This document shows positions 1-64,000 of a DNA stretch of 64,000 nucleotides, piece after piece. The DNA lies in contig CALXHR010000004.1 in NCBI GenBank assembly GCA_944388175.1, positions 78,097 to 142,096 on the forward strand, written 5' to 3'. Under the pieces are notes generated by a model that saw only the letters and a program-made list of their open reading frames with translations, did no database searches and was not told where the DNA came from. The stretch comes from an uncultured Gemmiger sp. GTDB taxonomy: Bacteria > Bacillota > Clostridia > Oscillospirales > Ruminococcaceae. A program made the translations under genes and the position numbers. The first letter of the stretch is position 1. The number at the start of each line of letters is the position of its first letter.

Positions 1-713
1 GGGTACAGCCCCCGCAGCGCCGCCTGCGCGGCGGCGGCCCCGTCGCCGGGGCAAACGCTGCCGCACAATGCGCCGTCCTGCATCAGCAGCAGGCGGTCGG
101 CGTAGCGCAGCGCCAGCGCGGGGTCGTGCAGCACCACCAGCGCGGCGCGCTGCCCCCCCTGCGCCCAGCGGCGCAGCGCCGCAAACAGCCGGTGGGTGTG
201 AGTGTAGTCCAGCGCGCTGTTGGGTTCGTCCAGCAGCAGCACGGGGGCGTCCTGCGCCACCACGCGGCCCAGGTGGACGAGCTGGCGCTGCCCCTCGCTG
301 AGGGCGGCGCAGTCGGCGTCCAGCAGGTCCTGCACGCCCAGGGCGCGGGCCGCCTGCGCCACCCGTTCGGCGTCGCCGGGCGCGGGGCCGCCGAACGGCC
401 CGCTGTAGGCATAGCGGCCCATGGCAATAACCTCCCGTGCGGTCAGGCCCGGCAGCAGGCCGGTGCGCTGGGGCAGCAGCGCCAGGCAGCGCGCCCGGCG
501 GCGCGCCGGCAGGGCCAGGCAGTCCTGCCCCAGCACGCGCACGCCGCCGCCAAACACCCGCCCGTTGCCGGAAAGCGCGCGCAGCAGCGTCGATTTGCCG
601 CAGCCGTTGGGCCCCAGCAGCGCCGTGACGGTGCCGGCGGGCAGCGCCAGCGAGACGCCGCGCACGACGGGGCGGCGGTACCCGGCCGTGAGGTTTTCCG
701 CTTCAAGCAGCAT
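1..713 (-). CDS. ABC transporter ATP-binding protein, FecE/BtuD type (partial)
   Basis: This is the cytoplasmic ATPase of the importer encoded with the two genes upstream of it. The frame from the ATG at 713 reads MLLEAENLTAGYR, then Walker A GPNGCGKST (about residues 34-42), a signature-like LSEGQRQ, Walker B LLLDEPNSALD and an H-loop LHD. The signature is LSEGQ rather than LSGGQ, as in several BtuD/FecE relatives. It overlaps the permease stop by 11 bp, which implies translational coupling. The gene runs off the left edge after about 237 codons, so only the last few tens of residues are missing. Family assignment is firm; the substrate is inferred from the operon (molybdate/tungstate favoured, iron-siderophore or cobalamin possible). 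Confidence 0.9.
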   Translation of the reverse strand, partial: MLLEAENLTAGYRRPVVRGVSLALPAGTVTALLGPNGCGKSTLLRALSGNGRVFGGGVRVLGQDCLALPARRRARCLALLPQRTGLLPGLTAREVIAMGRYAYSGPFGGPAPGDAERVAQAARALGVQDLLDADCAALSEGQRQLVHLGRVVAQDAPVLLLDEPNSALDYTHTHRLFAALRRWAQGGQRAALVVLHDPALALRYADRLLLMQDGALCGSVCPGDGAAAAQAALRGLY

Positions 714-1701
714 CGGCGCGCCCCCCTCCCGTAATCAGCAGCGCCGCCAGCACCGGCGCGGCAAACAGCACGGTAAAGATGCTCAGCGGCAGTTCGGCCC
801 CGCCGCCCGCGCTGCGGGCCAGCAAATCGGCGGCCAGCAGCAGGTCGGCCCCCGTGACGGCGCACAGCGGCAAAAACGCGCCGCCGCACCGCCGCAGCAA
901 GCCGTAGGCGATGTGCGGCGCAATGAGCCCCACAAACGCGATGCCGCCCGCCACGCTGACGACGGCGGCGACCATCAGCGTGGTAAGGCCCAGCAGCAGC
1001 GCCCGCCAGCGCCGGGGTTCCAGGCCGCTGGCGCGGGCGCTTGCCTGCCCTAAAGAAAGCAGCGCCGCCTGCCGCCGGAACAACAACACCAGCACCAGGC
1101 CCGCCAGCACCGGCGGCGCGGCTGCGGCCAGCTTGCCCGCCGTGACCCCCGCCAGGCTGCCCATGGTCCAGTACTCGATGGCGGCCAGTTCCCGCTCGGG
1201 GTCGGCCAGCGTTTTCAGCAGCATGACCCCGGCTTCGGCCAGCGCGCTGACCAGGATGCCGGCCAGCACGTAGGCGGCTGTGCGCTCGGCCCGGGCGGCG
1301 CGCACCAGCCCCAGCACCGCCGCCAGGCTGAGCAGCCCGCACAAAAACGCGCCGCCCATGATCTGCCATGCGCTGCCGGCCCCCAGCACGATGGCCGCGG
1401 CCGCCCCCAGCGACGCGCCGCCCGCCACGCCGGTAAGGTCGGGCGAGGCCAGCGGGTTGCGGAACACCGTCTGGTACACCCCGCCCGCCGCGCCCAGCGC
1501 CAGCCCGGCCAGCGCGGCCAGGGCGGTGCGCGGCAAGCGTAGCGTAAAGAACACCCGCGCGGCCATAGGGTCGCCGCCGCCCGGCAGCGCCAGAATCTGC
1601 CCCGGCGTCAGCGGGTAGGCGCCCACGCACAGCGAAGTTACGGCCAACACGGCCAGCAGCCCCAGCGCCAGCGCGGCGCACAGACGGGTGCGGGTGGGCA
1701 T
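703..1701 (-). CDS. ABC transporter permease, FecCD/BtuC family
   Basis: This is an integral membrane permease of the BtuC/FecCD class, 332 residues, the usual length for this ten-helix family. It starts MPTRTRLCAALAL and is hydrophobic throughout, with the family segment LRLPRTALAALAG and the late GGIAFVGLIAPHIAY motif that couples to the ATPase. The start is supported by AAAGGAGG ahead of the ATG. It lies between its binding protein and its ATPase on one strand, so the importer is complete. The family carries corrinoids, ferric siderophores, heme, and molybdate/tungstate in MolB-type members; the nearby ModE-like elements favour the last. Confidence 0.92.
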   Translation of the reverse strand: MPTRTRLCAALALGLLAVLAVTSLCVGAYPLTPGQILALPGGGDPMAARVFFTLRLPRTALAALAGLALGAAGGVYQTVFRNPLASPDLTGVAGGASLGAAAAIVLGAGSAWQIMGGAFLCGLLSLAAVLGLVRAARAERTAAYVLAGILVSALAEAGVMLLKTLADPERELAAIEYWTMGSLAGVTAGKLAAAAPPVLAGLVLVLLFRRQAALLSLGQASARASGLEPRRWRALLLGLTTLMVAAVVSVAGGIAFVGLIAPHIAYGLLRRCGGAFLPLCAVTGADLLLAADLLARSAGGGAELPLSIFTVLFAAPVLAALLITGGGRADAA

Positions 1702-1773
1702 GGCGGGTACCTCCTTTCTTCTGGCAAAAATAGAGGGCGGCGTTCCTGCGCCGCCCCATTTTGTGTTTACTGG

Positions 1774-2880
1774 TTACTGCGTGATGAGCGAAGCGTCCGG
1801 CGTAAAACCGTAAAATTCCTGATAAAATTCCTGCGCGTCGGCAGTGAACGTCTCAAACGGGTAGGCGTCGGGGTGCAGCACGCTGGTAAGCCACAGCACG
1901 CCCAGCACGCCCGACGGCGTAGGCGAATCCCACTCATCCAAACCCTGCGGCATCGTGTAGACCGCGCCGTTCTGCACGGCGGTCAGCGCCGCCAGCTGGG
2001 CGTCGGCCCGGATGTCGTCGGCCGTATAGCTTGCGCCCGAGGGGATGACCAGCACGTCGGGGTCCAGCGCCAGCAGCGTCTCGTAGGAGATTTCGGCCCA
2101 GTAATCGTCGTCGACGCCGGCGGCCGCGTTGACGCCGCCCGCCTGCTCAATCAGATCGTTCTGGTACATGCCGGCGGGGGCCACCGTCAGGTAGCTGCCG
2201 TTGCCCAGCAGGCAGACTTCGGGCTTGGCAAGGTCCTGCGTCAGCGCAGCGGCGCGGGCCAGCTGCTGCCCCGTATAGGCCAGCAGCGCGTCGGCCTGCG
2301 CTTCGGCCCCCAGAGCCTGGCCCAGCAGCGTCAGCATCGTCTCAAGCCCCTGCTGTGTCTCGGGGTCGACGACGAGCACCGGGATGCCGAGGGCCTCCAG
2401 CGTCTGGGCATTGTCCAGCAGCTTTTTGGGCATGACGACGAGGTCGGGCGCCAGCGCGGCGACGGCTTCGACGTTGAGCTCCTTGAGCGTGCCGACCTGC
2501 GGCAGTTCGGGCAGTTCGGGCGCGGCCAGCGCGTAGAGCGCGCGGGTGTCGGCCTTGTTCTCGAGCCCGACGATCTTGTCTTTCTGCCCCAGCGCGATGA
2601 CGGCGTAGGTCGTGATGTAATAGCAGCTGACAACGCTTTCGGCCGGGGCGTCCAGCGTGACGGTGCGTCCGGCCTGGTCGATCAGCGTCAGGGCGGCGTC
2701 CGGCGCGGCGGTCTCGGTGGTGTTTTCCGCCGCACTTTCGGCGGCGGGTTCGCTGGCGGTTTCACTGGCAGCTTCGGCCGTGCCGGCAGACGGCGCGGGC
2801 GCGCCGCAGGCAGCCAGGCTGACGGCCAGCGCCAGCGCCAGGCCAAGCGCGGTCAGTTTTTGTACAAAACGGTGTTGCAC
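1774..2880 (-). CDS. ABC transporter substrate-binding lipoprotein (FecB/BtuF/MolA-like)
   Basis: This is the extracytoplasmic substrate receptor for the downstream permease and ATPase. The preferred start is the GTG at 2880, seven bases after AGGAGG; a GTG further upstream at 2898 would place that ribosome site inside the gene. The protein has a signal peptide with lipobox SLAAC (Cys25), an Ala/Glu/Thr-rich linker, then a Peripla_BP_2 fold with the family-typical DQAGRTVTLDAPAESVVS entry and a binding-lobe segment APDLVVMPKK. Length is about 368 residues, normal for the family. A strong promoter with an overlapping palindrome lies directly upstream. The ligand cannot be read from sequence alone. 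Confidence 0.9.
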   Translation of the reverse strand: MQHRFVQKLTALGLALALAVSLAACGAPAPSAGTAEAASETASEPAAESAAENTTETAAPDAALTLIDQAGRTVTLDAPAESVVSCYYITTYAVIALGQKDKIVGLENKADTRALYALAAPELPELPQVGTLKELNVEAVAALAPDLVVMPKKLLDNAQTLEALGIPVLVVDPETQQGLETMLTLLGQALGAEAQADALLAYTGQQLARAAALTQDLAKPEVCLLGNGSYLTVAPAGMYQNDLIEQAGGVNAAAGVDDDYWAEISYETLLALDPDVLVIPSGASYTADDIRADAQLAALTAVQNGAVYTMPQGLDEWDSPTPSGVLGVLWLTSVLHPDAYPFETFTADAQEFYQEFYGFTPDASLITQ

Positions 2881-2926
2881 AGGGGGTCCCCTCCTCACTT
2901 TTGCAGCCCGGGCGTGTGCCCGGCAC

Positions 2927-2950
2927 CGTTATTCTAGCACAAGAATAACG
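2927..2950. promoter_or_regulatory. ModE-box-like palindromic operator
   Basis: A perfect 9-bp inverted repeat, CGTTATTCT-N6-AGAATAACG, covers the -10 box and spacer of the importer promoter. Its outer CGTTAT...ATAACG half sites and six-base centre match the layout of the enterobacterial ModE box. The gene immediately upstream encodes a ModE-like HTH, which makes it the likely ligand of this site. Confidence 0.65.
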
Positions 2951-2959
2951 CTCTGTCAA
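2931..2959 (-). promoter_or_regulatory. Sigma-A-type promoter of the ABC importer operon
   Basis: Read on the minus strand, a perfect -35 TTGACA (2959-2954) is followed by a 17-bp spacer and -10 TAGAAT (2936-2931). It lies between the THEP1-ModE gene and the binding-protein gene, so the importer can be transcribed separately from that gene. Confidence 0.75.
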
Positions 2960-2981
2960 AAAGAAATTGCCCCCGGTTTTG

Positions 2982-3821
2982 CTACCACATGCCGCCGAAC
3001 TGCTGCGCAAACGCGTCCTGCGCGGCGCGGTCGCAGGCCCATTGCAGCGCGCGGTAGCGGCGGATCAGGTCCCACGCCTGCGGTGTCAGCAGCGAGCCGC
3101 CCCCGCCCGCCCCGCCGGGGCGGCGCGCGACCATCGCAAAGCCCCACTGGCTTTCCAGCTCGTTGAGCATGCCCCACGCCTTGGAGTAGGCCATGCCCAT
3201 CACGGAAGCCGCCGTGCGCAGGCTGCCGGTGCGCGCCACCAGTTCCAGCAGCTGCAGCGGGCCGGGGCCAAAGCATTTGCCCGCGCGGTACAGCCGCACC
3301 GGCGCGCCGGCGTGCAGCGGCGCGGGCAGCGCGGGGGCCAGTCGGGCGCGGATTGTCTCGGGCGGTTCGGCGTCAAGGTCCAGCTGCACCGCCCCGCTGC
3401 GGGCGCGCAGCGCGTTTAAGTGGGGCAGGTCCTCTTGTTTGACGACGGCCACCACGGCGGCGGGGCCGTCCAGCAGCGCCTGCAATTCGGCCAGGTAGGG
3501 CGCGCAGTCCCGCTCAAACCGGCCGATCTCGTCGACCAGCACCGTCGGCGCGCCGCTTTCGCGCGCGGCGCGCAGCGCCTGCACGCCGAAGGTTGCAAAC
3601 GTTTCGGGCACGGCGCGCACCGCACCGTCCGCTTCGCAGCTGATGGGCGCCAGCGCGCCGGTGGCAAGGTTTTGCAAAGAGAACAGCGGCCCCGCGGCGC
3701 AGCGCCCGGTGCACAGCGTGCGCACGCCCAGCACGGGCTGCGGCAGGCGGCGGCACAGCCAGGCGGCCAGCGAGGTTTTGCCGCACAACGGGCGGCCGGT
3801 AAGGATATAACGGGCAGGCAT
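2982..3821 (-). CDS. THEP1-type nucleoside-triphosphatase fused to ModE-like HTH
   Basis: This is a two-domain protein of 279 residues. Residues 1 to about 170 form a THEP1/NTPase_1-type P-loop NTPase: Walker A GRPLCGKTS near the start and Walker B TVLVDEIGRFE in the middle. Residues from about 195 carry a winged helix like the N-terminal DNA-binding domain of ModE (GPLQLLELVARTGSLRTAA, then MAYSKAWGML). The C-terminal molybdate-binding MOP domains of classical ModE are absent. The start at 3821 follows AAGGGGG. The gene is upstream of and on the same strand as the ABC importer, whose promoter holds a ModE-like palindrome, so it probably regulates uptake. What the NTPase senses or hydrolyses is unknown. 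Confidence 0.85.
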   Translation of the reverse strand: MPARYILTGRPLCGKTSLAAWLCRRLPQPVLGVRTLCTGRCAAGPLFSLQNLATGALAPISCEADGAVRAVPETFATFGVQALRAARESGAPTVLVDEIGRFERDCAPYLAELQALLDGPAAVVAVVKQEDLPHLNALRARSGAVQLDLDAEPPETIRARLAPALPAPLHAGAPVRLYRAGKCFGPGPLQLLELVARTGSLRTAASVMGMAYSKAWGMLNELESQWGFAMVARRPGGAGGGGSLLTPQAWDLIRRYRALQWACDRAAQDAFAQQFGGMW

Positions 3822-3852
3822 GGCAAAGCCCCCTTGGGTAAGGTTTTCCGCC

Positions 3853-3881
3853 ATTGTACCACAAAGCGCGCCGGCGCGCAA
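3853..3881 (-). promoter_or_regulatory. Promoter of the THEP1-ModE gene
   Basis: On the minus strand, TTGCGC (3881-3876), a 17-bp spacer, and TACAAT (3858-3853) precede the gene at a suitable distance. Its -35 lies only 10 bp from the divergent promoter serving the symporter. Confidence 0.55.
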
Positions 3882-3890
3882 AAGCCGCCC

Positions 3891-3920
3891 TTGACGGTAT
3901 GCGCGCAGGGGGTGTATCAT
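3891..3920 (+). promoter_or_regulatory. Promoter of the AgcS symporter gene
   Basis: TTGACG (3891-3896), an 18-bp spacer and TATCAT (3915-3920) lie upstream of the symporter gene, back to back with the minus-strand promoter of the THEP1-ModE gene. Confidence 0.6.
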
Positions 3921-3993
3921 ATTTTGAAAAAAACAAAACCGCGCCGCGGTTGGAGAGGGGTTTCTTCTGGATACGATTGTACACATCATCAAC

Positions 3994-5349
3994 GTGACCA
4001 ACGAGTGGGTCTGGTCCTGGCCCACCATTGTGCTGATGCTGGGCACCCACCTGTTCATGACGGTGCGCACGCGCGGCATCCAGCGCATGCTGCCCACGGC
4101 GATCCGCCTTTCGGTCACCAAAGACCCCGACGCCGAGGGCGAGGTCTCGCAGTTTGCCACGCTGACGACGGCGCTGGCGTCCACCATCGGCACCGGCAAC
4201 ATCATCGGCGTCGGCACGGCCATTGCGCTGGGCGGGCCGGGCGCGGTGTTCTGGTGCTGGATCGCCGGCATTCTGGGCATCGCCACCAAATATGCCGAGT
4301 CTCTCATCGCCGTCAAGTACCGCGTCAAGACCAAGGACGGCCGCATGCAGGGCGGCGCGATGTACGCGCTGGAACGCGGCCTGCACATGAAATGGCTGGG
4401 CGTGGCGTTTGCGCTGTTCGGCGCGCTGGCGTCCTTTGGCATCGGCTGCGCCACGCAGGTCAACGCCATCGCCACCGTATGCAGCGCCAACCTGGGCGTC
4501 CCCAACTGGGTCACGGGGCTGGTGGTGGCCGCGCTGACGGCGCTGGTCATCTTTGGCGGCATCCAGACCATCTCCCGCGTGTGTGAGAAGCTGGTGCCCT
4601 TTATGGCGGCCTTTTACATTTTGGGCTGCGCCGCCATTTTGGTGTACAACCGCGACTGCCTGTGGCTGACCGTGACGACGATCTGCCGCCTGGCGTTCAC
4701 GCCCGGCGCGGCGGCCGGCGGCCTGACGGGCGGCGGCATCATGCTGGCGATGCGCTACGGCATCGCGCGGGGGTTGTTCTCGAACGAATCGGGCATGGGC
4801 TCGGCGCCCATTGTGGCGGCGGCCGCCCAGACGCGCAACCCGGTGCGCCAGGCGCTGGTGTCCAGCAGCGGGACGTTCTGGGACACCGTCGTCGTCTGCC
4901 TGATGACCGGCCTGGTGCTGGTGTCCAGCATTTTGAAAAACCCCGCCATCGACATGGGTTCTATTGCGGACGGCGGCATTTTGACGACGCTGGCCTTTGA
5001 CCAGATCCCCGTGCTGGGGCCGGTGATTCTGGTGGTGGGCATCATCTCGTTTGCGTTTTCCACCGTGCTGGGCTGGTCCTATTACGGCGAGCGGTGCCTG
5101 GAATACCTCGTGGGCGAAAAAGGCCGCACGGCCTACCGCGTGGCGTATGTGGCGGTGGCGGCCATTGCGCCGGTGGTGGCGCTGAACCTGGTGTGGACGG
5201 TGGCCGACACCCTCAACGCGCTGATGGCGCTGCCCAACCTGATTGCGGTGCTGCTGCTCTCGGGCGTGATCGCGCGTGAGACCGAGACCTACCTCCACGA
5301 CCTGGACAAACGCTGCGAGGACCCGGTGCCGGTCCTGGACGAATCCTGA
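3994..5349 (+). CDS. Sodium:alanine/glycine symporter, AGCS family
   Basis: This is an inner-membrane Na+-coupled carrier for alanine/glycine-type amino acids. Hallmarks include TALASTIGTGNIIGVGTAIALGGPGAVFWCW, in which the GTGNI segment is the family signature, followed by ALERGLHMKWLG, GLFSNESGMGSAPI and LGWSYYGERC. About ten to eleven hydrophobic segments are visible. From the GTG at 3994 the protein is 451 residues, normal for the family. That GTG lacks a good ribosome site; GGAGAGG lies nine bases before an in-frame CTG at 3967, which would add nine residues typical of AgcS N-termini. A hairpin terminator follows the stop. Confidence 0.93.
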   Translation: MTNEWVWSWPTIVLMLGTHLFMTVRTRGIQRMLPTAIRLSVTKDPDAEGEVSQFATLTTALASTIGTGNIIGVGTAIALGGPGAVFWCWIAGILGIATKYAESLIAVKYRVKTKDGRMQGGAMYALERGLHMKWLGVAFALFGALASFGIGCATQVNAIATVCSANLGVPNWVTGLVVAALTALVIFGGIQTISRVCEKLVPFMAAFYILGCAAILVYNRDCLWLTVTTICRLAFTPGAAAGGLTGGGIMLAMRYGIARGLFSNESGMGSAPIVAAAAQTRNPVRQALVSSSGTFWDTVVVCLMTGLVLVSSILKNPAIDMGSIADGGILTTLAFDQIPVLGPVILVVGIISFAFSTVLGWSYYGERCLEYLVGEKGRTAYRVAYVAVAAIAPVVALNLVWTVADTLNALMALPNLIAVLLLSGVIARETETYLHDLDKRCEDPVPVLDES

Positions 5350-5358
5350 CCCGCCCGG

Positions 5359-5387
5359 GCAGGGGGCCTTGCGCCCCCTGCTTTTTT
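5359..5387 (+). terminator. Rho-independent terminator after AgcS
   Basis: A GC-rich 9-bp stem, GCAGGGGGC/GCCCCCTGC with a five-base loop, is followed by six T residues, just after the symporter stop codon. Confidence 0.85.
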
Positions 5388-5418
5388 GCCTGTGCGCGCA
5401 GGCTCTGCCGGGCTTCGC

Positions 5419-5447
5419 TTGCATCCGCCCGCGCCGGGTGGTATGAT
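5419..5447 (+). promoter_or_regulatory. Promoter of the WecG/TagA gene
   Basis: TTGCAT (5419-5424), a 17-bp spacer and TATGAT (5442-5447) lie 34 bp before the ATG of the glycosyltransferase. Confidence 0.65.
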
Positions 5448-5480
5448 AAAGGCACACTTTTTGCGAAAGGGGGCCGCCCT

Positions 5481-6224
5481 ATGGACTGCGGACCGCTGCC
5501 CGTGTGCGAGATTATGGGCGTGCGCATCGCCGTGACCGACATGGCGCAGACCGTGCGCTGCCTGTGCCAAAACAAGGACGCCTGGCGCGGGCAGTATATC
5601 TGCGTGGCCAACGTACACACCACCGTGACCGCCTACGGCGACGCGGGTTACCGCGCCGTGCAAAACGGCGCCGCGCTGGCCCTGCCCGACGGCGGGCCGC
5701 TTTCGCAGTACAGCCGGCGGCACGGGTTCCCCCAGGCGCAGCGCGTCACCGGCCCCGACCTGATGCAGCAGATGTTGCGCGAGAGCGCCGAACACGGCTG
5801 GCGGCATTATTTTTACGGGTCCACCCCGCAGACGTTGGACCTTTTGCGCCAGAAGATTGAAACCGCCTACCCCGGGGCCGTCATCGCGGGGATGGAGTCG
5901 CCGCCGTTCCGCCCGCTGACGCCACAAGAGGACGCTGACGCCGTGGCACGCATCAACGCCGCCCGGCCGGATTTTGTGTGGGTGGGCCTGGGCGCGCCCA
6001 AGCAGGAACGCTGGATGGCCGCCCACAAAGGCGCCGTGCAGGCCGTGATGATCGGCGTGGGGGCCGCGTTCGACTACGAGGCCGGCAACATCCGCCGCGC
6101 GCCGCAGTGGATGCAGCGCTGCAGCCTGGAATGGCTGTACCGCCTGCTGCAGGACCCCAAACGCCTGTTTGCCCGGTATTATGTGACCAACCTGAAATTT
6201 TTGTGGTGGGCCTGGCGGCATTGA
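5481..6224 (+). CDS. WecG/TagA/CpsF family glycosyltransferase
   Basis: This enzyme class transfers an amino sugar (classically N-acetylmannosamine) from its nucleotide form onto undecaprenyl-linked N-acetylglucosamine at the membrane face, an early step of teichoic acid, capsule or exopolysaccharide assembly. The 247 residues carry the family motifs ANVHTTVTAYGD, ALPDGGPLSQYSR with the conserved Asp, RVTGPDLMQQM and WVGLGAPKQERWM. A C-terminal basic/aromatic stretch (LQDPKRLFARYYVTNLKFLWW) probably gives membrane association. AAAGGGGG precedes the ATG. The gene is a single transcription unit with its own promoter and a downstream hairpin. The exact polymer is not evident from the neighbours. 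Confidence 0.92.
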   Translation: MDCGPLPVCEIMGVRIAVTDMAQTVRCLCQNKDAWRGQYICVANVHTTVTAYGDAGYRAVQNGAALALPDGGPLSQYSRRHGFPQAQRVTGPDLMQQMLRESAEHGWRHYFYGSTPQTLDLLRQKIETAYPGAVIAGMESPPFRPLTPQEDADAVARINAARPDFVWVGLGAPKQERWMAAHKGAVQAVMIGVGAAFDYEAGNIRRAPQWMQRCSLEWLYRLLQDPKRLFARYYVTNLKFLWWAWRH

Positions 6225-6270
6225 CGCCCCCTTACCCCCGCCGGTGTTGCTGCGGCCATACATACAACAA

Positions 6271-6300
6271 GCCCGGGGCGCTTTTACAAGCGCCCCGGGC
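6271..6300. terminator. Strong hairpin between convergent genes
   Basis: A perfect 13-bp GC-rich stem (GCCCGGGGCGCTT and its complement, loop TTAC) lies between the glycosyltransferase and the convergent rubredoxin gene. It lacks a long T tract on either side but is well placed as a bidirectional terminator. Confidence 0.6.
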
Positions 6301-6362
6301 GTTGCTTTGTGGTATCTGCAGGTATATCGGAATGTCAGGGAAATGCTTGCGGGGCCGCGCCT

Positions 6363-6521
6363 TTACGCTTCGGCAGTAAAGGCGTCCTTGCCCAGGCCGC
6401 AGACCGGGCACAGCCAGTCGGCGGGGACGTCCGCCCACGGGGTGCCGGGCGCGATGCCGTTGTCGGGGTCGCCGAGGGCGGGGTCATAGACATAGCCGCA
6501 GGGGCAGATATATTTTTCCAT
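6363..6521 (-). CDS. Rubredoxin with an unusual first metal knuckle
   Basis: This 52-residue protein is a small iron-sulfur (FeS4) electron carrier. It reads [14 protein letters not shown], then [12 protein letters not shown] and [14 protein letters not shown], the classical rubredoxin pattern and length. The second knuckle is a normal CPVCG. The first reads CPCG, one residue short of the usual CxxCG; the codons tgc-ccc-tgc are unambiguous. The gene starts 21 bp after desulfoferrodoxin on the same strand, so it is probably the electron donor for superoxide reductase in an oxygen-defence operon. It is too short to be easily called by length alone. Confidence 0.92.
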
Positions 6522-6542
6522 AGCAGGGTTCTCCTTTCGGGT

Positions 6543-6917
6543 TCAGGCTTTCCACAGCCCGTGCAGGTTGCAGTAGGCGTAGACGGCTTCGACTGCGTCG
6601 CCGGGGGCCAGCGCAAAAGCCGCGGACGGGGCTTCGCCGGGGGCGAGGTAGTGGATCTGGCTGCCGTGTTTCGTCTGCAGGGCGATCCACTCGATATAAT
6701 GCACATCCAGCATCGGGTGTTCGACGCTGCCCACCGTCACCTGCACCGTATTGCCGTCGACGGTGTAGACCGGGATGTGCTTTTCGTGCGCGGCTTCCAC
6801 CGTGCCGGGGATGAGCTGCGTCATCTTTTGGCCGCAGCAGAAAACCGGTACGCCGCTGTCCTTGACCATCGTGACGATGTTCCCGCAGTGTTCGCAGCGG
6901 AAAAATTTGAGCTCCAT
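6543..6917 (-). CDS. dfx: Desulfoferrodoxin (superoxide reductase, 2Fe type)
   Basis: The enzyme reduces superoxide to hydrogen peroxide without releasing oxygen, protecting anaerobes. The 124 residues show the N-terminal desulforedoxin centre (Cys8, Cys11, Cys27, Cys28) and the catalytic neelaredoxin-like domain: the EKH motif at Glu45-His47, His67 in EHPM, His73 in VHYIEWI, and the C-terminal Cys116-x-x-His119 (CNLH). All ligands of both iron sites are present. The ATG follows AAGGAGG. Rubredoxin lies just downstream as the likely electron donor. Confidence 0.96.
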   Translation of the reverse strand: MELKFFRCEHCGNIVTMVKDSGVPVFCCGQKMTQLIPGTVEAAHEKHIPVYTVDGNTVQVTVGSVEHPMLDVHYIEWIALQTKHGSQIHYLAPGEAPSAAFALAPGDAVEAVYAYCNLHGLWKA

Positions 6918-7086
6918 AGTGCGCCTCCTTGTTTTGGGTTGGTAAAATTATAGGATTTTTTCCTGTTTTATCCGGCAGCCGGTTTGCCGCCGGTTCACTT
7001 CTTGCTTATAGTATAGCATACTTTTTGTGTTTGTAAAGAGTATTTTTAAGATTTATTATTACTTTTTCTGGAAATCGCCGCCCCGC

Positions 7087-7115
7087 TGGACGCCGGGGCG
7101 CAAAAAGCGTACAAT
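7087..7115 (+). promoter_or_regulatory. Promoter of the TetM-like/NYN fusion gene
   Basis: TGGACG (7087-7092), a 17-bp spacer and TACAAT (7110-7115) lie 33 bp before the ATG. The leader is too short for the tet(M)-style attenuator peptide. The rest of 6918-7148 is AT-rich, and I see nothing else in it. Confidence 0.5.
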
Positions 7116-7148
7116 AAGGGCAGACTGTACACAACAAAGGGGAACGCT

Positions 7149-9746
7149 ATGAAACGTTTGGTCGTGGGCCTGCTGGCCCATGTGGACAGCGGCAAGACCA
7201 CACTGGCCGAAGGGCTGTTGTACCGTGCGGGCGCGCTGCGCAAGCTGGGCCGGGTGGACCACCGCGACGCCTTTTTGGACACCGACGCGCAGGAGCGTGC
7301 GCGGGGTATCACGATTTTTGCCAAGCAGGCCGTGCTGGCGCTGCCGGCGGCCGGCGAAGCCGAGGAGACTGAACTGACGCTGCTGGACACGCCGGGGCAT
7401 GTGGATTTTTCGGCCGAAGCCGAGCGCGCCTTGCAGGTGCTGGACTACGCGGTGCTGGTGGTCAGCGGCACCGACGGCGTGCAGGCCCACACCGAGACGC
7501 TGTGGAAACTGCTGGCGCGCTACCGCGTGCCGACGTTTGTGTTTGTGAACAAGATGGACCTGCCGGGGGCCGACGCCGCCGTGCGCCTGCGGGAGCTGCG
7601 CGGCCGTTTTGGCGACGGCTGCATAGACTTTACCGCCGCGCCCAACGCCGAAGCGCTGGCGCTGTGCAGCGAACCGCTGATGGAGGAAGTGCTGGCTACC
7701 GGCGCGCCGCGCCCCGCCACGCTGGTGCAGGCCATTGCGCGGCGGCAGGTGTTCCCCTGCTTTTTTGGCGCGGCGCTGCGCCTGCAGGGCCTGGATGAGC
7801 TGCTGCGCGCGCTGCAGACGCTGACGCGCATGCCGCCCACCTGGCCAGAGTTTGGCGCGCGGGTGTTCAAGATCAGCCAGGACGACGCCGGCGCGCGGCT
7901 GACCTGGCTGAAGGTGACCGGCGGCACGCTGCCGGTAAAAGCCGTGCTGCCCGGCGGCGAGAAAGCCGACGCGCTGCGGCTGTACAACGGCAGCAAGTTC
8001 CGGCTGGTGAGCGCCGCGGAGCCTGGCATGGTGGTGGCGGTGGCCGGCCCGGCCCGCACACGCCCCGGCCAGGGCCTGGGGGCCGAGACCGACGCCGAAG
8101 CCCCCTTGCTGGAACCGGTGCTGAACTACCGCGCCAGCTGCCCCGCCGCCGACCCGCACACGCTGCTGCGCGCGCTGCGCACGCTGGAGGACGAGGACCC
8201 GCAGCTGCATGTAGCCTGGCGCGACGACCTGGCCGAGGTGCATGTGCAGCTGATGGGCGAAGTGCAGCTGGAAATTTTGCAAACCCTGCTGCAAAGCCGT
8301 TTTGGGCTGGCGGTCACCTTCAGCGAGGGCGGCATCCTGTACAAAGAGACGATCACCCGGGCGGTGGAAGGCGTCGGCCACTATGAGCCGCTGCGCCATT
8401 ATGCCGAGGTCCACCTGCTGCTGGAACCCGGCCCCCGCGGCAGCGGCGTGCAGCTGGCCGCCGATTGCCCGCCCGACAGCCTGGCCGAAAACTGGCAGCG
8501 CCTGGTGCTGACCCATCTGGCCGAGCGCACCCACCCCGGCGTGCTGACCGGCGCGCCGCTGACCGATGTAAAAATCACGCTGGCGGCCGGACGCGCACAC
8601 TTAAAGCATACCGAGGGCGGGGATTTCCGCCAGGCCACCTACCGCGCGGTGCGCCAGGGCCTGCGCACGGCAGCTGCGCAAAACGCCGTGCAGCTGCTGG
8701 AACCGTGGTACGCCTTTACGCTGGAACTGCCCGCCGACGCCGTGGGCCGCGCGATGGCCGACATCCAGCGCCTGTGCGGCAGCTTTGACGCGCCCGAAAC
8801 GCTGGGCGACACCGCCCGCCTGACCGGCCGCCTGCCGGTGGCCACGGCGTGCGGCTACGCGCGCGAAGTCGCGGCCTACACCCACGGCCTGGGCCGCTGG
8901 AGCGTGCTGCCCGCCGGGTACGACGCCTGCCACGACGCCGAAGCCGTCGTGGCCGCCTGCGGCTACGATCCCGACGCCGACACCGAGAACCCGGCGGACT
9001 CGGTCTTTTGCGCACATGGGGCCGGATATACCGTACAATGGGATGAAGTGCCCGCCCGCGCCCATGTGGCCAGCGGTCTGGCGCGGCGGCTGGCCCCCGC
9101 CGGGGCGGATGCGGACGGCGACGAACAGACCGCCGCGCGCCGGCGCGCCGACGCCTACCGCGGCACGCTGGAACAGGACAAAGAGCTGCTGGCGATCTTT
9201 GAGCGCACCTACGGCGCCGTCAAACGCCGGGGCGAAGCCCCCGCCGACGCTAAAAAGGCCGCCCGCGCCGCGCTGCACACCGCCCCTGCGGCCCCCGCGG
9301 CCAAAACGCCGCCCGCCGGGCCGGAGTACCTGCTGGTGGACGGCTACAACGTCATTTACGCCTGGGAGGAATTGCGCCGCCTGGCCAACGACAACCTGGA
9401 CGCCGCGCGCCGCCGCCTGATGGATATTTTGTGCAACTACGCCGGGTACCGCCGCTGCGTGCCGATTTTGGTGTTTGACGCCTACAAGGTGCGCGGCGGC
9501 GTGCGCGAGGTCGAGCGGTACCACAACCTCTACGTCGTCTACACGCAGGAAGCCGAGACCGCCGACATGTACATTGAGCGCGCGACCCACGAGCTTGCCA
9601 AGGAGCGGCGCACCCGCGTCGTCAGCAGCGACGGGGCCGAGCAGATCATTGTGCTGGGGCACGGCGCGCTGCGGGTTTCAGCCCGCGCCTTTGCCGAGGA
9701 AGTGGCCGCCGTCGAAGCCGAGATCCGCGCGTTTTTGCAGGGGTAA
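7149..9746 (+). CDS. EF-G/TetM-like ribosomal GTPase fused to a YacP/Rae1-like NYN domain
   Basis: The protein has 865 residues against about 640 for TetM. Residues 1 to about 640 follow the translational GTPase layout: G1 AHVDSGKTT (residues 10-18), switch region ARGITI, G3 DTPGHVDF, G4 NKMD, then EF-G-like domains including LLMGEVQLE-type and ACGYAREVAAYTHGLG segments of the tetracycline ribosomal protection family. After a charged linker and an Ala/Pro-rich hinge, residues from about 726 form an NYN domain like YacP/Rae1: LLVDGYNVIYAW, LVFDAYK, ETADMYIE, VVSSDGAEQ, with conserved acidic residues. Rae1 is a ribosome-associated mRNA endonuclease in Bacillus, so a ribosome-directed factor with a cleavage or rescue role is plausible. 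Tetracycline resistance is not implied. AAAGGGG precedes the ATG. Confidence 0.88.
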   Translation: MKRLVVGLLAHVDSGKTTLAEGLLYRAGALRKLGRVDHRDAFLDTDAQERARGITIFAKQAVLALPAAGEAEETELTLLDTPGHVDFSAEAERALQVLDYAVLVVSGTDGVQAHTETLWKLLARYRVPTFVFVNKMDLPGADAAVRLRELRGRFGDGCIDFTAAPNAEALALCSEPLMEEVLATGAPRPATLVQAIARRQVFPCFFGAALRLQGLDELLRALQTLTRMPPTWPEFGARVFKISQDDAGARLTWLKVTGGTLPVKAVLPGGEKADALRLYNGSKFRLVSAAEPGMVVAVAGPARTRPGQGLGAETDAEAPLLEPVLNYRASCPAADPHTLLRALRTLEDEDPQLHVAWRDDLAEVHVQLMGEVQLEILQTLLQSRFGLAVTFSEGGILYKETITRAVEGVGHYEPLRHYAEVHLLLEPGPRGSGVQLAADCPPDSLAENWQRLVLTHLAERTHPGVLTGAPLTDVKITLAAGRAHLKHTEGGDFRQATYRAVRQGLRTAAAQNAVQLLEPWYAFTLELPADAVGRAMADIQRLCGSFDAPETLGDTARLTGRLPVATACGYAREVAAYTHGLGRWSVLPAGYDACHDAEAVVAACGYDPDADTENPADSVFCAHGAGYTVQWDEVPARAHVASGLARRLAPAGADADGDEQTAARRRADAYRGTLEQDKELLAIFERTYGAVKRRGEAPADAKKAARAALHTAPAAPAAKTPPAGPEYLLVDGYNVIYAWEELRRLANDNLDAARRRLMDILCNYAGYRRCVPILVFDAYKVRGGVREVERYHNLYVVYTQEAETADMYIERATHELAKERRTRVVSSDGAEQIIVLGHGALRVSARAFAEEVAAVEAEIRAFLQG

Positions 9747-9794
9747 GGCGGCGGGGGTAAGGCCGAGATAAGCGACATACAGGCCGTAGACAGG

Positions 9795-10385
9795 CGATCC
9801 CGCAAGGTTTTACGGCGGGGTCAAGCCCCCGCCCTACAAATCGGCAGTAACGGTCGGTTTTCCCATAAACCCCGCGCGGGGCAAACCCCTACCGGGAGGC
9901 ATATATGCCTCCCCTACAAACACCCGGTACCGCGTACACGAACCGGGGGGGGACGGTCGGCGGGCGTGTCGTTCCACGGGCCGCATACATGCGGCCCCTA
10001 CAATGCGGCGGAAACAACCGCCAAATGATTTTGCCTGCCGTCCCCGGTCGGCCCGTAAACCGTGCGGCGTTGGCCGTTTACGGTTTGCAGGGTATTTATC
10101 CGCATGGTAGGGCGGGGTCTTGACCCCGCCGCGGCCGTTTACCCCATGATACCGTTTTTGTGTTGTGACGGCGTATGGTCTATGCGTAGGGGCGGCATAT
10201 ATGCCGCCCGCAAAACGGTGCGGACGTTGGATGTTCACGGTTTGCAGGGTGTTTATTCCGCATGGTAGGGCGGGCGATTTCGCCCGCCGCACATTATAAA
10301 AATTATTTTTTGAAAACCCGTCGGTGCGGCGGGGTCAAGACCCCGCCCTACAAATCGGCGGCAACGATCGGTTTTCCCATCCCCC
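9795..10385. repeat. Block of palindromic intergenic repeats
   Basis: The 740-bp gap between the GTPase and the gdhA terminator holds no credible gene. It holds several short GC-rich palindromes: GGCGGGGTCAAG..CCCCGCC (about 9810-9835, 10100-10130, 10328-10350), GGAGGCATATATGCCTCC (9895-9913), GGGCCGCATACATGCGGCCC (9978-9998), GGCGGCATATATGCCGCC (10191-10209), and GGGCGGGCGATTTCGCCCGCC (10268-10290). Most carry a CCCTACAA tail on one side. The unit at about 9838-9945 recurs with high similarity at 17388-17495. Confidence 0.75.
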
Positions 10386-10415
10386 CCGTTCCCCCTTAAC
10401 TACACCACATAACGC

Positions 10416-10453
10416 AAAAAGCGGCTGCCCGCGGGAATCCCGCGGGCAGCCGC
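10416..10453 (-). terminator. Terminator of gdhA
   Basis: A perfect 15-bp stem (GCGGCTGCCCGCGGG and complement, three-base loop) is followed, on the minus strand, by five T residues. It lies 37 bp beyond the gdhA stop. T residues on the plus side make it usable in both directions. Confidence 0.85.
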
Positions 10454-10489
10454 CCGTTTTTTGTTGTGCAGGGGTCTGTGCGAAAGCGA

Positions 10490-11851
<1,362 letters not shown>

Positions 11852-11877
11852 TTATATAAATTTCGAACACCGCCTTT

Positions 11878-11906
11878 ATCCTACCACGCAATGCGTAGTT
11901 TTTCAA
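11878..11906 (-). promoter_or_regulatory. Promoter of gdhA
   Basis: On the minus strand, TTGAAA (11906-11901), a 17-bp spacer and TAGGAT (11883-11878) precede the gene by about 40 bp. Confidence 0.6.
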
Positions 11907-12003
11907 GATTTTGCATAAACTTTCATAAAGTTTGTGCGCATTTCAGCGGCAGGTGTCCCCATGCCATGGACAGTTTGTGCAATTTTACAGTATTTAAGAA
12001 AGT

Positions 12004-13458
12004 TCACGGCAGCATCTGCACCGGCGTGTAGTCGGTGCTGCCCTGCAAAAAGGCGTCGATGTCGATGAGGCCGTAGTCGTAGTCGGTGGCATAGGGCGCT
12101 TTCTCGTGCAGCGGCAGCAGAAAGCGCCCGTCGTCGGTCACGGCGGCGGCAAACATCGTGCGGTCCACCGGGGCGGTGGCCTCGATCGTCTGCGTCACGG
12201 CGTACCGCTCGCCGCTTTGCCGGTCGAGCACCCACGCCGTATTGGGGGCCTCGGGTGTTTCGGCGGCGCTCTCCAGCCAGATCCAGCGGCCCTCCTGCGC
12301 GGCGGTACCGGGCAGGGCGCGCGCTTCGGCGTCCAAAATATGCCCGTTGGCCCCGGCGATATCCTGCCACTGGCCGGTGGCCGTATCGTAGGCGCGCAGC
12401 CCCATGCGCGTCAGCACCCCCGCGCCGTCGCGCTGCATCGTGGCAAAATACAGCCAGCCGCCCGCCTGGCCGCGGAACCCGGTGTCGGACACGATCGTCC
12501 GGTCGACCAGCAGCGGGGTGCGCACGCCGGTGGCGGGGTCCAGCAGGTAGTAGGCATAGTACCCGTTTTGCAGCGCGGCGTCGTAGGCTTCCCGGTTTTG
12601 GTCGGGGTCGGGCAGCGGCGCGTCGGTGAGGAACTGATCGACCAGCAGGTTTTGCCCCATCACGCCGCAGGGCCATTCGTTTTCTTGCAGCGGAAATTCC
12701 GTCACGCTGCCATCGGCCAGCGATACGCGGTAGCCGGTGCGCGCCCCCATCGTGAACGCACCGCTGCTGTAACCGTACAGCGCCGCGCCGTCGCACCAGT
12801 GCAGGATGGAATCCGAGCCAAGGTTTTGCGAGAGTTCTAGGATGTGCTTGGCCGCGCCGCCCCCGGTAATGACCATCAGGCTGGCGGGGTCTGTGGAGGA
12901 GCGATACACCGCGCGCTCCCAGGCCAGGTATTCCTCGGGCGTTTGGCCAAAGATCTGCGCGTCCTCGGCCAGTGTGTCGGCCAGGTTGGTCTCGTAGTAT
13001 TCCTCCCAGGTGGCGGGCATATACTCGCCCGCCCACTGTTTATACACATAGACGGCGTCCCCGGCGGCAAACAACTTATAATGGTGCCGGATGCCGGGGA
13101 AGTACGCCGGGCAGTCCTCCGACGCATGAGCGCAACCCGGCACGCTGCACAGCACGCGCTGCTCGGCGGCGGCGTAGTCGATGACGGTGACCAGGCCGTG
13201 GTCGTTTTGCCACAGCATCTGGTAGCCGCAGTCCCCGGCATTGAACAGGCACGTTTGGGCGCCGTCCTCGGCCAGGGCGTACAACTCCCCTGCCACGGCG
13301 GGCAGGGCGGCGGTCTCTTGCGCCGGGGCGGTCCCGGCATTCTGGGCGGTCTCGGCGGTTTGTTCGTTTTGGGGCGCGTCCGCAGTCTGCGCCGGGGCGC
13401 AGGCGGTCAGCGCCAGCGCGGCGGCCAGCGCCAAAACAACGGGTATGCGGGTTTTCAT
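12004..13458 (-). CDS. Lipoprotein of unknown function, paralog A
   Basis: This is a 484-residue secreted lipoprotein: signal peptide and lipobox LTAC with Cys20, a low-complexity Ala/Gln/Thr/Glu linker to about residue 50, then a large domain of repeated short strands (YRVSLADGSVTEFP, YLLDPATGVRTPLLV, LRAYDTATGQWQDIA, WVLDRQSGERYAVT) suggestive of a beta-propeller. There is a VPGCAH motif and three further Cys. No enzymatic motif was recognised. It is the last gene of a minus-strand cluster behind a histidine kinase and is a clear paralog of the gene immediately upstream, sharing nearly identical first 36 and last 20 residues. A sensory or envelope-stress role is inference. Confidence 0.85.
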   Translation of the reverse strand: MKTRIPVVLALAAALALTACAPAQTADAPQNEQTAETAQNAGTAPAQETAALPAVAGELYALAEDGAQTCLFNAGDCGYQMLWQNDHGLVTVIDYAAAEQRVLCSVPGCAHASEDCPAYFPGIRHHYKLFAAGDAVYVYKQWAGEYMPATWEEYYETNLADTLAEDAQIFGQTPEEYLAWERAVYRSSTDPASLMVITGGGAAKHILELSQNLGSDSILHWCDGAALYGYSSGAFTMGARTGYRVSLADGSVTEFPLQENEWPCGVMGQNLLVDQFLTDAPLPDPDQNREAYDAALQNGYYAYYLLDPATGVRTPLLVDRTIVSDTGFRGQAGGWLYFATMQRDGAGVLTRMGLRAYDTATGQWQDIAGANGHILDAEARALPGTAAQEGRWIWLESAAETPEAPNTAWVLDRQSGERYAVTQTIEATAPVDRTMFAAAVTDDGRFLLPLHEKAPYATDYDYGLIDIDAFLQGSTDYTPVQMLP

Positions 13459-13489
13459 GGGGCGCCCTCCTTATCGCGGCGGGGTGTGG

Positions 13490-14953
13490 TCAAGCGAGCA
13501 TCTGCACCGGTGTGTAGTCGGTGCTGCCCTGCAAAAAAGCGTCGATGGCGATCAGGCCGTAGTCGTACAATTCTCCCTCATCCTGGTACGCGGTGCGCAC
13601 CAAAAAGCGGCCGTCGTCGGTCTGGGCCAGCGGGTAGACGGCTTGCGGGCCGTAAGGGGCGTCCGCCAGCTTTTGCTGCACGGCGGTCAGCGTTCCGGTA
13701 CGGCTGTCCAGCGCCCAGGCAAGGTCCTCGGTCCAGGCGCTGGAACCCGTAAACCACAGGTAGGGCGCCGTGCAGGCGGCGCTGGACGCCGGGCAGGCCG
13801 CATCCGGGTGCCGCAGGGTCATACTGGCGTCGGGCAGGGGGCGCAGCAGGTCCCGCCAGGTCCCGGCCGCCGGGTCGTAGGCACAGAAGGAGCGGCTCAG
13901 GGCGGCGCCGTCGTCCTGGAGTTCCTGCTCCTCAAAAACCAGTTCACCGTTCAGCAGGCCGCAAAAGCCGTTGTCCTCGTAGAGGGAAGCATCGCGCGGG
14001 CGTTCCAGCACTTTGCTGCGCATGCCGGTGGCCGGGTCCAGCCAGTCGTATTCCACCACAGCGTTTTGCATGGCGGCGTCGTAGGCTTCCCAGTTTTGGC
14101 CAGGGTCGGGCAGCGGCGCGTCGGCCACGGGGCGGCTGGTCAGCAGCCGGCCGCCCTGCGCGCCGACGATCTTCTCGTACTGCATGAGCGGGAAGGTCGT
14201 CACGCTGCCGTCGGCCAGCGCGATGCGGTACCCGGCCGAGTTGCCGGTGGGCAGCGCGTCGTAGGCATAGCCGTACAGCGCCGCGCCGTCGCACCAGCGC
14301 ATGGTGGTGCTTGCCAGGTCCTGCGTGCAGGTCAACTCCCGGCGGGACGTGCCGCCGCCCTCGATGACATACAGCCCCGCCGGGGCGCTTTGCTCGGCAT
14401 AGCGGCCGCGGCAGTAGGCCAGCAGTTCCTCGTCGGTCAATGTCTCCCACCCCTGGGGGCGTTCCTGCAATTTGGGGGCCACGACCTCGGCGTAATAATC
14501 ATCCCAACTGCCCTCGTAGTGCATCGTGGCCACCCGGTGGTAGACGTACAGCGTCTCGCCCACGGGGAACACGCACAGTTCATCCCCCCGGCCGGGGAAA
14601 TACGCCGGGCAGGCGTCGGTATCGTGCCCGCAGCCCGGCACACGGCAGACCACGCGCTGTTCGGCGGTGGCGTAGTCGATCTCAGTCAGCAGGCAGTAGC
14701 CCAAACGGTAGGTGGGGTCCAGCATATAGTAGGCGTCGCCCGCATTGAAGGCCGGCCCTGTGGCGTTCCACGCTGCCACTGTAAAAAACGCCCCGGCCGG
14801 TCCGGCCGTTTGCGGTTCGGGGGCGGTTTCTTGCGCCGGGGCGGTCTCGGCGGTTTGTACGTTTTGGGGCGCGTCCGCGGTTTGCGCCGGGGCGCAGGCA
14901 GTCAGCGCCAGCGCGGCGGCCAGCGCCAAAACAACGGGTAGTCGGGTTTTCAT
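13490..14953 (-). CDS. Lipoprotein of unknown function, paralog B
   Basis: This is a 487-residue lipoprotein with the same architecture as its downstream neighbour: lipobox Cys20, Thr/Ala/Glu linker, then a propeller-like body with YRIALADGSVTTFP, YDWLDPATGMRSKV and WALDSRTGTLTAV strands and the CRVPGCGH motif. It ends with YDYGLIAIDAFLQGSTDY, the same tail as paralog A. The middle is much more diverged than the ends, pointing to tandem duplication followed by divergence or end-limited gene conversion. AGGAAG precedes the ATG. Function unknown; the neighbourhood ties it to the kinase/regulator pair. Confidence 0.85.
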   Translation of the reverse strand: MKTRLPVVLALAAALALTACAPAQTADAPQNVQTAETAPAQETAPEPQTAGPAGAFFTVAAWNATGPAFNAGDAYYMLDPTYRLGYCLLTEIDYATAEQRVVCRVPGCGHDTDACPAYFPGRGDELCVFPVGETLYVYHRVATMHYEGSWDDYYAEVVAPKLQERPQGWETLTDEELLAYCRGRYAEQSAPAGLYVIEGGGTSRRELTCTQDLASTTMRWCDGAALYGYAYDALPTGNSAGYRIALADGSVTTFPLMQYEKIVGAQGGRLLTSRPVADAPLPDPGQNWEAYDAAMQNAVVEYDWLDPATGMRSKVLERPRDASLYEDNGFCGLLNGELVFEEQELQDDGAALSRSFCAYDPAAGTWRDLLRPLPDASMTLRHPDAACPASSAACTAPYLWFTGSSAWTEDLAWALDSRTGTLTAVQQKLADAPYGPQAVYPLAQTDDGRFLVRTAYQDEGELYDYGLIAIDAFLQGSTDYTPVQMLA

Positions 14954-14966
14954 AGAGCTTCCTTTC

Positions 14967-15947
14967 TTATGGGGTCTCGGGCACGGCGCGGGGCAGTTCC
15001 TCCGCCGTGCAGGGCTGCAGCGTCAGCGAGAACACCCACCGCGTGTGGGCCGTTTCGCCACCGCTTACCGAGCCGGTCATGGTGGTATACGGGTAGACCG
15101 ATGCGGTGATGAGCGCCGCGCCGTTTTGGCTGTAGAGCGCGTGGGGGTACAGGCTGTCCTGCGGGACGGCCCAGTCGCCCAGAGCGGCCAGGCCCGCCTG
15201 CTCGGCAAAGGCGTGCAGGGCGGTCTCATCGGGCGTTGGCGGGGCGGTGCTGCCGCCTGCCGCGTCTACCTCGCCCGTTGCGGCGGCCTCCAGGGCAGCC
15301 TGTGCGGCGGCCTCTAAGGCGACCTGCTGCGTAGCCAGGCCGCCAAAATAGTCGTATGGGGCCGAGAGCCAGATGTCGGTCACTGCGCCGGTGCGGCTGT
15401 CCATCGTCAGGCTGCAGGCGGTGTACAGCGTGCCGGTTTCGTCCAGCGCAAAGCGCTTGAGCGTGATGAACCCCAGGCTGTCGGTGGTGTAGTAGGGCAT
15501 GTCCAGCCAATACTGCGTGCCGTCGTAGTCGGTGTAGGGGCCTTCGTCGGCCCAGTCGCTGCCCCAGGCGGCCCAGGCAGGTGCCAGGGCCCCGCTGTCG
15601 GCCAGGTTTTGCAGCACGGTGTTCATAGTATCGCGGTACAGGCTGTTGAACGTCATGCTGCCGATGCTGTTTTGTGCGCCGATGTACAAGGTCAGCCCCT
15701 GCGCGACGGCTTCCTCCGGCGGGGCGTAGGCGTATTGGCTTTGCGCGGCGCGCTCTTGGAGCTGGCGCAGCAGGTAATAGTCGTCGCCGCTGGGCACCGG
15801 CGCGGCGTAGGGGTCCTGCACGGCGGCGGTGCGGCCCAGCGCCGCGGCGTCGACCGCCGCCAAAAACACGGCCGGGGCGGCTGCGCACACCAGCACGGCC
15901 AGCGCGCACAGCGCGCCCGCCAGGCGCGGATGCTGCCACAGTTTCAT
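14967..15947 (-). CDS. Membrane-anchored extracytoplasmic protein, unknown function
   Basis: This protein has 326 residues. One N-terminal hydrophobic segment (about residues 9-30) is followed by a long extracytoplasmic part, which suggests a signal anchor. The body includes AQNSIGSMTFNSLYRD and TMDSRTGAVTDIWLS, resembling small beta-rich sensory domains, but I recognise no family. Its ATG overlaps the stop of the histidine kinase (ATGA), so the two are translationally coupled, which suggests it works with the kinase, perhaps as an accessory sensor or as an output. The two paralogous lipoproteins follow directly. Confidence 0.8.
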   Translation of the reverse strand: MKLWQHPRLAGALCALAVLVCAAAPAVFLAAVDAAALGRTAAVQDPYAAPVPSGDDYYLLRQLQERAAQSQYAYAPPEEAVAQGLTLYIGAQNSIGSMTFNSLYRDTMNTVLQNLADSGALAPAWAAWGSDWADEGPYTDYDGTQYWLDMPYYTTDSLGFITLKRFALDETGTLYTACSLTMDSRTGAVTDIWLSAPYDYFGGLATQQVALEAAAQAALEAAATGEVDAAGGSTAPPTPDETALHAFAEQAGLAALGDWAVPQDSLYPHALYSQNGAALITASVYPYTTMTGSVSGGETAHTRWVFSLTLQPCTAEELPRAVPETP

Positions 15948-17293
15948 GCTTCGCCACCCCCTTTGGGCAGGGTGACGCGCACGGTGGTGCCCTGCCCCTG
16001 CCGGCTTTCAATTTCCAGCGTGCCGCCATGGGCTGCCGCGATGCGCTGGCACAACGCCAGCCCCAGCCCGCTGCCGCCCTGTTTGCGCGCGCGGGATTTA
16101 TCGACCATATAAAACGGCTCGGTCACGCGGGGGATTTCTTGCGGCGGGATGCCGCAGCCGCAGTCGGTGACGGATACCGCAACGCTGCCGCCCTGCTGCG
16201 TGCAGGCGATGGCGATGGGTGCGCCCGGCGCGCTGGCCTTGACGGCATTTTGTACCAGGTTGTAAAACAGGTCCAGCAGCAAATCGGCGTCGCCCTGCAC
16301 CGTGCAGGGCCCCGGCGGCGTCTGCAGGTTGGCCCCCGGGCAGGCGGCGCGCAGCCGCGGCCACAGCGCGGCCAGGTCCACGGGGCGCAGGTGCAGGTCC
16401 TCGCCGCCCAGGGCCAGCAGTGCCAGCAGTTTCTGGCTCAGGTCCTCCAGGCGGCGGCCCTCATGGTAGATGGCGCCGGCGGCTTCGCGCTGTTCGTCGG
16501 GGTCGCCCTGCGCGGTGCGCAGCATATCGGCGTAACCGATGATGCTGGTCATGGGGGTTTTGAGTTCATGGGTGAACGCGCCCATAAAATCCTCGCGCTG
16601 CTGCACGCTGTGTTCCAGCGCGGCGATCTTTTCCTGCACGGCGTCGGCCATCTGGTCAAAGCTGCGGCTGACCTGCTCGATCTCGTCGCCGGTATGCAGC
16701 GCCGTGCGGTGGGCGTAGTCGCCCCCGGCAATGCGCGCGCTGGCCGCCGTGAGCGCCCGCAGCGGGCGGGTGACCTGCCGCGCCAGCAGCGCCAGCACGG
16801 CCGCGCCGCCCGCCAGCACGACGGCTTCCAGCCCCAGGAAACGGCGCAGGCTGGCGTCGCGCTCGCGGTACAGGCCGGTGAGGTCGAACGCGCTGACCAG
16901 GTGTACCCCGCCCTGCAAATCGCTGCCGTACAGCGCGTAGACCGCGCCGTCGTCGCGCACGGTGCGCGCGGTGGCGTTTGGCAGCGGGGCGTCCCACGCC
17001 AGCGGCAGCGCGCTGTACACAAGGTCCTGCCCGCGCCAGACGGCGGCCATGCGGCCGTGCGCGCGCACCAGGGCGGCCAGCGCGTCGTCGCCGGTATCGT
17101 CGCCGCGGCGCTGCAGGTCCAGAATTTCGGTTTGCAGCAGCGTGCAGGCCTGCGCGTGGGCGGCGGCGTTGGCGTGGTCGACGCGCTGGCGCTGCGCGGC
17201 AAAATCGCTGTACAGTAAGTAGCACCCACCCACGCCGAACGACGCGCTGAGCACGAGCAGCAGCAGACAGATGAGTTTTTGGGCAAAGCGCAT
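15944..17293 (-). CDS. Sensor histidine kinase, HAMP/HisKA type
   Basis: This is a 449-residue membrane kinase. TM1 is at about residues 7-27, an extracytoplasmic sensor reaches to about 150, TM2 is LEAVVLAGGAAVLALLA, then comes HAMP (TRPLRALTAASARIAGG). The HisKA H-box FTHELKTPMTSI has His242 as phospho-acceptor; the ATPase domain shows NLVQNAVKA (N box), DCGCGIP (G1) and GGSGLGLALC (G2). The ATG at 17293 follows AAGGAGA; the upstream in-frame ATG at 17323 has no such site. The likely partner is the OmpR-type regulator encoded about 0.94 kb upstream on the same strand, separated by a repeat block. Signal unknown. Confidence 0.92.
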   Translation of the reverse strand: MRFAQKLICLLLLVLSASFGVGGCYLLYSDFAAQRQRVDHANAAAHAQACTLLQTEILDLQRRGDDTGDDALAALVRAHGRMAAVWRGQDLVYSALPLAWDAPLPNATARTVRDDGAVYALYGSDLQGGVHLVSAFDLTGLYRERDASLRRFLGLEAVVLAGGAAVLALLARQVTRPLRALTAASARIAGGDYAHRTALHTGDEIEQVSRSFDQMADAVQEKIAALEHSVQQREDFMGAFTHELKTPMTSIIGYADMLRTAQGDPDEQREAAGAIYHEGRRLEDLSQKLLALLALGGEDLHLRPVDLAALWPRLRAACPGANLQTPPGPCTVQGDADLLLDLFYNLVQNAVKASAPGAPIAIACTQQGGSVAVSVTDCGCGIPPQEIPRVTEPFYMVDKSRARKQGGSGLGLALCQRIAAAHGGTLEIESRQGQGTTVRVTLPKGGGEA

Positions 17294-17339
17294 AAGGGGT
17301 CTCCTTGTTTTTGGGGGAATCAAATGCCGAATAAAATGA

Positions 17340-18195
17340 ACGGTGCGGCGGGGGTAGCGCGGCGAGCGTGAACGCCCGCCCTACAGAGCGGCGGAAACGG
17401 TCGATTTGCCCGGGAACCCCGCGTGGGGCAAACCCCTGCCGGGCGGCATGTATGCCGCCCCTACAAACACCCGGTATCGCGCACACAAGCCGTGGACGGT
17501 CGGTAGCCGTACCGTTTTACGGGCCGCATACATGCGGCCCCTACAAACCGGCCAAGAGTGGCAGATGAATGGGTAAGCCGGGCGTTTGCCGCAGACCGGC
17601 CCGCCTGCGAACGCGGGCGGGGTTTCAGAATGGGAGCCCGGATGAGCCGTACCGGCAGGAAAGAAAGGGTATTGTAACAGAGAGCCTTTGCCTTGTGAGA
17701 AAGGTAAACCGTCTCGGGCGACCCCCTTAGACCCCCTGGGTTTCCAAAGGGGCCCGCAGGACCTGGGGTAAAGCCGGTGGTCCTGAAGCGCCGCACCGCT
17801 TGCCAGACGGTAGCAGATGCAAGGAGCGAGGGCGCAGCAATACTGTATGTATTGCAAGCCCGAGCGACGCAGCAGATGCTGCCGGATGGTAAAGCGTGGC
17901 GGTGCTAAAGGGCCACTGGATTTGCCCTAGCCGTGCCCCGCGCCCCGGAATTAGCGGCGGCTTTTTCGCTTCCTTTTTGGCCGGTCAAAAAGGAAGGGGA
18001 AACGGCAAGCGAGAAAACCAAATCTTATAGAGCCGAAGCGGGTTTTGCCCCTTTGCCCAAAACGTTATCGTAAGGCAACCGGGCACGGCGGGGTCAAGAC
18101 CCCGCCCTACAATACAAGGGAAACGTCATACAAACCATAAACGGGCGGTGCGGGCAACATTTCGCGGGCCGCATGCATGCGGCCCCTACAAACCG
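17340..18195. repeat. Repeat-rich intergenic block splitting a two-component system
   Basis: About 0.94 kb between the response regulator and kinase genes contains no convincing ORF. It holds palindromes of the same family as the 9.8-10.4 kb block (GGCGGCATGTATGCCGCC at 17451, GGGCCGCATACATGCGGCCC at 17520, GGCGGGGTCAAGACCCCGCC at 18089, GGGCCGCATGCATGCGGCCC at 18167), most followed by CCCTACAA, plus a different structured segment at about 17805-17995. Confidence 0.75.
17805..17995. repeat. Structured intergenic element with nested inverted repeats
   Basis: Within the repeat block, GCAATACTGTATGTATTGC (17837-17855) forms a palindrome flanked by GCAGATGCAAG...AGCAGATGCTGCC, and a second hairpin CTTCCTTTTTG/CAAAAAGGAAG spans about 17970-17996. 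No ORF, terminator or known RNA family was recognised. It could be a repeat-type boundary or a structured RNA. Confidence 0.45.
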
Positions 18196-18234
18196 TCCGT
18201 GAACGGCAGGTCCTCTGTTTTTTGGGCGGCGGCC

Positions 18235-18891
18235 TTATTCCTTTTTCAGGCGGTAGCCGATGCGGTAGACCGTCTCGATATGGTCGTACCAGTGCAGTTT
18301 GCGGCGCAGCCGCATGATGTGCAAATCCAGCGTGCGGGTGTCGGTCTCGGCGCGGTCGCCGCCCCAGACGCGCTCATACAGCGTGTCGCGGTAGAGCGCC
18401 GCGCCGCGGTTGCGCATGAGCTGTTCCAGCAGCAAAAACTCGTTGGGCGTCAAATCGACCGGCGCGCCGTTTTGCAGCACCGTGTGCGCGCCGGAGTCCA
18501 GCACGACGTCGAACGCCTGCATGACGCTGCCGCGCCCGTTGCGGCGCAGCACGCTTTCGACCCGGGCGAGCAGTTCCTCAACCGCAAAGGGCTTGACGAT
18601 GTAGTCGTCGGCGCCGCGGCGCAGCCCCTCGACGCGGTCCTTGACGGTGCCCTTGGCCGTGATGAAAATCACCGGCACGCCCTGCGGGCGCAGGTAGTCC
18701 AGCAGGTCGTAGCCGTCCAGCCCCGGCAGCATGATGTCCAGCAGTGCCAGGTCGTAGTCGTTTTGCTCAATGCGGTCGGCGGCGGTCTTGCCGTCGTTGG
18801 CCACCGTGCAGCGGTAGCCCGCGCGGGTCAGGTTCATCTCGATCAGGCGGGAGATCAGCGGTTCATCCTCCACGATCAATACGCGTATCAT
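18235..18891 (-). CDS. Response regulator, OmpR/PhoB type
   Basis: This is a 218-residue DNA-binding regulator. The receiver domain has Glu8/Asp9, phospho-acceptor Asp52 (LLDIMLPG), Thr78 and Lys100 (VKPF). A C-terminal winged helix (about 125-218) carries DLTPNEFLLLEQLM and TRTLDLHIMRLRRKL. The ATG at 18891 lies eight bases after GAGAGGG; a TTG two codons upstream is less likely. It faces away from the GH3 gene and reads toward the histidine kinase, its probable partner, with the repeat block between them. Confidence 0.93.
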   Translation of the reverse strand: MIRVLIVEDEPLISRLIEMNLTRAGYRCTVANDGKTAADRIEQNDYDLALLDIMLPGLDGYDLLDYLRPQGVPVIFITAKGTVKDRVEGLRRGADDYIVKPFAVEELLARVESVLRRNGRGSVMQAFDVVLDSGAHTVLQNGAPVDLTPNEFLLLEQLMRNRGAALYRDTLYERVWGGDRAETDTRTLDLHIMRLRRKLHWYDHIETVYRIGYRLKKE

Positions 18892-18977
18892 AGGCAATTC
18901 CCTCTCTTTGCGCCCAGCATAGCAGGGCTTTGTATCGTAGTTGTAACAGCCTTTGTTGTAAAAATTTCACAATTTCC

Positions 18978-19007
18978 TTTATTTTACCACAGCCTGCGTG
19001 GTATACT
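18978..19007 (+). promoter_or_regulatory. Promoter of the GH3 gene
   Basis: TATACT (19002-19007) is preceded at 18 bp by a weak -35, TTTATT. AAAGGAGG and the ATG follow about 40 bp downstream. Confidence 0.45.
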
Positions 19008-19048
19008 ATAGCCAAAGCCATAAATTTACAAAAAGGAGGCGTTCTGCC

Positions 19049-21304
19049 ATGCCTGCTACCATAGAAGAACTGGTACATAGCCTGACGCTGGAAGAAAAGG
19101 CGGGGTTGTGCTCCGGCCAGGGGCCGTGGCACACCAAAGCCGTCGAGCGGCTGGGCATCCCGGCCATGATGGTGTCCGACGGGCCGCACGGCCTGCGCGC
19201 CCAGCGCCCCGGGGCCGAGGGCCCTAACGACAGCGTCGAGGCCATCTGCTACCCCGCCGGCTGCGCGGCTGCCGCCAGCTTTGACCCCGCGCTGACCCAG
19301 CGCCTGGGCGCGGCCGTCGCGCGCGAAGCGCAGGCCGCCGGCGTCGGCGTCGTGTTGGGGCCGGCCATCAACATCAAGCGCAGCCCGCTGTGCGGCCGCA
19401 ACTTTGAATATTACAGCGAGGACCCGTTTTTGGCCGGCGAGCTGGCGGCGGGGTTCATCCGCGGCGCGCAGGGCGTGGGCGTGGGCGCCTGCCCCAAGCA
19501 CTTTGCCGCCAATAACCAGGAGACCCGCCGTTTGAGCGTCGATGACCGCATCGACGAGCGCACGCTGCACGAAATTTACCTGCCAGCGTTTGAGACCGCC
19601 GTGCGCGACGCGCAGCCCTGGTGCGTGATGAGCAGCTACAACCGCGTAAACGGCGTGTACGCCAGCGAAAACCCGCTGCTGCTGGACGAAATTTTGCGCG
19701 GGCAGTGGGGCTTTACCGGGTTCGTGATGTCGGACTGGGGCGCGGTCAGCGACCGCGTGCGCGCCCTGGCCGCCGGGCTGGACCTGGAGATGCCGGGTTC
19801 CAGCGGCGTCAACGACGCCAAGATCACGGCCGCCGTGCGCAGCGGCGCGCTGGACGAAACAGTGCTGGACAAAGCCGTGGCGCGCATTTTGAACATTGTG
19901 CTGCGCGCCGCCGACCTGGCCCGCCCCGCCCCCGCCGACCGCGAAGCCGGGCACGCGCTGGCCGTGCGCCTGGCCAAAGAGAGCGCCGTGCTGCTGCAAA
20001 ACCTGGGCGCGCTGCCGCTGCGCGAGGGGCAGAAAGTGGCCTACATCGGCGCGCTGGCCGCGCAGCCGCGCTACCAGGGCGGCGGGTCCAGCCATGTGAA
20101 CACCCGCGGGGCCGTGGGCGCGCTGCAGGCCGCGCAGCGCCGCCACCGCAACGTGCGCTATGTCGAGGGGTTCCCCGCCGCGCTGGACCAGCGCGACGAA
20201 GCCGAGTTTTTGCGCGCCGTGGCGGCGGCCGAGGAAGCCGACGCCGCCGTGATCTTTGCCGGGCTGCCCGAGAGCTTTGAGAGCGAGGGCGCCGACCGCC
20301 GCCACATGCGGCTGCCGGACTGCCAGAACAACCTGATTGCCCGCGTGGCCGCCGTGCAGAAAAACACCGTGGTGGTGCTGCACACCGGCGCGCCGGTGGA
20401 ATGCCCGTGGGCGGGGGATGTTTCGGCCATTTTGTGCATGTACTTGGCGGGCGAGGGCGTGGGCGAAGCCGCCGACGCGCTGCTGTGGGGCGACGCCAAC
20501 CCCGCCGGCCACCTGCCCGAGACCTGGCCGCTGCGGCTGGAGGATACGCCCTGCTACCTCGACTTCCCCGGCGACGGCCTGACCGCCGACTACCGCGAGG
20601 GTGTCTTTGTGGGCTACCGCTGGTACGACGCGCGCCGCATGCCGGTGCGCTGGCCGTTTGGCCACGGGCTGAGCTATACCGGCTTTGTGTACCGCGACGC
20701 CGCGCTGGACCGCGCCGTTTTGGCCGACGACGGCTGTGTGACGGTGCGCGTACAGGTCAAAAACAGCGGCGCGGTGCGCGGGGCCGAGGTCGTGCAGCTG
20801 TATGTCAGCGACGGTACCGGCGCGCCGGTGCCCGGCGGCCGCGTGCCGCAGGCGCTGCGCGGGTTCCAGAAAGTGGAGCTGGCCCCCGGCCAGGCGTGCG
20901 AGGTCACCTTTACGCTGACGCCGCGCGACCTGGCCCACTACGACGCCGCGCTGCACGGCTGGTACGCCGCACCCGGCCGGTATGAGCTGCGCATCGGCCG
21001 TTCCAGCCGGGATATCCGCCAGACGCTGGAACTGCGCTACGAGACGGCGCGCCGCCCGCCGCTGGCCATTGACGAGAACACGCCGCTGGGCGTGCTGCTG
21101 GCCGACGACCGCACGGCCCCCGTGATCCGCCGGGCGATGGCCGAACACGGCGTGGTGGAGGGCGACGCCGGCGACGGCCTGATGCCACCCGAAGCGATGG
21201 CCGCCATGCTGGACGCCTCGCCGCTGCGCGGCATGGTGCAGTACCGCGACGAGGAACTGGCCCCGCTGCTGGCCGCGCTGCGCGAAGCCGCCGCGCAAAG
21301 CTGA
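19049..21304 (+). CDS. Glycoside hydrolase family 3 beta-glucosidase-like enzyme
   Basis: The predicted enzyme removes non-reducing-end beta-linked glucose (or a related sugar) by a retaining mechanism. The 751 residues have no signal peptide, so it is cytoplasmic. Order: GH3 N-terminal barrel with LTLEEKAGLCSG, SDGPHGLR and CPKHFAANNQE, nucleophile Asp229 in VMSDWGAV, then GH3-C domain (AVLLQNLGALPL, GEGVGEAADALLWG) and a fibronectin-III-like domain (VTVRVQVKNSGAVRGAEVVQLYVS). The ATG at 19049 follows AAAGGAGG; upstream in-frame codons have no such site. It is monocistronic with a shared downstream terminator. Exact substrate cannot be read. Confidence 0.93.
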   Translation: MPATIEELVHSLTLEEKAGLCSGQGPWHTKAVERLGIPAMMVSDGPHGLRAQRPGAEGPNDSVEAICYPAGCAAAASFDPALTQRLGAAVAREAQAAGVGVVLGPAINIKRSPLCGRNFEYYSEDPFLAGELAAGFIRGAQGVGVGACPKHFAANNQETRRLSVDDRIDERTLHEIYLPAFETAVRDAQPWCVMSSYNRVNGVYASENPLLLDEILRGQWGFTGFVMSDWGAVSDRVRALAAGLDLEMPGSSGVNDAKITAAVRSGALDETVLDKAVARILNIVLRAADLARPAPADREAGHALAVRLAKESAVLLQNLGALPLREGQKVAYIGALAAQPRYQGGGSSHVNTRGAVGALQAAQRRHRNVRYVEGFPAALDQRDEAEFLRAVAAAEEADAAVIFAGLPESFESEGADRRHMRLPDCQNNLIARVAAVQKNTVVVLHTGAPVECPWAGDVSAILCMYLAGEGVGEAADALLWGDANPAGHLPETWPLRLEDTPCYLDFPGDGLTADYREGVFVGYRWYDARRMPVRWPFGHGLSYTGFVYRDAALDRAVLADDGCVTVRVQVKNSGAVRGAEVVQLYVSDGTGAPVPGGRVPQALRGFQKVELAPGQACEVTFTLTPRDLAHYDAALHGWYAAPGRYELRIGRSSRDIRQTLELRYETARRPPLAIDENTPLGVLLADDRTAPVIRRAMAEHGVVEGDAGDGLMPPEAMAAMLDASPLRGMVQYRDEELAPLLAALREAAAQS

Positions 21305-21336
21305 GCGGCCCCCTTTATTTGTACCAAAACAAAACG

Positions 21337-21364
21337 ACGCCCCGTGCCGGTCGGCACGGGGCGT
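21337..21364. terminator. Bidirectional terminator between GH3 and TlpA genes
   Basis: A 12-bp stem ACGCCCCGTGCC/GGCACGGGGCGT with loop GGTC has T-rich flanks on both strands between convergent genes. Confidence 0.8.
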
Positions 21365-21382
21365 TTGGGTTTTGTGGGGATG

Positions 21383-22006
21383 TCACGCGGCGGGGCGGAT
21401 CATGTCGAGCCCCTGCTGCAGCGTCTGTTCATTGATCGCGCCCTGCGCCCAGGCGACGAGGTTGCCCTCGGCGTCGAGGAAGTAGGTCGTGGGCAGCGCC
21501 GTGACGCCGTAGGTCGTGGCGGCGTCAAGGTCGAGGTCGAACAACACGGGGAAGGTGTAGCCCTCCTGCGCCAACAGCGCTTCGGCGTCGGCCTGCGTCT
21601 CGCGCCCGCCCGTCATGTTGACGAGCAGGAACTGCACGCCATCCTCCTGCTCATACGCCTGCTGGAAAGCCGGCATCTCGCTTTTGCAGGGGCCGCACCA
21701 GCTGGCCCAGAAGTTGAGCACCAGCGGTTTGCCGAAATAGTCTGAAAGCTGCACGGCGTTGCCGTCGGCGTCGTAGGCCGTAAAGTCCGGCGCGGCGGTG
21801 CGTTCCGGCGCGGCGTCCTCCGCCGTCTGCTGTGCGCCGGGCTGTGCGGCTCCGCTTTCGGCGGGGTCGGCGGGCACCGGCGTGGATTCGACAGCCAGCT
21901 GGTCGGGCGCATACTGGCTGCCCAGGCGGTTATACAGCAGGTAGGCCCCCGCCAGCACAATGACGAACGCCAGCACCAGCAGGACTAAAGTTTTGCGGTC
22001 TTTCAT
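21383..22006 (-). CDS. TlpA/ResA-type thiol-disulfide oxidoreductase
   Basis: This is a membrane-anchored thioredoxin-fold protein of 207 residues. One N-terminal TM helix (about 6-26) is followed by a Pro/Ala/Glu-rich spacer and then a thioredoxin domain with FWASWCGPCKSEMP (active-site CGPC) and the cis-Pro segment ALPTTYF. It probably reduces disulfides outside the membrane using electrons passed by CcdA, encoded 15 bp upstream on the same strand. Targets may include exported proteins; no cytochrome c maturation genes are visible here, so a general envelope thiol-redox role is more likely. Confidence 0.92.
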   Translation of the reverse strand: MKDRKTLVLLVLAFVIVLAGAYLLYNRLGSQYAPDQLAVESTPVPADPAESGAAQPGAQQTAEDAAPERTAAPDFTAYDADGNAVQLSDYFGKPLVLNFWASWCGPCKSEMPAFQQAYEQEDGVQFLLVNMTGGRETQADAEALLAQEGYTFPVLFDLDLDAATTYGVTALPTTYFLDAEGNLVAWAQGAINEQTLQQGLDMIRPAA

Positions 22007-22021
22007 GGCAACCTCCTTGGA

Positions 22022-22681
22022 TTAGCTGAGCAGGTTGAGGAAACGCCCCATCAGGCCGGTGGCCATCAGCACGCCCACGACGATGAGAAAGACGCCGCAC
22101 ACGCGGTTGAGGACCCCGTAATGGCGCTTGACCCAGTCAAACGCCGTCTTGAGCCGGTCGATGAGCACGGCGCTGAGCACGAACGGCACGCCCAGCCCCA
22201 GCGAGTAGGCCAGCAGCATCGCCATGCCCACCAGCACATGCCCCTGCTGGGACGCCAGCGCCAGTGCCGAGCCGAGGAACGCCCCGACGCAGGGCGTCCA
22301 CCCCAGCGAGAACACAACGCCGAACAGCACCGCCGCGCCAAAGCCCATCTGGGTGTTGACCGTGCGGCTGCTGCCGCGGAACAGCGTGAGCCGGATGACG
22401 CCGAGGTAGCAAAGGCCGAAGAAGATGACCACCGCGCCGCAGACGATGTTGACGGCCGTGTGGTACTGCTGCAGCAGCTGCCCGGCGGTGCCGGCCAGCG
22501 CGCCCATAAGCACAAAGACGACGGTGAACCCGGCCACAAAGCCCAGCGCGCCCGCCAGCGTTTTGCGGGTGCTGCGTTCGCCCCCGCCCGCAAAGTAGCT
22601 GAGGTAGACCGGCAGCATCGGCAGCAGGCAGGGCGAGAGGAAGGTGATGACCCCCTCCAAAAAAGCGATGAAATATTGCAT
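22022..22681 (-). CDS. ccdA: CcdA/DsbD-type transmembrane electron carrier
   Basis: This is a polytopic protein of 219 residues and about six helices that moves reducing equivalents from cytoplasmic thioredoxin across the membrane. Signature motifs are GVITFLSPCLLPMLPVYLSY with one redox Cys and FSLGWTPCVGAFLGS with the second. The start at 22681 follows AGGAGCG; the open frame extends 28 codons upstream but without a ribosome site. Its product is the obvious electron donor for the TlpA-like protein translated next. Confidence 0.93.
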   Translation of the reverse strand: MQYFIAFLEGVITFLSPCLLPMLPVYLSYFAGGGERSTRKTLAGALGFVAGFTVVFVLMGALAGTAGQLLQQYHTAVNIVCGAVVIFFGLCYLGVIRLTLFRGSSRTVNTQMGFGAAVLFGVVFSLGWTPCVGAFLGSALALASQQGHVLVGMAMLLAYSLGLGVPFVLSAVLIDRLKTAFDWVKRHYGVLNRVCGVFLIVVGVLMATGLMGRFLNLLS

Positions 22682-22827
22682 GGAACGCTCCTGTACGGTT
22701 TTTCCTTTGTATGGTTTTGCCTTAGTATACCCGGCGCCATGCCATTTTGTCGGTGACTTTGTCACGCTGGCGGCGGGGCGCTCTTATCCTACCATAGCGC
22801 GGCCTTTGTGGCAAGCCAAAAAACAAA

Positions 22828-22868
22828 GCCGCCGCACACTTTGCAGCAAAGCGTGCGGCGGCTTTTGT
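22828..22868 (-). terminator. Terminator of the ATP synthase operon
   Basis: A GCCGCCGCAC/GTGCGGCGGC stem extended by CTTTGC/GCAAAG lies 30 bp past atpC and is followed on the minus strand by a T-rich run (GTTTTTTGG). Confidence 0.8.
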
Positions 22869-22891
22869 AAGTTTTGGGTTTGTTGGGCGGG

Positions 22892-23308
22892 TCAGTACCC
22901 GGCGCGGTGGCGGCGCACTGCCGAAAGCCGCGCCGTGGCGCGGGCCAGGGCGGCCTTGCTGCGGTAATACTCGCGCTGGCTGCCGTGCTGGCGCAGGCGT
23001 TCCTCGGCGCGGGATTTGGCGCGCTGGGCGCGGGCTTCGTCGATCTGCTCGGGGCGTTCGGCGGTGGAGACGAGCACCACAGCGTAGTCCGACATGATCT
23101 CGGCAAAGCCGTGGGTGACGATGACGCTGGTCCATGCGCCGTCCACCTTGTAGCGGGCTTCGCCCGGCTCAATGGCGGCAACCTCCGGCCCGTGCCCGGC
23201 TTCGACGCCGTAGCTGCCGTCGGTGGCGGGCAGGATCAAACTTTCGACCTGGCCGGTAAAAAACGGGCCCTCGGGGGTGACGATCTCCAGCAAAAATGTG
23301 TTGGCCAT
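22892..23308 (-). CDS. atpC: F1Fo ATP synthase epsilon subunit
   Basis: This is the central-stalk subunit that binds gamma and can inhibit ATP hydrolysis. The 138 residues start MANTFLLEIVTPEGPFF, a ten-strand beta sandwich typical of the N-terminal domain, with GSYGVEAGHGPEVAAI; a C-terminal helical hairpin rich in Arg/Ala (EARAQRAKSRAEERL) follows. The ATG abuts the atpD stop (TAA then ATG on the minus strand). It is the last gene of the operon, followed by a terminator. Confidence 0.95.
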   Translation of the reverse strand: MANTFLLEIVTPEGPFFTGQVESLILPATDGSYGVEAGHGPEVAAIEPGEARYKVDGAWTSVIVTHGFAEIMSDYAVVLVSTAERPEQIDEARAQRAKSRAEERLRQHGSQREYYRSKAALARATARLSAVRRHRAGY

Positions 23309-25619
<2,311 letters not shown>

Positions 25620-25632
<13 letters not shown>

Positions 25633-27665
25633 TGCGCGCTCACCTGCTTTTTGTAGCCGTCCAGCGTGGTGCGGATCTGCTCGGTCGCGGGGCCGGGCAG
25701 CGTGCCGCTGGCCGCGATGCCGGCCATGAGGTCGGGCCGTTCGCGCTCGAGCAGGTCGACAAAGTCGTTGGCAAAGCCGCGCACCTCCTCCACCGGGACG
25801 TCGGCCAGCAGGCCGCTGGTGGCGATGTAGAGCACGACCGCCTGGCGCGCGGCCGACATCGGCGTGCTGCGCGGCTGGCGCAGCAGGGCCATCATGCGTT
25901 TGCCGTGGTCCAGCGCCTTGCGGGTGCCGGCGTCGAGGTCGGAACTGAACTGGGTGAACACTTCCAGTTCGCGGTAGCGGGCCAGGTCGATGCGCAGCGT
26001 GCCGGCCGTCTTTTTGATGGCCGGGATCTGCGCCGCACCGCCCACGCGCGACACCGACAAACCGACGTTGACCGCCGGGCGCTGGCCGGAATGGAACAGC
26101 CCGCTTTCGAGGTAAATCTGGCCATCGGTGATGGAGATGACGTTCGTGGGGATATAGGCCGACACGTCGCCGGCCTGCGTCTCGACGATGGGCAGCGCCG
26201 TCATGGAACCACCGCCGTACTCCTGCGTGACGCGGCAGGCGCGTTCCAGCAGGCGGCTGTGCAGGTAAAACACGTCGCCGGGGTAGGCTTCGCGCCCGGG
26301 GCTGCGCTGCAACAGCAGCGACAGCGTGCGGTAGGCCACCGCGTGTTTGGAAAGGTCGTCGTAGACGATGAGCACATCCTTGCCGTGGGCCATAAAATAC
26401 TCGCCCATAGCGGCGCCCGCATAGGGTGCGATGTACTGCATGGGCGCGCCCTCGGCCGCCGTGGCCGAAACCAGGATGGTGTACGCCAGCGCGCCGTGCT
26501 GGCGCAGCGTCTCGCGCAGGCGGGCGACGGTGGATTCCTTTTGGCCGATGGCGACGTAGATGCAGATCATATCCTGGCCCTTCTGGTTCAGGATGGCGTC
26601 GACGGCAATGGCCGTCTTGCCGGTCTGGCGGTCGCCGATGATGAGCTCGCGCTGGCCGCGGCCGATGGGCACCATGGCGTCGATGGCCAGGATGCCGGTC
26701 TGCATCGGCTGGTTGACGGGTTCGCGGCTGATGACGCCGGGGGCTTCGTGCTCAATGGGGTAGCGCTCGCTGGTCTGGACGGGGCCCAGGCCGTCGAGGG
26801 GGCGGCCCAGGGCGTCGACGGTGCGGCCGATGAGGGCTTCGCCCACCGGCACGTCGGCCGGGCGGCCGGTGCGGCGGCAGAGACTGCCCTCCTCCAGGCC
26901 GTCCTGGCTGCCCAGCAGGATGACGCCGGTATGCTTGCGGCGCAAATCCAGCACGATGCCGGCGGTGCCGTTGGCAAATTCGACGCGCTCGCCATAGACG
27001 GCGTGCTGCATGCCGCTGACGGTGGCAATGCCGTCGCCAACCGACAGTACGCGCCCGGTCTCGACGGTATCGGCGGCGTCCTCGCTGCGGATGGCCGCCT
27101 TGATGCGGTCCTGCATGGCCGCCAGGCCGGCGTCCGCGCCGGCGGCAGGGTCGTCCCGCAGGCCGCGAGCCAGGCGGTCCAGCCGGCCTTTGACGCTGTA
27201 GTCATAGGTCAGGCCGTTGACGTCCAGCACAAAGCCGCCCAGGATAGCGGGGTCGACGTGGATATCCAGCACAGCGTTTTCGGCGCCGCACAGCTTGCAG
27301 ACCGCTTTGCGCAGGGTCTGCTGCGTGGCTTCGTCGGGCTGGCGGGCGCAGGTGACCCGGCAGGCCACGCCGCCCCGGGCCGCCAGCGCCAGGCGGGAAA
27401 ATTCCGCCAAAATGGCGGGCAGGTCGGCCAGCGCATCGGCGTCGGCCAGGATATCCAAAAAGGCTTTCAGTGCGTCGCAGCCCACCAGCATGGGGGCGTC
27501 GGCCAGCAACTGCTGTTTTTCCGCCGGGGTCGCCGCCGGGCTCGTCAGGGCGTTCCAGCGGGCGGTATCGGCCAGCAGGGCGTCGCCTGCGGCGCGCACG
27601 GCCGGGGCGTCGTCGCCGGCAGCCCCCAGCAGGGCGGCGGCATAACGCTGGGTCATCTCGCTCAT
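25620..27665 (-). CDS. F1Fo ATP synthase delta-alpha fusion protein
   Basis: One uninterrupted ORF of 681 codons encodes what are normally two subunits. Residues 1 to about 165 are the delta (AtpH) stator subunit: [13 protein letters not shown] at the start and the C-terminal [14 protein letters not shown]...[13 protein letters not shown]. After a short linker ([14 protein letters not shown]), residues from about Met184 are alpha (AtpA): [18 protein letters not shown], Walker A GDRQTGKT (about 342-349), [19 protein letters not shown], and [14 protein letters not shown] with the arginine finger region. No stop, frameshift or ribosome site appears at the junction, although Met184 is an in-frame ATG. 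The start overlaps the atpF stop (ATGA). Alpha lacks about ten of its usual first residues. Confidence 0.9.
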
Positions 27666-28150
27666 TGCGCGTTCCCCACTTTCTGCAGGAATTCCTCGGC
27701 CAGGGCGCGGTCGTCGTCGGTATCCAGGCGCTTGGCGGCGATTTCGGCGGCGGCCAGCACGGCCAGCTGCGCTACCTCGCCGCGGGCGGCGCGCAGCATC
27801 TCGCTGCGTTCCGCTTCGATGCGGCGGGCGGCGTCCTCGGCGCGCTGTTTGGCGTCGGCGTCGGCCTCGGCCATGCGTTCGTCATAGGCCGCGTCGGCGC
27901 GCTGCTTGGCGTCGGCCACCAGCTGGGCGGCCTCCTGCCGGGCGGCGGCGAGCTTTTGCTCATACTCGGCCTGCGCCTGCTGCGCCTTGGTGTTGGCGGT
28001 CTCGGCGTCGGTGAGTTGCTGTTGAATCAGCTGTTCGCGCTGCGCCAGCACGGCGTTGACGCGCCCGAACAGAAATTTGCGGAAAAAGAAGTACAGCACC
28101 AGCAGGTTGATGATGGTGCAGACGATGGTCACGGGCTGGAAGTCCAGCAT
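27662..28150 (-). CDS. atpF: F1Fo ATP synthase b subunit
   Basis: This is the peripheral stalk subunit, 162 residues: one N-terminal membrane helix ([20 protein letters not shown]), then a long Ala/Gln/Glu/Arg-rich helix for dimerisation (about 40-140) and a C-terminal [27 protein letters not shown] that contacts delta. The ATG at 28150 lies seven bases after AGGAGGT; a GTG three codons upstream falls in the ribosome site. It overlaps the delta-alpha gene by 4 bp. Confidence 0.95.
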
Positions 28151-28188
28151 CCCGCACACCTCCTTACAAAGTGTTCAAAAAGCGGTTT

Positions 28189-28407
28189 TCAGCCCACAAA
28201 GACGATGATGAGCGCGGTGATAAAGCCAAAGATGGCGGTGCCTTCGGCCATGGCGGCGCCCAGCAGCAGCGTGCTGGTGATCTTGCCGGAAGCTTCCGGC
28301 TGGCGGGCGATGGCGTCGTTGGCGTGGGCGGTGGCGATGCCGATGCCGATGCCGGCGCCGATGCCGGTGAGAACTGCGATGCCTGCGGCGATGATTCCGA
28401 TATCCAT
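28189..28407 (-). CDS. atpE: F1Fo ATP synthase c subunit (proton type)
   Basis: This is the 72-residue hairpin that forms the rotor ring. Two membrane helices flank the polar loop ARQPEAS. The ion-binding carboxylate is Glu55 in AAMAEGTAIFGF. Positions used for sodium binding in Na+-type rings are not conserved: the Gln of helix 1 is Ile22 and the Ser after the Glu is Gly56, so proton coupling is expected. It lies between the a and b genes. Confidence 0.95.
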   Translation of the reverse strand: MDIGIIAAGIAVLTGIGAGIGIGIATAHANDAIARQPEASGKITSTLLLGAAMAEGTAIFGFITALIIVFVG

Positions 28408-28452
28408 GAGATGTTTCCTCCTGTTTGGTAAAGTAGTGGTAGGGTTGGGGGG

Positions 28453-29151
28453 TCAGGCTTCTTCCTGCTTGATGCCCTCGCCGGTGAAGAGCGCGGTCAA
28501 AAACACAAAGACGATGGTCTGGATGATGCCGTCGAACAGGTCAAAATAGATGCCAAAGACGGCGGGCACAACGGCGGGCACCAGGTACTTGATCATCTCC
28601 ATGATGATGTAGGAGCCCAGCACGTTGCCGAACAGACGCATGCACAGCGCCAGCGGGCGGATGGCGACTTCCATCAGGTTGATGGGCGTCAGCAGCGGCA
28701 TGGGCTGCGCAAAGCGCTTGAGACCGCCGCCCGGGCCGTTGTAGCGGAACTGCGCGCCGTAGATCAGCGCCATGCTCATGAGCGCCAGCGCCGTGGTGAC
28801 GCTGATGTCCTTGGTGGGGGAGCTGAGCCCAAAGATGCCGATGATGTTGGCCAGCGCAATGTAGATGGCCACCGTGCCCAGATACGGCGCAAACGGCCGC
28901 CAGTGCGGGCCGATGGAGTCCTTGACGAAGCCGTTCAAGAACTGGACGGCGCTTTCCAGCACGACCTGGACTTTGCCGGGGTCCCGCACCTTGAGGTTGC
29001 GGGTGGCCAGCAGTGTAAACAGAACGCACGCCGCCATGATGACCCAGCTGACGACGAGCGACGACGCGATGGGGATGCCGCCGAACGCCGGGATGGTGAA
29101 CGCGGTCTCGTTTTCCAGCGCTTCCAGCAGGGCTTGTTTAAAACCTTCCAA
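28453..29151 (-). CDS. atpB: F1Fo ATP synthase a subunit
   Basis: This is the membrane stator subunit forming the proton half-channels, 232 residues with five to six helices. The essential arginine lies in the helix segment EVAIRPLALCMRLFGNVLG, and the last helix contains DLFDGIIQTIVFVFLTALF. It is the first gene of the operon. In 29152-29280 on the minus strand only weak promoter candidates are visible (TTGCTT-17-TTATCA). Confidence 0.95.
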   Translation of the reverse strand: MEGFKQALLEALENETAFTIPAFGGIPIASSLVVSWVIMAACVLFTLLATRNLKVRDPGKVQVVLESAVQFLNGFVKDSIGPHWRPFAPYLGTVAIYIALANIIGIFGLSSPTKDISVTTALALMSMALIYGAQFRYNGPGGGLKRFAQPMPLLTPINLMEVAIRPLALCMRLFGNVLGSYIIMEMIKYLVPAVVPAVFGIYFDLFDGIIQTIVFVFLTALFTGEGIKQEEA

Positions 29152-29284
29152 GCAATTTCACCTCGTTTCGTCCCCTATCTTACCGCCGGGGCGCGCCGGT
29201 GATAAGGCTTTGGAACATAAAAAAAGCAAAGTCGTAGAAACCGCCGCATTTTCTTTATACTTTCCCCCCAAACTTTGTGCAACA

Positions 29285-29313
29285 TTGACGATTCTGCCCC
29301 CAGGTGGTATCAT
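29285..29313 (+). promoter_or_regulatory. Promoter of the CitA/DcuS-type kinase operon
   Basis: TTGACG (29285-29290), a 17-bp spacer and TATCAT (29308-29313) lie 40 bp before the kinase start. Confidence 0.7.
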
Positions 29314-29353
29314 AACCGCAAACGGGCGTTTTACGCGCAGAAAGGGGGCCGCC

Positions 29354-30979
29354 GTGGTGCAAAAGACCGCCGGGCAGACGCTGTACCAGCAGATTCGCCG
29401 CGTGAGCGTGCTGGGCATTCTGGTGGCGATGATCCTGGCCACCGGCGCCGGGCTGTGGCTGAGCCTTGCGCAGGAGCAGCGCATGCGCGACGACACGCTG
29501 ACCGCCGCCGTGCAGGCCGCGGCCCACGCGCTGGCCCTGGACGGGGGCAGCGACGCGCAGCAGCTGCAGGAATACACCCTGCGCACGGTGGAGGGCATTG
29601 AGGGCGTCGACCTGTTTGCCGTGTACGACGGGCAGGGCCAGCCGGTGTATTACGCCGACATTGTATCGGGGCAGGCCGGCCGCGCCGGGCTGCCGGCGCT
29701 GGACGCCGAACTGTGCCGCCGCCTGGCCCACAGCGGCGAGGTGCTGCTGGACGACGCCGAGACCCCGCTGGGCGCCGACCACTGCGCCGTGACCGCCGTG
29801 CGCGGTGCGGACGGCGCGGTGACCGGCTACGTGCTGGCCGGGCTGTACCTGCGGTCCATCCGCACGATGGCGCTGCGCACGCTGGGGGTGTTTGTGGGCA
29901 TCGGGCTGGCGGCGCTGGGCGTCGGCACGCTGTTGAGCCTGCAGCTGGCCCGCCGCATCAAAAGCGGGCTGCTGGGGTATGAGCCGGACGCTTTCCGCGA
30001 TTTGTTTTTGCGCCGCATGGAGCTGCTGGACGCCCTGGACGAGGGGCTGCTGGCCATCGACCGCGACGCGCACATTCTGTACATCAACCGCGCGGCGGCC
30101 GAGATGCTCTCGTTTGACAAGGACGCCGTGCTGGGCCGCCCGCTGGCCGAAGTGTACCCCCAGTCCACCATCCCGCAGGTGCTGCGCACCCAACAGGCCG
30201 AGTACAATGTCAGCCTGGAATCGCTGCAGCACGTGCGCATTTTGTCCGACCGGATGCCGGTTTGGCGCGACGGGCGCATCGTGGGGGCGGTGGCGATTTT
30301 CCGCAACCGCACCGAGGTCGCCCGCCTGGCCCGCGAGCTGACCGGCGTGCAGCACATTGTGGAAGCGATGCGCGCCTACACCCACGAGTTCATGAACAAG
30401 CTGCATGTGATCCTGGGGCTGCTGCAACTGGGCGAAGCGCAGCGGGCCGAGGAATACGTTTTGCAGCTGACCCAGACGCGGACGCTTTCGACCCGGCAGA
30501 TTTCCGCCTGCATCGCCGAGCCGTCGGTGGCGGCGCTTCTGATCGGCAAAAGCTGCCGCGCGGCCGAGCTGGGCGTGCGCCTGACGCTGGACCCCGCCAG
30601 CCATCTGGGTGCCGACCCGCGCGGCCTGCCGGCCCCGGCCATGATTACGGTGCTGGGCAATTTGATTGAGAACGCGTTCGACGCCTTTGCCCAGACGCCC
30701 GGCCGCGCGCTGCACGAAGTGAGCGTTTCGGTGCGCGAGGGCGAACAGGGGCTGATTTTGAGCGTCGACGACAACGCCTGCGGCATGAGCGACGAGGTGC
30801 GCCGCCACCTGTTTGAGCGGGGCGCGACCTCCAAGGGCGAGGGGCACGGCACCGGGCTGTATCTGGTCAAGCAGATCGTGGACGCCTACCACGGCGATAT
30901 CCGGGTGGAGTCGACGCGCGGGGTGGGCAGTTCGTTTGTTATCACCTTCCGCCCCGGCGCCGACGCGCCGGAGCCGTAA
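29354..30979 (+). CDS. Sensor histidine kinase, CitA/DcuS family
   Basis: This is a 541-residue membrane kinase. TM1 is VLGILVAMILATGAGLWLSL, the extracytoplasmic sensor spans about residues 40-170 (CitA-like PAS), TM2 is LGVFVGIGLAALGVGTLLSL, a cytoplasmic PAS follows (LDEGLLAIDRDAHILYIN), then a Spo0B-like H-box AYTHEFMNKLHVILGLL with His344, and an ATPase domain with NLIENAFDA, DNACGM and GHGTGLYLVKQ. Two adjacent GTG codons (29354, 29357) follow AAAGGGGG; the first is used here. It forms an operon with the CitB-type regulator 22 bp downstream. This family usually senses di- or tricarboxylates. Confidence 0.92.
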   Translation: MVQKTAGQTLYQQIRRVSVLGILVAMILATGAGLWLSLAQEQRMRDDTLTAAVQAAAHALALDGGSDAQQLQEYTLRTVEGIEGVDLFAVYDGQGQPVYYADIVSGQAGRAGLPALDAELCRRLAHSGEVLLDDAETPLGADHCAVTAVRGADGAVTGYVLAGLYLRSIRTMALRTLGVFVGIGLAALGVGTLLSLQLARRIKSGLLGYEPDAFRDLFLRRMELLDALDEGLLAIDRDAHILYINRAAAEMLSFDKDAVLGRPLAEVYPQSTIPQVLRTQQAEYNVSLESLQHVRILSDRMPVWRDGRIVGAVAIFRNRTEVARLARELTGVQHIVEAMRAYTHEFMNKLHVILGLLQLGEAQRAEEYVLQLTQTRTLSTRQISACIAEPSVAALLIGKSCRAAELGVRLTLDPASHLGADPRGLPAPAMITVLGNLIENAFDAFAQTPGRALHEVSVSVREGEQGLILSVDDNACGMSDEVRRHLFERGATSKGEGHGTGLYLVKQIVDAYHGDIRVESTRGVGSSFVITFRPGADAPEP

Positions 30980-31001
30980 CGCACCTGTAAGGAGGGACGC
31001 T

Positions 31002-31679
31002 TTGTATACCGTTGTCATTGTGGAGGACGACCCCATGATCGCCGAGCTCAACCGCCGCTACATCGAGCGCGACGGCCGCTTTGCGGTGGCGCACACCTTT
31101 GCGCAGCCGCGCCCCGCGCTGGACTGGCTGCGCCGCAACGCCGCCGATTTGGTGATTTTGGATTTTTACATGCCGCAGATGAACGGCCTGGAACTGCTGC
31201 AGGGCATCCGCGCCGCGGGCGTGGCGGCCGACGTCATTATGGTGACGGCCGCCAACGACGCCGCCACCGTGGAAGCGCTGACCCGCCTGGGCGTGGTGGA
31301 CTACCTGGTCAAGCCGTTTGCCTACGAGCGGTTCTGCCGCGCGCTGGACGCCTTTTGCCGCCGGCGCAGCGCCATGCAGGGCGGCAGCCTGGACCAGGAC
31401 GCACTGGACAGCCTGCTGCACACCGCGCCCCCGGCCGCGCTGCCCAAGGGCCTGCAGCCCCAAACGCAGGAGCGCGTGCTGGCCTGCCTGCGCGCCGCGC
31501 CGCCGCACGGCTATACCAGCGAGGAAGTGGCCGAAGCGGCCGGTATCTCGGTGGTGACGGCGCGGCGCTACCTGGCCTACCTGGCGCAGCAGGGGCTGGT
31601 GACAAGCACGATGAACTACGGCACCGGCGGCCGCCCCAGCCTGATCTACCGCCTGACGGACCGCCCCCGCGGCGGTTGA
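31002..31679 (+). CDS. Response regulator, CitB/DcuR family
   Basis: This is a 225-residue partner of the preceding kinase. The receiver has VIVEDDPMI, phospho-acceptor Asp in LVILDFYMPQMNG, and Lys in YLVKPF. A C-terminal HTH (GYTSEEVAEAAGISVVTARRYLAYL) is typical of CitT/DcuR regulators. The start is a TTG at 31002, five bases after AAGGAGGG; no ATG fits. Likely targets are carboxylate transport genes, of which the permease at 32.2-33.4 kb is a candidate, though no operator was recognised. Confidence 0.9.
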   Translation: MYTVVIVEDDPMIAELNRRYIERDGRFAVAHTFAQPRPALDWLRRNAADLVILDFYMPQMNGLELLQGIRAAGVAADVIMVTAANDAATVEALTRLGVVDYLVKPFAYERFCRALDAFCRRRSAMQGGSLDQDALDSLLHTAPPAALPKGLQPQTQERVLACLRAAPPHGYTSEEVAEAAGISVVTARRYLAYLAQQGLVTSTMNYGTGGRPSLIYRLTDRPRGG

Positions 31680-31704
31680 CACCGGGCGGCGCAGGGAGTA
31701 TAGT
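31676..31704 (+). promoter_or_regulatory. Promoter of the GtrA gene
   Basis: A consensus TTGACA (31676-31681) overlaps the stop codon of the preceding response regulator; after a 17-bp spacer comes TATAGT (31699-31704). Confidence 0.75.
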
Positions 31705-31752
31705 AGGGGTATCCTATATTACTTTTTCTGTTGTGGAAGAGGGGTTCCCGGT

Positions 31753-32163
31753 TTGTCCTGCGCCAACCTGGCCGCCGTGCGCAAGTTCGGCAAGTTTTCG
31801 GTTTCGTCGCTGTCCTCCAGCGTGGTGGACCTGGCGGCGTTCACGCTGCTGTGCAACGCGCTGCGCCCGTACCTGCCCGCCGGGGCGCTGATCCTGACGG
31901 CCACGGTGGCGGCGCGGGTGCTGTCGTCTCTGTGCAATTACCTGATTAACTACTTTTTTGTGTTCCACAGCCGCGCCGCGCATGGGCGCTCGGCCGGGTT
32001 GTACACCGTCATCACGGTGCTGAAAACGCTGGCCAGCGCGCTGCTGGTGGCGGGCCTGGCCGCACTGCTGCCCGCCGGCACGCCGGAACTGGCGCTGAAA
32101 ATCCCCGTGGATGTGGCGCTGTTTTTTGCCAACTACCTGCTGCAAAAGGCTTTCGTGTACTAA
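31753..32163 (+). CDS. GtrA-family membrane protein
   Basis: This is a 136-residue protein with four predicted helices, the normal size for GtrA. It opens FGKFSVSSLSSSVVDLAAFTLL and contains RVLSSLCNYLINYFFVF, the family core. GtrA proteins are thought to move undecaprenyl-phosphate-linked sugars across the membrane for glycan or teichoic acid decoration. The start is a TTG after GAGGGG. It has its own consensus promoter and terminator; no glycosyltransferase partner is adjacent. Confidence 0.88.
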   Translation: MSCANLAAVRKFGKFSVSSLSSSVVDLAAFTLLCNALRPYLPAGALILTATVAARVLSSLCNYLINYFFVFHSRAAHGRSAGLYTVITVLKTLASALLVAGLAALLPAGTPELALKIPVDVALFFANYLLQKAFVY

Positions 32164-32179
32164 AAATGCATACAAAAGG

Positions 32180-32210
32180 CCCGCCCCGTGCCAAAGCACG
32201 GGGCGGGTTT
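32180..32210 (+). terminator. Terminator after the GtrA gene
   Basis: A 12-bp stem CCCGCCCCGTGC/GCACGGGGCGGG with loop CAAA is followed by TTTTG; it also lies at the 3' end of the convergent permease gene. Confidence 0.8.
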
Positions 32211-32234
32211 TGCTATGCCAGACCCGGGGCGGGT

Positions 32235-33359
32235 TTACCGGTTCAGCACCCAGTACAGCGCCAGCAGCAGCGCCAGCATGCCGACGTTGCACGCCGTGAA
32301 CCAGCCCAGGTAGGCGTTGCGGCGGCCGGGGCTGTTTTGCGCCACCAGTTTGTAGGAGATCAGGCTGGCCATCGACGCGATGAGCGTGCCCAGCCCGCCG
32401 AGGTTGCACCCGACGATGAGGGCGGGCCAGTCCGCCGTAAAGCCGGAGAGCAGCAGCGCCGCCGGCACGTTGCTGATGACCTGGCTGGCCAGCACCGCCA
32501 CCGGCACCACATGCCCGGCCAGGATGCCGGCCAGAAACGCCCGGAAGGCCGGTACCGCCCCCAGGTTGCCGATGAACACAAAAAACGCCGCAAAGGTGCC
32601 CAGCAGCGCGTAGTCCACGGCCGCCAGCACACGGCGGTCATAGAACAGCAAAAACACGGCCACCACGCCCAGCACCGCCAGCGTGGGCACAACGTCGAAC
32701 AGCGCCAGCAGGCACAGCGCGAACCCGGCCGCGTAGACGGCCAGCGTGTGCGGCGGGGCGAGCCGGCTTTGCACGCTGACGGGGGCGATGGGCGCTGAAT
32801 CGCACCGGAAGATCAGCACCGCCAGGCAGATGGCCGACGCCAGCACATAGGGCAGCATAAGCCCCACCAGCGCGCCGAACGACATGCCGGAGCGGGTGTA
32901 GAGGTAGAGGTTTTGCGGGTTGCCCATGGGCGTGAGCATGCTGCCGAGGTTGGCCGCCGCCGTCTGCAGCACGACAAGCGGCACGACGAGCCAGTCCTGC
33001 CCGGCCATGTGCAGCACAATGAGCGCAAACGGTACAAAGGTGATGAGCGAGACGTCGTTGGTGATGACCATGCTGCACACAAACGGCAAAAACACCAGCG
33101 CAAACAGCAGCTTGCGCGTGGTGTTGGTGTAGCGCAGCAGGCGGTTGCCCAGCCACACGAACAGCCCCGCGTGCTGGAAACCTTTCATGACCGCCATCAG
33201 GCTGAACAGCATGGCCAGGGTGTCCCAGTCGATGTAGCCAAGATAAGCCGCGCTGGGCGGTTCCAGCGCCATGGACGCCACGGCCAGCACGGCGGCGACG
33301 CAGAGCACGGCCTCCTGCCTGCAAAAGGCGGCGGCGCGCCGCAACAAGGTTTGTTTCAT
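32235..33359 (-). CDS. Anion permease-like transporter (ArsB/NhaD/CitM superfamily)
   Basis: This is a polytopic membrane protein of 374 residues with about ten helices. Features of the ion-transporter superfamily are the paired segments VCSMVITNDVSLITFVPFALIV and SQVISNVPAALLLSGF, each with the conserved Asn-Asp or Asn-Val-Pro half-helix motif, plus NLGSMLTPMGNPQNLYLY. Substrate could be a dicarboxylate or citrate, given the upstream CitA/CitB-type system, but other anions or Na+/H+ exchange are possible. The ATG at 33359 follows GGGAGAGGG. It follows the MBL hydrolase gene by 31 bp, in one operon. Confidence 0.82.
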   Translation of the reverse strand: MKQTLLRRAAAFCRQEAVLCVAAVLAVASMALEPPSAAYLGYIDWDTLAMLFSLMAVMKGFQHAGLFVWLGNRLLRYTNTTRKLLFALVFLPFVCSMVITNDVSLITFVPFALIVLHMAGQDWLVVPLVVLQTAAANLGSMLTPMGNPQNLYLYTRSGMSFGALVGLMLPYVLASAICLAVLIFRCDSAPIAPVSVQSRLAPPHTLAVYAAGFALCLLALFDVVPTLAVLGVVAVFLLFYDRRVLAAVDYALLGTFAAFFVFIGNLGAVPAFRAFLAGILAGHVVPVAVLASQVISNVPAALLLSGFTADWPALIVGCNLGGLGTLIASMASLISYKLVAQNSPGRRNAYLGWFTACNVGMLALLLALYWVLNR

Positions 33360-33390
33360 ATCCCTCTCCCCTTTTCCCTTCCCCGGCGGG

Positions 33391-34206
33391 TCACAGGTCC
33401 AGCGCCACGCCGCTGTGCAGCGCGCGCAGCTGCGGGCCCAGAATCTGCTGCAAACGCTCCTGCGCGGGGCGGCCGGTGCAGTGGCCGGTGTAAAACTGCG
33501 TGTGGCGGTAGGCTTGCAGCGCGCGGCCGGTGTCCTCAATGACCTGCCATTCCGCATCGGTATACGGCTCGGCTTTTTTCATGTGGAAGCCGCTGACGAC
33601 GACGTCGGGGTCGGCGCCAAACAGCGCGCGGTAGCGGTCCAGAATGTTGAGGATGCCGTTGTGCGCACAGCCCGAAAGCAGGATATACCGCGCCCCCTGC
33701 GTGACGACCAGGCACTGTTCGTGCGCAAAATCGTCCTGCCGCAGCACGCCGTCCGGCCCGGCGGCGCGCAGTTCCAAATTGCTTTGCGGCCAAAAGCGGC
33801 GCCCCGTGACACCGGCAAACAGAAACAGCTCGTCGTCCAGGCGGCAGTCGCCGTCCAGCAGGCGGACGCCGGGCAGCTGCAGGATGGCTTTGTCGATGCC
33901 GATATAGCGCGCGCCGTGGTAGAAATCCTGCCCGGCGCCGCGCTGCATATAGATGCGGGCCCCCGGGGCCAGCGCGGCCGCCCGCAGCAGCCCGCCCGCG
34001 TGGTCGTAGTGGCCGTGGCTGAGCACGACGGTATCCACCCGGCCCAGGTCCAGCCCCAGCACGGCGGCGTTGGCGGCAAAGGCGTCCGACGCGCCGGTGT
34101 CCAGCAGCAGGGTGTGGCGCGCGGTCTCGATATACAGGCTCAAACCGTGCTCATGAGCGCAGCCCGGCGCGCCGGGGGTGTTTTCGATCAGGGTGACGAT
34201 GCGCAT
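33391..34206 (-). CDS. MBL-fold metal-dependent hydrolase (COG1237-like)
   Basis: This is a 271-residue metallo-beta-lactamase-fold protein. Metal ligands are in LSHGHYDHAGGL (HxHxDH), with further ligands in LSGCAHNGILNIL and GFHMKKAEPY. The N-terminus MRIVTLIENTP and LLLDTGAS match the archaeal/bacterial group annotated as dihydropterin-aminobenzene-phosphate-synthase-like hydrolases; the real reaction in this clade is mostly untested. The ATG at 34206 lies after GGAAGGAGGG. It is the first gene of an operon with the permease. Confidence 0.88.
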   Translation of the reverse strand: MRIVTLIENTPGAPGCAHEHGLSLYIETARHTLLLDTGASDAFAANAAVLGLDLGRVDTVVLSHGHYDHAGGLLRAAALAPGARIYMQRGAGQDFYHGARYIGIDKAILQLPGVRLLDGDCRLDDELFLFAGVTGRRFWPQSNLELRAAGPDGVLRQDDFAHEQCLVVTQGARYILLSGCAHNGILNILDRYRALFGADPDVVVSGFHMKKAEPYTDAEWQVIEDTGRALQAYRHTQFYTGHCTGRPAQERLQQILGPQLRALHSGVALDL

Positions 34207-34264
34207 GGCGTTCCCTCCTTCCGGGTCCTGCCCCCAGTATAGCACAAGGGCAGGCAAAGAAAAA

Positions 34265-34298
34265 GGGCGGCGCAGCCAAAGCTGCGCCGCCCGGAACT
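34265..34298 (-). terminator. Terminator of the 34.3-kb lipoprotein gene
   Basis: A 12-bp stem GGGCGGCGCAGC/GCTGCGCCGCCC, loop CAAA, is followed on the minus strand by CTTTTTCTTT. Confidence 0.8.
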
Positions 34299-34318
34299 GG
34301 CGTTTACGCCCTGCACGC

Positions 34319-35140
34319 TCAGCCGGCGACCGTCACAGAAGTGATGTGGGGGTTGACGCCCTCGTACCAGTAGAGGAAGCCCTCGCAGTCGATGGTCTGG
34401 CCGATCTCCAGGGCCTCCACGGCCTTGTAGACGTCGGTGGAACTGTCGCAGAGGTAGCTCTCCACCAGGAACTGGTAGGTCTCGCCGTTGTACTCCACAT
34501 TGAAGTACACATCGTCGCCCTGGGTGCCGGAACCGTCGTAGTTGTAGAGGAAGGCGTACTCGGTGGTATCGCCCTCGATGGTGCTGGGGGCCACGGTCAG
34601 GCCGGTGAACTTGACCTTCTCGTTCTGGTGGCTCTCCAGCTCGTCGGTGCCCAGCAGTTCGGTCACGTCCAGGGGCTCGGCCACATAGGTGTCGCCCTCC
34701 AGGATCTCGTCCAGCTGGCCGTCCATGATCTCGATCTCGCCGGACCACTCGGCCTTGTAGCCGCTGACGCGGATGCGGGTGCCCTCGGTCATGGCGTCGT
34801 ACTCTTCCTGGGTGCAGGCCATGTCGTAGGCGAAGTAGGCGCCGTCCTCGTCCTGCAGGTAGACGGTGGCAGTGCCCTGCTCGGCGTAGTAGCTCTGCTT
34901 GGCCTGGACGCAGGACTCAATGGTAACGGCCTCGTCCACAGCGGCGGCCATGTACTCGTCGTAGGTCATGACCTCGCCGGTGGCGGCAGCCGCTTCAGAC
35001 GTGGCGGCTTCGGACTCCGCCGCCGGGGTGGCTTCGGGTTCACTGGAAGCGGCCTCGCTGGAAGACGAAGCGCCGCCCGCGCAGGCGGTGGCAGACACAG
35101 CCAGCCCCAGCGCCAGGAGCACAGACAAAAACTTTTTCAT
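34319..35140 (-). CDS. Lipoprotein with OB-fold-like repeats, unknown function
   Basis: This is a 273-residue exported lipoprotein: lipobox SATAC with Cys20, then a Ser/Glu/Ala/Thr-rich acidic linker to about residue 55. Two similar halves follow, each with small-barrel-type patterns (GTRIRVSGYKAEWSGEIEIMDG; KVKFTGLTVAPSTI...FLYNYDGSG), suggesting OB-fold-like domains. No catalytic motif. Very acidic overall. AAGGAGG precedes the ATG; it is monocistronic with its own promoter and terminator. Codon choice uses ctc/tac/gag more than its neighbours, possibly reflecting high expression or transfer. Confidence 0.8.
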   Translation of the reverse strand: MKKFLSVLLALGLAVSATACAGGASSSSEAASSEPEATPAAESEAATSEAAAATGEVMTYDEYMAAAVDEAVTIESCVQAKQSYYAEQGTATVYLQDEDGAYFAYDMACTQEEYDAMTEGTRIRVSGYKAEWSGEIEIMDGQLDEILEGDTYVAEPLDVTELLGTDELESHQNEKVKFTGLTVAPSTIEGDTTEYAFLYNYDGSGTQGDDVYFNVEYNGETYQFLVESYLCDSSTDVYKAVEALEIGQTIDCEGFLYWYEGVNPHITSVTVAG

Positions 35141-35197
35141 AGGTTCTTTCCTCCTTATGTTCGGGGGTGCGGCGCAGGGTGCGCAGCAGCCGCTTTT

Positions 35198-35225
35198 ATT
35201 ATACTGCAAATCACGAAAAAAGCAA
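35198..35225 (-). promoter_or_regulatory. Promoter of the 34.3-kb lipoprotein gene
   Basis: On the minus strand, TTGCTT (35225-35220), a 16-bp spacer and TATAAT (35203-35198) lie about 58 bp before the ATG. Confidence 0.65.
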
Positions 35226-35242
35226 CCGCCGCCAGGTTTTTC

Positions 35243-36856
35243 TTACTCTTTTTTTACCTTTTTGCGCGCGCGCACCGCCTGCCGGGCCACGTAGGCCAGG
35301 ATGCACGCCCAGGCGGCAGCCAGCGCCGCCAGCAGGGCCGCCGCCGTGCCGGGCAGCGGGCCCAGGTCGGCCTTGGCGGCCCCGTTGGCCGCCACCGAAT
35401 CCAGGTGGTAGAGGGCGGCGGTGTCGGTATAAAGCTGGTCGATGAACGCATCGTCCACCGTCTGGCCGCGGCGCACGCCTTTGGTCACATCCTCGATGAG
35501 CTGGCCCGCCGCGTTGCGCAAACTGGCTGAACCGTTGAACACCGCCGTGGTGAAGGTATCGTCGGGGTGGTCCAGCAAAAGCTGCGCGGCCTGGATCTTG
35601 ATATCGTAGTGGTCATCGTCATCTTCCCCGGCGCGGGAGAGATAGTCCTGGTATTCCGGCGTGCTGCGGGCCTTTTCGGTCACAGGGACGTAGCCCTCGG
35701 TCTGGGAGTAGGCGATCTGGACCTCGTCCGTCAGCAGGTACTGGGCGAACAGCCAGGAGGCCAGCACTTCCTGCGGGTCCTCCTTGTTGAAGATGCAGAC
35801 CGACGGCCCCTGGCTGATCATCTGCGGGTGGGCGGGGTCGAACTGGGGCACCGGGTAGACGGCGGTCTCGAACTCCACGATCTCGCTGGGGTCGATATCC
35901 ACCAGCGGCGCGCCGCAGCCCATCCAGGTAGCCCCGGCGGTGGAATCCACCGCGAAGATGCACTGCCCTGCGTTCAGGAAATTGGCCGGGTAGCCGGAAA
36001 TTTTAAAGGTGGAGAAGGCCCCGCTGGCGGTATGGCCCGCAATATCCAGCAGCAGGTCTTTGGTAGTGTCGTTGAACAGCTGCACGTCCCCCGACGCGGT
36101 GGAATAGCCCGCGTTCAACTGGCGCAGCATCTGGATCATCATGTTGTCGGTGGATTTGTAGAGGAAGGGGATCAGCACCTCCTGCCCGTTGACGGCATAG
36201 ACGCCGTCGGCCCCTTTGGTGGCGGCCGCCGCTTCGGATACTTCCCAGATGAAATCCCAAGTCAGCGTATCCTCGGGCAGGGTGAAGCCGAGCGACTCGA
36301 CCATATCTTTGTTGACGTAGCACGCTTCGGTCGAGCGCATGTAGGGCAGCGCGTAGTAGTGGCCGTTCAGGCGGCATTCTTCCAGGAACCGGGGCATGAC
36401 CTCGTTCTGCGCGGGGCCGTCGAAGGCCAGTTCGCTGCCGCCCAGGCCGTACTTTTCATCGGTGAACAGGCCGTCCAGCGGCACCACCACGTTGTCGCCG
36501 GTCAGGTAGGTGGCGATGTGGTCGGGGTAGGTGATGCAGACGTTGGGCGTGGTGCCGGTGGAAATGTTGGTAATCACGTCGTTGTAGATGTCGCCGTAGT
36601 CGGTGTAGAGCCGCAGCGTCACCGTGATGTTGGGGTACAGCGCCTGGAAATCCTCGATGGCCTGGCGGTAGATGTCGGTCTGGGTCTTGTTGGTGTCGTT
36701 CTTGGCCCAGAAGGTGATCTCATAGTCCCGGCTGGTATCGAAGCTGTCCGGCACGGTGAAGGCGGCCTGTTCCCGGCTGCCGTGGCAGCCCGTGAGCAGC
36801 GCCCCCGCCATGCAGGCCGCCAGCAGCAGCGCGGCGGGACGGGTACGGTGTTTCAT
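35243..36856 (-). CDS. ABC transporter substrate-binding lipoprotein with C-terminal membrane anchor
   Basis: This is the receptor of a carbohydrate/glycerol-phosphate-type (CUT1) importer, 537 residues, about 100 longer than usual. It has lipobox LLTGC with Cys24, then a family-1 solute-binding fold: YEITFWAKND, YPNITVTLRLYTDYGDIYND, YALPYMRSTEACYVNKD. Near the C-terminus a hydrophobic helix (about residues 505-523) precedes a basic tail VRARKKVKKE, so the protein would be held by lipid at one end and by a TM helix at the other. The ATG overlaps the preceding permease stop (ATGA). UgpB-like features suggest glycerol-3-phosphate or an oligosaccharide. Confidence 0.9.
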   Translation of the reverse strand: MKHRTRPAALLLAACMAGALLTGCHGSREQAAFTVPDSFDTSRDYEITFWAKNDTNKTQTDIYRQAIEDFQALYPNITVTLRLYTDYGDIYNDVITNISTGTTPNVCITYPDHIATYLTGDNVVVPLDGLFTDEKYGLGGSELAFDGPAQNEVMPRFLEECRLNGHYYALPYMRSTEACYVNKDMVESLGFTLPEDTLTWDFIWEVSEAAAATKGADGVYAVNGQEVLIPFLYKSTDNMMIQMLRQLNAGYSTASGDVQLFNDTTKDLLLDIAGHTASGAFSTFKISGYPANFLNAGQCIFAVDSTAGATWMGCGAPLVDIDPSEIVEFETAVYPVPQFDPAHPQMISQGPSVCIFNKEDPQEVLASWLFAQYLLTDEVQIAYSQTEGYVPVTEKARSTPEYQDYLSRAGEDDDDHYDIKIQAAQLLLDHPDDTFTTAVFNGSASLRNAAGQLIEDVTKGVRRGQTVDDAFIDQLYTDTAALYHLDSVAANGAAKADLGPLPGTAAALLAALAAAWACILAYVARQAVRARKKVKKE

Positions 36857-37725
36857 CCCTTGGTGCCTCCTCTCGAAACGCCCTCCATGATCTTGTTGCG
36901 GAAGGCCAGGAACAGCAGGATCAGCGGCACCGAGATCACCACCACCGCCGCCATCATGGCGGGGATATTCTCGCGCCCGAAGCCGTTCTCGCGGATCTCC
37001 TGGATGCCGTTGGAGACGAGGTAGTAGGCCGGATCGTCGGTGATGAGCCGGGGCCAGACGTAGGAGTTCCAGCACTCGATCAGTTTGAGGATGGTGATGG
37101 TGACGATGGTGGGGCGGCAAATGGGGATCATGACCTTCCACAGATATTTGAGGTCGGAGGTGCCGTCCACCTTGGCGGCGCGGTAGAGTTCGTCGGGCAC
37201 CTGCTCAAAATTTTCTTTGAGCAGGTAGATGTAAAACACCGAAGTGATGGACGGCAAGATCAGCCCGGGGAAGGTGTTGCGCAGATCCCAGTTGGTGATG
37301 GTGACAAAGTTGGTGATGACGACGAGCTCAGTGGGGATCATCATCATCGAGAGGAACAGCCCGAACAGAAGGTCCTTGCCGGCAAAGCGCAGCCGCGCAA
37401 AGGCGTAGGCCGCCAGCGTGCTGACCACCACCATGACGGCCGTGGTGACGACCGAGAAGATCAGCGTGTTGAGCAGGTAGCCGCCCAGCGGCACGGCGGT
37501 AAAGGCGTTATGGTAGTTTTCCAGCGTGGGCGAAAGGGTGAAAAACACCGGCAGATACTCGGAGTTATACGCCCCGTAGCTTTTGAGCGAGGTGAGCACC
37601 ATCCAGTAAAACGGGAATAGCACCACCACCGCCCAGAAGCTCAAAAACAGGTAGGTCAGCGCTTTGCGTAAATTCTCGCGCCGGCGCAGGGCCTGCCGCT
37701 TTTTTTCGTATTCGCTTGCGTTCAC
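36853..37725 (-). CDS. ABC transporter permease, MalG/UgpE type
   Basis: This is the inner-membrane permease of the CUT1 importer, 290 residues with six helices. It has the family EAA loop around EQVPDELYRAAKVDGTSDLKYLWKVMIP for contact with the ATPase, and the typical start region FWAVVVLFPFYWMVLTSLKS. It overlaps both neighbours by four bases (ATGA), so the operon is tightly coupled with its binding protein downstream and the second permease upstream. Confidence 0.95.
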   Translation of the reverse strand: MNASEYEKKRQALRRRENLRKALTYLFLSFWAVVVLFPFYWMVLTSLKSYGAYNSEYLPVFFTLSPTLENYHNAFTAVPLGGYLLNTLIFSVVTTAVMVVVSTLAAYAFARLRFAGKDLLFGLFLSMMMIPTELVVITNFVTITNWDLRNTFPGLILPSITSVFYIYLLKENFEQVPDELYRAAKVDGTSDLKYLWKVMIPICRPTIVTITILKLIECWNSYVWPRLITDDPAYYLVSNGIQEIRENGFGRENIPAMMAAVVVISVPLILLFLAFRNKIMEGVSRGGTKG

Positions 37726-38630
37726 AGCGCGGCGCCCCCTTCCCCGCCGTCACGGCGGCGCGTGACGAGCAGATTGATGCAGGTGATGGTGAGCACAATG
37801 ACGAACAGCAAAATGGCCGCCGCCGATGCGTAGGACGGGTAGCCGCCGCTGTCGCCATAGAGCATATCGTACACATAGCCGACGATGGTGTTCATGCCGG
37901 CTGCGTTGAGGTCGGTGCCAAACAGCGCCACCGCGTCGCTGTACGCCTTGAACGCGCCGATGAAGCCGGTAATGACAAGGTAGACGATCATGGGCGAGAT
38001 CATGGGCAGCGTGATGCGGAAAAAAATGCGCGTGCGGCTGGTGCCGTCCACCCGGGCGGCCTTGTAGTATTCGTCGTTGACCGAGGCCAGCGCGCTGGTG
38101 AGCACCAGAATTTTAAACGGCAGCACGACCCAAATGGTATAAAAGCAGAGCACGAACATCTTGGCCCAGTGCGGGCCGTTGATGAAGTCGATGGGCCCGG
38201 CGCCGAACCAGCTTAGCATCAGGTTGACCAGGCCGTCAGTATACTCGGTGCGCTGGAACAGCACCATGAACACGAGCCCCACGGCCAGCGTGTTGGTGAC
38301 GTAGGGCAGAAAGTAGATGGTCTGGTACAGCTGGCGCAGCGGCCGGATGGAGGACAGCGCCGTCGAGATGACGAGCGCCAGCACCGTCGACAGCGGCACC
38401 GTGATGGCGACGAGCACAAAGGTATTTTGCACCGCCTGCAAAAAGTAGGGGTCGTGCAGCACGTAGGCATAGTTGTACAGCCCCACGCCCTGGTAGGTCT
38501 GCGAAGCGAAATTGAAACATTCTTCTACCGAGTAGACGGCCACGTCCAGCAGGGGGTAGACCAAAAACGCCCCCAGCAGCACGATGGACGGCAGCAGGTA
38601 GAGCCATGCCTTTTTGGTATTGCGGTCCAT
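37722..38630 (-). CDS. ABC transporter permease, MalF/UgpA type
   Basis: This is the second CUT1 permease, 302 residues with six helices. It opens KKAWLYLLPSIVLLGAFLVYPLLDVAVYS, a UgpA-like start, and has an EAA loop NDEYYKAARVDGTSRTRIFFRITLPMISP. It forms a heterodimer with the MalG/UgpE-type partner translated from the overlapping gene. It lies 12 bp after the ATPase gene. Confidence 0.95.
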   Translation of the reverse strand: MDRNTKKAWLYLLPSIVLLGAFLVYPLLDVAVYSVEECFNFASQTYQGVGLYNYAYVLHDPYFLQAVQNTFVLVAITVPLSTVLALVISTALSSIRPLRQLYQTIYFLPYVTNTLAVGLVFMVLFQRTEYTDGLVNLMLSWFGAGPIDFINGPHWAKMFVLCFYTIWVVLPFKILVLTSALASVNDEYYKAARVDGTSRTRIFFRITLPMISPMIVYLVITGFIGAFKAYSDAVALFGTDLNAAGMNTIVGYVYDMLYGDSGGYPSYASAAAILLFVIVLTITCINLLVTRRRDGGEGGAAL

Positions 38631-38642
38631 GCCGTCGCCCCC

Positions 38643-39755
38643 TTACGCGCCCTGCCCTGCGCCAAAACGCAGGCGCTGCTCGCCGCTGCGGTCAAACAGG
38701 AAGGTTTTTTCCGGCCGCAGGGCAAACCGCACGCTGCCCTGCGCGCCGTCCACCTCATGCTCCGAACGCAGGATCACCCGCAGCGTGTCGCCCTGGCAGG
38801 CAGGGTGGGTGCAGACGATGCTGGCGTCGCGGCCCAGCACCTCGACGCGGGAAAGCCCGCACGCCACAGGGCCTTCGGGGTCGGGCACAAAGCCCTCGGG
38901 CCGGACGCCGGCCCACACGTCGCCGTCCGGCGCGCCGGGCACCGCCAGCGCTTTCTGCCCGGCCAGCAGCAGCATGCCGTCCTTTACCTCGCCGGCAAAG
39001 ACGTTGATGGGCGGCGTGCCCAGGAACTTAGCCACAAACAGGTTGGCCGGGTCGTCGTAGACCTGCTGCGGCGCGCCCTGCTGCATCAGCACGCCGTCTT
39101 TCATAACCACGATAAAGTCCGAGATGCTCATGGCTTCCTCCTGGTCGTGGGTGACGAACAGCGTCGTGATGCCGGTGGTTTTTTGGATTTTACAGATCTC
39201 CTCGCGCGTTTGCAGGCGCAGGCGCGCGTCGAGGTTGGAAAGCGGCTCGTCCAGCAGCAGCACGCGCGGCGTCTTGACCAGCGCGCGGGCGATGGCCACC
39301 CGCTGCTGCTGCCCGCCCGAAAGTTCGCGCGGGCGGCGGTCGAGCAGGTCCTCAATCTGCACAAGTTGCGCGGCCTGCAGCGCTTTTTCCCGCATCTGCG
39401 CGCGGGTGGGGCGCTGGTCGCCCTTGAGGTTCTCGAGCGGGAAGAGGATGTTTTGCAGCACGGTCAGGTGCGGGTAGAGCGCATAGTTCTGGAACACCAT
39501 GCCGACGCCGCGCAGTTCCGGCGGGAGGTTGGTGACGTCCTCCTCCCCAAACAGGATGCGGCCGGCGGTGGGCGTTTCCAGCCCGCAGATCATGTTGAGC
39601 GTGGTGGACTTGCCGCAGCCCGAGGGGCCCAGCAGCCCCACGAGCTTGCCGTCGGGCACGGTGAAGGTCAGGTCCTGCACGGCGGTGACTTCGCCTTTGG
39701 CTTTTTTGCCGCGGGCCGGGAACCGTTTGGTCAGGTTTTGCAGTTGGATGTTCAT
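38643..39755 (-). CDS. ABC transporter ATP-binding protein, UgpC/MsmK family
   Basis: This is the ATPase of the CUT1 importer, 370 residues. Walker A GPSGCGKST, Q-loop VFQNYALYPHLTV, signature LSGGQQQR, Walker B VLLLDEPLSNLDA, H-loop FVTHDQEEA, then the C-terminal OB/TOBE domains (about 240-370) seen in MalK/UgpC, with VWAGVRPEGF. The ATG at 39755 lies nine bases after GGGGAG; an ATG three codons upstream is too close to it. First gene of the four-gene operon. Such ATPases are often shared between several sugar importers. Confidence 0.94.
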   Translation of the reverse strand: MNIQLQNLTKRFPARGKKAKGEVTAVQDLTFTVPDGKLVGLLGPSGCGKSTTLNMICGLETPTAGRILFGEEDVTNLPPELRGVGMVFQNYALYPHLTVLQNILFPLENLKGDQRPTRAQMREKALQAAQLVQIEDLLDRRPRELSGGQQQRVAIARALVKTPRVLLLDEPLSNLDARLRLQTREEICKIQKTTGITTLFVTHDQEEAMSISDFIVVMKDGVLMQQGAPQQVYDDPANLFVAKFLGTPPINVFAGEVKDGMLLLAGQKALAVPGAPDGDVWAGVRPEGFVPDPEGPVACGLSRVEVLGRDASIVCTHPACQGDTLRVILRSEHEVDGAQGSVRFALRPEKTFLFDRSGEQRLRFGAGQGA

Positions 39756-39787
39756 GGGCGGCATCTCCCCTGTTTTTTACAGTATAC

Positions 39788-39822
39788 ATGCCTATTATAC
39801 AGGCATTGGCGCGCCGCTACAA
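39788..39822 (-). promoter_or_regulatory. Promoter with overlapping palindrome for the CUT1 operon
   Basis: On the minus strand, TTGTAG (39822-39817), a 17-bp spacer and TATAAT (39799-39794). The -10 box is the centre of a palindrome ATGCCT-N7-AGGCAT (39788-39806), a likely repressor site. Confidence 0.6.
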
Positions 39823-39861
39823 GCCTTTGCGGCGCAGAAATACCACCGTAAAACCAAAAAC

Positions 39862-39886
39862 GCGCCCGCCCCTGCGGGGCGGGCGC
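39862..39886 (-). terminator. Terminator of the O-acetyltransferase gene
   Basis: An 11-bp stem GCGCCCGCCCC/GGGGCGGGCGC with a three-base loop is followed on the minus strand by GTTTTTGGTTTT. Confidence 0.75.
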
Positions 39887-39892
39887 TGGCGG

Positions 39893-40510
39893 TCACTCCC
39901 CCCGCAATGCGGGCGGGATGGCGTGGTCTTTATAATAATACTGCGCGTCGCGCGCACCGATGGGCCGCAGCACGCGGCAGGGGTTGCCCACCGCCACGAC
40001 GTTGGCCGGCAGGTCTTTGGTGACGACGGAACCCGCACCCACAACGGTGTTGTCGCCGATGGTAACGCCGGGCAGCACGACGACCCCCGCGCCCAGCCAG
40101 CAGTTGCGGCCGATGCGCACCGGGGCGTTGTACTGGTAGCCCTGTGCGCGCAGCGCCGGCAAAATGGGGTGGCCGGCCGTGGCCAGCGTGACGTTGGGGC
40201 CCAGCATTGTGGCGTCCCCCACATAGATGTGGGTGTCGTCCACCAGCGTCAGGTTAAAGTTGGCGTAGACCCGGCTGCCAAAATGCACATGCCGCCCGCC
40301 AAAATTGGCGTGCAGCGGCGGCTCGATATAGCAGCCGTCGCCGATCTCGGCAAACATGGCGCGCAGCAGTTCGGCGCGGCGCACGCCCTCGGCGGGGCGG
40401 GTCTGGTTATAGTCGTACAGGCGTTCCAGGCAGCGGGTCTGCTCGGCCACGATGGCTTCGCCGTCGGGCAGGTAGAGCGAGGTATCGTGCAGCTGGGAGA
40501 GTTCTTCCAT
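39893..40510 (-). CDS. Maltose/galactoside O-acetyltransferase family protein
   Basis: This is a 205-residue left-handed beta-helix acyltransferase of the LacA/Maa/NodL type, which moves acetyl from acetyl-CoA to a sugar 6-hydroxyl. The N-terminal helical part includes RCLERLYDYNQTRPAE; the hexapeptide repeats run from about residue 65 to 180, with HANFGGRHVHFGS, the catalytic His in TAGHPI, WLGAGVVVLPGVTIGDN and VGAGSVVTKDLPANVVAVGNPCRV. AAGGAGG precedes the ATG. It is transcribed divergently from a small lipoprotein gene across a striking inverted repeat. Confidence 0.93.
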   Translation of the reverse strand: MEELSQLHDTSLYLPDGEAIVAEQTRCLERLYDYNQTRPAEGVRRAELLRAMFAEIGDGCYIEPPLHANFGGRHVHFGSRVYANFNLTLVDDTHIYVGDATMLGPNVTLATAGHPILPALRAQGYQYNAPVRIGRNCWLGAGVVVLPGVTIGDNTVVGAGSVVTKDLPANVVAVGNPCRVLRPIGARDAQYYYKDHAIPPALRGE

Positions 40511-40555
40511 AGTAGGCAACCTCCTTGGGGCAGGGTGTGTTGGGATGCACGGCCC

Positions 40556-40584
40556 ATCATAGCAGAGCGCCCGGCCGCTGTAAA
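40556..40584 (-). promoter_or_regulatory. Promoter of the O-acetyltransferase gene
   Basis: On the minus strand, TTTACA (40584-40579), a 17-bp spacer and TATGAT (40561-40556). Confidence 0.65.
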
Positions 40585-40585
40585 G

Positions 40586-40632
40586 GGGGCAACCTGCCAA
40601 TTTCCGCGCCTGTTTTTTGGGCAGGTTGCCCC
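40586..40632. promoter_or_regulatory. Inverted repeat between divergent -35 boxes
   Basis: Perfect 13-bp arms GGGGCAACCTGCC (40586-40598) and GGCAGGTTGCCCC (40620-40632) are separated by 21 bp. Each arm adjoins the -35 box of one of the two divergent promoters, so a dimeric regulator could act on both genes. Confidence 0.6.
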
Positions 40633-40662
40633 TTGCCGCCCTGCCTGCCGCTGCGGTACACT
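40633..40662 (+). promoter_or_regulatory. Promoter of the 40.7-kb lipoprotein gene
   Basis: TTGCCG (40633-40638), an 18-bp spacer and TACACT (40657-40662) precede the lipoprotein gene by 56 bp. Confidence 0.5.
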
Positions 40663-40718
40663 GTTTTGCGAGGAAGGACCGCACGGTCCCCGTGATGTGT
40701 AAAACAAAGGAGGACGCG

Positions 40719-41447
40719 ATGAAACACCCATTTGCCCTGGCACTGGCCGCCACCCTGCTGGCCGCGCTGCTGGCTGGCTGCGGCGGCGCGCCGCAAAGCG
40801 CCGCCCCCGAACCGGAACAGGCATCTGCCCCGGTGGAAGAACCCACGCCGGAACCGACCCCGGCCCCCACGCCGGAGCCCACACCCACGCCCACGCCCGA
40901 ACCGGAATACACACCCGGTGAGCGCACCGAAACCGGGTACACCAACGCCGCGCTGGGCCTGCAGTTTACGCTGCCCACCAATATGGTGATGGCCAGCGAC
41001 GAAGAGATTGACGCCATGATGGCCGCCGGGGCCGAAATCATGTACGAGGACCCCGAGACCGGCGAACAGATGCTGGACTACGCGCAGCTGACGACGGTGT
41101 ACGAGATGGTGGCCGTGGATGTGACCAACGGCAGCAATGTCATGATTGTCTGCGAAAAATTGCCGCTGGAAGCCACGACGGAAGAACAGTACATCGAAGC
41201 GCTTCGCGCACAGATGGCGCAGACGACCGTAGAGACCGACCTGGGCGAACCGGAACCCGCCACCCTGGGCGGCGTCGCCTTTACCGCACTGCACTACACC
41301 GTCGCTTCCAACGGGGTAGAGACCAGCCAGACGATGCTGGTGCACAAAGAAGGCGGCCGCATGTACGCCATCGCCATCAGCTACCAGCTGCCCGAACAGC
41401 GCGACGCCATCCTGGCTGCGTTCAGCGCCCTGCCCACCGAGGTCTGA
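40719..41447 (+). CDS. Small lipoprotein with Pro/Thr/Glu stalk, unknown function
   Basis: This is a 242-residue exported lipoprotein: lipobox LLAGC with Cys21, a stalk of repeating PTPEPT units (about residues 40-65), and a C-terminal globular domain of about 170 residues starting YTNAALGLQFTLPTNMVM, resembling PsbP/DUF-type small domains common in Firmicute lipoproteins. No catalytic motif. AAAGGAGG precedes the ATG. It is divergent from the O-acetyltransferase and probably co-regulated with it through the shared inverted repeat. Confidence 0.85.
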   Translation: MKHPFALALAATLLAALLAGCGGAPQSAAPEPEQASAPVEEPTPEPTPAPTPEPTPTPTPEPEYTPGERTETGYTNAALGLQFTLPTNMVMASDEEIDAMMAAGAEIMYEDPETGEQMLDYAQLTTVYEMVAVDVTNGSNVMIVCEKLPLEATTEEQYIEALRAQMAQTTVETDLGEPEPATLGGVAFTALHYTVASNGVETSQTMLVHKEGGRMYAIAISYQLPEQRDAILAAFSALPTEV

Positions 41448-41472
41448 TCGACAGGCCCCAGAGAAAACACAC

Positions 41473-41506
41473 ACCCGACGGCATCCAGCGATGCCGCCGG
41501 GCTTTT
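41473..41506 (+). terminator. Terminator after the 40.7-kb lipoprotein gene
   Basis: A near-perfect 12-bp stem CCCGACGGCATC/GATGCCGCCGGG, loop CAGC, is followed by CTTTTTG. Confidence 0.75.
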
Positions 41507-41605
41507 TGTTTCCCGCCCTGCCGACAGAACCCGCCAAACCCCGCGCGGCGCGGCGCGTATGATGGAGCTGCGGCCCCCCTGCCGCAGAGAGGATGACCAT
41601 ACTGT

Positions 41606-44600
41606 ATGTACACAATCCGCAAACGGGGCGCGGCGCTGCTGGCGGCGCTGGCCCTGGCCGCCGCCCTGGCTGCGGCGGCCCTGCCGGCCGCCGCGCTGCC
41701 GCTGGCCACCGCAGGCACGCTGCCGCAGACCACCCCGGAACAGGCCGCCACGCCGGAACAGGCGGACGCCGCCGGGCCGCCCGCCACGCCGGAGCAACCC
41801 GCGGCCGAACCGGCCGAACCAACCGCCCCGGCGCCCGCAGCCGCCCCGGCCGCCCCGGCGCAGCCGCGGGCCGGCGTGGTGCAGGACGCGGTCTCGCCCA
41901 TTGGCACCACCATCCACCTGTTCGATTACTGGATCACCACCCGCACCGCGCCCGACAACGTCAACCCTGCCGACATGGACCAGGGCATCAACGCCGGGCA
42001 CGCGCTGCAGTTTACGGCGTCGCCGGGGCGGGGGCCGGGTATCAACAACTACACCGGCAGCAGCGCACCGCGCACCGGCATGGTGGAGCGCACGCTGCAA
42101 AACGGCTACCCGCAGCTGACCCAGAGCGGCCAGAGCCTTGCCTACCTGTTCGACCCCGCCCTGCCCAACGCCGGCAAGCTGGCGTTTGCCAACGTGCGCG
42201 ACCTTTTGCAGATCGACGCCGACAACTACTTTTACTACAACTGCCGCCAGAACTTTGCCCAGTTTGACGAGAGCACCAGCACCTTTACGCTGTACGACAG
42301 CCCCGGCGTCTACCCGGGCGGGGCGTCCGGCATTTTGGGGCAGTTTTTCCCCTTTAACCAGTACGACCAGGTGCGCGGGATGTACGCCACCAACGCGGCC
42401 ATCAACCACTATTTCGGCGTCACCATGACCACCCGCTTTGTGCAGCAGCCCTACGGCACCGTGGAGGGCGAGCCCGGCGGCACGCCGGTGACGTATGAAT
42501 TTTCCGGCGACGATGACGTGTGGGTGTTCCTTGACGACGTGCTGGTGGGCGACCTGGGCGGCATCCACGGCGCGGCGTCGTTGACGATCGATTTCAGCAC
42601 CGGGGCCGTCACCGTCAACGGGCAGCCTGACGGCACGCTGCAGGACAAATTCACCGCCGCCGGGCGGCCCTGGGCGGGCCGCGGCGCCACCTTTGCCGAC
42701 GACACCTACCACACGCTGAAATTCTTTTACCTGGAGCGCGGGAACTATGACTCCAACATGCAGCTCAAGTTCAACCTCGTCTCCATCCCGCAGAGCGACC
42801 TGGTCAAAGTGGACCAGATCGGCGACGCGGTGCCGGGCGCGCAGTTTGCGCTGTACTACGCCCACGACGACTATACATACGACGCGCAGGACCTGCTGGC
42901 CACCGGCACCTCCGGGCCCGACGGCACCTTTGTGTTCCAGAACCCCGACGGCACACTGTTGAGTTTGAACAACCTCAAAGACCTGTACGGCGGCCCCGGC
43001 CGCACCGGCAAGTTTGTGCTAGTGGAACTTTCCACCCCCGCCGGGTACCGCAACCCCGGGCCGGTGGAGTTGTATTTCTCGCCCGATTTCCCGGAGCTGG
43101 CCACGCTGCTTTCGGGCAACCCCTGGCAGACCGGCGCCTACGCCAGCCCCACGGTGACCGTGACCCTGCCCGACCAGGTGCAGGACCTGCAGGGCCAAAC
43201 CTACAACGCCGACGACGGGCTGTATTTTGCCGTGGTGCTCAAACGCCAGGACGCCGACGGCGACGGCAGCGCGGCGCAAAGCGCATGGTACCCTGTCTCG
43301 GGCGAAGCGATTGCCGGCTGGCATGTGGCCGGCAGCACCGGCCTGGACGCCGTTTTGCAGGCCGCCCGCGCCGACCACTACGTCTTTACGCTGGACAGCA
43401 GCGGCGCGTACAAAAGCGAACTGGACAACCTGCCCGGCGATATTTTGACCTATTACTATGTGCTGCTGACCAACGGCCGCCTGACGGCGGACAACGCCCA
43501 GTACACGCTCGGCTTTTACCGCACCAGCGCCGCCAGCCTGGACGCCGCCACGCCGCAGAACACCGTGCGGCTGGATACCGCCGGCCCCGGCGGCGCATTT
43601 GAACGCGAGTTTGCCGTGCGCCTGTATGTGCCCAACGCCAAAAACTACCTGTTTGTGCAAAAGGTGGCGGAGGACGACTCCCCGCTGGAGGGCGCGGAGT
43701 TTGCGCTGTACCGCGCCGCCGACGTGACCGGCGGCACCGTCAACCCCGGCGCGCAGCCATTTGACACCGTGACGACCCGCGATTTGAGCCAGGCGGCCGG
43801 GGATGTGGTGACGCTGGCGGGCGGCGGCGCGTTCCCCGCCGAGCAGCCGGTGCTGCCCGCCGGCACCTACTACCTGAAAGAACTGCAGGCCCCCGCCGGG
43901 TACGCCCCCAGCAACGAACTGACCGAGGTGATCGTGGACAATTCCGGCGTGTATGCCGACGCCGGCACCGCCGGGGACGACGTATCGGTGCTGTTGAGCG
44001 TGGGCAAGATTGTGCGCAGCATGCTGCAGTTTGCCGTGCCCGACAACATCAACACAACGCTGAGCGATATCTACGCCGCGCTGTACACCGCCGCCAGCTA
44101 CCCCGCCGGCGCGGGGAGCGACTGGCCGGGCTGGAACGCCGCGGGCGGCGCGCCGCTGGCGCTCTCTTACAGCGGCAGCGACGAAGTGCTGGAATACGGC
44201 CCCACCACCCCCGGCGGCCCCGTGTACTTTGCCGTGCAGGCCGGCTGGGCGGAGCTGCGCGTGACCCAGGACTATGCGGGCGGGCAGGGCCCGGCGCTGA
44301 AAACCGACCTGGGCAGCCAGGACCTGACCGCGCTGTTTGCGCGCAGCACGGTGGTGCGCGTGCGCAACCAGACGACGCGGCTTGTGCTGCAAAAGGTCGT
44401 AACCGGCCCTGCCGGCGAAACAACGCGGGAATTTGCCTTTACGCTGACACTGCGCGACGCGCAGGGCGCGCCGCTGGCCGGGGATTTTGGCGGCCTGACC
44501 TTTGCCGCCGACGGCACGGCGCACGCCGCGCTGGCCGACGGCGGCGAGGTGACGCTGCAGGGCCTGCCGGCCGGGGCTGTGTGCACGATTGAGGAAGAGC

Positions 44601-45097
44601 CGGCCCCCGGGTACGAGACGACGGTGCGGGTGGACGGCGGCGACGCGCAGCCCGGGCCCGCCGTGACGGTAACGCCCGCGCCGGGGCTGACCGCTGTGGT
44701 GTTCACCAACCGCAACGACGCCCCGCCGGCGACGTCCACGCCGTCCCCCTCGCCGGAGCCCACGCCGGAACCCACGCCGTCGGCTTCCCCCTCACCGGAG
44801 CCAACGACGGAACCCACGCCGTCCGCCACCCCCACGCCGGAGCCGTCGCCCGGCCCGACGCCCACCGCAACGGCCGCGCCTTCGCCCACGCCGGGGCGTA
44901 CGGCGGCGCCTTCCACAGGCCATCCGCCCGAGAACACCCCCGGCGCGTCGTCCCCGGACGACCCCACCGCCCCGGGCACGCCGGTCCCGGGCGAGCCCCT
45001 GCCCCCGACCGGCGATGCGGCGACGCCCGCGCTGTGGGGCGCGGCCGCCCTGGGCGCGCTGGCCGCACTGCTGTGGCTGGTGCGCCGCCGGGCCTGA
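41606..45097 (+). CDS. LPPTG cell-wall surface protein with fibro-slime and SpaA-like domains
   Basis: This is an 1163-residue adhesin-like protein. The signal peptide ends near residue 35. An Ala/Pro/Glu linker is followed by a fibro-slime-type domain (about 95-400) with FSGDDDVWVFLDDVLVGDLGG at about residue 300. Cna-B/SpaA-like modules follow: KVDQIGDAVPGAQFALYYA (about 400) and VQKVAEDDSPLEGAEFALY (about 683), each closing with an AP(A/S)GY-type motif. A further pilin-like module contains LVLQKVVTGPAG. A Pro/Ser/Thr/Glu stalk (about 1035-1130), LPPTG (1132-1136), a hydrophobic helix and VRRRA complete the sortase signal. No sortase gene is in this window. The ATG has only a distant GAGAGG site. 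Confidence 0.88.
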   Translation: MYTIRKRGAALLAALALAAALAAAALPAAALPLATAGTLPQTTPEQAATPEQADAAGPPATPEQPAAEPAEPTAPAPAAAPAAPAQPRAGVVQDAVSPIGTTIHLFDYWITTRTAPDNVNPADMDQGINAGHALQFTASPGRGPGINNYTGSSAPRTGMVERTLQNGYPQLTQSGQSLAYLFDPALPNAGKLAFANVRDLLQIDADNYFYYNCRQNFAQFDESTSTFTLYDSPGVYPGGASGILGQFFPFNQYDQVRGMYATNAAINHYFGVTMTTRFVQQPYGTVEGEPGGTPVTYEFSGDDDVWVFLDDVLVGDLGGIHGAASLTIDFSTGAVTVNGQPDGTLQDKFTAAGRPWAGRGATFADDTYHTLKFFYLERGNYDSNMQLKFNLVSIPQSDLVKVDQIGDAVPGAQFALYYAHDDYTYDAQDLLATGTSGPDGTFVFQNPDGTLLSLNNLKDLYGGPGRTGKFVLVELSTPAGYRNPGPVELYFSPDFPELATLLSGNPWQTGAYASPTVTVTLPDQVQDLQGQTYNADDGLYFAVVLKRQDADGDGSAAQSAWYPVSGEAIAGWHVAGSTGLDAVLQAARADHYVFTLDSSGAYKSELDNLPGDILTYYYVLLTNGRLTADNAQYTLGFYRTSAASLDAATPQNTVRLDTAGPGGAFEREFAVRLYVPNAKNYLFVQKVAEDDSPLEGAEFALYRAADVTGGTVNPGAQPFDTVTTRDLSQAAGDVVTLAGGGAFPAEQPVLPAGTYYLKELQAPAGYAPSNELTEVIVDNSGVYADAGTAGDDVSVLLSVGKIVRSMLQFAVPDNINTTLSDIYAALYTAASYPAGAGSDWPGWNAAGGAPLALSYSGSDEVLEYGPTTPGGPVYFAVQAGWAELRVTQDYAGGQGPALKTDLGSQDLTALFARSTVVRVRNQTTRLVLQKVVTGPAGETTREFAFTLTLRDAQGAPLAGDFGGLTFAADGTAHAALADGGEVTLQGLPAGAVCTIEEEPAPGYETTVRVDGGDAQPGPAVTVTPAPGLTAVVFTNRNDAPPATSTPSPSPEPTPEPTPSASPSPEPTTEPTPSATPTPEPSPGPTPTATAAPSPTPGRTAAPSTGHPPENTPGASSPDDPTAPGTPVPGEPLPPTGDAATPALWGAAALGALAALLWLVRRRA

Positions 45098-45130
45098 ACG
45101 CAAACCAGGGTACAAAATACCGGCACAAAA

Positions 45131-45162
45131 AGCGGGCCGCCCCTGCCGTGGGGCGGCCCGCT
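45131..45162. terminator. Bidirectional terminator between the surface protein and brnQ
   Basis: A perfect 13-bp stem AGCGGGCCGCCCC and complement, six-base loop; the minus strand continues with CTTTTTG. Confidence 0.8.
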
Positions 45163-45170
45163 TGCCGGTT

Positions 45171-46517
45171 TCATGCTCTATTTCGGGCCAGCGCACGCCA
45201 GCCAAGGCCCGCAGCCAGGCCGACGGCCGCCGGGCAGACCCATCCAAAGCCCTGGGCGTACAGCGGCAGCCAGCGCCCGGCCGCCGCCAGCACCGGGGCC
45301 AGGTGCAGCGCGTTTTGCACGGCGGCGGGCAGCGCGCCCAGCAGGTCGAGCACCGCCGCCACCGCCGTACAGCCGATGGTGCAGCGCAGCACCCGGCGGT
45401 CGTTGCCGAACGCCCGCCCGCCGAGCGTGAGCAGGATCAGCGCAATGGAGAGCGGGTACAAAAACATCAGCACCGGCTGCGACCACGCCAGAATGGCATT
45501 CAGCCCAAAATTGGCGATGAACAGCGACACCCCGCAGAACACGACCGCCCACACCGGGTAGCGCGGCCCGGCCGGGAACAGCTGCACAAAGGTTTCGCCG
45601 CAGCTGGCAATGAGCCCCACCGCCGTTTTCAGGCAGGCCACCGTGACGGTGGCAGCCAGAATCAGCGCGCCCGCGCCGCCAAAGTAATGCGCGGCGATCT
45701 GAGCCAGCGCTTCGCCGCCGTTGGCCGCGGCGGCAAACTGCCCGCGGCTTTGCGCGCCGACGACGGTGACCAGCAGGTAGATTGCCGCCATAAGCAGCGA
45801 GCTGAACACCCCGGCGCAGACCGTATTTTTGGCCACGGCCGCGGGTTCCCGCACGCCCAGGCCGCGGATGGCGTGCACGACGATGATGCCGAACGCCAGG
45901 CTGGCCAGCGCGTCCATCGTGTCGTACCCTTCCAGCAAACCGGTGGAAAACGCCGCCGTCGCATAGGCCCCGGCGGGTTCGATCTGCCCCACATCGCCCA
46001 GGGGCGCGGCCAGCGCGCGCAGCACCAGCACCCCCAAAAAGCACAGGAACAGCGGGTTGAGCACCTTGCCGATCCAGGTCAGGATCTGGCCCGGGCGCAG
46101 CGCAAACCACAGCACCGCCGCAAAAAACACCAGCGAGAACACCGCCAATGCCGCCGGTTGCGGCACGCCGGGCAGCAGCTGCTGCACCCCGACGGTGTAG
46201 GCCACCGTGGCGCAGCGCGGGATGGCAAAAAACGGCCCGATGGTGAGGTAGAGCGCGCAGGTGAAAAACAGCCCGTACCGCCGCCCCACCCGGCTGCTGA
46301 GGGGCAGAAGCCCTTCCTCCTGGCTGACGCCCAGCGCCGCCACGCCCAGCAGCGGCAGCCCGACGCCGGTGATGAGGAACCCCGCCGACGCCGCCCACAG
46401 GTTACGCCCGGCCAGCTGGCCCATCGACGCCGGGAAAATCAGGTTCCCCGCGCCGAAAAACATGCCAAACAGCATGCTGGCCACGGCCAGCCGCTGCCGC
46501 CAGGTAAGTTGTTTCAT
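45171..46517 (-). CDS. brnQ: Branched-chain amino acid carrier, LIVCS family
   Basis: This is a cation-coupled inner-membrane importer for leucine, isoleucine and valine, 448 residues with about twelve helices. Diagnostic segments are LFGMFFGAGNLIFPASMGQLAG, LTIGPFFAIPRCATVAYTVG, FSTGLLEGYDTMDALASLAFG and FSLLMAAIYLL-type helix 8. The length is typical. The ATG follows GGGGGGACACTCC. It has its own promoter with a G9 tract in the leader and a shared terminator. Confidence 0.95.
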   Translation of the reverse strand: MKQLTWRQRLAVASMLFGMFFGAGNLIFPASMGQLAGRNLWAASAGFLITGVGLPLLGVAALGVSQEEGLLPLSSRVGRRYGLFFTCALYLTIGPFFAIPRCATVAYTVGVQQLLPGVPQPAALAVFSLVFFAAVLWFALRPGQILTWIGKVLNPLFLCFLGVLVLRALAAPLGDVGQIEPAGAYATAAFSTGLLEGYDTMDALASLAFGIIVVHAIRGLGVREPAAVAKNTVCAGVFSSLLMAAIYLLVTVVGAQSRGQFAAAANGGEALAQIAAHYFGGAGALILAATVTVACLKTAVGLIASCGETFVQLFPAGPRYPVWAVVFCGVSLFIANFGLNAILAWSQPVLMFLYPLSIALILLTLGGRAFGNDRRVLRCTIGCTAVAAVLDLLGALPAAVQNALHLAPVLAAAGRWLPLYAQGFGWVCPAAVGLAAGLGWRALARNRA

Positions 46518-46552
46518 GGAGTGTCCCCCCTAACCGGTTTCTTCCCCCCCCC

Positions 46553-46581
46553 ATTATAGCGCGGCGGGCAGGCCGCGTAAA
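46553..46581 (-). promoter_or_regulatory. Promoter of brnQ with a G9 leader tract
   Basis: On the minus strand, TTTACG (46581-46576), a 17-bp spacer and TATAAT (46558-46553). Immediately downstream is a run of nine G residues, at or next to the expected transcription start. Confidence 0.65.
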
Positions 46582-46604
46582 GCCCGGGCGCCCCAAACGC
46601 CGAA

Positions 46605-46648
46605 GCGCCGGGCCCCGGCGGCTTCTGGCTCGCCTTGGGGCCCGGCGC
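46605..46648. terminator. Inverted repeat downstream of fucO
   Basis: A perfect 12-bp stem GCGCCGGGCCCC/GGGGCCCGGCGC with a 20-base loop lies 37 bp past the fucO stop. A T tract is lacking, so terminator function is likely from position only. Confidence 0.45.
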
Positions 46649-46684
46649 AATGCGGGCAGGTCTTGTGTTTTGCGGCCGCTGCGC

Positions 46685-47833
46685 TTACAACAGGCTGCGG
46701 TAGAGTTCCTTGATCTCCTCGACGCTGGTGTCGCGCGGGTTGCCGGGGCAGCAGGCGTCGGCAAAGGCGGACTCGGCCAAAAAGTCGATGTCCTCCTCTT
46801 TCAGGATGCCTTTGAGGTCGGTGGGGATGCCCACGTCGGCAGACAGCTGCTTGACGGCAGCAATGGTGGCGTCGGCGGCGTCGGCATCGCTCATGGCGTC
46901 AATGCCCGCAACGCCCATCGCCTTGCCGATGGCGCGGTAGCGGCCGCCGGCCACGCCCTTGTTGTAGGCAAGGCCGGTGGGCAGGATGATGGCGCAGGCC
47001 ACGCCGTGCGGGGTGTCGTACAGGGCAGACAGACCGTGCGCCATGCTGTGCACGATGCCCAGGCCGACGTTCGAGAAGCCCATGCCAGCGATGTACTGGC
47101 CCAGGGCCATGCCCTCGCGGCCGTCGGGGGTGTTCTGCACTGCGCCGCGCAGGTTCTCGCTGATCAGGCGGATGGCCTCGAGGTGGAACATATCCGAGAT
47201 GACACACGCGCCCTTGGTGATGTAGCCTTCGATGGCGTGGGTCAGGGCGTCCATGCCGGTGGCGGCGGTCAGGCCCTTGGGCATCGAAGCCATCATGTCG
47301 GGGTCGACGACGGCGATCTCGGGGATGTCGTTGGTGTCAACGCAGACGAACTTGCGCTTTTTCTCGACGTCGGTGATGACGTAGTTGATGGTGACCTCGG
47401 CCGCGGTGCCGGCGGTGGTGGGCACGGCGATGGTGAACACCGCGTGCTTTTTGGTGGGGGCGACGCCCTCGAGGCTGCGCACGTCGGCGAACTCGGGGTT
47501 GTTGGCGATGATGCCGATGGCCTTGGCGGTATCCATGGCCGAGCCGCCGCCGATGGCAATGATGCAGTCCGCGCCGGAAGCCTTGAACGCTTCGACGCCG
47601 TGCTGCACGTTCTCGATGGTGGGGTTGGCCTTGATGTCGGAGTAGACTTCATAGGGGTAGCTGGCGGCGTCCAGCAGGGCGGTGACCTTGCCGGTGACGC
47701 CGAACTTGATGAGGTCGGGGTCCGAGCAGACGAAGGCTTTTTTGTAGCCGCGGGCGTTGAGCTCGGGCAGGATGTTTTCGATGGCGCCATGGCCATGATA
47801 GGAAATGGTGTTGAGGACGATACGGCTTACCAT
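46685..47833 (-). CDS. fucO: Lactaldehyde reductase / iron-containing alcohol dehydrogenase
   Basis: It reduces L-lactaldehyde from rhamnose cleavage to 1,2-propanediol with NADH. The 382 residues belong to group III alcohol dehydrogenases: nucleotide site IAIGGGSAMDTAKAIG, PTTAGTAAEVT, and metal ligands in DALTHAIEGY, GIVHSMAHGL and YDTPHGVA. The ATG at 47833 follows AAGGAG. As the last gene of the rhamnose operon, a FucO function fits. Confidence 0.93.
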   Translation of the reverse strand: MVSRIVLNTISYHGHGAIENILPELNARGYKKAFVCSDPDLIKFGVTGKVTALLDAASYPYEVYSDIKANPTIENVQHGVEAFKASGADCIIAIGGGSAMDTAKAIGIIANNPEFADVRSLEGVAPTKKHAVFTIAVPTTAGTAAEVTINYVITDVEKKRKFVCVDTNDIPEIAVVDPDMMASMPKGLTAATGMDALTHAIEGYITKGACVISDMFHLEAIRLISENLRGAVQNTPDGREGMALGQYIAGMGFSNVGLGIVHSMAHGLSALYDTPHGVACAIILPTGLAYNKGVAGGRYRAIGKAMGVAGIDAMSDADAADATIAAVKQLSADVGIPTDLKGILKEEDIDFLAESAFADACCPGNPRDTSVEEIKELYRSLL

Positions 47834-47932
47834 AGGGCATTTCTCCTTTGTGTTGTTGTGCGGCACGGGCCGGGGCGCCCGCTGCCTTGTTACTTGTATC
47901 ATACCACGCCGGGGGCGGCGCAGGCAATGGAT

Positions 47933-48760
47933 TCAGTCCAAAAATTCCTCGTTGAGCTGGACGCCGAAGTCGCGGGCGATGGCGCGCAGGTCGTCGTCAC
48001 GGATGGTCTGGCGGATCAGCCCGCCGCCCATCGAGAGGACTTTGACGTAAATTTCGGCGCTCTTTTCAATGGTATGGGCGAGGCCGAACGTCGTGTCGTA
48101 GTCGGGGCCGGAAGCAAACAGCCCGTGCTGCGCCCAGACGGCAGCCTGGTAATGTTTCATCTTTTCGCTGGTGGCCATGGCGATGTCTGCGCCGCCGGGC
48201 ACCATCCAGGGGCAGACGCCGACGCCCTCGGGGAAGACGACGGGGCACTCGGTCGCGCTCTGCCACAAAGCGCGGCTGAAATCGCGGTCGGTCAGCGGCA
48301 GAATGTAGGTCAGCGCGATGACGTTGGTGGCGTGGCAGTGGTAGATGACGCGGTTGGCGCCGCCGGTGGCCGCCTTGCGCACGCTGTGGTTCATAAAATG
48401 GCTGGGGAACTCCGACGTCGGGCGCGCACCTTCGGCCAGGCCCCAGACGATGCGCCAGGCATCGCCCGTCTCGTTGATTTCGACGATGCCGATGCTGTGG
48501 AGGGGGTCCGGCTCGACATTGCGGAAGTATTTGCCCGAACCGGTGGTGATGAAATACTCGCCGGCGAGGTTGCCGGCCTGGACGCCCATCTGGACCCACT
48601 CGCGCGGGGTCTCGTCAAAATAGGGGCGGCAGGCGGCGACGTCGCCCTCGGTCATGCGGTAGGTCAGGTTGCCGCCGTTGCGCTCATGCCAGCCCTGCAG
48701 CCAGCCGTCGTTGCACATGCGGATAAAGCCTTTAACGCAGGGGACCTCGTAAATTTCCAT
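47933..48760 (-). CDS. rhaD: Rhamnulose-1-phosphate aldolase
   Basis: This zinc class II aldolase splits L-rhamnulose 1-phosphate into dihydroxyacetone phosphate and L-lactaldehyde. The 275 residues match the RhaD family: CNDGWLQGWHERNGGNLTYR, FITTGSGKYFRN (phosphate site), zinc ligands in IYHCHATN and VWAQHGLFASG. It is encoded between the isomerase and fucO genes in pathway order. AAAGGATGG lies ahead of the ATG. Confidence 0.95.
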   Translation of the reverse strand: MEIYEVPCVKGFIRMCNDGWLQGWHERNGGNLTYRMTEGDVAACRPYFDETPREWVQMGVQAGNLAGEYFITTGSGKYFRNVEPDPLHSIGIVEINETGDAWRIVWGLAEGARPTSEFPSHFMNHSVRKAATGGANRVIYHCHATNVIALTYILPLTDRDFSRALWQSATECPVVFPEGVGVCPWMVPGGADIAMATSEKMKHYQAAVWAQHGLFASGPDYDTTFGLAHTIEKSAEIYVKVLSMGGGLIRQTIRDDDLRAIARDFGVQLNEEFLD

Positions 48761-48796
48761 GGAAAAACCATCCTTTCGTTTTTCTGGTTTTGGCGG

Positions 48797-50224
48797 TCAG
48801 CGGGTGACGATCTCCACCGGCACGTTGAAGATTTTGGCGACTTTCAAGATCGTGTCGATATGGCGGCCGGGCGCGGCGGCCATGTGGTGGGTGGGGCCGG
48901 CCTCGCTCCAGCGGTTGCAGAATTCCCGCGCGCCGCAGGCAAAGCGGGTGCGCATGTTGGTATCGCCAAAGGTGAAGATGGGCCCGTCCTCGTTGACGCC
49001 CTCGGCCACGACGAACTTGAAATGGCCGTCCCGGTCCTGCGTGATGGCCAGGTAGGTCACAGGGCCAAGGTGGGGGTAGAACTGCGTCAGGTAGCCGCCG
49101 CCGGTCTTGCCGTGGAACACTGGCACGATCTTCATCGTCGGCTTTTGGGCCGAGATATCGGCATCGCCGGACCCCGAATGCCCGATGATGCAGATATCCT
49201 TGTCAAAGTCGATGGAGTACATCTCGGACAGCTGGCCCGCCCCGGCAATGGTCTTTAAGATGGACATCGCCATGGCCACCTTGATATCGCCCTCGACCGC
49301 GCAGGCCACGCTCTGCTTGATGAGCATCGAGAACGCGGGGATCAGCATGGAATCCAGCACGCCGGCCGCGCCCTTGGCAAAGCCGTCGTAGTGCGAAGCG
49401 ATGAAGCCGATGTGCTCCTGCTTGACCCATTCCTCAAACGCGACGACGTAGCGCGCCATATCCCAGACTTTTTCGACGGTGCCGCCGCCCTCGATCTCGA
49501 AGGTTTCCAAAATATCCTGCGCCTTGGCGCGGATGGCGGCTTCGTCGGTGATGTGGTCGGCGATGGCCCACATTTTCTCCCAGTCGAACTGCTTGGTGTA
49601 CAGCCACATGCGGTGGTAGAGGTTGGTCTCGTCGATGTACAGGTCCATCATGCCGGGGTAGGGCCGGCCGATCTGCGCGAGGTTCAAATCGCGGAAGCGG
49701 CGGCGCACCTGGGCGGCGCGGCACCAGCTTTCCAGTTCCGCCTGCACGGTGGCATCGCCGCCCTCCACCACGCCGGTGATGACGGCATGGCGCTTGCCGG
49801 CACGCTCGAGGTCGGCCACCATCTCGCCCACCGCGCCGCAGGCGTACAGTTCGCCCAGCCACTTGGCGGTGTCGGTATGCGCGTAATCGGGCGCACGCAG
49901 TTTCTGGACGTTGACCAGCACCACCGGCACGTCCAGGTCGCGCACGGCGGGCAGCATGTTGTAGCTGGTGGCGTAGGTCAGCAGCTGCAAAATGACGAGG
50001 TCGACGTCGGCGGCGCGGAACTTGTCGCCCGCGGCCTGGGCCAACTCCTTGGTGGTGACGATGCCGCCGTCGACGAGGTCGACGGTATCGGGCAGCGTCT
50101 TTTTGAAAGCGGCGTACTGGCCCTCAAACTCCGGCACCAGGCTGGGGAACTGCGGCAGGTACGCGCCCAGCGCGATGGCGAACACGCCCACGCGGGCTTT
50201 GGTTGGGATCAACGGCGTTGTCAT
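48797..50224 (-). CDS. L-fucose/L-arabinose isomerase family protein in the rhamnose operon
   Basis: This is a 475-residue sugar isomerase of the arabinose/fucose isomerase fold, not the RhaA TIM-barrel family. The N-terminus KARVGVFAIALGAYLPQFP, the segment VDLVILQLLTYATSYNMLP, and C-terminal metal or substrate-site candidates HSGSGDADIS, PVFHGKTGGGYLTQFYP and GPTHHMAAAPG support this. It is located exactly where a rhamnose isomerase gene is expected and its start overlaps the rhamnulokinase stop by 4 bp. I infer that it converts L-rhamnose to L-rhamnulose in this organism. Confidence 0.85.
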   Translation of the reverse strand: MTTPLIPTKARVGVFAIALGAYLPQFPSLVPEFEGQYAAFKKTLPDTVDLVDGGIVTTKELAQAAGDKFRAADVDLVILQLLTYATSYNMLPAVRDLDVPVVLVNVQKLRAPDYAHTDTAKWLGELYACGAVGEMVADLERAGKRHAVITGVVEGGDATVQAELESWCRAAQVRRRFRDLNLAQIGRPYPGMMDLYIDETNLYHRMWLYTKQFDWEKMWAIADHITDEAAIRAKAQDILETFEIEGGGTVEKVWDMARYVVAFEEWVKQEHIGFIASHYDGFAKGAAGVLDSMLIPAFSMLIKQSVACAVEGDIKVAMAMSILKTIAGAGQLSEMYSIDFDKDICIIGHSGSGDADISAQKPTMKIVPVFHGKTGGGYLTQFYPHLGPVTYLAITQDRDGHFKFVVAEGVNEDGPIFTFGDTNMRTRFACGAREFCNRWSEAGPTHHMAAAPGRHIDTILKVAKIFNVPVEIVTR

Positions 50225-51636
50225 TGCGGGTTTACCTCCTTGATCGTAAAACTGTTGCGGATGGCGTCGCGGGCGGCTTGCAGGCTGGCAAACGCGCCGG
50301 CGGCGAGGAACTGAACCATCAGGTTGCCCAGGGCCGTGCCCTCGGTGGGGCCGGCGCAGACCGGCAGGCCGGTGGCGTTGGCGGTCCTCTGGTTTAAGTA
50401 GTCGTCCTGGCTGCCGCCGCCCACGATGTTGACGCCGGTGTAGGTCTTGCCGGTCAGCGTTTGCAGCGTTTGCACGGCGCGGCGGTAGTCGTCGGCCAGC
50501 GAATTGTAAATGGTCTGCATCACCTCGCCGGTCGTCTGCGGGGCGGGGTACCCGGCGTCCACGCAGGCGGCCGTGACCTCGTCGATCATGCTCTTTGGCG
50601 CAAGGAAGCGGTCATCATCGGCGTCCACCAGGCCGGGGAAGTTGCTGCTCGCCCTGGCGGCGGCGATCAGTTCGGGGAAAGACGGGCGCGTGCCGGTTTT
50701 CTCGCCCAGTTCGCGCCGCACGCTCTGGATCATCCACAACCCCATGATGTTTTTGAGGTAGCGGTAGGTACCGCCGTAGCCGCCCTCGTTGGTAAAGTTG
50801 GCGGCGCAGCTTTCGGGCGTCGTGATGGGGGCGCGGTTTTCGACGCCCAGCAAACTCCAGGTGCCGCTGGAAAGCGTGACGGCGTTTTCGTCCCGCGCGG
50901 GCACCGCCAGGTAGGCCGAGCCGGTGTCGTGGGTGGCGGGCAAAACGACCGTGCAGTCAAAACCAACCTCGGCCTGCACGGCTGGCGTCAGGGTACCCAG
51001 CACGCTGCCCGGCATGCGGATGAGCTGGAAAATGCCCCGCGGCAGGCCCAGTTTGGCGATCAGTGCATCGTCCCAGTCGCGGCTGGCGGCCCCCACCAGC
51101 GCGGTGGTGGACGCGTTGGTGTACTCGTTGGCGGCAACGCCGGTCAGCTTGTAGTTGAGGTAGTCCGGCACCATCAAAAAGGTTTTGGCCGCGGCCAGCT
51201 GCTCGGGGTGCTCGCGCCCGAGCGCCGTGAGCTGGTAGGCCGTGTTGAACGGCTGGTACTGGATGCCGGTGCGGGCGTAGTGTTCGGCAAAGGGCAGCAG
51301 GCTTTCCAGCCGGTCGCGCTCGCCCGCCGTGCGCCCGTCACGGTAGGCGACGGTGTCGCCGAGCAGCTGCCCGGCTTCGTCCAGCAGCACAAAGTCGACG
51401 GCCCAAGTGTCGATGCCCAGCGTCGCGGGCGTGTACCCGGCTTCTTTGCAAGCCTTGAGCCCGTCTAAGACGTTCTGCCACAGGCGGTCCATCTCCCAGC
51501 AGAGGTGGCCGTTTTTCTCCACAAGGCGGTTTTCAAAGCGGTAGAGTTCTTTCAGGTGCATGCGGCCGTCCTGTACCCAGCCGACGATGTGCCGGCCGGA
51601 GGACGCGCCGATGTCGATGGCAAGATGGTAGGTCAA
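50221..51636 (-). CDS. rhaB: Rhamnulokinase
   Basis: This FGGY-family kinase phosphorylates L-rhamnulose at C1. The 471 residues show the ASKHA phosphate-1 motif LAIDIGASSGRHIVG, GIDTWAVDFVLLD with the catalytic Asp, VLPATHDTGSAYLAVP (RhaB hallmark) and GGGSQDDYLNQRTANATG. The start is a TTG at 51636 with GGGGGCG upstream; no ATG is better placed. First gene of the rhamnose operon, followed in order by isomerase, aldolase and lactaldehyde reductase. Confidence 0.95.
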   Translation of the reverse strand: MTYHLAIDIGASSGRHIVGWVQDGRMHLKELYRFENRLVEKNGHLCWEMDRLWQNVLDGLKACKEAGYTPATLGIDTWAVDFVLLDEAGQLLGDTVAYRDGRTAGERDRLESLLPFAEHYARTGIQYQPFNTAYQLTALGREHPEQLAAAKTFLMVPDYLNYKLTGVAANEYTNASTTALVGAASRDWDDALIAKLGLPRGIFQLIRMPGSVLGTLTPAVQAEVGFDCTVVLPATHDTGSAYLAVPARDENAVTLSSGTWSLLGVENRAPITTPESCAANFTNEGGYGGTYRYLKNIMGLWMIQSVRRELGEKTGTRPSFPELIAAARASSNFPGLVDADDDRFLAPKSMIDEVTAACVDAGYPAPQTTGEVMQTIYNSLADDYRRAVQTLQTLTGKTYTGVNIVGGGSQDDYLNQRTANATGLPVCAGPTEGTALGNLMVQFLAAGAFASLQAARDAIRNSFTIKEVNPQ

Positions 51637-51662
51637 AAGTCAACGCCCCCTTTTCTGCTTTT

Positions 51663-51671
51663 AGCATACCA
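51663..51671 (-). promoter_or_regulatory. Extended -10 promoter of the rhamnose operon
   Basis: On the minus strand TGGTATGCT is an extended -10 element, 27 bp before the rhaB start; the -35 region (TTATTT) falls in the tail of the araC terminator and is poor, as expected for an activator-dependent promoter. Confidence 0.5.
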
Positions 51672-51682
51672 GACCCGGCGGC

Positions 51683-51722
51683 AAAAAATAAGCGCGTGAT
51701 TTACAATAAAATCACGCGCTTA
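51683..51722 (-). terminator. Terminator between the araC-type gene and rhaB
   Basis: A 14-bp stem TAAGCGCGTGATTT/AAATCACGCGCTTA is followed on the minus strand by ATTTTTTG. Confidence 0.75.
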
Positions 51723-51738
51723 GTTAAGCAAAACAGCC

Positions 51739-52710
51739 CTATTTGTCATGGTTGCACAAACGGGCCCGGTATTCTTTTGGCGTTATGCCGAATTGCTTTT
51801 TGTACAGACTGTAAAAGTAGCTGGTCGTCTCGTACCCGACGGCTTCGGCCACGGCCTGCACGGGCAGGGCGGTGGTGCGCAGCAGCCGCTGCGCACGGTC
51901 CAGCCGTTTTTGCTGCAACAGCTCCTTGAACGTGCTGCCGGTGGCCTGGCGGACCAGCGCGCTGACATACGGCAGCGAGACGTGGTAGGTTTGCGCCACG
52001 CGGGTCAGGCTTGCGCCGCGGCAGTCGTCCTCGATCTCGCGCAAAGCGGCCAGCACCAGCGGGCTGCCCTGGCCGGGCTCGGGCGGGATCTCGATGCAGT
52101 CGGGGTGGTCCAGCAGGTCCAACAGCAGCAAGGCCATACGCAGCTGGTTGGCGCGGCGCGCGCCGGGCTCGTTTTGCAGCAGGCTCCAGACCATGCTCTC
52201 GACCAGGTTCTGCACCGGCAGCAGCCCGGCGGTGTGGCAGACCAGGTGGCTGATCTCGGCCCCGCCGCTTTGCAGCGTACCCAGCAAAAACCGCCCCAGC
52301 AGGTTGGAGGTACCGATGACCGAAAACGCAAAGTCAAAAAACTGCGGCAACACAATAAAGTTGACCGCCACGTCCCCGGCGTCCGCCCGCTGGATGGCGT
52401 GGCTGGCGCGCTGGTTCAAAAACAGCAGTTCCCCTGCGTGCAGGTGCACCGGCGTGCCGCCGATGAGGTGAGTGGTCTGCCCGGTACACATGTACATGAT
52501 CTCGACATAGTCGTGGCTGTGCCGCGGGAACGCCACAAACCGCGTGTGCGGCCGGATGGTGATGAGTTGCCCCTGCCGTAGCAGCTTGGCGGCTTCGACG
52601 GCAAAGCCGTGGCCGGTGGCGTACAGCGTGCGGTCCAGCGGCGCGCCGTCGCGCAGGGCGCGTTCCTCCGGCGTGATGCGCGAAAGTTCGCGCAAAAGTT
52701 CCTCTCTCAC
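51739..52710 (-). CDS. AraC-family regulator, probably of rhamnose use
   Basis: This is a 323-residue one-component regulator. The N-terminal cupin-like sensor (about 50-150) contains FVAFPRHSHDYVEIMYM and LHAGELLFLNQRASH; the C-terminal double HTH contains SLTRVAQTYHVSLPYVSALVRQATGS and AVAEAVGYETTSYFYSLYKKQFGITPKEYR. The GTG at 52710 is chosen because GGGGGG precedes it and upstream codons in the open frame would run through the divergent promoter. It lies directly upstream of the rha operon on the same strand but ends in its own terminator. Confidence 0.88.
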   Translation of the reverse strand: MREELLRELSRITPEERALRDGAPLDRTLYATGHGFAVEAAKLLRQGQLITIRPHTRFVAFPRHSHDYVEIMYMCTGQTTHLIGGTPVHLHAGELLFLNQRASHAIQRADAGDVAVNFIVLPQFFDFAFSVIGTSNLLGRFLLGTLQSGGAEISHLVCHTAGLLPVQNLVESMVWSLLQNEPGARRANQLRMALLLLDLLDHPDCIEIPPEPGQGSPLVLAALREIEDDCRGASLTRVAQTYHVSLPYVSALVRQATGSTFKELLQQKRLDRAQRLLRTTALPVQAVAEAVGYETTSYFYSLYKKQFGITPKEYRARLCNHDK

Positions 52711-52758
52711 GGCACACGCCCCCCTTCCCTGCCTATCATACACCCGCGCCCCTGCCCC

Positions 52759-52787
52759 TTGCAAGGGGCGGCCGGATGTGCTACGCT
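52759..52787 (+). promoter_or_regulatory. Promoter of the flavin-type oxidase gene
   Basis: TTGCAA (52759-52764), a 17-bp spacer and TACGCT (52782-52787) precede the gene by 32 bp. Confidence 0.55.
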
Positions 52788-52819
52788 GGAAAAAACCAAC
52801 AGGAAAGGATGCGTTTGCC

Positions 52820-53296
52820 ATGCGCCGCAACGACCGCGCGATCCCCGATTTTGCCGCCATGCTGGCGGTGGTGCGCCAGTGCGACTGCTGCCGCCTGGGG
52901 CTGGTAGAAAACGGGGAAGCCTACATTGTACCGCTGAATTTTGGCTGGGAAGCCGAGGGCGAGACGCTGACGCTGTATTTCCACGGCGCGGCCGAGGGGC
53001 GCAAGCTGGCGCTGCTGCGCCAAAACCCTGCCGTCAGTTTTGAGATGGACACCGCCCACCGCCTGCTGCCTGGCGCGACCGGCTGTGCGTACAGCTACGC
53101 CTACCGCTCCGTCATGGGGCGCGGCGTGGCCGAACTGCTTACGGACGACGCCGAAAAGCGCCACGGCCTGCAATGCGTGCTGGCCCACTGCGCCCGCCGC
53201 CGCGACCTGCCGCTGGACGCGCGCATGGTGCGCGAGACGGCGGTGATCCGCCTGCGGGTGACGGCCTGGACCGCCAAAGCCCACGAAGCGCCGTGA
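52820..53296 (+). CDS. Pyridoxamine 5'-phosphate oxidase-like (NimA-type) protein
   Basis: This is a 158-residue split-barrel flavin-binding protein. It begins MRRNDRAIPDFAAMLAVVRQC and has LGLVENGEAYIVPLNFGW, LYFHGAAEGRKLALLRQNPAVSFEMD, then a C-terminal YRSVMGRGVAELL, the arrangement of the NimA/PNPOx-related group that binds FMN and can reduce nitro compounds or act on heme. AGGAAAGG precedes the ATG. It is a single gene with its own promoter and terminator; the substrate is unknown. Confidence 0.88.
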   Translation: MRRNDRAIPDFAAMLAVVRQCDCCRLGLVENGEAYIVPLNFGWEAEGETLTLYFHGAAEGRKLALLRQNPAVSFEMDTAHRLLPGATGCAYSYAYRSVMGRGVAELLTDDAEKRHGLQCVLAHCARRRDLPLDARMVRETAVIRLRVTAWTAKAHEAP

Positions 53297-53316
53297 GCCA
53301 TCCGCAAACAACAGCG

Positions 53317-53346
53317 CCGCCCCCGGGACGAACGTCCCGGGGGCGG
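53317..53346. terminator. Terminator between oxidase and phosphatase genes
   Basis: A perfect 14-bp GC stem CCGCCCCCGGGACG and complement with a two-base centre lies between convergent genes and is followed by TTTG. Confidence 0.75.
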
Positions 53347-53352
53347 TTTGCG

Positions 53353-53808
53353 TCAAGGTTTGGTCACTGCGGCCAGCAGTGCGCGGCAGCCGCGGTCGAT
53401 ATCCTGCCAGGCGGCTTCAAAATCGCCGGTGTACCAGGGGTCGGCCACGGCGCGCGGGGTATCGGTGTAGCTCAACAGCAGACGCATCTTGCCCGCCGGG
53501 TCGCCGCCGCAGATGCGCCGCATACCGGCCAGGTTTTCCTCGTCCATCGCAACGAGCAGGTCGTACCGGTCGTAGTCGGCCCGCTGCAGCTGGCGCGCCG
53601 CGTGCCCGGCGCAGGTGATGCCGTGCTCGGCCAGTTTGCGCCGCGCCGGCGGGTAGACCGGGTTGCCGAGTTCCTCGGCGCTGGTGGCGGCCGAAGCAGC
53701 CGTGATGCGCGTTTGCAGCCCGCCCTCGCGCGCCAGCGCGCGCAGGCGGTACTCGGCCATGGGGCTGCGGCAGATGTTGCCGTGGCAAACAAACAGGATT
53801 TTTACCAT
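53353..53808 (-). CDS. Low-molecular-weight protein-tyrosine phosphatase
   Basis: This is a 151-residue cytoplasmic phosphatase. The P-loop is FVCHGNICRSPMAE, whose Cys-x5-Arg-Ser is the active site, and the general acid Asp lies in ADPWYTGDF. These enzymes commonly dephosphorylate capsule tyrosine kinases or arginine-phosphorylated proteins. The ATG at 53808 has GAGGAG ten bases upstream; thirteen more in-frame codons upstream lack a site. This is the last gene before the GC drop at the mobile element. Confidence 0.93.
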   Translation of the reverse strand: MVKILFVCHGNICRSPMAEYRLRALAREGGLQTRITAASAATSAEELGNPVYPPARRKLAEHGITCAGHAARQLQRADYDRYDLLVAMDEENLAGMRRICGGDPAGKMRLLLSYTDTPRAVADPWYTGDFEAAWQDIDRGCRALLAAVTKP

Positions 53809-53956
53809 CTTTTCAGAACTCCTCAAAAGCGCTTCATTTCGTTTCAAATTCCAAATATTATTTGGTGTATCGTTGCTTTTTCTTATGCTTCAAAGACCCG
53901 TTCCGGGAAGATATCTTTTCACATCTTCTCAGCGCTTCCCATGTTTTTCCCTGCAA

Positions 53957-53996
53957 CATTGGTAAATCGTTGGTAAATTCAAAAAATTTACCAACG
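53957..53996. repeat. Triplet of TTGGTAAAT sites at the element end
   Basis: Two direct copies (starting 53959 and 53970) and one inverted copy (53987-53995) of TTGGTAAAT lie just past the integrase stop. The last two form a 12-bp inverted repeat CGTTGGTAAATT/AATTTACCAACG. Their position suits integrase arm-binding sites. In the surrounding 53809-54003 no gene is seen. Confidence 0.5.
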
Positions 53997-54003
53997 GCCC
54001 TTT

Positions 54004-55203
54004 TCAGGCATGGGCCAGCCGAAGCAGTTCTCCCTTGGCATCTTCATAGCTCACATGGGTGTAAGTGTTGAGGGTAACGCTGATGTCCGCATGGCCCATG
54101 ATGTACTGCAGGGTCTTGGGATTCATCCCGGATTTTGCCATATTGGAACAGAAGGTGTGCCTGCACACATGGGGCGTTACCTTGGGCATGGGGATGCGGT
54201 AGATCCTGTTGTACTTCTCCACGATATGCTGCAGGTACTTTTCCCAGTGGAGCGCCACCATGGGCATGTCATTCTTGTCCAAAAACAGAAAACCCGCGTA
54301 TCCGTCCACCATCGGCTCTCCTTTCGGAGTCCGCCGGTTGGCAATGATCCGACGAAAACAGGAGGCCACGTCCGCCGTCATGGGAATATAGCGGATGCCG
54401 CGTTCTGTCTTGGGCTGCTGAATCACATACTCCATCTGCGACGTTCTCTGAAGCTGATGATCCACCTTGATACGCATCTCGGAAAATTCAATATCCTGCA
54501 TGGTCAGGCCGCAAAATTCCGAGACACGCAACCCTGTGTGAAAGAGGATGTAGATCCCATCGTAATATCTGCTGAAATGCTTATCCTCCTTGATGAATTG
54601 CAGCAGATCCCGTTCCTGCTTCCGGGTGATGGCCTCCCGGGTCACCGAATCATTGACGACCACCGAGGCCAGTTCAAACCCAAAGGGATTTTTGCGGAGC
54701 AGGTCATCGTCCACCGCCATCTGGAAAGCCGGTCGGAGAACGCCTCGGATGGAATGAATGGAACTGTACCCTTTACCGTCCACCTGCTGCAGTTTGATCA
54801 GCCATGCCTTCGCATCGGACAGGTGTACCCTGTCAATGCGCTGCCTGCCAAACGCTTCTTTTTTCAGGATGCCGATCACAGTCTTGTAACCTGCCGCTGT
54901 ATTATGGCGGACGCCGGTTTTCAGAGAAATATATTTCTCCACCAGTTCCAGCACCGTATAATCTCCGCCATTGGTCACAATGTGGTCGAACAGATCCGCC
55001 TCAATCCGCTTTTTCTTTTCTCTCAGAGAAAGTTCGGGCTTTTTCCCTTTGGGCATGGGATCGTTCTTATCCAGCCGCCAACTGTACACACTTTGCTCCT
55101 TGCCGTTTTCGTCAACGTAGCGATACCGATACCTCCCATCCTTGCGCTGATACTCGCCATCGCGCAAAATTCGATTTCGATTGTCACGTCTTTTTTCGCT
55201 CAT
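54004..55203 (-). CDS. int: Tyrosine recombinase, Tn916/Tn1549-type integrase
   Basis: This catalyses integration and excision of the element. The 399 residues begin MSEKRRDNRNRILRDGEYQR, as in Tn916-family integrases, with an AP2-like arm-binding domain (RYRYRYVDENGKEQSVYSW), a SAM-like core-binding domain, and a catalytic domain with Arg in FHTGLRVSEFCGL, the HVCRHTF box (His-x-x-Arg), His in MGHADI and the Tyr nucleophile in VTLNTYTHV. It lies at the element edge, with Xis immediately upstream. The ATG follows AAGGAGAG. Confidence 0.96.
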   Translation of the reverse strand: MSEKRRDNRNRILRDGEYQRKDGRYRYRYVDENGKEQSVYSWRLDKNDPMPKGKKPELSLREKKKRIEADLFDHIVTNGGDYTVLELVEKYISLKTGVRHNTAAGYKTVIGILKKEAFGRQRIDRVHLSDAKAWLIKLQQVDGKGYSSIHSIRGVLRPAFQMAVDDDLLRKNPFGFELASVVVNDSVTREAITRKQERDLLQFIKEDKHFSRYYDGIYILFHTGLRVSEFCGLTMQDIEFSEMRIKVDHQLQRTSQMEYVIQQPKTERGIRYIPMTADVASCFRRIIANRRTPKGEPMVDGYAGFLFLDKNDMPMVALHWEKYLQHIVEKYNRIYRIPMPKVTPHVCRHTFCSNMAKSGMNPKTLQYIMGHADISVTLNTYTHVSYEDAKGELLRLAHA

Positions 55204-55231
55204 GGAAATCTCTCCTTATAAAAAGAAAGGA

Positions 55232-55271
55232 GAGCCAGACTTGCACTCTTATCATAGCACAAGTTTGGCTC
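55232..55271. promoter_or_regulatory. Stem-loop between xis and int
   Basis: GAGCCAGACTTG (55232-55243) pairs with CAAGTTTGGCTC (55260-55271), one mismatch, loop 16. It overlies the leader of int and may attenuate read-through from xis. The rest of 55204-55329 shows no gene. Confidence 0.45.
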
Positions 55272-55329
55272 CCCGCATAGCTATGCCATAGGAAATCGGC
55301 AATCTGCCGTTGCCTCCTTGGAAAGGCTG

Positions 55330-55563
55330 TTATACAGCCGTTGCCCGATCCAGATACCGCTCGAATTTTTCCCGTTTGATCAGGACGCGGTTCCCGTTCA
55401 TCACAAAGAAATCCTCGTTGGGATGCTCATCCACCAGCATCCGCAGCTTGGTTTCCCCGATATGATAGTATCCGGCGGCTTCCTCGATGGTCAACGTATA
55501 CCGGTGCCAAACCGGAACATCCGAACGCTTTTTCTCACAGGCCATTGCCTTTTCATTGTCCAT
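55330..55563 (-). CDS. xis: Excisionase, Tn916 Xis type
   Basis: This is a 77-residue winged-helix DNA-bending protein that steers the integrase to excision. The core VPVWHRYTLTIEEAAGYYHIGETKLRMLVDEHP and the end NGNRVLIKREKFERYLD match Tn916-family Xis in sequence and length. It is encoded directly upstream of int on the same strand, the arrangement normal for this family. Confidence 0.95.
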   Translation of the reverse strand: MDNEKAMACEKKRSDVPVWHRYTLTIEEAAGYYHIGETKLRMLVDEHPNEDFFVMNGNRVLIKREKFERYLDRATAV

Positions 55564-55581
55564 AAGCCACCTCCATAGCTT

Positions 55582-56769
55582 TTATCTGATATTCAACTCT
55601 TCTTTCGTCCTCTCTAACGGGGGTTCCTTCCATGCAATCCCGTGTTTGCGCAGAAGCGCCGCCATGCCTGCTTTTTCCCGTTGGAGGCGTGCGTTCTCTT
55701 TTTCCACCTGCATCCGTCGGGCTCTTTCCCCCATGAGTGCCTGACGATGATGAGAGGTCTGCTCTGCCAGTCTGTTGGTCAGATCGGCCACTTTCTCTTT
55801 CAGACCGTTCAGCACACTTTCCAGCTGACGGATTTTCTCCTGGGCGGCATCCAGCAGTTTCTGCAGCTGTTCATCCTGACGGCGGTACACCACATACTGT
55901 TTGGCTGCATGGAGCAGGTTTTCAAAGTCACTGCGCGGCATCGTTACCCGATCACTCAAAAAAGCTTTTTTCGCACTGACGGCCTCGATCTTATCAAGGT
56001 CCACCACCTGTTTCTGGACCGCCTGCAAGGTGTCCTCTATCTTTTCCACTTCGGTGCGTTTCTGCGCAATAGCCGAATCCAGTTCCTTGACCTCCTTGCT
56101 GCGCTCCTGCTTTTTGTACTCCAGTACCGACAAGTGCTCTTCGTGGGTGCCGAGCTGCTCCCATTCGATGCCATGCTCCTGCATGATATCCGCCAGCACC
56201 TGCTTTTCCCGCTGCACCCAGAGATTCCACTCTGTGGCGCTGCGCGTTCCGCCCACAAAGCCCATCTGCGCCAGCGCCTGTTTGAGGGATACACGGGTAT
56301 CCATGCCCCGTTTGCTGCCGGTGATATAGGGCACAAAATCGATATGGATATGGGGCGTTGCTTCGTCCATGTGCAAATGGGCGGAGAACATACGCAATGT
56401 GCGGTTTCGTGCCTGAAAGCCACGGACATACGCTTCCAGACATTGCCTGGCAAGTTCCGCCGTTTCCGAGCCGATGCCGGTATCATCCTTGTTTCCGATT
56501 TGCAGCACGATCTCGTGAAAGAGTTTTTCCTGCCTGGAGGAAGCGATTTTTTCATAATAGTCCGCTATACGGCGGTCGCTGCGTGTCTGTTTTGCATTGT
56601 AACGCTGCTGTGCTGTGTCAAACAGTTCATGGTACACCGTTCGGATATCTTCCTTGCAGAACTCCACATTTAGATGGCTGCGGGACGGGTCTACATTGGG
56701 GGCGTAAAACTCACGGCTGTTATGATTGAGGGAGCCTTTCCCAACCATAGCGCTGATCGTCCTTTTCAA
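55582..56769 (-). CDS. MobV-family relaxase (Mob/Pre)
   Basis: This nicks DNA at oriT to start mobilisation. It has 395 residues from the TTG at 56769 (KRTISAMVGKGSLNHNSREF), which follows AAAGGAAAGG; the open frame goes further upstream but through the hairpin region. The catalytic motif HLHMDEATPHIHID carries the metal-binding histidines of MobV. The C-terminal half (about 230-380) is a long coiled coil, ending with a basic region. It reads away from the oriT-like hairpins and lies 19 bp ahead of xis. Confidence 0.92.
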   Translation of the reverse strand: MKRTISAMVGKGSLNHNSREFYAPNVDPSRSHLNVEFCKEDIRTVYHELFDTAQQRYNAKQTRSDRRIADYYEKIASSRQEKLFHEIVLQIGNKDDTGIGSETAELARQCLEAYVRGFQARNRTLRMFSAHLHMDEATPHIHIDFVPYITGSKRGMDTRVSLKQALAQMGFVGGTRSATEWNLWVQREKQVLADIMQEHGIEWEQLGTHEEHLSVLEYKKQERSKEVKELDSAIAQKRTEVEKIEDTLQAVQKQVVDLDKIEAVSAKKAFLSDRVTMPRSDFENLLHAAKQYVVYRRQDEQLQKLLDAAQEKIRQLESVLNGLKEKVADLTNRLAEQTSHHRQALMGERARRMQVEKENARLQREKAGMAALLRKHGIAWKEPPLERTKEELNIR

Positions 56770-56805
56770 AACCTTTCCTTTCTCCGGCGCAAGCCGGCGG
56801 GTTCT

Positions 56806-56953
56806 GTTACTCTTGCCAAGAGTAACGCAAAAGCACTTTTGACACTTCGCATCAAAAGCGCCCTTGCGCCCTGCGGGGCTGCCTAGCTGAAAAAACAATC
56901 GTATTTTTCAAGGTGGCAAGATGACCCTATCTATAAGAACTAGGCATCTTGCC
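56806..56953. other. Candidate oriT region upstream of the relaxase
   Basis: Three hairpins occur in under 150 bp: GTTACTCTT/AAGAGTAAC (56806-56826), CTTTTGA/TCAAAAG (56837-56859) and GGCAAGATG/CATCTTGCC (56915-56953). They sit between the relaxase gene and the RecA-fold ATPase gene, the usual place of oriT for such elements. No nick site could be identified. Confidence 0.5.
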
Positions 56954-56961
56954 TTCTTGCA

Positions 56962-57927
56962 TTATTCTTGTGGCAATTCCCATAGCCATTGTTTCCCCAC
57001 CTTGTGGGAAGTGACGCCCAACTCATACCGGGCATTGCGCAGTGTTTTGGGCTTGATGCCTTTTTGCTCCGCAGCTACCTCTATTTCTGTTTGCGGCAGG
57101 GCCCCCTCCGCCAGCACTCCCTGCAGGAAATTCTGTGCTTCCCGCAGCTTATGCCCGCGGCTGTTGCCGGAAAGCAGATCTTCTGCGCTGATGTCATATT
57201 CACCCGCCCATTGAAAGCCCTGCTCCGGGTCGAGGCGAAAGGCTATGGCCTTTCCCTCCGGAGCCAGGGAACTTTTGGTGGGGCAGACCACCCGCAGCGT
57301 CGGATCCTCCTTGATACGACCCACCACCAGAACACTTCTGGCAGCGGCCTGAAAGTCGATGGAGCCGAGCCCCCGATAACTGGATTTTTCCCCGCTGTTC
57401 TTGTTCATGTGCCCGATCAGGACAATGGCACAGTGATGCTTTTCAGCCAGGACACCGACTCTGTGCATCAATGGTCGAATTTCGTTGGCGCGGTGCATGT
57501 CCACCCCGGCGCCGATGTAGCCTTGAATCGGGTCAAGTACGACCAGCCGTGCATGGGTCTGCACAATGGCCTGTTCCAGCCGGTCATCCTCCAGCGTCAG
57601 CGCCCTGTCGCTGTCATCGATCACCAGCACCTTGTCGCAGGCTGCACCGGCGACCACCAGCCGCGGCTTGATGGTATCCGACAAACCATCCTCTGCCGTC
57701 TGGTAGATCACATTGCCGGGTGTCATGGGCGGCATCCCGTCCCATGCGGGTCTGCCGGTGGTCAGACGCGCGATCAGCTGCAGAATAAAGGTGGTTTTTC
57801 CTTCGCCGGGATCGCCCTGAATAATGGTGATCTTTCCGCAGGGGATGAATGGATATACCAGCCACTCCACTTCCTGTACGGGAATCGTATCCAAAGAAAT
57901 CAATTTTACGGTATTCTCATTTCCCAT
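56962..57927 (-). CDS. RecA-fold ATPase, RepA/AAA_25 type
   Basis: This is a 321-residue hexameric-helicase-like ATPase. Walker A GDPGEGKTT (about residues 38-46), Walker B RLVVLDPIQGYIGA, then HCAIVLIGHMNKNSG and AAARSVLVVGR, as in plasmid RepA and AAA_25 proteins. The C-terminal part (about 245-321) has a winged-helix look (LPQTEIEVAAEQKGIKPKTLRNARYEL). Such genes accompany replication or mobilisation modules of integrative elements. The ATG follows GGAGG. Confidence 0.88.
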   Translation of the reverse strand: MGNENTVKLISLDTIPVQEVEWLVYPFIPCGKITIIQGDPGEGKTTFILQLIARLTTGRPAWDGMPPMTPGNVIYQTAEDGLSDTIKPRLVVAGAACDKVLVIDDSDRALTLEDDRLEQAIVQTHARLVVLDPIQGYIGAGVDMHRANEIRPLMHRVGVLAEKHHCAIVLIGHMNKNSGEKSSYRGLGSIDFQAAARSVLVVGRIKEDPTLRVVCPTKSSLAPEGKAIAFRLDPEQGFQWAGEYDISAEDLLSGNSRGHKLREAQNFLQGVLAEGALPQTEIEVAAEQKGIKPKTLRNARYELGVTSHKVGKQWLWELPQE

Positions 57928-57974
57928 AAAACCTCCATTCTCTCTTCAAAAATGGCGGCTGCTGTGGTAGAATA

Positions 57975-58079
57975 TCAGTGGTGCCTGATAGTTACTTGCA
58001 GCATCCGCTGCTGGTACTGTCTTTCATCGGAGCGTTTACCCCTGCACGGGTAAGCGCTCTTTCTGTTTCCCGGCATCAT
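57975..58079 (-). CDS. Possible 34-residue small protein
   Basis: This short ORF starts with two ATG codons that overlap the stop of the upstream 11-codon leader (AAATGATG). It encodes a basic peptide beginning MMPGNRKSAYPCRGKRSDER, with one Cys, and ends 47 bp before the RecA-fold ATPase gene. It lies across a hairpin GAGCGTTTACCC/GGGTAAGCGCTC (58030-58059). Whether it is translated is uncertain; it may be only part of an untranslated leader. Confidence 0.35.
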   Translation of the reverse strand: MMPGNRKSAYPCRGKRSDERQYQQRMLQVTIRHH

Positions 58080-58111
58080 TTTCCGGGTTGAGACCGCAGG
58101 CTTGCTCCCAT
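58076..58111 (-). CDS. Possible 11-codon leader peptide
   Basis: AGGAGGTGGACAAC followed by ATG opens a frame MGASLRSQPGK and stop, just downstream of a perfect consensus promoter. The ribosome site is the best in this part of the element. It could couple or attenuate expression of the downstream genes. Confidence 0.4.
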   Translation of the reverse strand: MGASLRSQPGK

Positions 58112-58154
58112 GTTGTCCACCTCCTTTCCGTGGCGATTGTTTTTCTGCAGTTTT

Positions 58155-58183
58155 ATTATACGCAGTTTTATTGCATATGTCAA
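58155..58183 (-). promoter_or_regulatory. Perfect consensus promoter of the mobilisation operon
   Basis: On the minus strand, TTGACA (58183-58178), a 17-bp spacer and TATAAT (58160-58155): an exact sigma-A consensus, reading toward the leader, ATPase and mob genes. Confidence 0.8.
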
Positions 58184-58226
58184 TCTATATTGCGCACTAT
58201 AATTTCATATATTTTGTTAACAATGC

Positions 58227-58255
58227 TTGATTTCTTCACATTTCTATGGTAGAAT
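58227..58255 (+). promoter_or_regulatory. Promoter of the XRE regulator gene
   Basis: TTGATT (58227-58232), a 17-bp spacer and TAGAAT (58250-58255), divergent from the mobilisation promoter 44 bp away. Confidence 0.65.
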
Positions 58256-58274
58256 TAGGACGAGGTGACAAGCC

Positions 58275-58877
58275 ATGAATCTTACAAACGAAAAAATCGG
58301 ACAGCGCATCAAGACTGTCCGCACAGAAAAAAATATTACGCAAACCCAGCTTGCAAAGTTTCTGGGGAAAAGCCTGCGCACCGTGCAAAGCTATGAAAGC
58401 GGTGAAAGCCGGATTTTCTTTGACACCATCTGCAGCATTGCAAACTTTTTGGGGGTAACCCCCTCTTATCTCTTGGGGTTTGTAGAACCCCAACTGCAGC
58501 TGAACTCTCTGTCCGACGTTATCGCTATGCTCTATGAGCTCAACAAAAAGAAAGAGCTGCATTTTGATGTGAAAATCACCCACGAACGGTGTGACGATGG
58601 AAATTTCTCCGCCTCTTTGACATTTCGGGCCAATGATCCCGATGCCGTCCTGAATGAGACGCTTTGTTTTCTTCTGGAGGGGTTTTCCGCCGAGCGTGCA
58701 TGGAGCGAAGATTACTGGCACAACCCCAGCCGCCTAAAGAACTGGACGCAGGAAGAAATAGCACGGCACGGTGGAACACCTTTGACCGATAAGCCCCTTT
58801 ATTCGGCGGATCTCAGCAAGTACGACATGGCAGAACTGAAAGCCATGACCAAAGAGCAACTGAAGAATCTGAAATAA
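58275..58877 (+). CDS. XRE-family regulator of the element
   Basis: This is a 200-residue protein with an N-terminal lambda-repressor-like HTH: IGQRIKTVRTEKNITQTQLAKFLGKSLRTVQSYESGES (about residues 8-45) and the SIANFLGVTPSYLLGF tail. The C-terminal 120 residues are not recognised. It is divergent from the mobilisation operon, so it probably represses that perfect-consensus promoter. GAGGTGA precedes the ATG. Confidence 0.9.
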   Translation: MNLTNEKIGQRIKTVRTEKNITQTQLAKFLGKSLRTVQSYESGESRIFFDTICSIANFLGVTPSYLLGFVEPQLQLNSLSDVIAMLYELNKKKELHFDVKITHERCDDGNFSASLTFRANDPDAVLNETLCFLLEGFSAERAWSEDYWHNPSRLKNWTQEEIARHGGTPLTDKPLYSADLSKYDMAELKAMTKEQLKNLK

Positions 58878-58924
58878 CGCCAATCCCTGGTCATGCAACG
58901 GACATCAGAATTGCAAAAAAGTAA

Positions 58925-58962
58925 GCGATATTCGGTTTAGCAACCGAATATCGCTTCTTTTT
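58925..58962 (+). terminator. Terminator after the XRE gene
   Basis: A perfect 13-bp stem GCGATATTCGGTT/AACCGAATATCGC, loop TAGC, is followed by TTCTTTTTATT. Confidence 0.85.
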
Positions 58963-59038
58963 ATTGAAAACTTATTACATACGCATAAGCAGCGAATTTT
59001 ATTCGCTGATAAAAGTGCAACCAATTTGCAAAAGTTCG

Positions 59039-59067
59039 TTGTATTTTTTGTTTCTTCATGCTATAAT
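59039..59067 (+). promoter_or_regulatory. Promoter of the AAA_14 ATPase gene
   Basis: TTGTAT (59039-59044), a 17-bp spacer and a consensus TATAAT (59062-59067). Confidence 0.65.
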
Positions 59068-59098
59068 ACATTTGTAATATAGTGATGGAGGTGCTTCC

Positions 59099-60406
59099 AT
59101 GTATCGAATTGCTATGGAAAAGCTGCTCAAATGGAAAGAGAGCAAACGTCGCAAACCGCTGATCATAGAAGGGGCGCGACAAGTCGGCAAGACCTGGCTT
59201 ATGAAAGAATTTGGTCAGCAAGCCTACAGCGACACTGTTTATATCAATTTTGATTCCAATTCGAGAATGGCAGACTTATTTGCCTCCGATTTGAATACAG
59301 ATCGCCTGATTATGGGGCTGGAATTGTATGCAGGCCGTAAAATAGACCCGGACAACACCCTGTTGATTTTTGATGAAGTGCAGGAAGTTCCGAGAGCGCT
59401 GGCTTCTCTCAAGTATTTCTATGAAAATGCTCCGCAATATCACATTGTCTGCGCTGGTTCGCTGCTTGGTATCGCTCTCCATGAAGGGACTTCCTTTCCG
59501 GTGGGCAAAGTCAGCTTCCTAAAACTCTATCCTCTTTCTTTCAAAGAGTTTTTGATGGCAACCGACAAAGAGCGTTTTGCAGACTTGCTTGACAAACAAG
59601 ACTTTGAAATGATTACGAACTTCAAGCAAACATACATTGACGCCCTGAAACAATATTACTTCGTCGGCGGTATGCCTGAAGCTGTACAAAGCTTTGCGGA
59701 GGACAAAGATTTTAATGAAGTCCGTGTTATTCAAAAGCGGATTTTGGCTGCTTATGAGCAAGACTTTTCCAAACATGCCCCTAATGAAATTGTCCCCAAA
59801 ATCCGAATGCTATGGAACAGCATCCCCTCGCAGCTTGCGAAGGAAAACAAGAAATTCATTTACGGCCTTGTCCGTGAGGGCGCCCGCGCCAAAGAATACG
59901 AAACGGCCATCATGTGGCTTTCCGACTGCGGGCTCGTTCACAAAATCAGCCGCGTCAATGGGGCCGGCCTTCCTCTGAAAGCCTATGAAGATCTGAAAGC
60001 TTTCAAGCTGTTTGTGCTGGATGTCGGTTTGCTCAGCTGCATGGCAGGGCTTCGCCAGCGCACGCTGCTTGATGGCAACGATCTTTTTGTAGAGTTTAAA
60101 GGCGCTTTGACGGAGCAGTACGTTTGCCAGCAGCTTAAAACCATCGAGGATCTCGGGGTGTATTACTATACCAACGACCGAGGCTCCTGCGAGGTTGATT
60201 TCATTATAGATACTGGTGAACAAATCATTCCCGTAGAAGTAAAGGCAGAAGTAAACCTCAGAGCCAAAAGTTTGAAAACGTATCAGGAAAAGTTTTCGCC
60301 TGACGTATGTGTCCGTACTTCGATGGCGGATTTCAAAAGGGAAGATTGGCTTATCAATTTGCCCCTTTATGCGATTGAAATAATTACGAAAATTTCCCTC
60401 GTGTAA
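59099..60406 (+). CDS. AAA_14 ATPase with DUF4143 C-terminal domain
   Basis: This is a 435-residue P-loop ATPase. Walker A is GARQVGKT (25-32), Walker B is LLIFDEVQEV (about 87-96), sensor region HIVCAGSLLGIAL, then KLYPLSFKEFL. The C-terminal DUF4143 part ends in a restriction-endonuclease-like motif EVDFIIDTGEQIIPVEVKAE (Asp...Glu-x-Lys). These proteins are widespread in bacteria and archaea, often in accessory DNA, and their role is unknown. GGAGG precedes the ATG. It is AT-rich compared with the core genome. Confidence 0.9.
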   Translation: MYRIAMEKLLKWKESKRRKPLIIEGARQVGKTWLMKEFGQQAYSDTVYINFDSNSRMADLFASDLNTDRLIMGLELYAGRKIDPDNTLLIFDEVQEVPRALASLKYFYENAPQYHIVCAGSLLGIALHEGTSFPVGKVSFLKLYPLSFKEFLMATDKERFADLLDKQDFEMITNFKQTYIDALKQYYFVGGMPEAVQSFAEDKDFNEVRVIQKRILAAYEQDFSKHAPNEIVPKIRMLWNSIPSQLAKENKKFIYGLVREGARAKEYETAIMWLSDCGLVHKISRVNGAGLPLKAYEDLKAFKLFVLDVGLLSCMAGLRQRTLLDGNDLFVEFKGALTEQYVCQQLKTIEDLGVYYYTNDRGSCEVDFIIDTGEQIIPVEVKAEVNLRAKSLKTYQEKFSPDVCVRTSMADFKREDWLINLPLYAIEIITKISLV

Positions 60407-60678
60407 CAACTTCGGTCTTTTAAATTGAACCTATATTTCGGCCACATAGAATAAAGTAGTTCCTTGGTACTAGACACAGATAAAGCCACCCCAATGAGGT
60501 AAATTCTCTCATCCAATCTGAAACCTTGCTCAGACAAAACTAATACTCGTATCAGATTCTTACTGGATAATCTAAAATGCGGATGCATTGAACAGTCTGC
60601 TTTCTATGGCCTGTTGATCAAATAGGCTGATAGATTTGGCATTGGAACATATGAATAAACAAAGGAGAACAATCAAAT
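60407..60678. other. Intergenic region without recognised feature
   Basis: These 272 bp are AT-rich. AAAGGAG lies 11 bp before the next ATG. I see no clear terminator, promoter or small gene. Confidence 0.5.
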
Positions 60679-62544
60679 ATGAATAGGTTTGATATTATAA
60701 ACCAAATTGGTGATAAGTACCATATTGGCAACACTGAAACGGGAGAGTTTAGCTACTCTCAAGCCCTAAAAACTGTTGGTAAAGATATTAAGGATTACCA
60801 AAAGGCGACAACCGGAACACAGCACAAATTCCTTGACCTCCGTTTTGAAAACGAACGCTTAGCGATTCTTGTTGAATGCAAAAACAAGTTCAGTCGCTGG
60901 GATAAGGGCAAAATTCAAGGCCAGCTACAGGACTATGTCCGCTTCGAGAAGGCATACTCGGACAAAAAGATTGTTGCTATCCTTGCAGAAACAGACGGCG
61001 ACGAAGTATGGGTATGGTATGGTCAATCTGTCATTATCGATGATGAGCATCGCATGGAAGAAGAAACAACCCTCCGCAAGTTCGAAGAATACGAGAATTT
61101 GTGCTTTGGTAGAGTGAACGACAAAATCAAAGTCGTTGATTCAATTAAAACACTCAACGAAAAACTTCATTCAGATGGTATCAACGAAAAATTGCGGAGT
61201 CAGTTTGTTGGCACTTGCCTCTTAGCCCTTAAAAATGGGCTCGTTTACAAAAACGTGAAGGAGACTATCAACCCCAAAACCGGGAAGAAACTCGCTCCTG
61301 AACGTGTAGTTTTGAAGAGCATCAAAGATATTCTGGAGGGGTTGCTCACTCGTGGCGGTAGCCTTAACAAAGCTAGTAAGCTTGCCGTCCTCAACAGTAA
61401 AGTTTTAGACGACCAAGATGTTATTAGTTTAACATACAAAGAGCTTGAAGATATCCTGCAATTCATTGACGATAATGTTGTTCCTTATATTAATGACAAG
61501 AGTACCGCCGGGCAAGACTTGTTAAACCTGTTCTTTACCACATTCAACAAATATGTCGGAAAATCCGATAAAAATCAAGCATTTACTCCTGACCATATTT
61601 GCGATTTTATGAGCAAAGCTGTCGGCGTGAACAAAAATTCTCGTGTTCTAGATCCTTGCTGTGGAAGTGGCGCATTCCTTGTCAGGGCAATGACTGATGC
61701 AATGGATGATTGCGATACTGAAGAAGAGCGTGAAGAAGTTAAACGGAATCAAATTTTTGGTATCGAATATGAAGAAGGAGCATTTGGTCTTGCTTCTACA
61801 AATATGTTGATTCATGGTGACGGAAATTCTAATGTTGTTCAAGATTCAATGTTTAATCGAGCTAAATGGATTGCCGAAAACAATATTAACATTGTTTTGA
61901 TGAACCCTCCTTATAACGCCACCAAAAAATGTTGTGATCCTGAGTATACAAAAGACTGGGATTCAAAGAAAAAAGAAGATCCCTCGAAAGGATTACACTT
62001 TGTCGAATGGGTAGCTCGTCACGTCCCATCCACTTGCAAGATGGCAGTACTATTGCCTATGCAAGCCGCTATCGGTAATAGTGGAGACATCAAAGTATTT
62101 AAAAAGAAAATGTTGGATAATTACACCCTTGATGCAGTATTTTCACTTCCCGTTGAAATGTTCTATCCCGGTGCGGCAGCTGTTGCTTGTTGCATGATTT
62201 TTGACCTTTCTCAGAAGCACGAAAAAGCAAACAAAGATACATTTTTCGGTTATTTCAAGGATGATAAATTTATTAAAAGAAAGGGTTTGGGGCGCATCGA
62301 ACGGACCGATGCTGACGGAAATAGTTTATGGGCTAAAACAAAAGAGCAGTGGTTAACTCTTTATAAAAACAGGAGAGAAGTTGCCGGTCTTTCTGTAATG
62401 CATCGCGTCACTTGGCAGGATGAGTGGCTTGCAGAAGCATACATGGAAACTGACTATAGCACATTATCAGAAGGTGACTTTCAAAAAGTACTAAACGATT
62501 ATTTATCCTATTTGGTTAAAGAAGGTGAAGTATATGAATCTTGA
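60679..62544 (+). CDS. Fused restriction-methylation subunit, BcgI-A-like
   Basis: This is a 621-residue protein. The N-terminus (about 1-130) has a PD-(D/E)xK-like nuclease pattern, Asp53 then Glu66-Cys-Lys68 in LVECKNKF, followed by QLQDYVRFEKAYSDKKIVAILAETDG. The rest is an N6-adenine methyltransferase of HsdM layout: a helical domain, motif I VLDPCCGSGAF (about 322-332), IEYEEGAFGLASTNMLIHGD, and motif IV NPPY (409-412). One chain with both activities, about 620-640 residues, followed by a separate specificity subunit is the plan of type IIB enzymes such as BcgI. AAAGGAG precedes the ATG. Confidence 0.88.
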   Translation: MNRFDIINQIGDKYHIGNTETGEFSYSQALKTVGKDIKDYQKATTGTQHKFLDLRFENERLAILVECKNKFSRWDKGKIQGQLQDYVRFEKAYSDKKIVAILAETDGDEVWVWYGQSVIIDDEHRMEEETTLRKFEEYENLCFGRVNDKIKVVDSIKTLNEKLHSDGINEKLRSQFVGTCLLALKNGLVYKNVKETINPKTGKKLAPERVVLKSIKDILEGLLTRGGSLNKASKLAVLNSKVLDDQDVISLTYKELEDILQFIDDNVVPYINDKSTAGQDLLNLFFTTFNKYVGKSDKNQAFTPDHICDFMSKAVGVNKNSRVLDPCCGSGAFLVRAMTDAMDDCDTEEEREEVKRNQIFGIEYEEGAFGLASTNMLIHGDGNSNVVQDSMFNRAKWIAENNINIVLMNPPYNATKKCCDPEYTKDWDSKKKEDPSKGLHFVEWVARHVPSTCKMAVLLPMQAAIGNSGDIKVFKKKMLDNYTLDAVFSLPVEMFYPGAAAVACCMIFDLSQKHEKANKDTFFGYFKDDKFIKRKGLGRIERTDADGNSLWAKTKEQWLTLYKNRREVAGLSVMHRVTWQDEWLAEAYMETDYSTLSEGDFQKVLNDYLSYLVKEGEVYES

Positions 62545-63691
62545 TATAGAAAAATGGAAACTATTCGATTTTGTCAAAATATTTGACATCAAAAAGGGAT
62601 TCTATAACAAAAAACCCGAAGCTTCAGGTAACGGGACAATTCCGTTCCTGGGTGCAACCGACAGCAATAATGGTGTTACCGGGTATTACACCTATGAAGA
62701 AATAGAATCATCTTCAAAAACCGGCAATGACTCCAACGAGCCCATTGAACGCAAGCTATTTCCTGGACACGCCGTATGTGTCACCAATAATGGTTCTGTA
62801 GGGTATGCTTATTATCAAAATAAACCTTTTACTTGTAGCCATGATGTCAATCCGCTATATTTGCTAGATAGGGAGTTCAATCAATATACCGGAATGTTTG
62901 TTGCCACAATTATTATGCATGATAGATACCGTTGGGGATATGGTCGTAAATGGCGCCCCGAAAGAATGGTAAAATCTCAATTACGCCTTCCCATCCTACA
63001 AGATAAAAACGGAGTTCCCATTATTGATGTTAATAAAAAATATTCAGATGAAGGATATATCCCCGATTGGGAGTGGATGGAAAAGTATATAAAAACTTTG
63101 CACTATAAGCCTATTACAACTCGAGTTATTACATCTACAAACACAAAATTGGTTACCACTGAATGGAAGGAATTTCTTTTGCATCGCATAATGAAAGCCG
63201 GAATGGGAAATGGAATAGATGCCGTTTTAACTACAAGTGACAACCCTAAATACAACTATGTTTCCCGTGACAGCAATGGGAATGGCGTTGTAGGCTTTGT
63301 AGATGAAATTGAAGGTGAAAAGCCATTTCCTGCCGGTGCGATGTCTTTAGCTTTGGGTGGCAGTTTTTTAGGTTCCTGCTTTATTCAAAAGAAGCCGTTC
63401 TATACTGCACAAAATGTAGCTGTATTGCAGGAGAAAGTTCCTTTGTCTATCCACACTAAGTTGTTCATTGCCACACTTATAAGAAATGAATGTAAAGTCA
63501 AATATCAGGCATTTGGACGCGAATTAAACTCTCATTTTAGAAAAGATTTCACCATAAAGCTTCCCGTCAAACATAATGCTGATGGAATTGTATTTGATAA
63601 AACGTACGAATTCTCTGATGATGGTTACATTCCTGATTGGGAATGGATGGATAGTTATATGAGATCTTTACCTTATAGTGACAGAATATAA
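62534..63691 (+). CDS. Specificity subunit with two tandem target-recognition halves
   Basis: This is a 385-residue DNA-recognition subunit for the preceding enzyme. It consists of two similar halves of about 190 residues, each a target-recognition domain (for example IPFLGATDSNNGVTGYY in the first and a YNYVSRDSNGNGVVGFV counterpart in the second), each closing with a near-identical helix: DEGYIPDWEWMEKYIKTL (about 172-190) and DDGYIPDWEWMDSYMRSL (about 361-379). The ATG at 62534 has AAGGTG upstream and overlaps the methylase stop by 11 bp. The two halves predict a bipartite target sequence. Confidence 0.9.
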   Translation: MNLDIEKWKLFDFVKIFDIKKGFYNKKPEASGNGTIPFLGATDSNNGVTGYYTYEEIESSSKTGNDSNEPIERKLFPGHAVCVTNNGSVGYAYYQNKPFTCSHDVNPLYLLDREFNQYTGMFVATIIMHDRYRWGYGRKWRPERMVKSQLRLPILQDKNGVPIIDVNKKYSDEGYIPDWEWMEKYIKTLHYKPITTRVITSTNTKLVTTEWKEFLLHRIMKAGMGNGIDAVLTTSDNPKYNYVSRDSNGNGVVGFVDEIEGEKPFPAGAMSLALGGSFLGSCFIQKKPFYTAQNVAVLQEKVPLSIHTKLFIATLIRNECKVKYQAFGRELNSHFRKDFTIKLPVKHNADGIVFDKTYEFSDDGYIPDWEWMDSYMRSLPYSDRI

Positions 63692-63793
63692 TTTTCAGTC
63701 CTTAAATAAGGTATTCATCCAAAAAGGATATTCACTGTATATCTTTAATTCAATAAGGCCATTAACATCCAAAAGCATTATTTTTCGTATTAA

Positions 63794-63825
63794 AGAGCCG
63801 GACTTCCTGAACGAAGTCCGGCTCT
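63794..63825 (+). terminator. Hairpin after the specificity gene
   Basis: A perfect 13-bp stem AGAGCCGGACTTC and complement, loop CTGAAC, lies 102 bp past the specificity gene; only a short T tract follows. The stretch 63692-63793 is AT-rich without a gene. Confidence 0.6.
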
Positions 63826-63849
63826 AGTTTCATGTTCTAATTATCCTGT

Positions 63850-64000
63850 CAAAAGATAAGGTAGAATAAGTTTCGCAAAAATAAAAGAAGACATGGTTTG
63901 CAGATCTCTGGTAGAATGAAGTCGCGACACACCATTCGAAAGGAGACAGCAAACCATGTCCGAGAAGATTGTACAGCTAAACGAAGAAGTTATCAAGGGG
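63850..64000 (+). mobile_element. IS256-family insertion sequence, left end
   Basis: The last about 150 bp contain the leader and start of an IS256-family transposase. A 10-bp sequence CATGGTTTGC (63892-63901) is the exact complement of GCAAACCATG at the start codon. The terminal inverted repeat was not pinned down; the element continues beyond the window. Confidence 0.55.
63956..64000 (+). CDS. IS256-family transposase, N-terminal 15 codons (partial)
   Basis: AAAGGAG followed by ATG at 63956 opens MSEKIVQLNEEVIKG, which matches the start of Mutator/IS256-family transposases in gut Firmicutes as I know them. The catalytic DDE part would be outside the window, so the assignment rests on this short stretch plus the leader layout. 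Confidence 0.65.
   Translation, partial: MSEKIVQLNEEVIKG

Follow-up and report, generated by a model that had tools for sequence, protein, structure and literature searches.

The delta and alpha subunits of the ATP synthase are normally separate proteins, present in a ratio of 1:3 per enzyme. In the window, as we call the whole 64,000-nucleotide stretch of DNA of a gut bacterium (Gemmiger) analysed here, both are encoded by one open frame of 681 codons without an internal stop, and its product is probably used as such, a delta-alpha polypeptide that would bring three tethered C-terminal delta domains to each F1. Pfam placed OSCP/delta (PF00213, profile positions 3-171/172) at residues 6-168 with 93.6 bits against a cut-off of 22.3 bits and three alpha/beta domains at residues 202-668; the NCBIfam model TIGR00962 (AtpA) matched residues 188-675, well above its cut-off of 484.45 bits (Table 1). 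The start codon of the fusion overlaps the stop codon of atpF (ATGA at 27665-27662) and its final 13 nt overlap the gamma frame; the operon order a-c-b-[delta-alpha]-gamma-beta-epsilon, with the neighbours named by reading, is otherwise standard. This is not the arrangement of a canonical F1, in which delta has a gene of its own, nor that of a b-delta fusion, since atpF is a separate frame. The initial annotation had proposed a delta-alpha fusion in an otherwise intact atp operon and had pointed to the stoichiometric puzzle of three alpha and one delta; the reading frame, the profile matches and the gene order bear this out, and the puzzle stands. Directly after atpC, on the same strand, lie genes read as thioredoxin-like and CcdA-like membrane protein genes (21383-22765), and sensor kinase-like and response regulator-like genes (28865-31679, plus strand, by reading) are transcribed away from the atp operon.

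Table 1. The fused gene, its parts and the neighbouring atp genes in the window.
Feature	Position	Strand	Length, basis or remark
Fused delta-alpha gene	25620..27665	-	681 aa; stop codon 25620-25622; ORF, Pfam, NCBIfam TIGR00962
Delta N-terminal domain (NTD), residues 1-98	27372..27665	-	delta-NTD HMM, E 4e-15 (L052, the window's own gene)
Delta C-terminal domain (CTD), residues 99-168	27162..27371	-	delta-CTD HMM, E 5e-25 (L052); Pfam OSCP
Linker and alpha N-terminal helix, residues 169-201 (33 residues)	27063..27161	-	fast-evolving, dN/dS 0.68; pLDDT <50 in parts
Met184	27114..27116	-	sole start codon found in residues 161-215; candidate internal start with weak support
Alpha subunit core, residues 202-681	25623..27062	-	TIGR00962, 736.5 bits
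atpF (b), separate gene	27662..28159	-	first possible start; by reading and use as reference
atpE (c)	28189..28407	-	named by reading
atpB (a)	28453..29151	-	first possible start; named by reading
atpG (gamma)	24727..25632	-	named by reading
atpD (beta)	23309..24730	-	first possible start; named by reading
atpC (epsilon)	22892..23308	-	named by reading

The genome assembly that contains the window is 69% complete and consists of 14 contigs, which might raise the suspicion of a sequencing or assembly artefact. This explanation has practically no probability left, because 15 of 35 genus genomes, including two that are single contigs, have a delta match within an open frame of fusion length (681-753 aa); five of the 15 matched the whole delta-alpha model (1-679) and the other ten are known from frame length only. 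One further genome (G009) has a frame cut at the contig end, 15 have a separate delta only and four gave no match. Whole fusions are also present in separately deposited named records, including Gemmiger gallinarum DSM 109015 and the complete genome of strain CCNA10. This conservation excludes chance or sequencing error; the hidden stop or frameshift which the initial annotation had named as a refutation is rejected, and the fused AtpH-AtpA frames it had suggested looking for in relatives do exist. Among named relatives, 'Candidatus Gemmiger excrementipullorum' comes closest (96% identity), and in an alignment of 17 fused proteins (window, L023-L038) identity to the window's protein was 65-96%, with the gaps and the lowest conservation falling in the junction. 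A separate delta frame is found besides the fusion in 12 of the 15 fused genus genomes, and likewise in the window's genome. The fused Gemmiger clade is broader than genus code g1, with members in g9 (G288) and g110 (G221, G143). Three loci (L039, L040 and L041), for which tblastn covered nearly the whole query, were rejected as fusions, since reading of the DNA revealed separate delta and alpha genes.

By their sequences, similar fusions also occur in other members of the family, the order, the class and the phylum. Searched with a profile built from full fusions, the 396 family genomes gave a fused frame in at least 39: 36 rows had no stop in the frame (8 of them matched 1-679), and three more genomes (G245, G414, G092) had a stop flagged inside the match, yet one frame that carries both delta CTD and alpha. 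With a junction profile, the order sample (295) gave 46 fused rows, the class sample (341) gave 33 and the phylum sample (348) at least 18; these samples and that of the family overlap in part. A row was counted if a frame without stop had at least 570 aa and reached into both delta and alpha; frames cut by contig ends (G556, G771, G1207) and rows with an internal stop were omitted. The order, class and phylum counts come from match tables, and sequence was read for the fetched loci.

Sorting of 146 alpha frames from the collected loci with HMMs built from 40 delta frames gave three fusion forms: full delta-alpha, as in the window, delta CTD-alpha and b'-deltaCTD-alpha. Every frame of at least 573 aa scored for the delta CTD (the weakest being L127 with E 9e-3 and L105 with 3e-5), and the NTD was either clearly present or undetected in them. 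The full-length form occurs in Gemmiger, CCNA10, genus g20, part of g36, G559, G628, G826, G993, G923 and G708. The CTD-only form is the largest fusion group; the NTD HMM that found the window's own NTD in the same sorting did not detect one in the rows of this class. One genome, G108 (L099), was outside the HMM sorting and was counted as fused from the family profile search and the AtpA and OSCP searches. The b'-deltaCTD-alpha form, with frames of 737-784 aa, was found in seven genomes of three families (L138-L144, e.g. L138:4221-6431), and in all seven loci, which were read, a b-like transmembrane helix and stalk precede the CTD. In the three such frames tested with Pfam, ATP-synt_B matched with E 9e-6 (just under the curated cut-off), 1e-8 and 2e-9, followed by OSCP profile positions about 98-172 and then alpha. 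A short separate frame reading as b lies beside the fusion in the operons of L138, L140 and L142; among the listed frames of the L140 operon there was no gamma. Two further genomes (G507, G577) have frames of similar length, known from frame length alone. Some loci carry additional peculiarities: two delta CTDs in tandem fused to alpha (L151:4544-6565), a CTD-alpha fusion in which a segment at the N-terminus is repeated three times (L133:1306-3222), c subunits with a signal-peptide-like N-terminal extension in six CTD-only operons (L084, L089, L090, L091, L092, L093) and an a subunit with a repeated N-terminal segment in L089/L091.

In a tree built from 113 alphas (27 from separate genes, 21 from full, 58 from CTD-only and 7 from b'-CTD fusions; near-copies dropped), 9 changes were needed between the states separate and fused. 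The careful tree places separate alphas next to both fusions: that of Agathobaculum (L039) as sister of the Gemmiger fusions, and L040 as sister of the CCNA10 fusion (L036). A single clade of Gemmiger and CCNA10 fusions was rejected with p-AU 3.3e-5, for a group picked after the first tree had been seen. These data show that Gemmiger and strain CCNA10 acquired their fusions independently and that fusions arose more than once; an old fusion, later split into separate genes, is formally conceivable as well. The separate genes of L040 share 4 nt (GTGA) between delta stop and alpha start, and fusion would be a short step from there. Within g36, a separate form (L062) branches first, then a full fusion (L063) and then full fusions (L067, L068) beside CTD-only ones (L064-L066, L070); the latter clade has support of 100/99 and its fork with L067 and L068 of 93/93. 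Four NTD-less fusions thus lie beside and inside full fusions, and in g36 the fusion apparently came first and the loss of the delta NTD second.

The initial annotation had also considered internal translation from Met184 as a source of free alpha. No Shine-Dalgarno (SD) match was found ahead of Met184, and the anti-Shine-Dalgarno duplex there amounted to -3.2 kcal/mol, versus -7.2 kcal/mol at the real start of the fusion. An SD-like core with a start codon in the junction was found in 1 of 21 full, 7 of 58 CTD-only and 0 of 7 b'-CTD fusions, compared with 15 of 27 separate alphas; it is thus missing from 20, 51 and all seven fusions of these forms, respectively. A junction start with a duplex energy of -6 or lower was present in 2 of 21, 19 of 58, 0 of 7 and 14 of 27, and three of the 21 full fusions had no start codon at all in the searched zone. 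Absence of an SD at Met184 is no proof, because many real starts lack one: 12 of the 27 separate alphas have no SD-like core, the alpha starts of seven second-operon rows (L001, L003, L007, L010, L012, L015, L022) have no SD and gamma of the window's own operon has a weak one only. Support for Met184 as an internal start is thus weak at best. There are few signs of internal starts among full-length fusions and, it seems, somewhat more among CTD-only ones. The single full fusion with a core is that of CCNA10 (L036:6001-8100), in which the alpha N-helix is duplicated and an SD-backed ATG, perhaps the remnant of the old alpha start, lies between the copies. Given such candidates in L036 and in CTD-only rows, some fusions might yield free alpha. 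That internal translation or cleavage of the linker turns the mature enzyme into an ordinary alpha3 delta1 complex is nevertheless unlikely: in its favour, the linker is modelled with low confidence and evolves fast, and a start can do without an SD-like core, but the scarcity of junction starts speaks against it and the loss of the NTD in g36 suggests that the tether itself does the anchoring.

How far the fusion is the only source of alpha and delta was read from 45 fused genomes picked by handle, 44 of which (all except the window's own) are at least 90% complete; AtpA matches at E<=1e-100 were counted as alpha, and OSCP was searched to E 0.1 with the curated family cut-off applied. In 26 of the 45 the fused gene was the single AtpA match, and in these 26 no free delta above the curated OSCP cut-off was found outside the fused frame. 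Weak matches below the cut-off occurred in G684, G633, G559, G515 and G238, and G515 had two OSCP matches, both inside the fused frame. Genomes with NTD-less fusions yielded no delta with an NTD above the cut-off, save that of the second operon where one exists. For many species the fusion is not an optional extra. The remaining 19 genomes, the window's included, have a second, separate alpha, which allows for an enzyme in which one fused alpha is joined by two free ones encoded in the second operon, and which thus has one delta. This assembly is very improbable as an explanation, since the other 26 genomes show no second alpha. Further, the second F-ATPase operon of the window's genome, which has separate delta and alpha, encodes an alpha (L001) from another part of the alpha tree, and its c subunit (L001:671-961) differs at the ion site, its helix 1 containing a glutamate and its sequence an EST motif that we take to be of the Na+ type; the c of the fused operon has neither. 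In the window's genome itself, given its separate delta and alpha, mixed complexes are possible.

The fused gene is under purifying selection in Gemmiger. Median dN/dS values of 16 fused genes (120 pairs, simple counts, L036 left out) were 0.35 for the NTD, 0.27 for the CTD, 0.68 for the linker with the N-helix and 0.17 for alpha; 21 free second-operon deltas, a more diverged set (210 pairs, 182 and 199 of them with finite dS), gave 0.28 for the NTD and 0.33 for the CTD. The differences are modest and rest on simple counts, but suggest that the NTD is still under constraint and that the CTD is relatively better kept after fusion.

In known enzymes the CTD of delta is the b-binding domain. We propose that the fused gene gives one delta-alpha polypeptide that is employed as such, so that each F1 (alpha3beta3) would carry three tethered deltas. 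The delta CTD on each alpha, held by a short flexible linker, would then be a place where a b2 stalk can dock; the three-fold axis would seat at most one of the three NTDs, and the covalent tether would replace the NTD in its anchoring job. With anchoring taken over by the tether, the NTD would be dispensable after fusion and could be lost in related lineages, and the pattern in the tree fits such a later loss.

A comparable arrangement was engineered in Bacillus PS3 FoF1, in which the delta NTD was deleted and the CTD fused to alpha (PMC12229609; PDB 9jc1). The window's protein aligned with chain 9jc1_I in one stretch (114-673) with linker gaps of two residues and one residue; this spacing is close to that of 9jc1, and the length of the tether would therefore suit a CTD on each alpha. 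An AlphaFold2 model of the whole protein was poor in alpha (mean pLDDT 63); the part comprising delta and the alpha N-terminus was better (mean pLDDT 80), was used alone for the structure search and has predicted helices in the NTD (pLDDT mostly 84-92). Its structural matches are headed by 9jc1, with a low query TM of 0.26 because the relative placing of delta and alpha carries no meaning in either model (pTM 0.39 and 0.45), and the predicted delta fold is supported by PS3 delta (6n2y_I, target TM 0.75).

All ATP synthases studied to date have a single a-subunit (PMC12229609), and the single b-stalk assumed by the initial annotation is put in question by the engineered fusion, which has up to three: 15, 51, 26 and 8% of the deltaDN-alpha particles carried 0, 1, 2 and 3 stalks, the a- and b-subunits rose 2.2- and 1.8-fold, and H+/ATP was 5.8 versus 3.0, with the equilibrium pmf nearly halved (PMC12229609). 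The NTD on the pseudo-three-fold axis was argued to restrict the enzyme to one peripheral stalk (PMC12229609), and by this argument the NTD kept in the window should limit its stalks to one. For the window's enzyme, one stalk with two spare deltas is only slightly more likely than two to three stalks. Tentatively, the full fusion may be seen as an intermediate, maybe with one to three stalks, the CTD-only form as a further step and b'-deltaCTD-alpha, with a membrane-anchored stalk strand per alpha, as a form with three stalks built in. The findings suggest that ATP synthases with two or more outer stalks may occur in nature.

The initial annotation knew of no described delta-alpha fusion; this has been overtaken, since the fusion as such, in NTD-less form, is in print since 2025 (PMC12229609), where tethering of the delta CTD to alpha is described to give up to three stalks, natural NTD-less examples are mentioned (Acidaminococcus fermentans, UniProt G4Q3K6 and A0A1I2C5T3) and natural multi-stalk enzymes are predicted. 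It is the only description of a delta-alpha fusion we found in the open-licence literature, in which, preprints aside, no report of full-length delta-alpha, of b'-deltaCTD-alpha or of a repeated origin was found. The window and its relatives form a graded natural series, from separate genes over full fusion and loss of the NTD to additional fusion of b', several members of which come from species where the search turned up no further alpha gene; whether multi-stalk ATP synthases occur in nature, and how they evolve, can thus be tested directly.

Among known systems, the b-delta fusion of Mycobacterial/Gordonia enzymes (PMC5709465; PDB 7jg5) is similar in that delta is joined to another stator subunit, but its partner is b and not the three-copy alpha, and it would be free of such a stoichiometric conflict. 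Agathobaculum butyriciproducens (L039) and Oscillospiraceae E16 bin22 (L040) are close in the alpha tree and have adjacent atpH-atpA genes, but unlike in the window delta and alpha are two proteins. Compared by description, the natural fusions of A. fermentans, G4Q3K6 and A0A1I2C5T3 also have delta fused to alpha in the atp operon; they lack the NTD which the window keeps, and it is the CTD-only relatives that resemble them. With the engineered deltaDN-alpha enzyme (9jc1) the window shares a delta CTD in frame with the alpha N-terminus over a linker of nearly equal length, but its fusion is a natural one and retains the whole delta NTD (E 4e-15).
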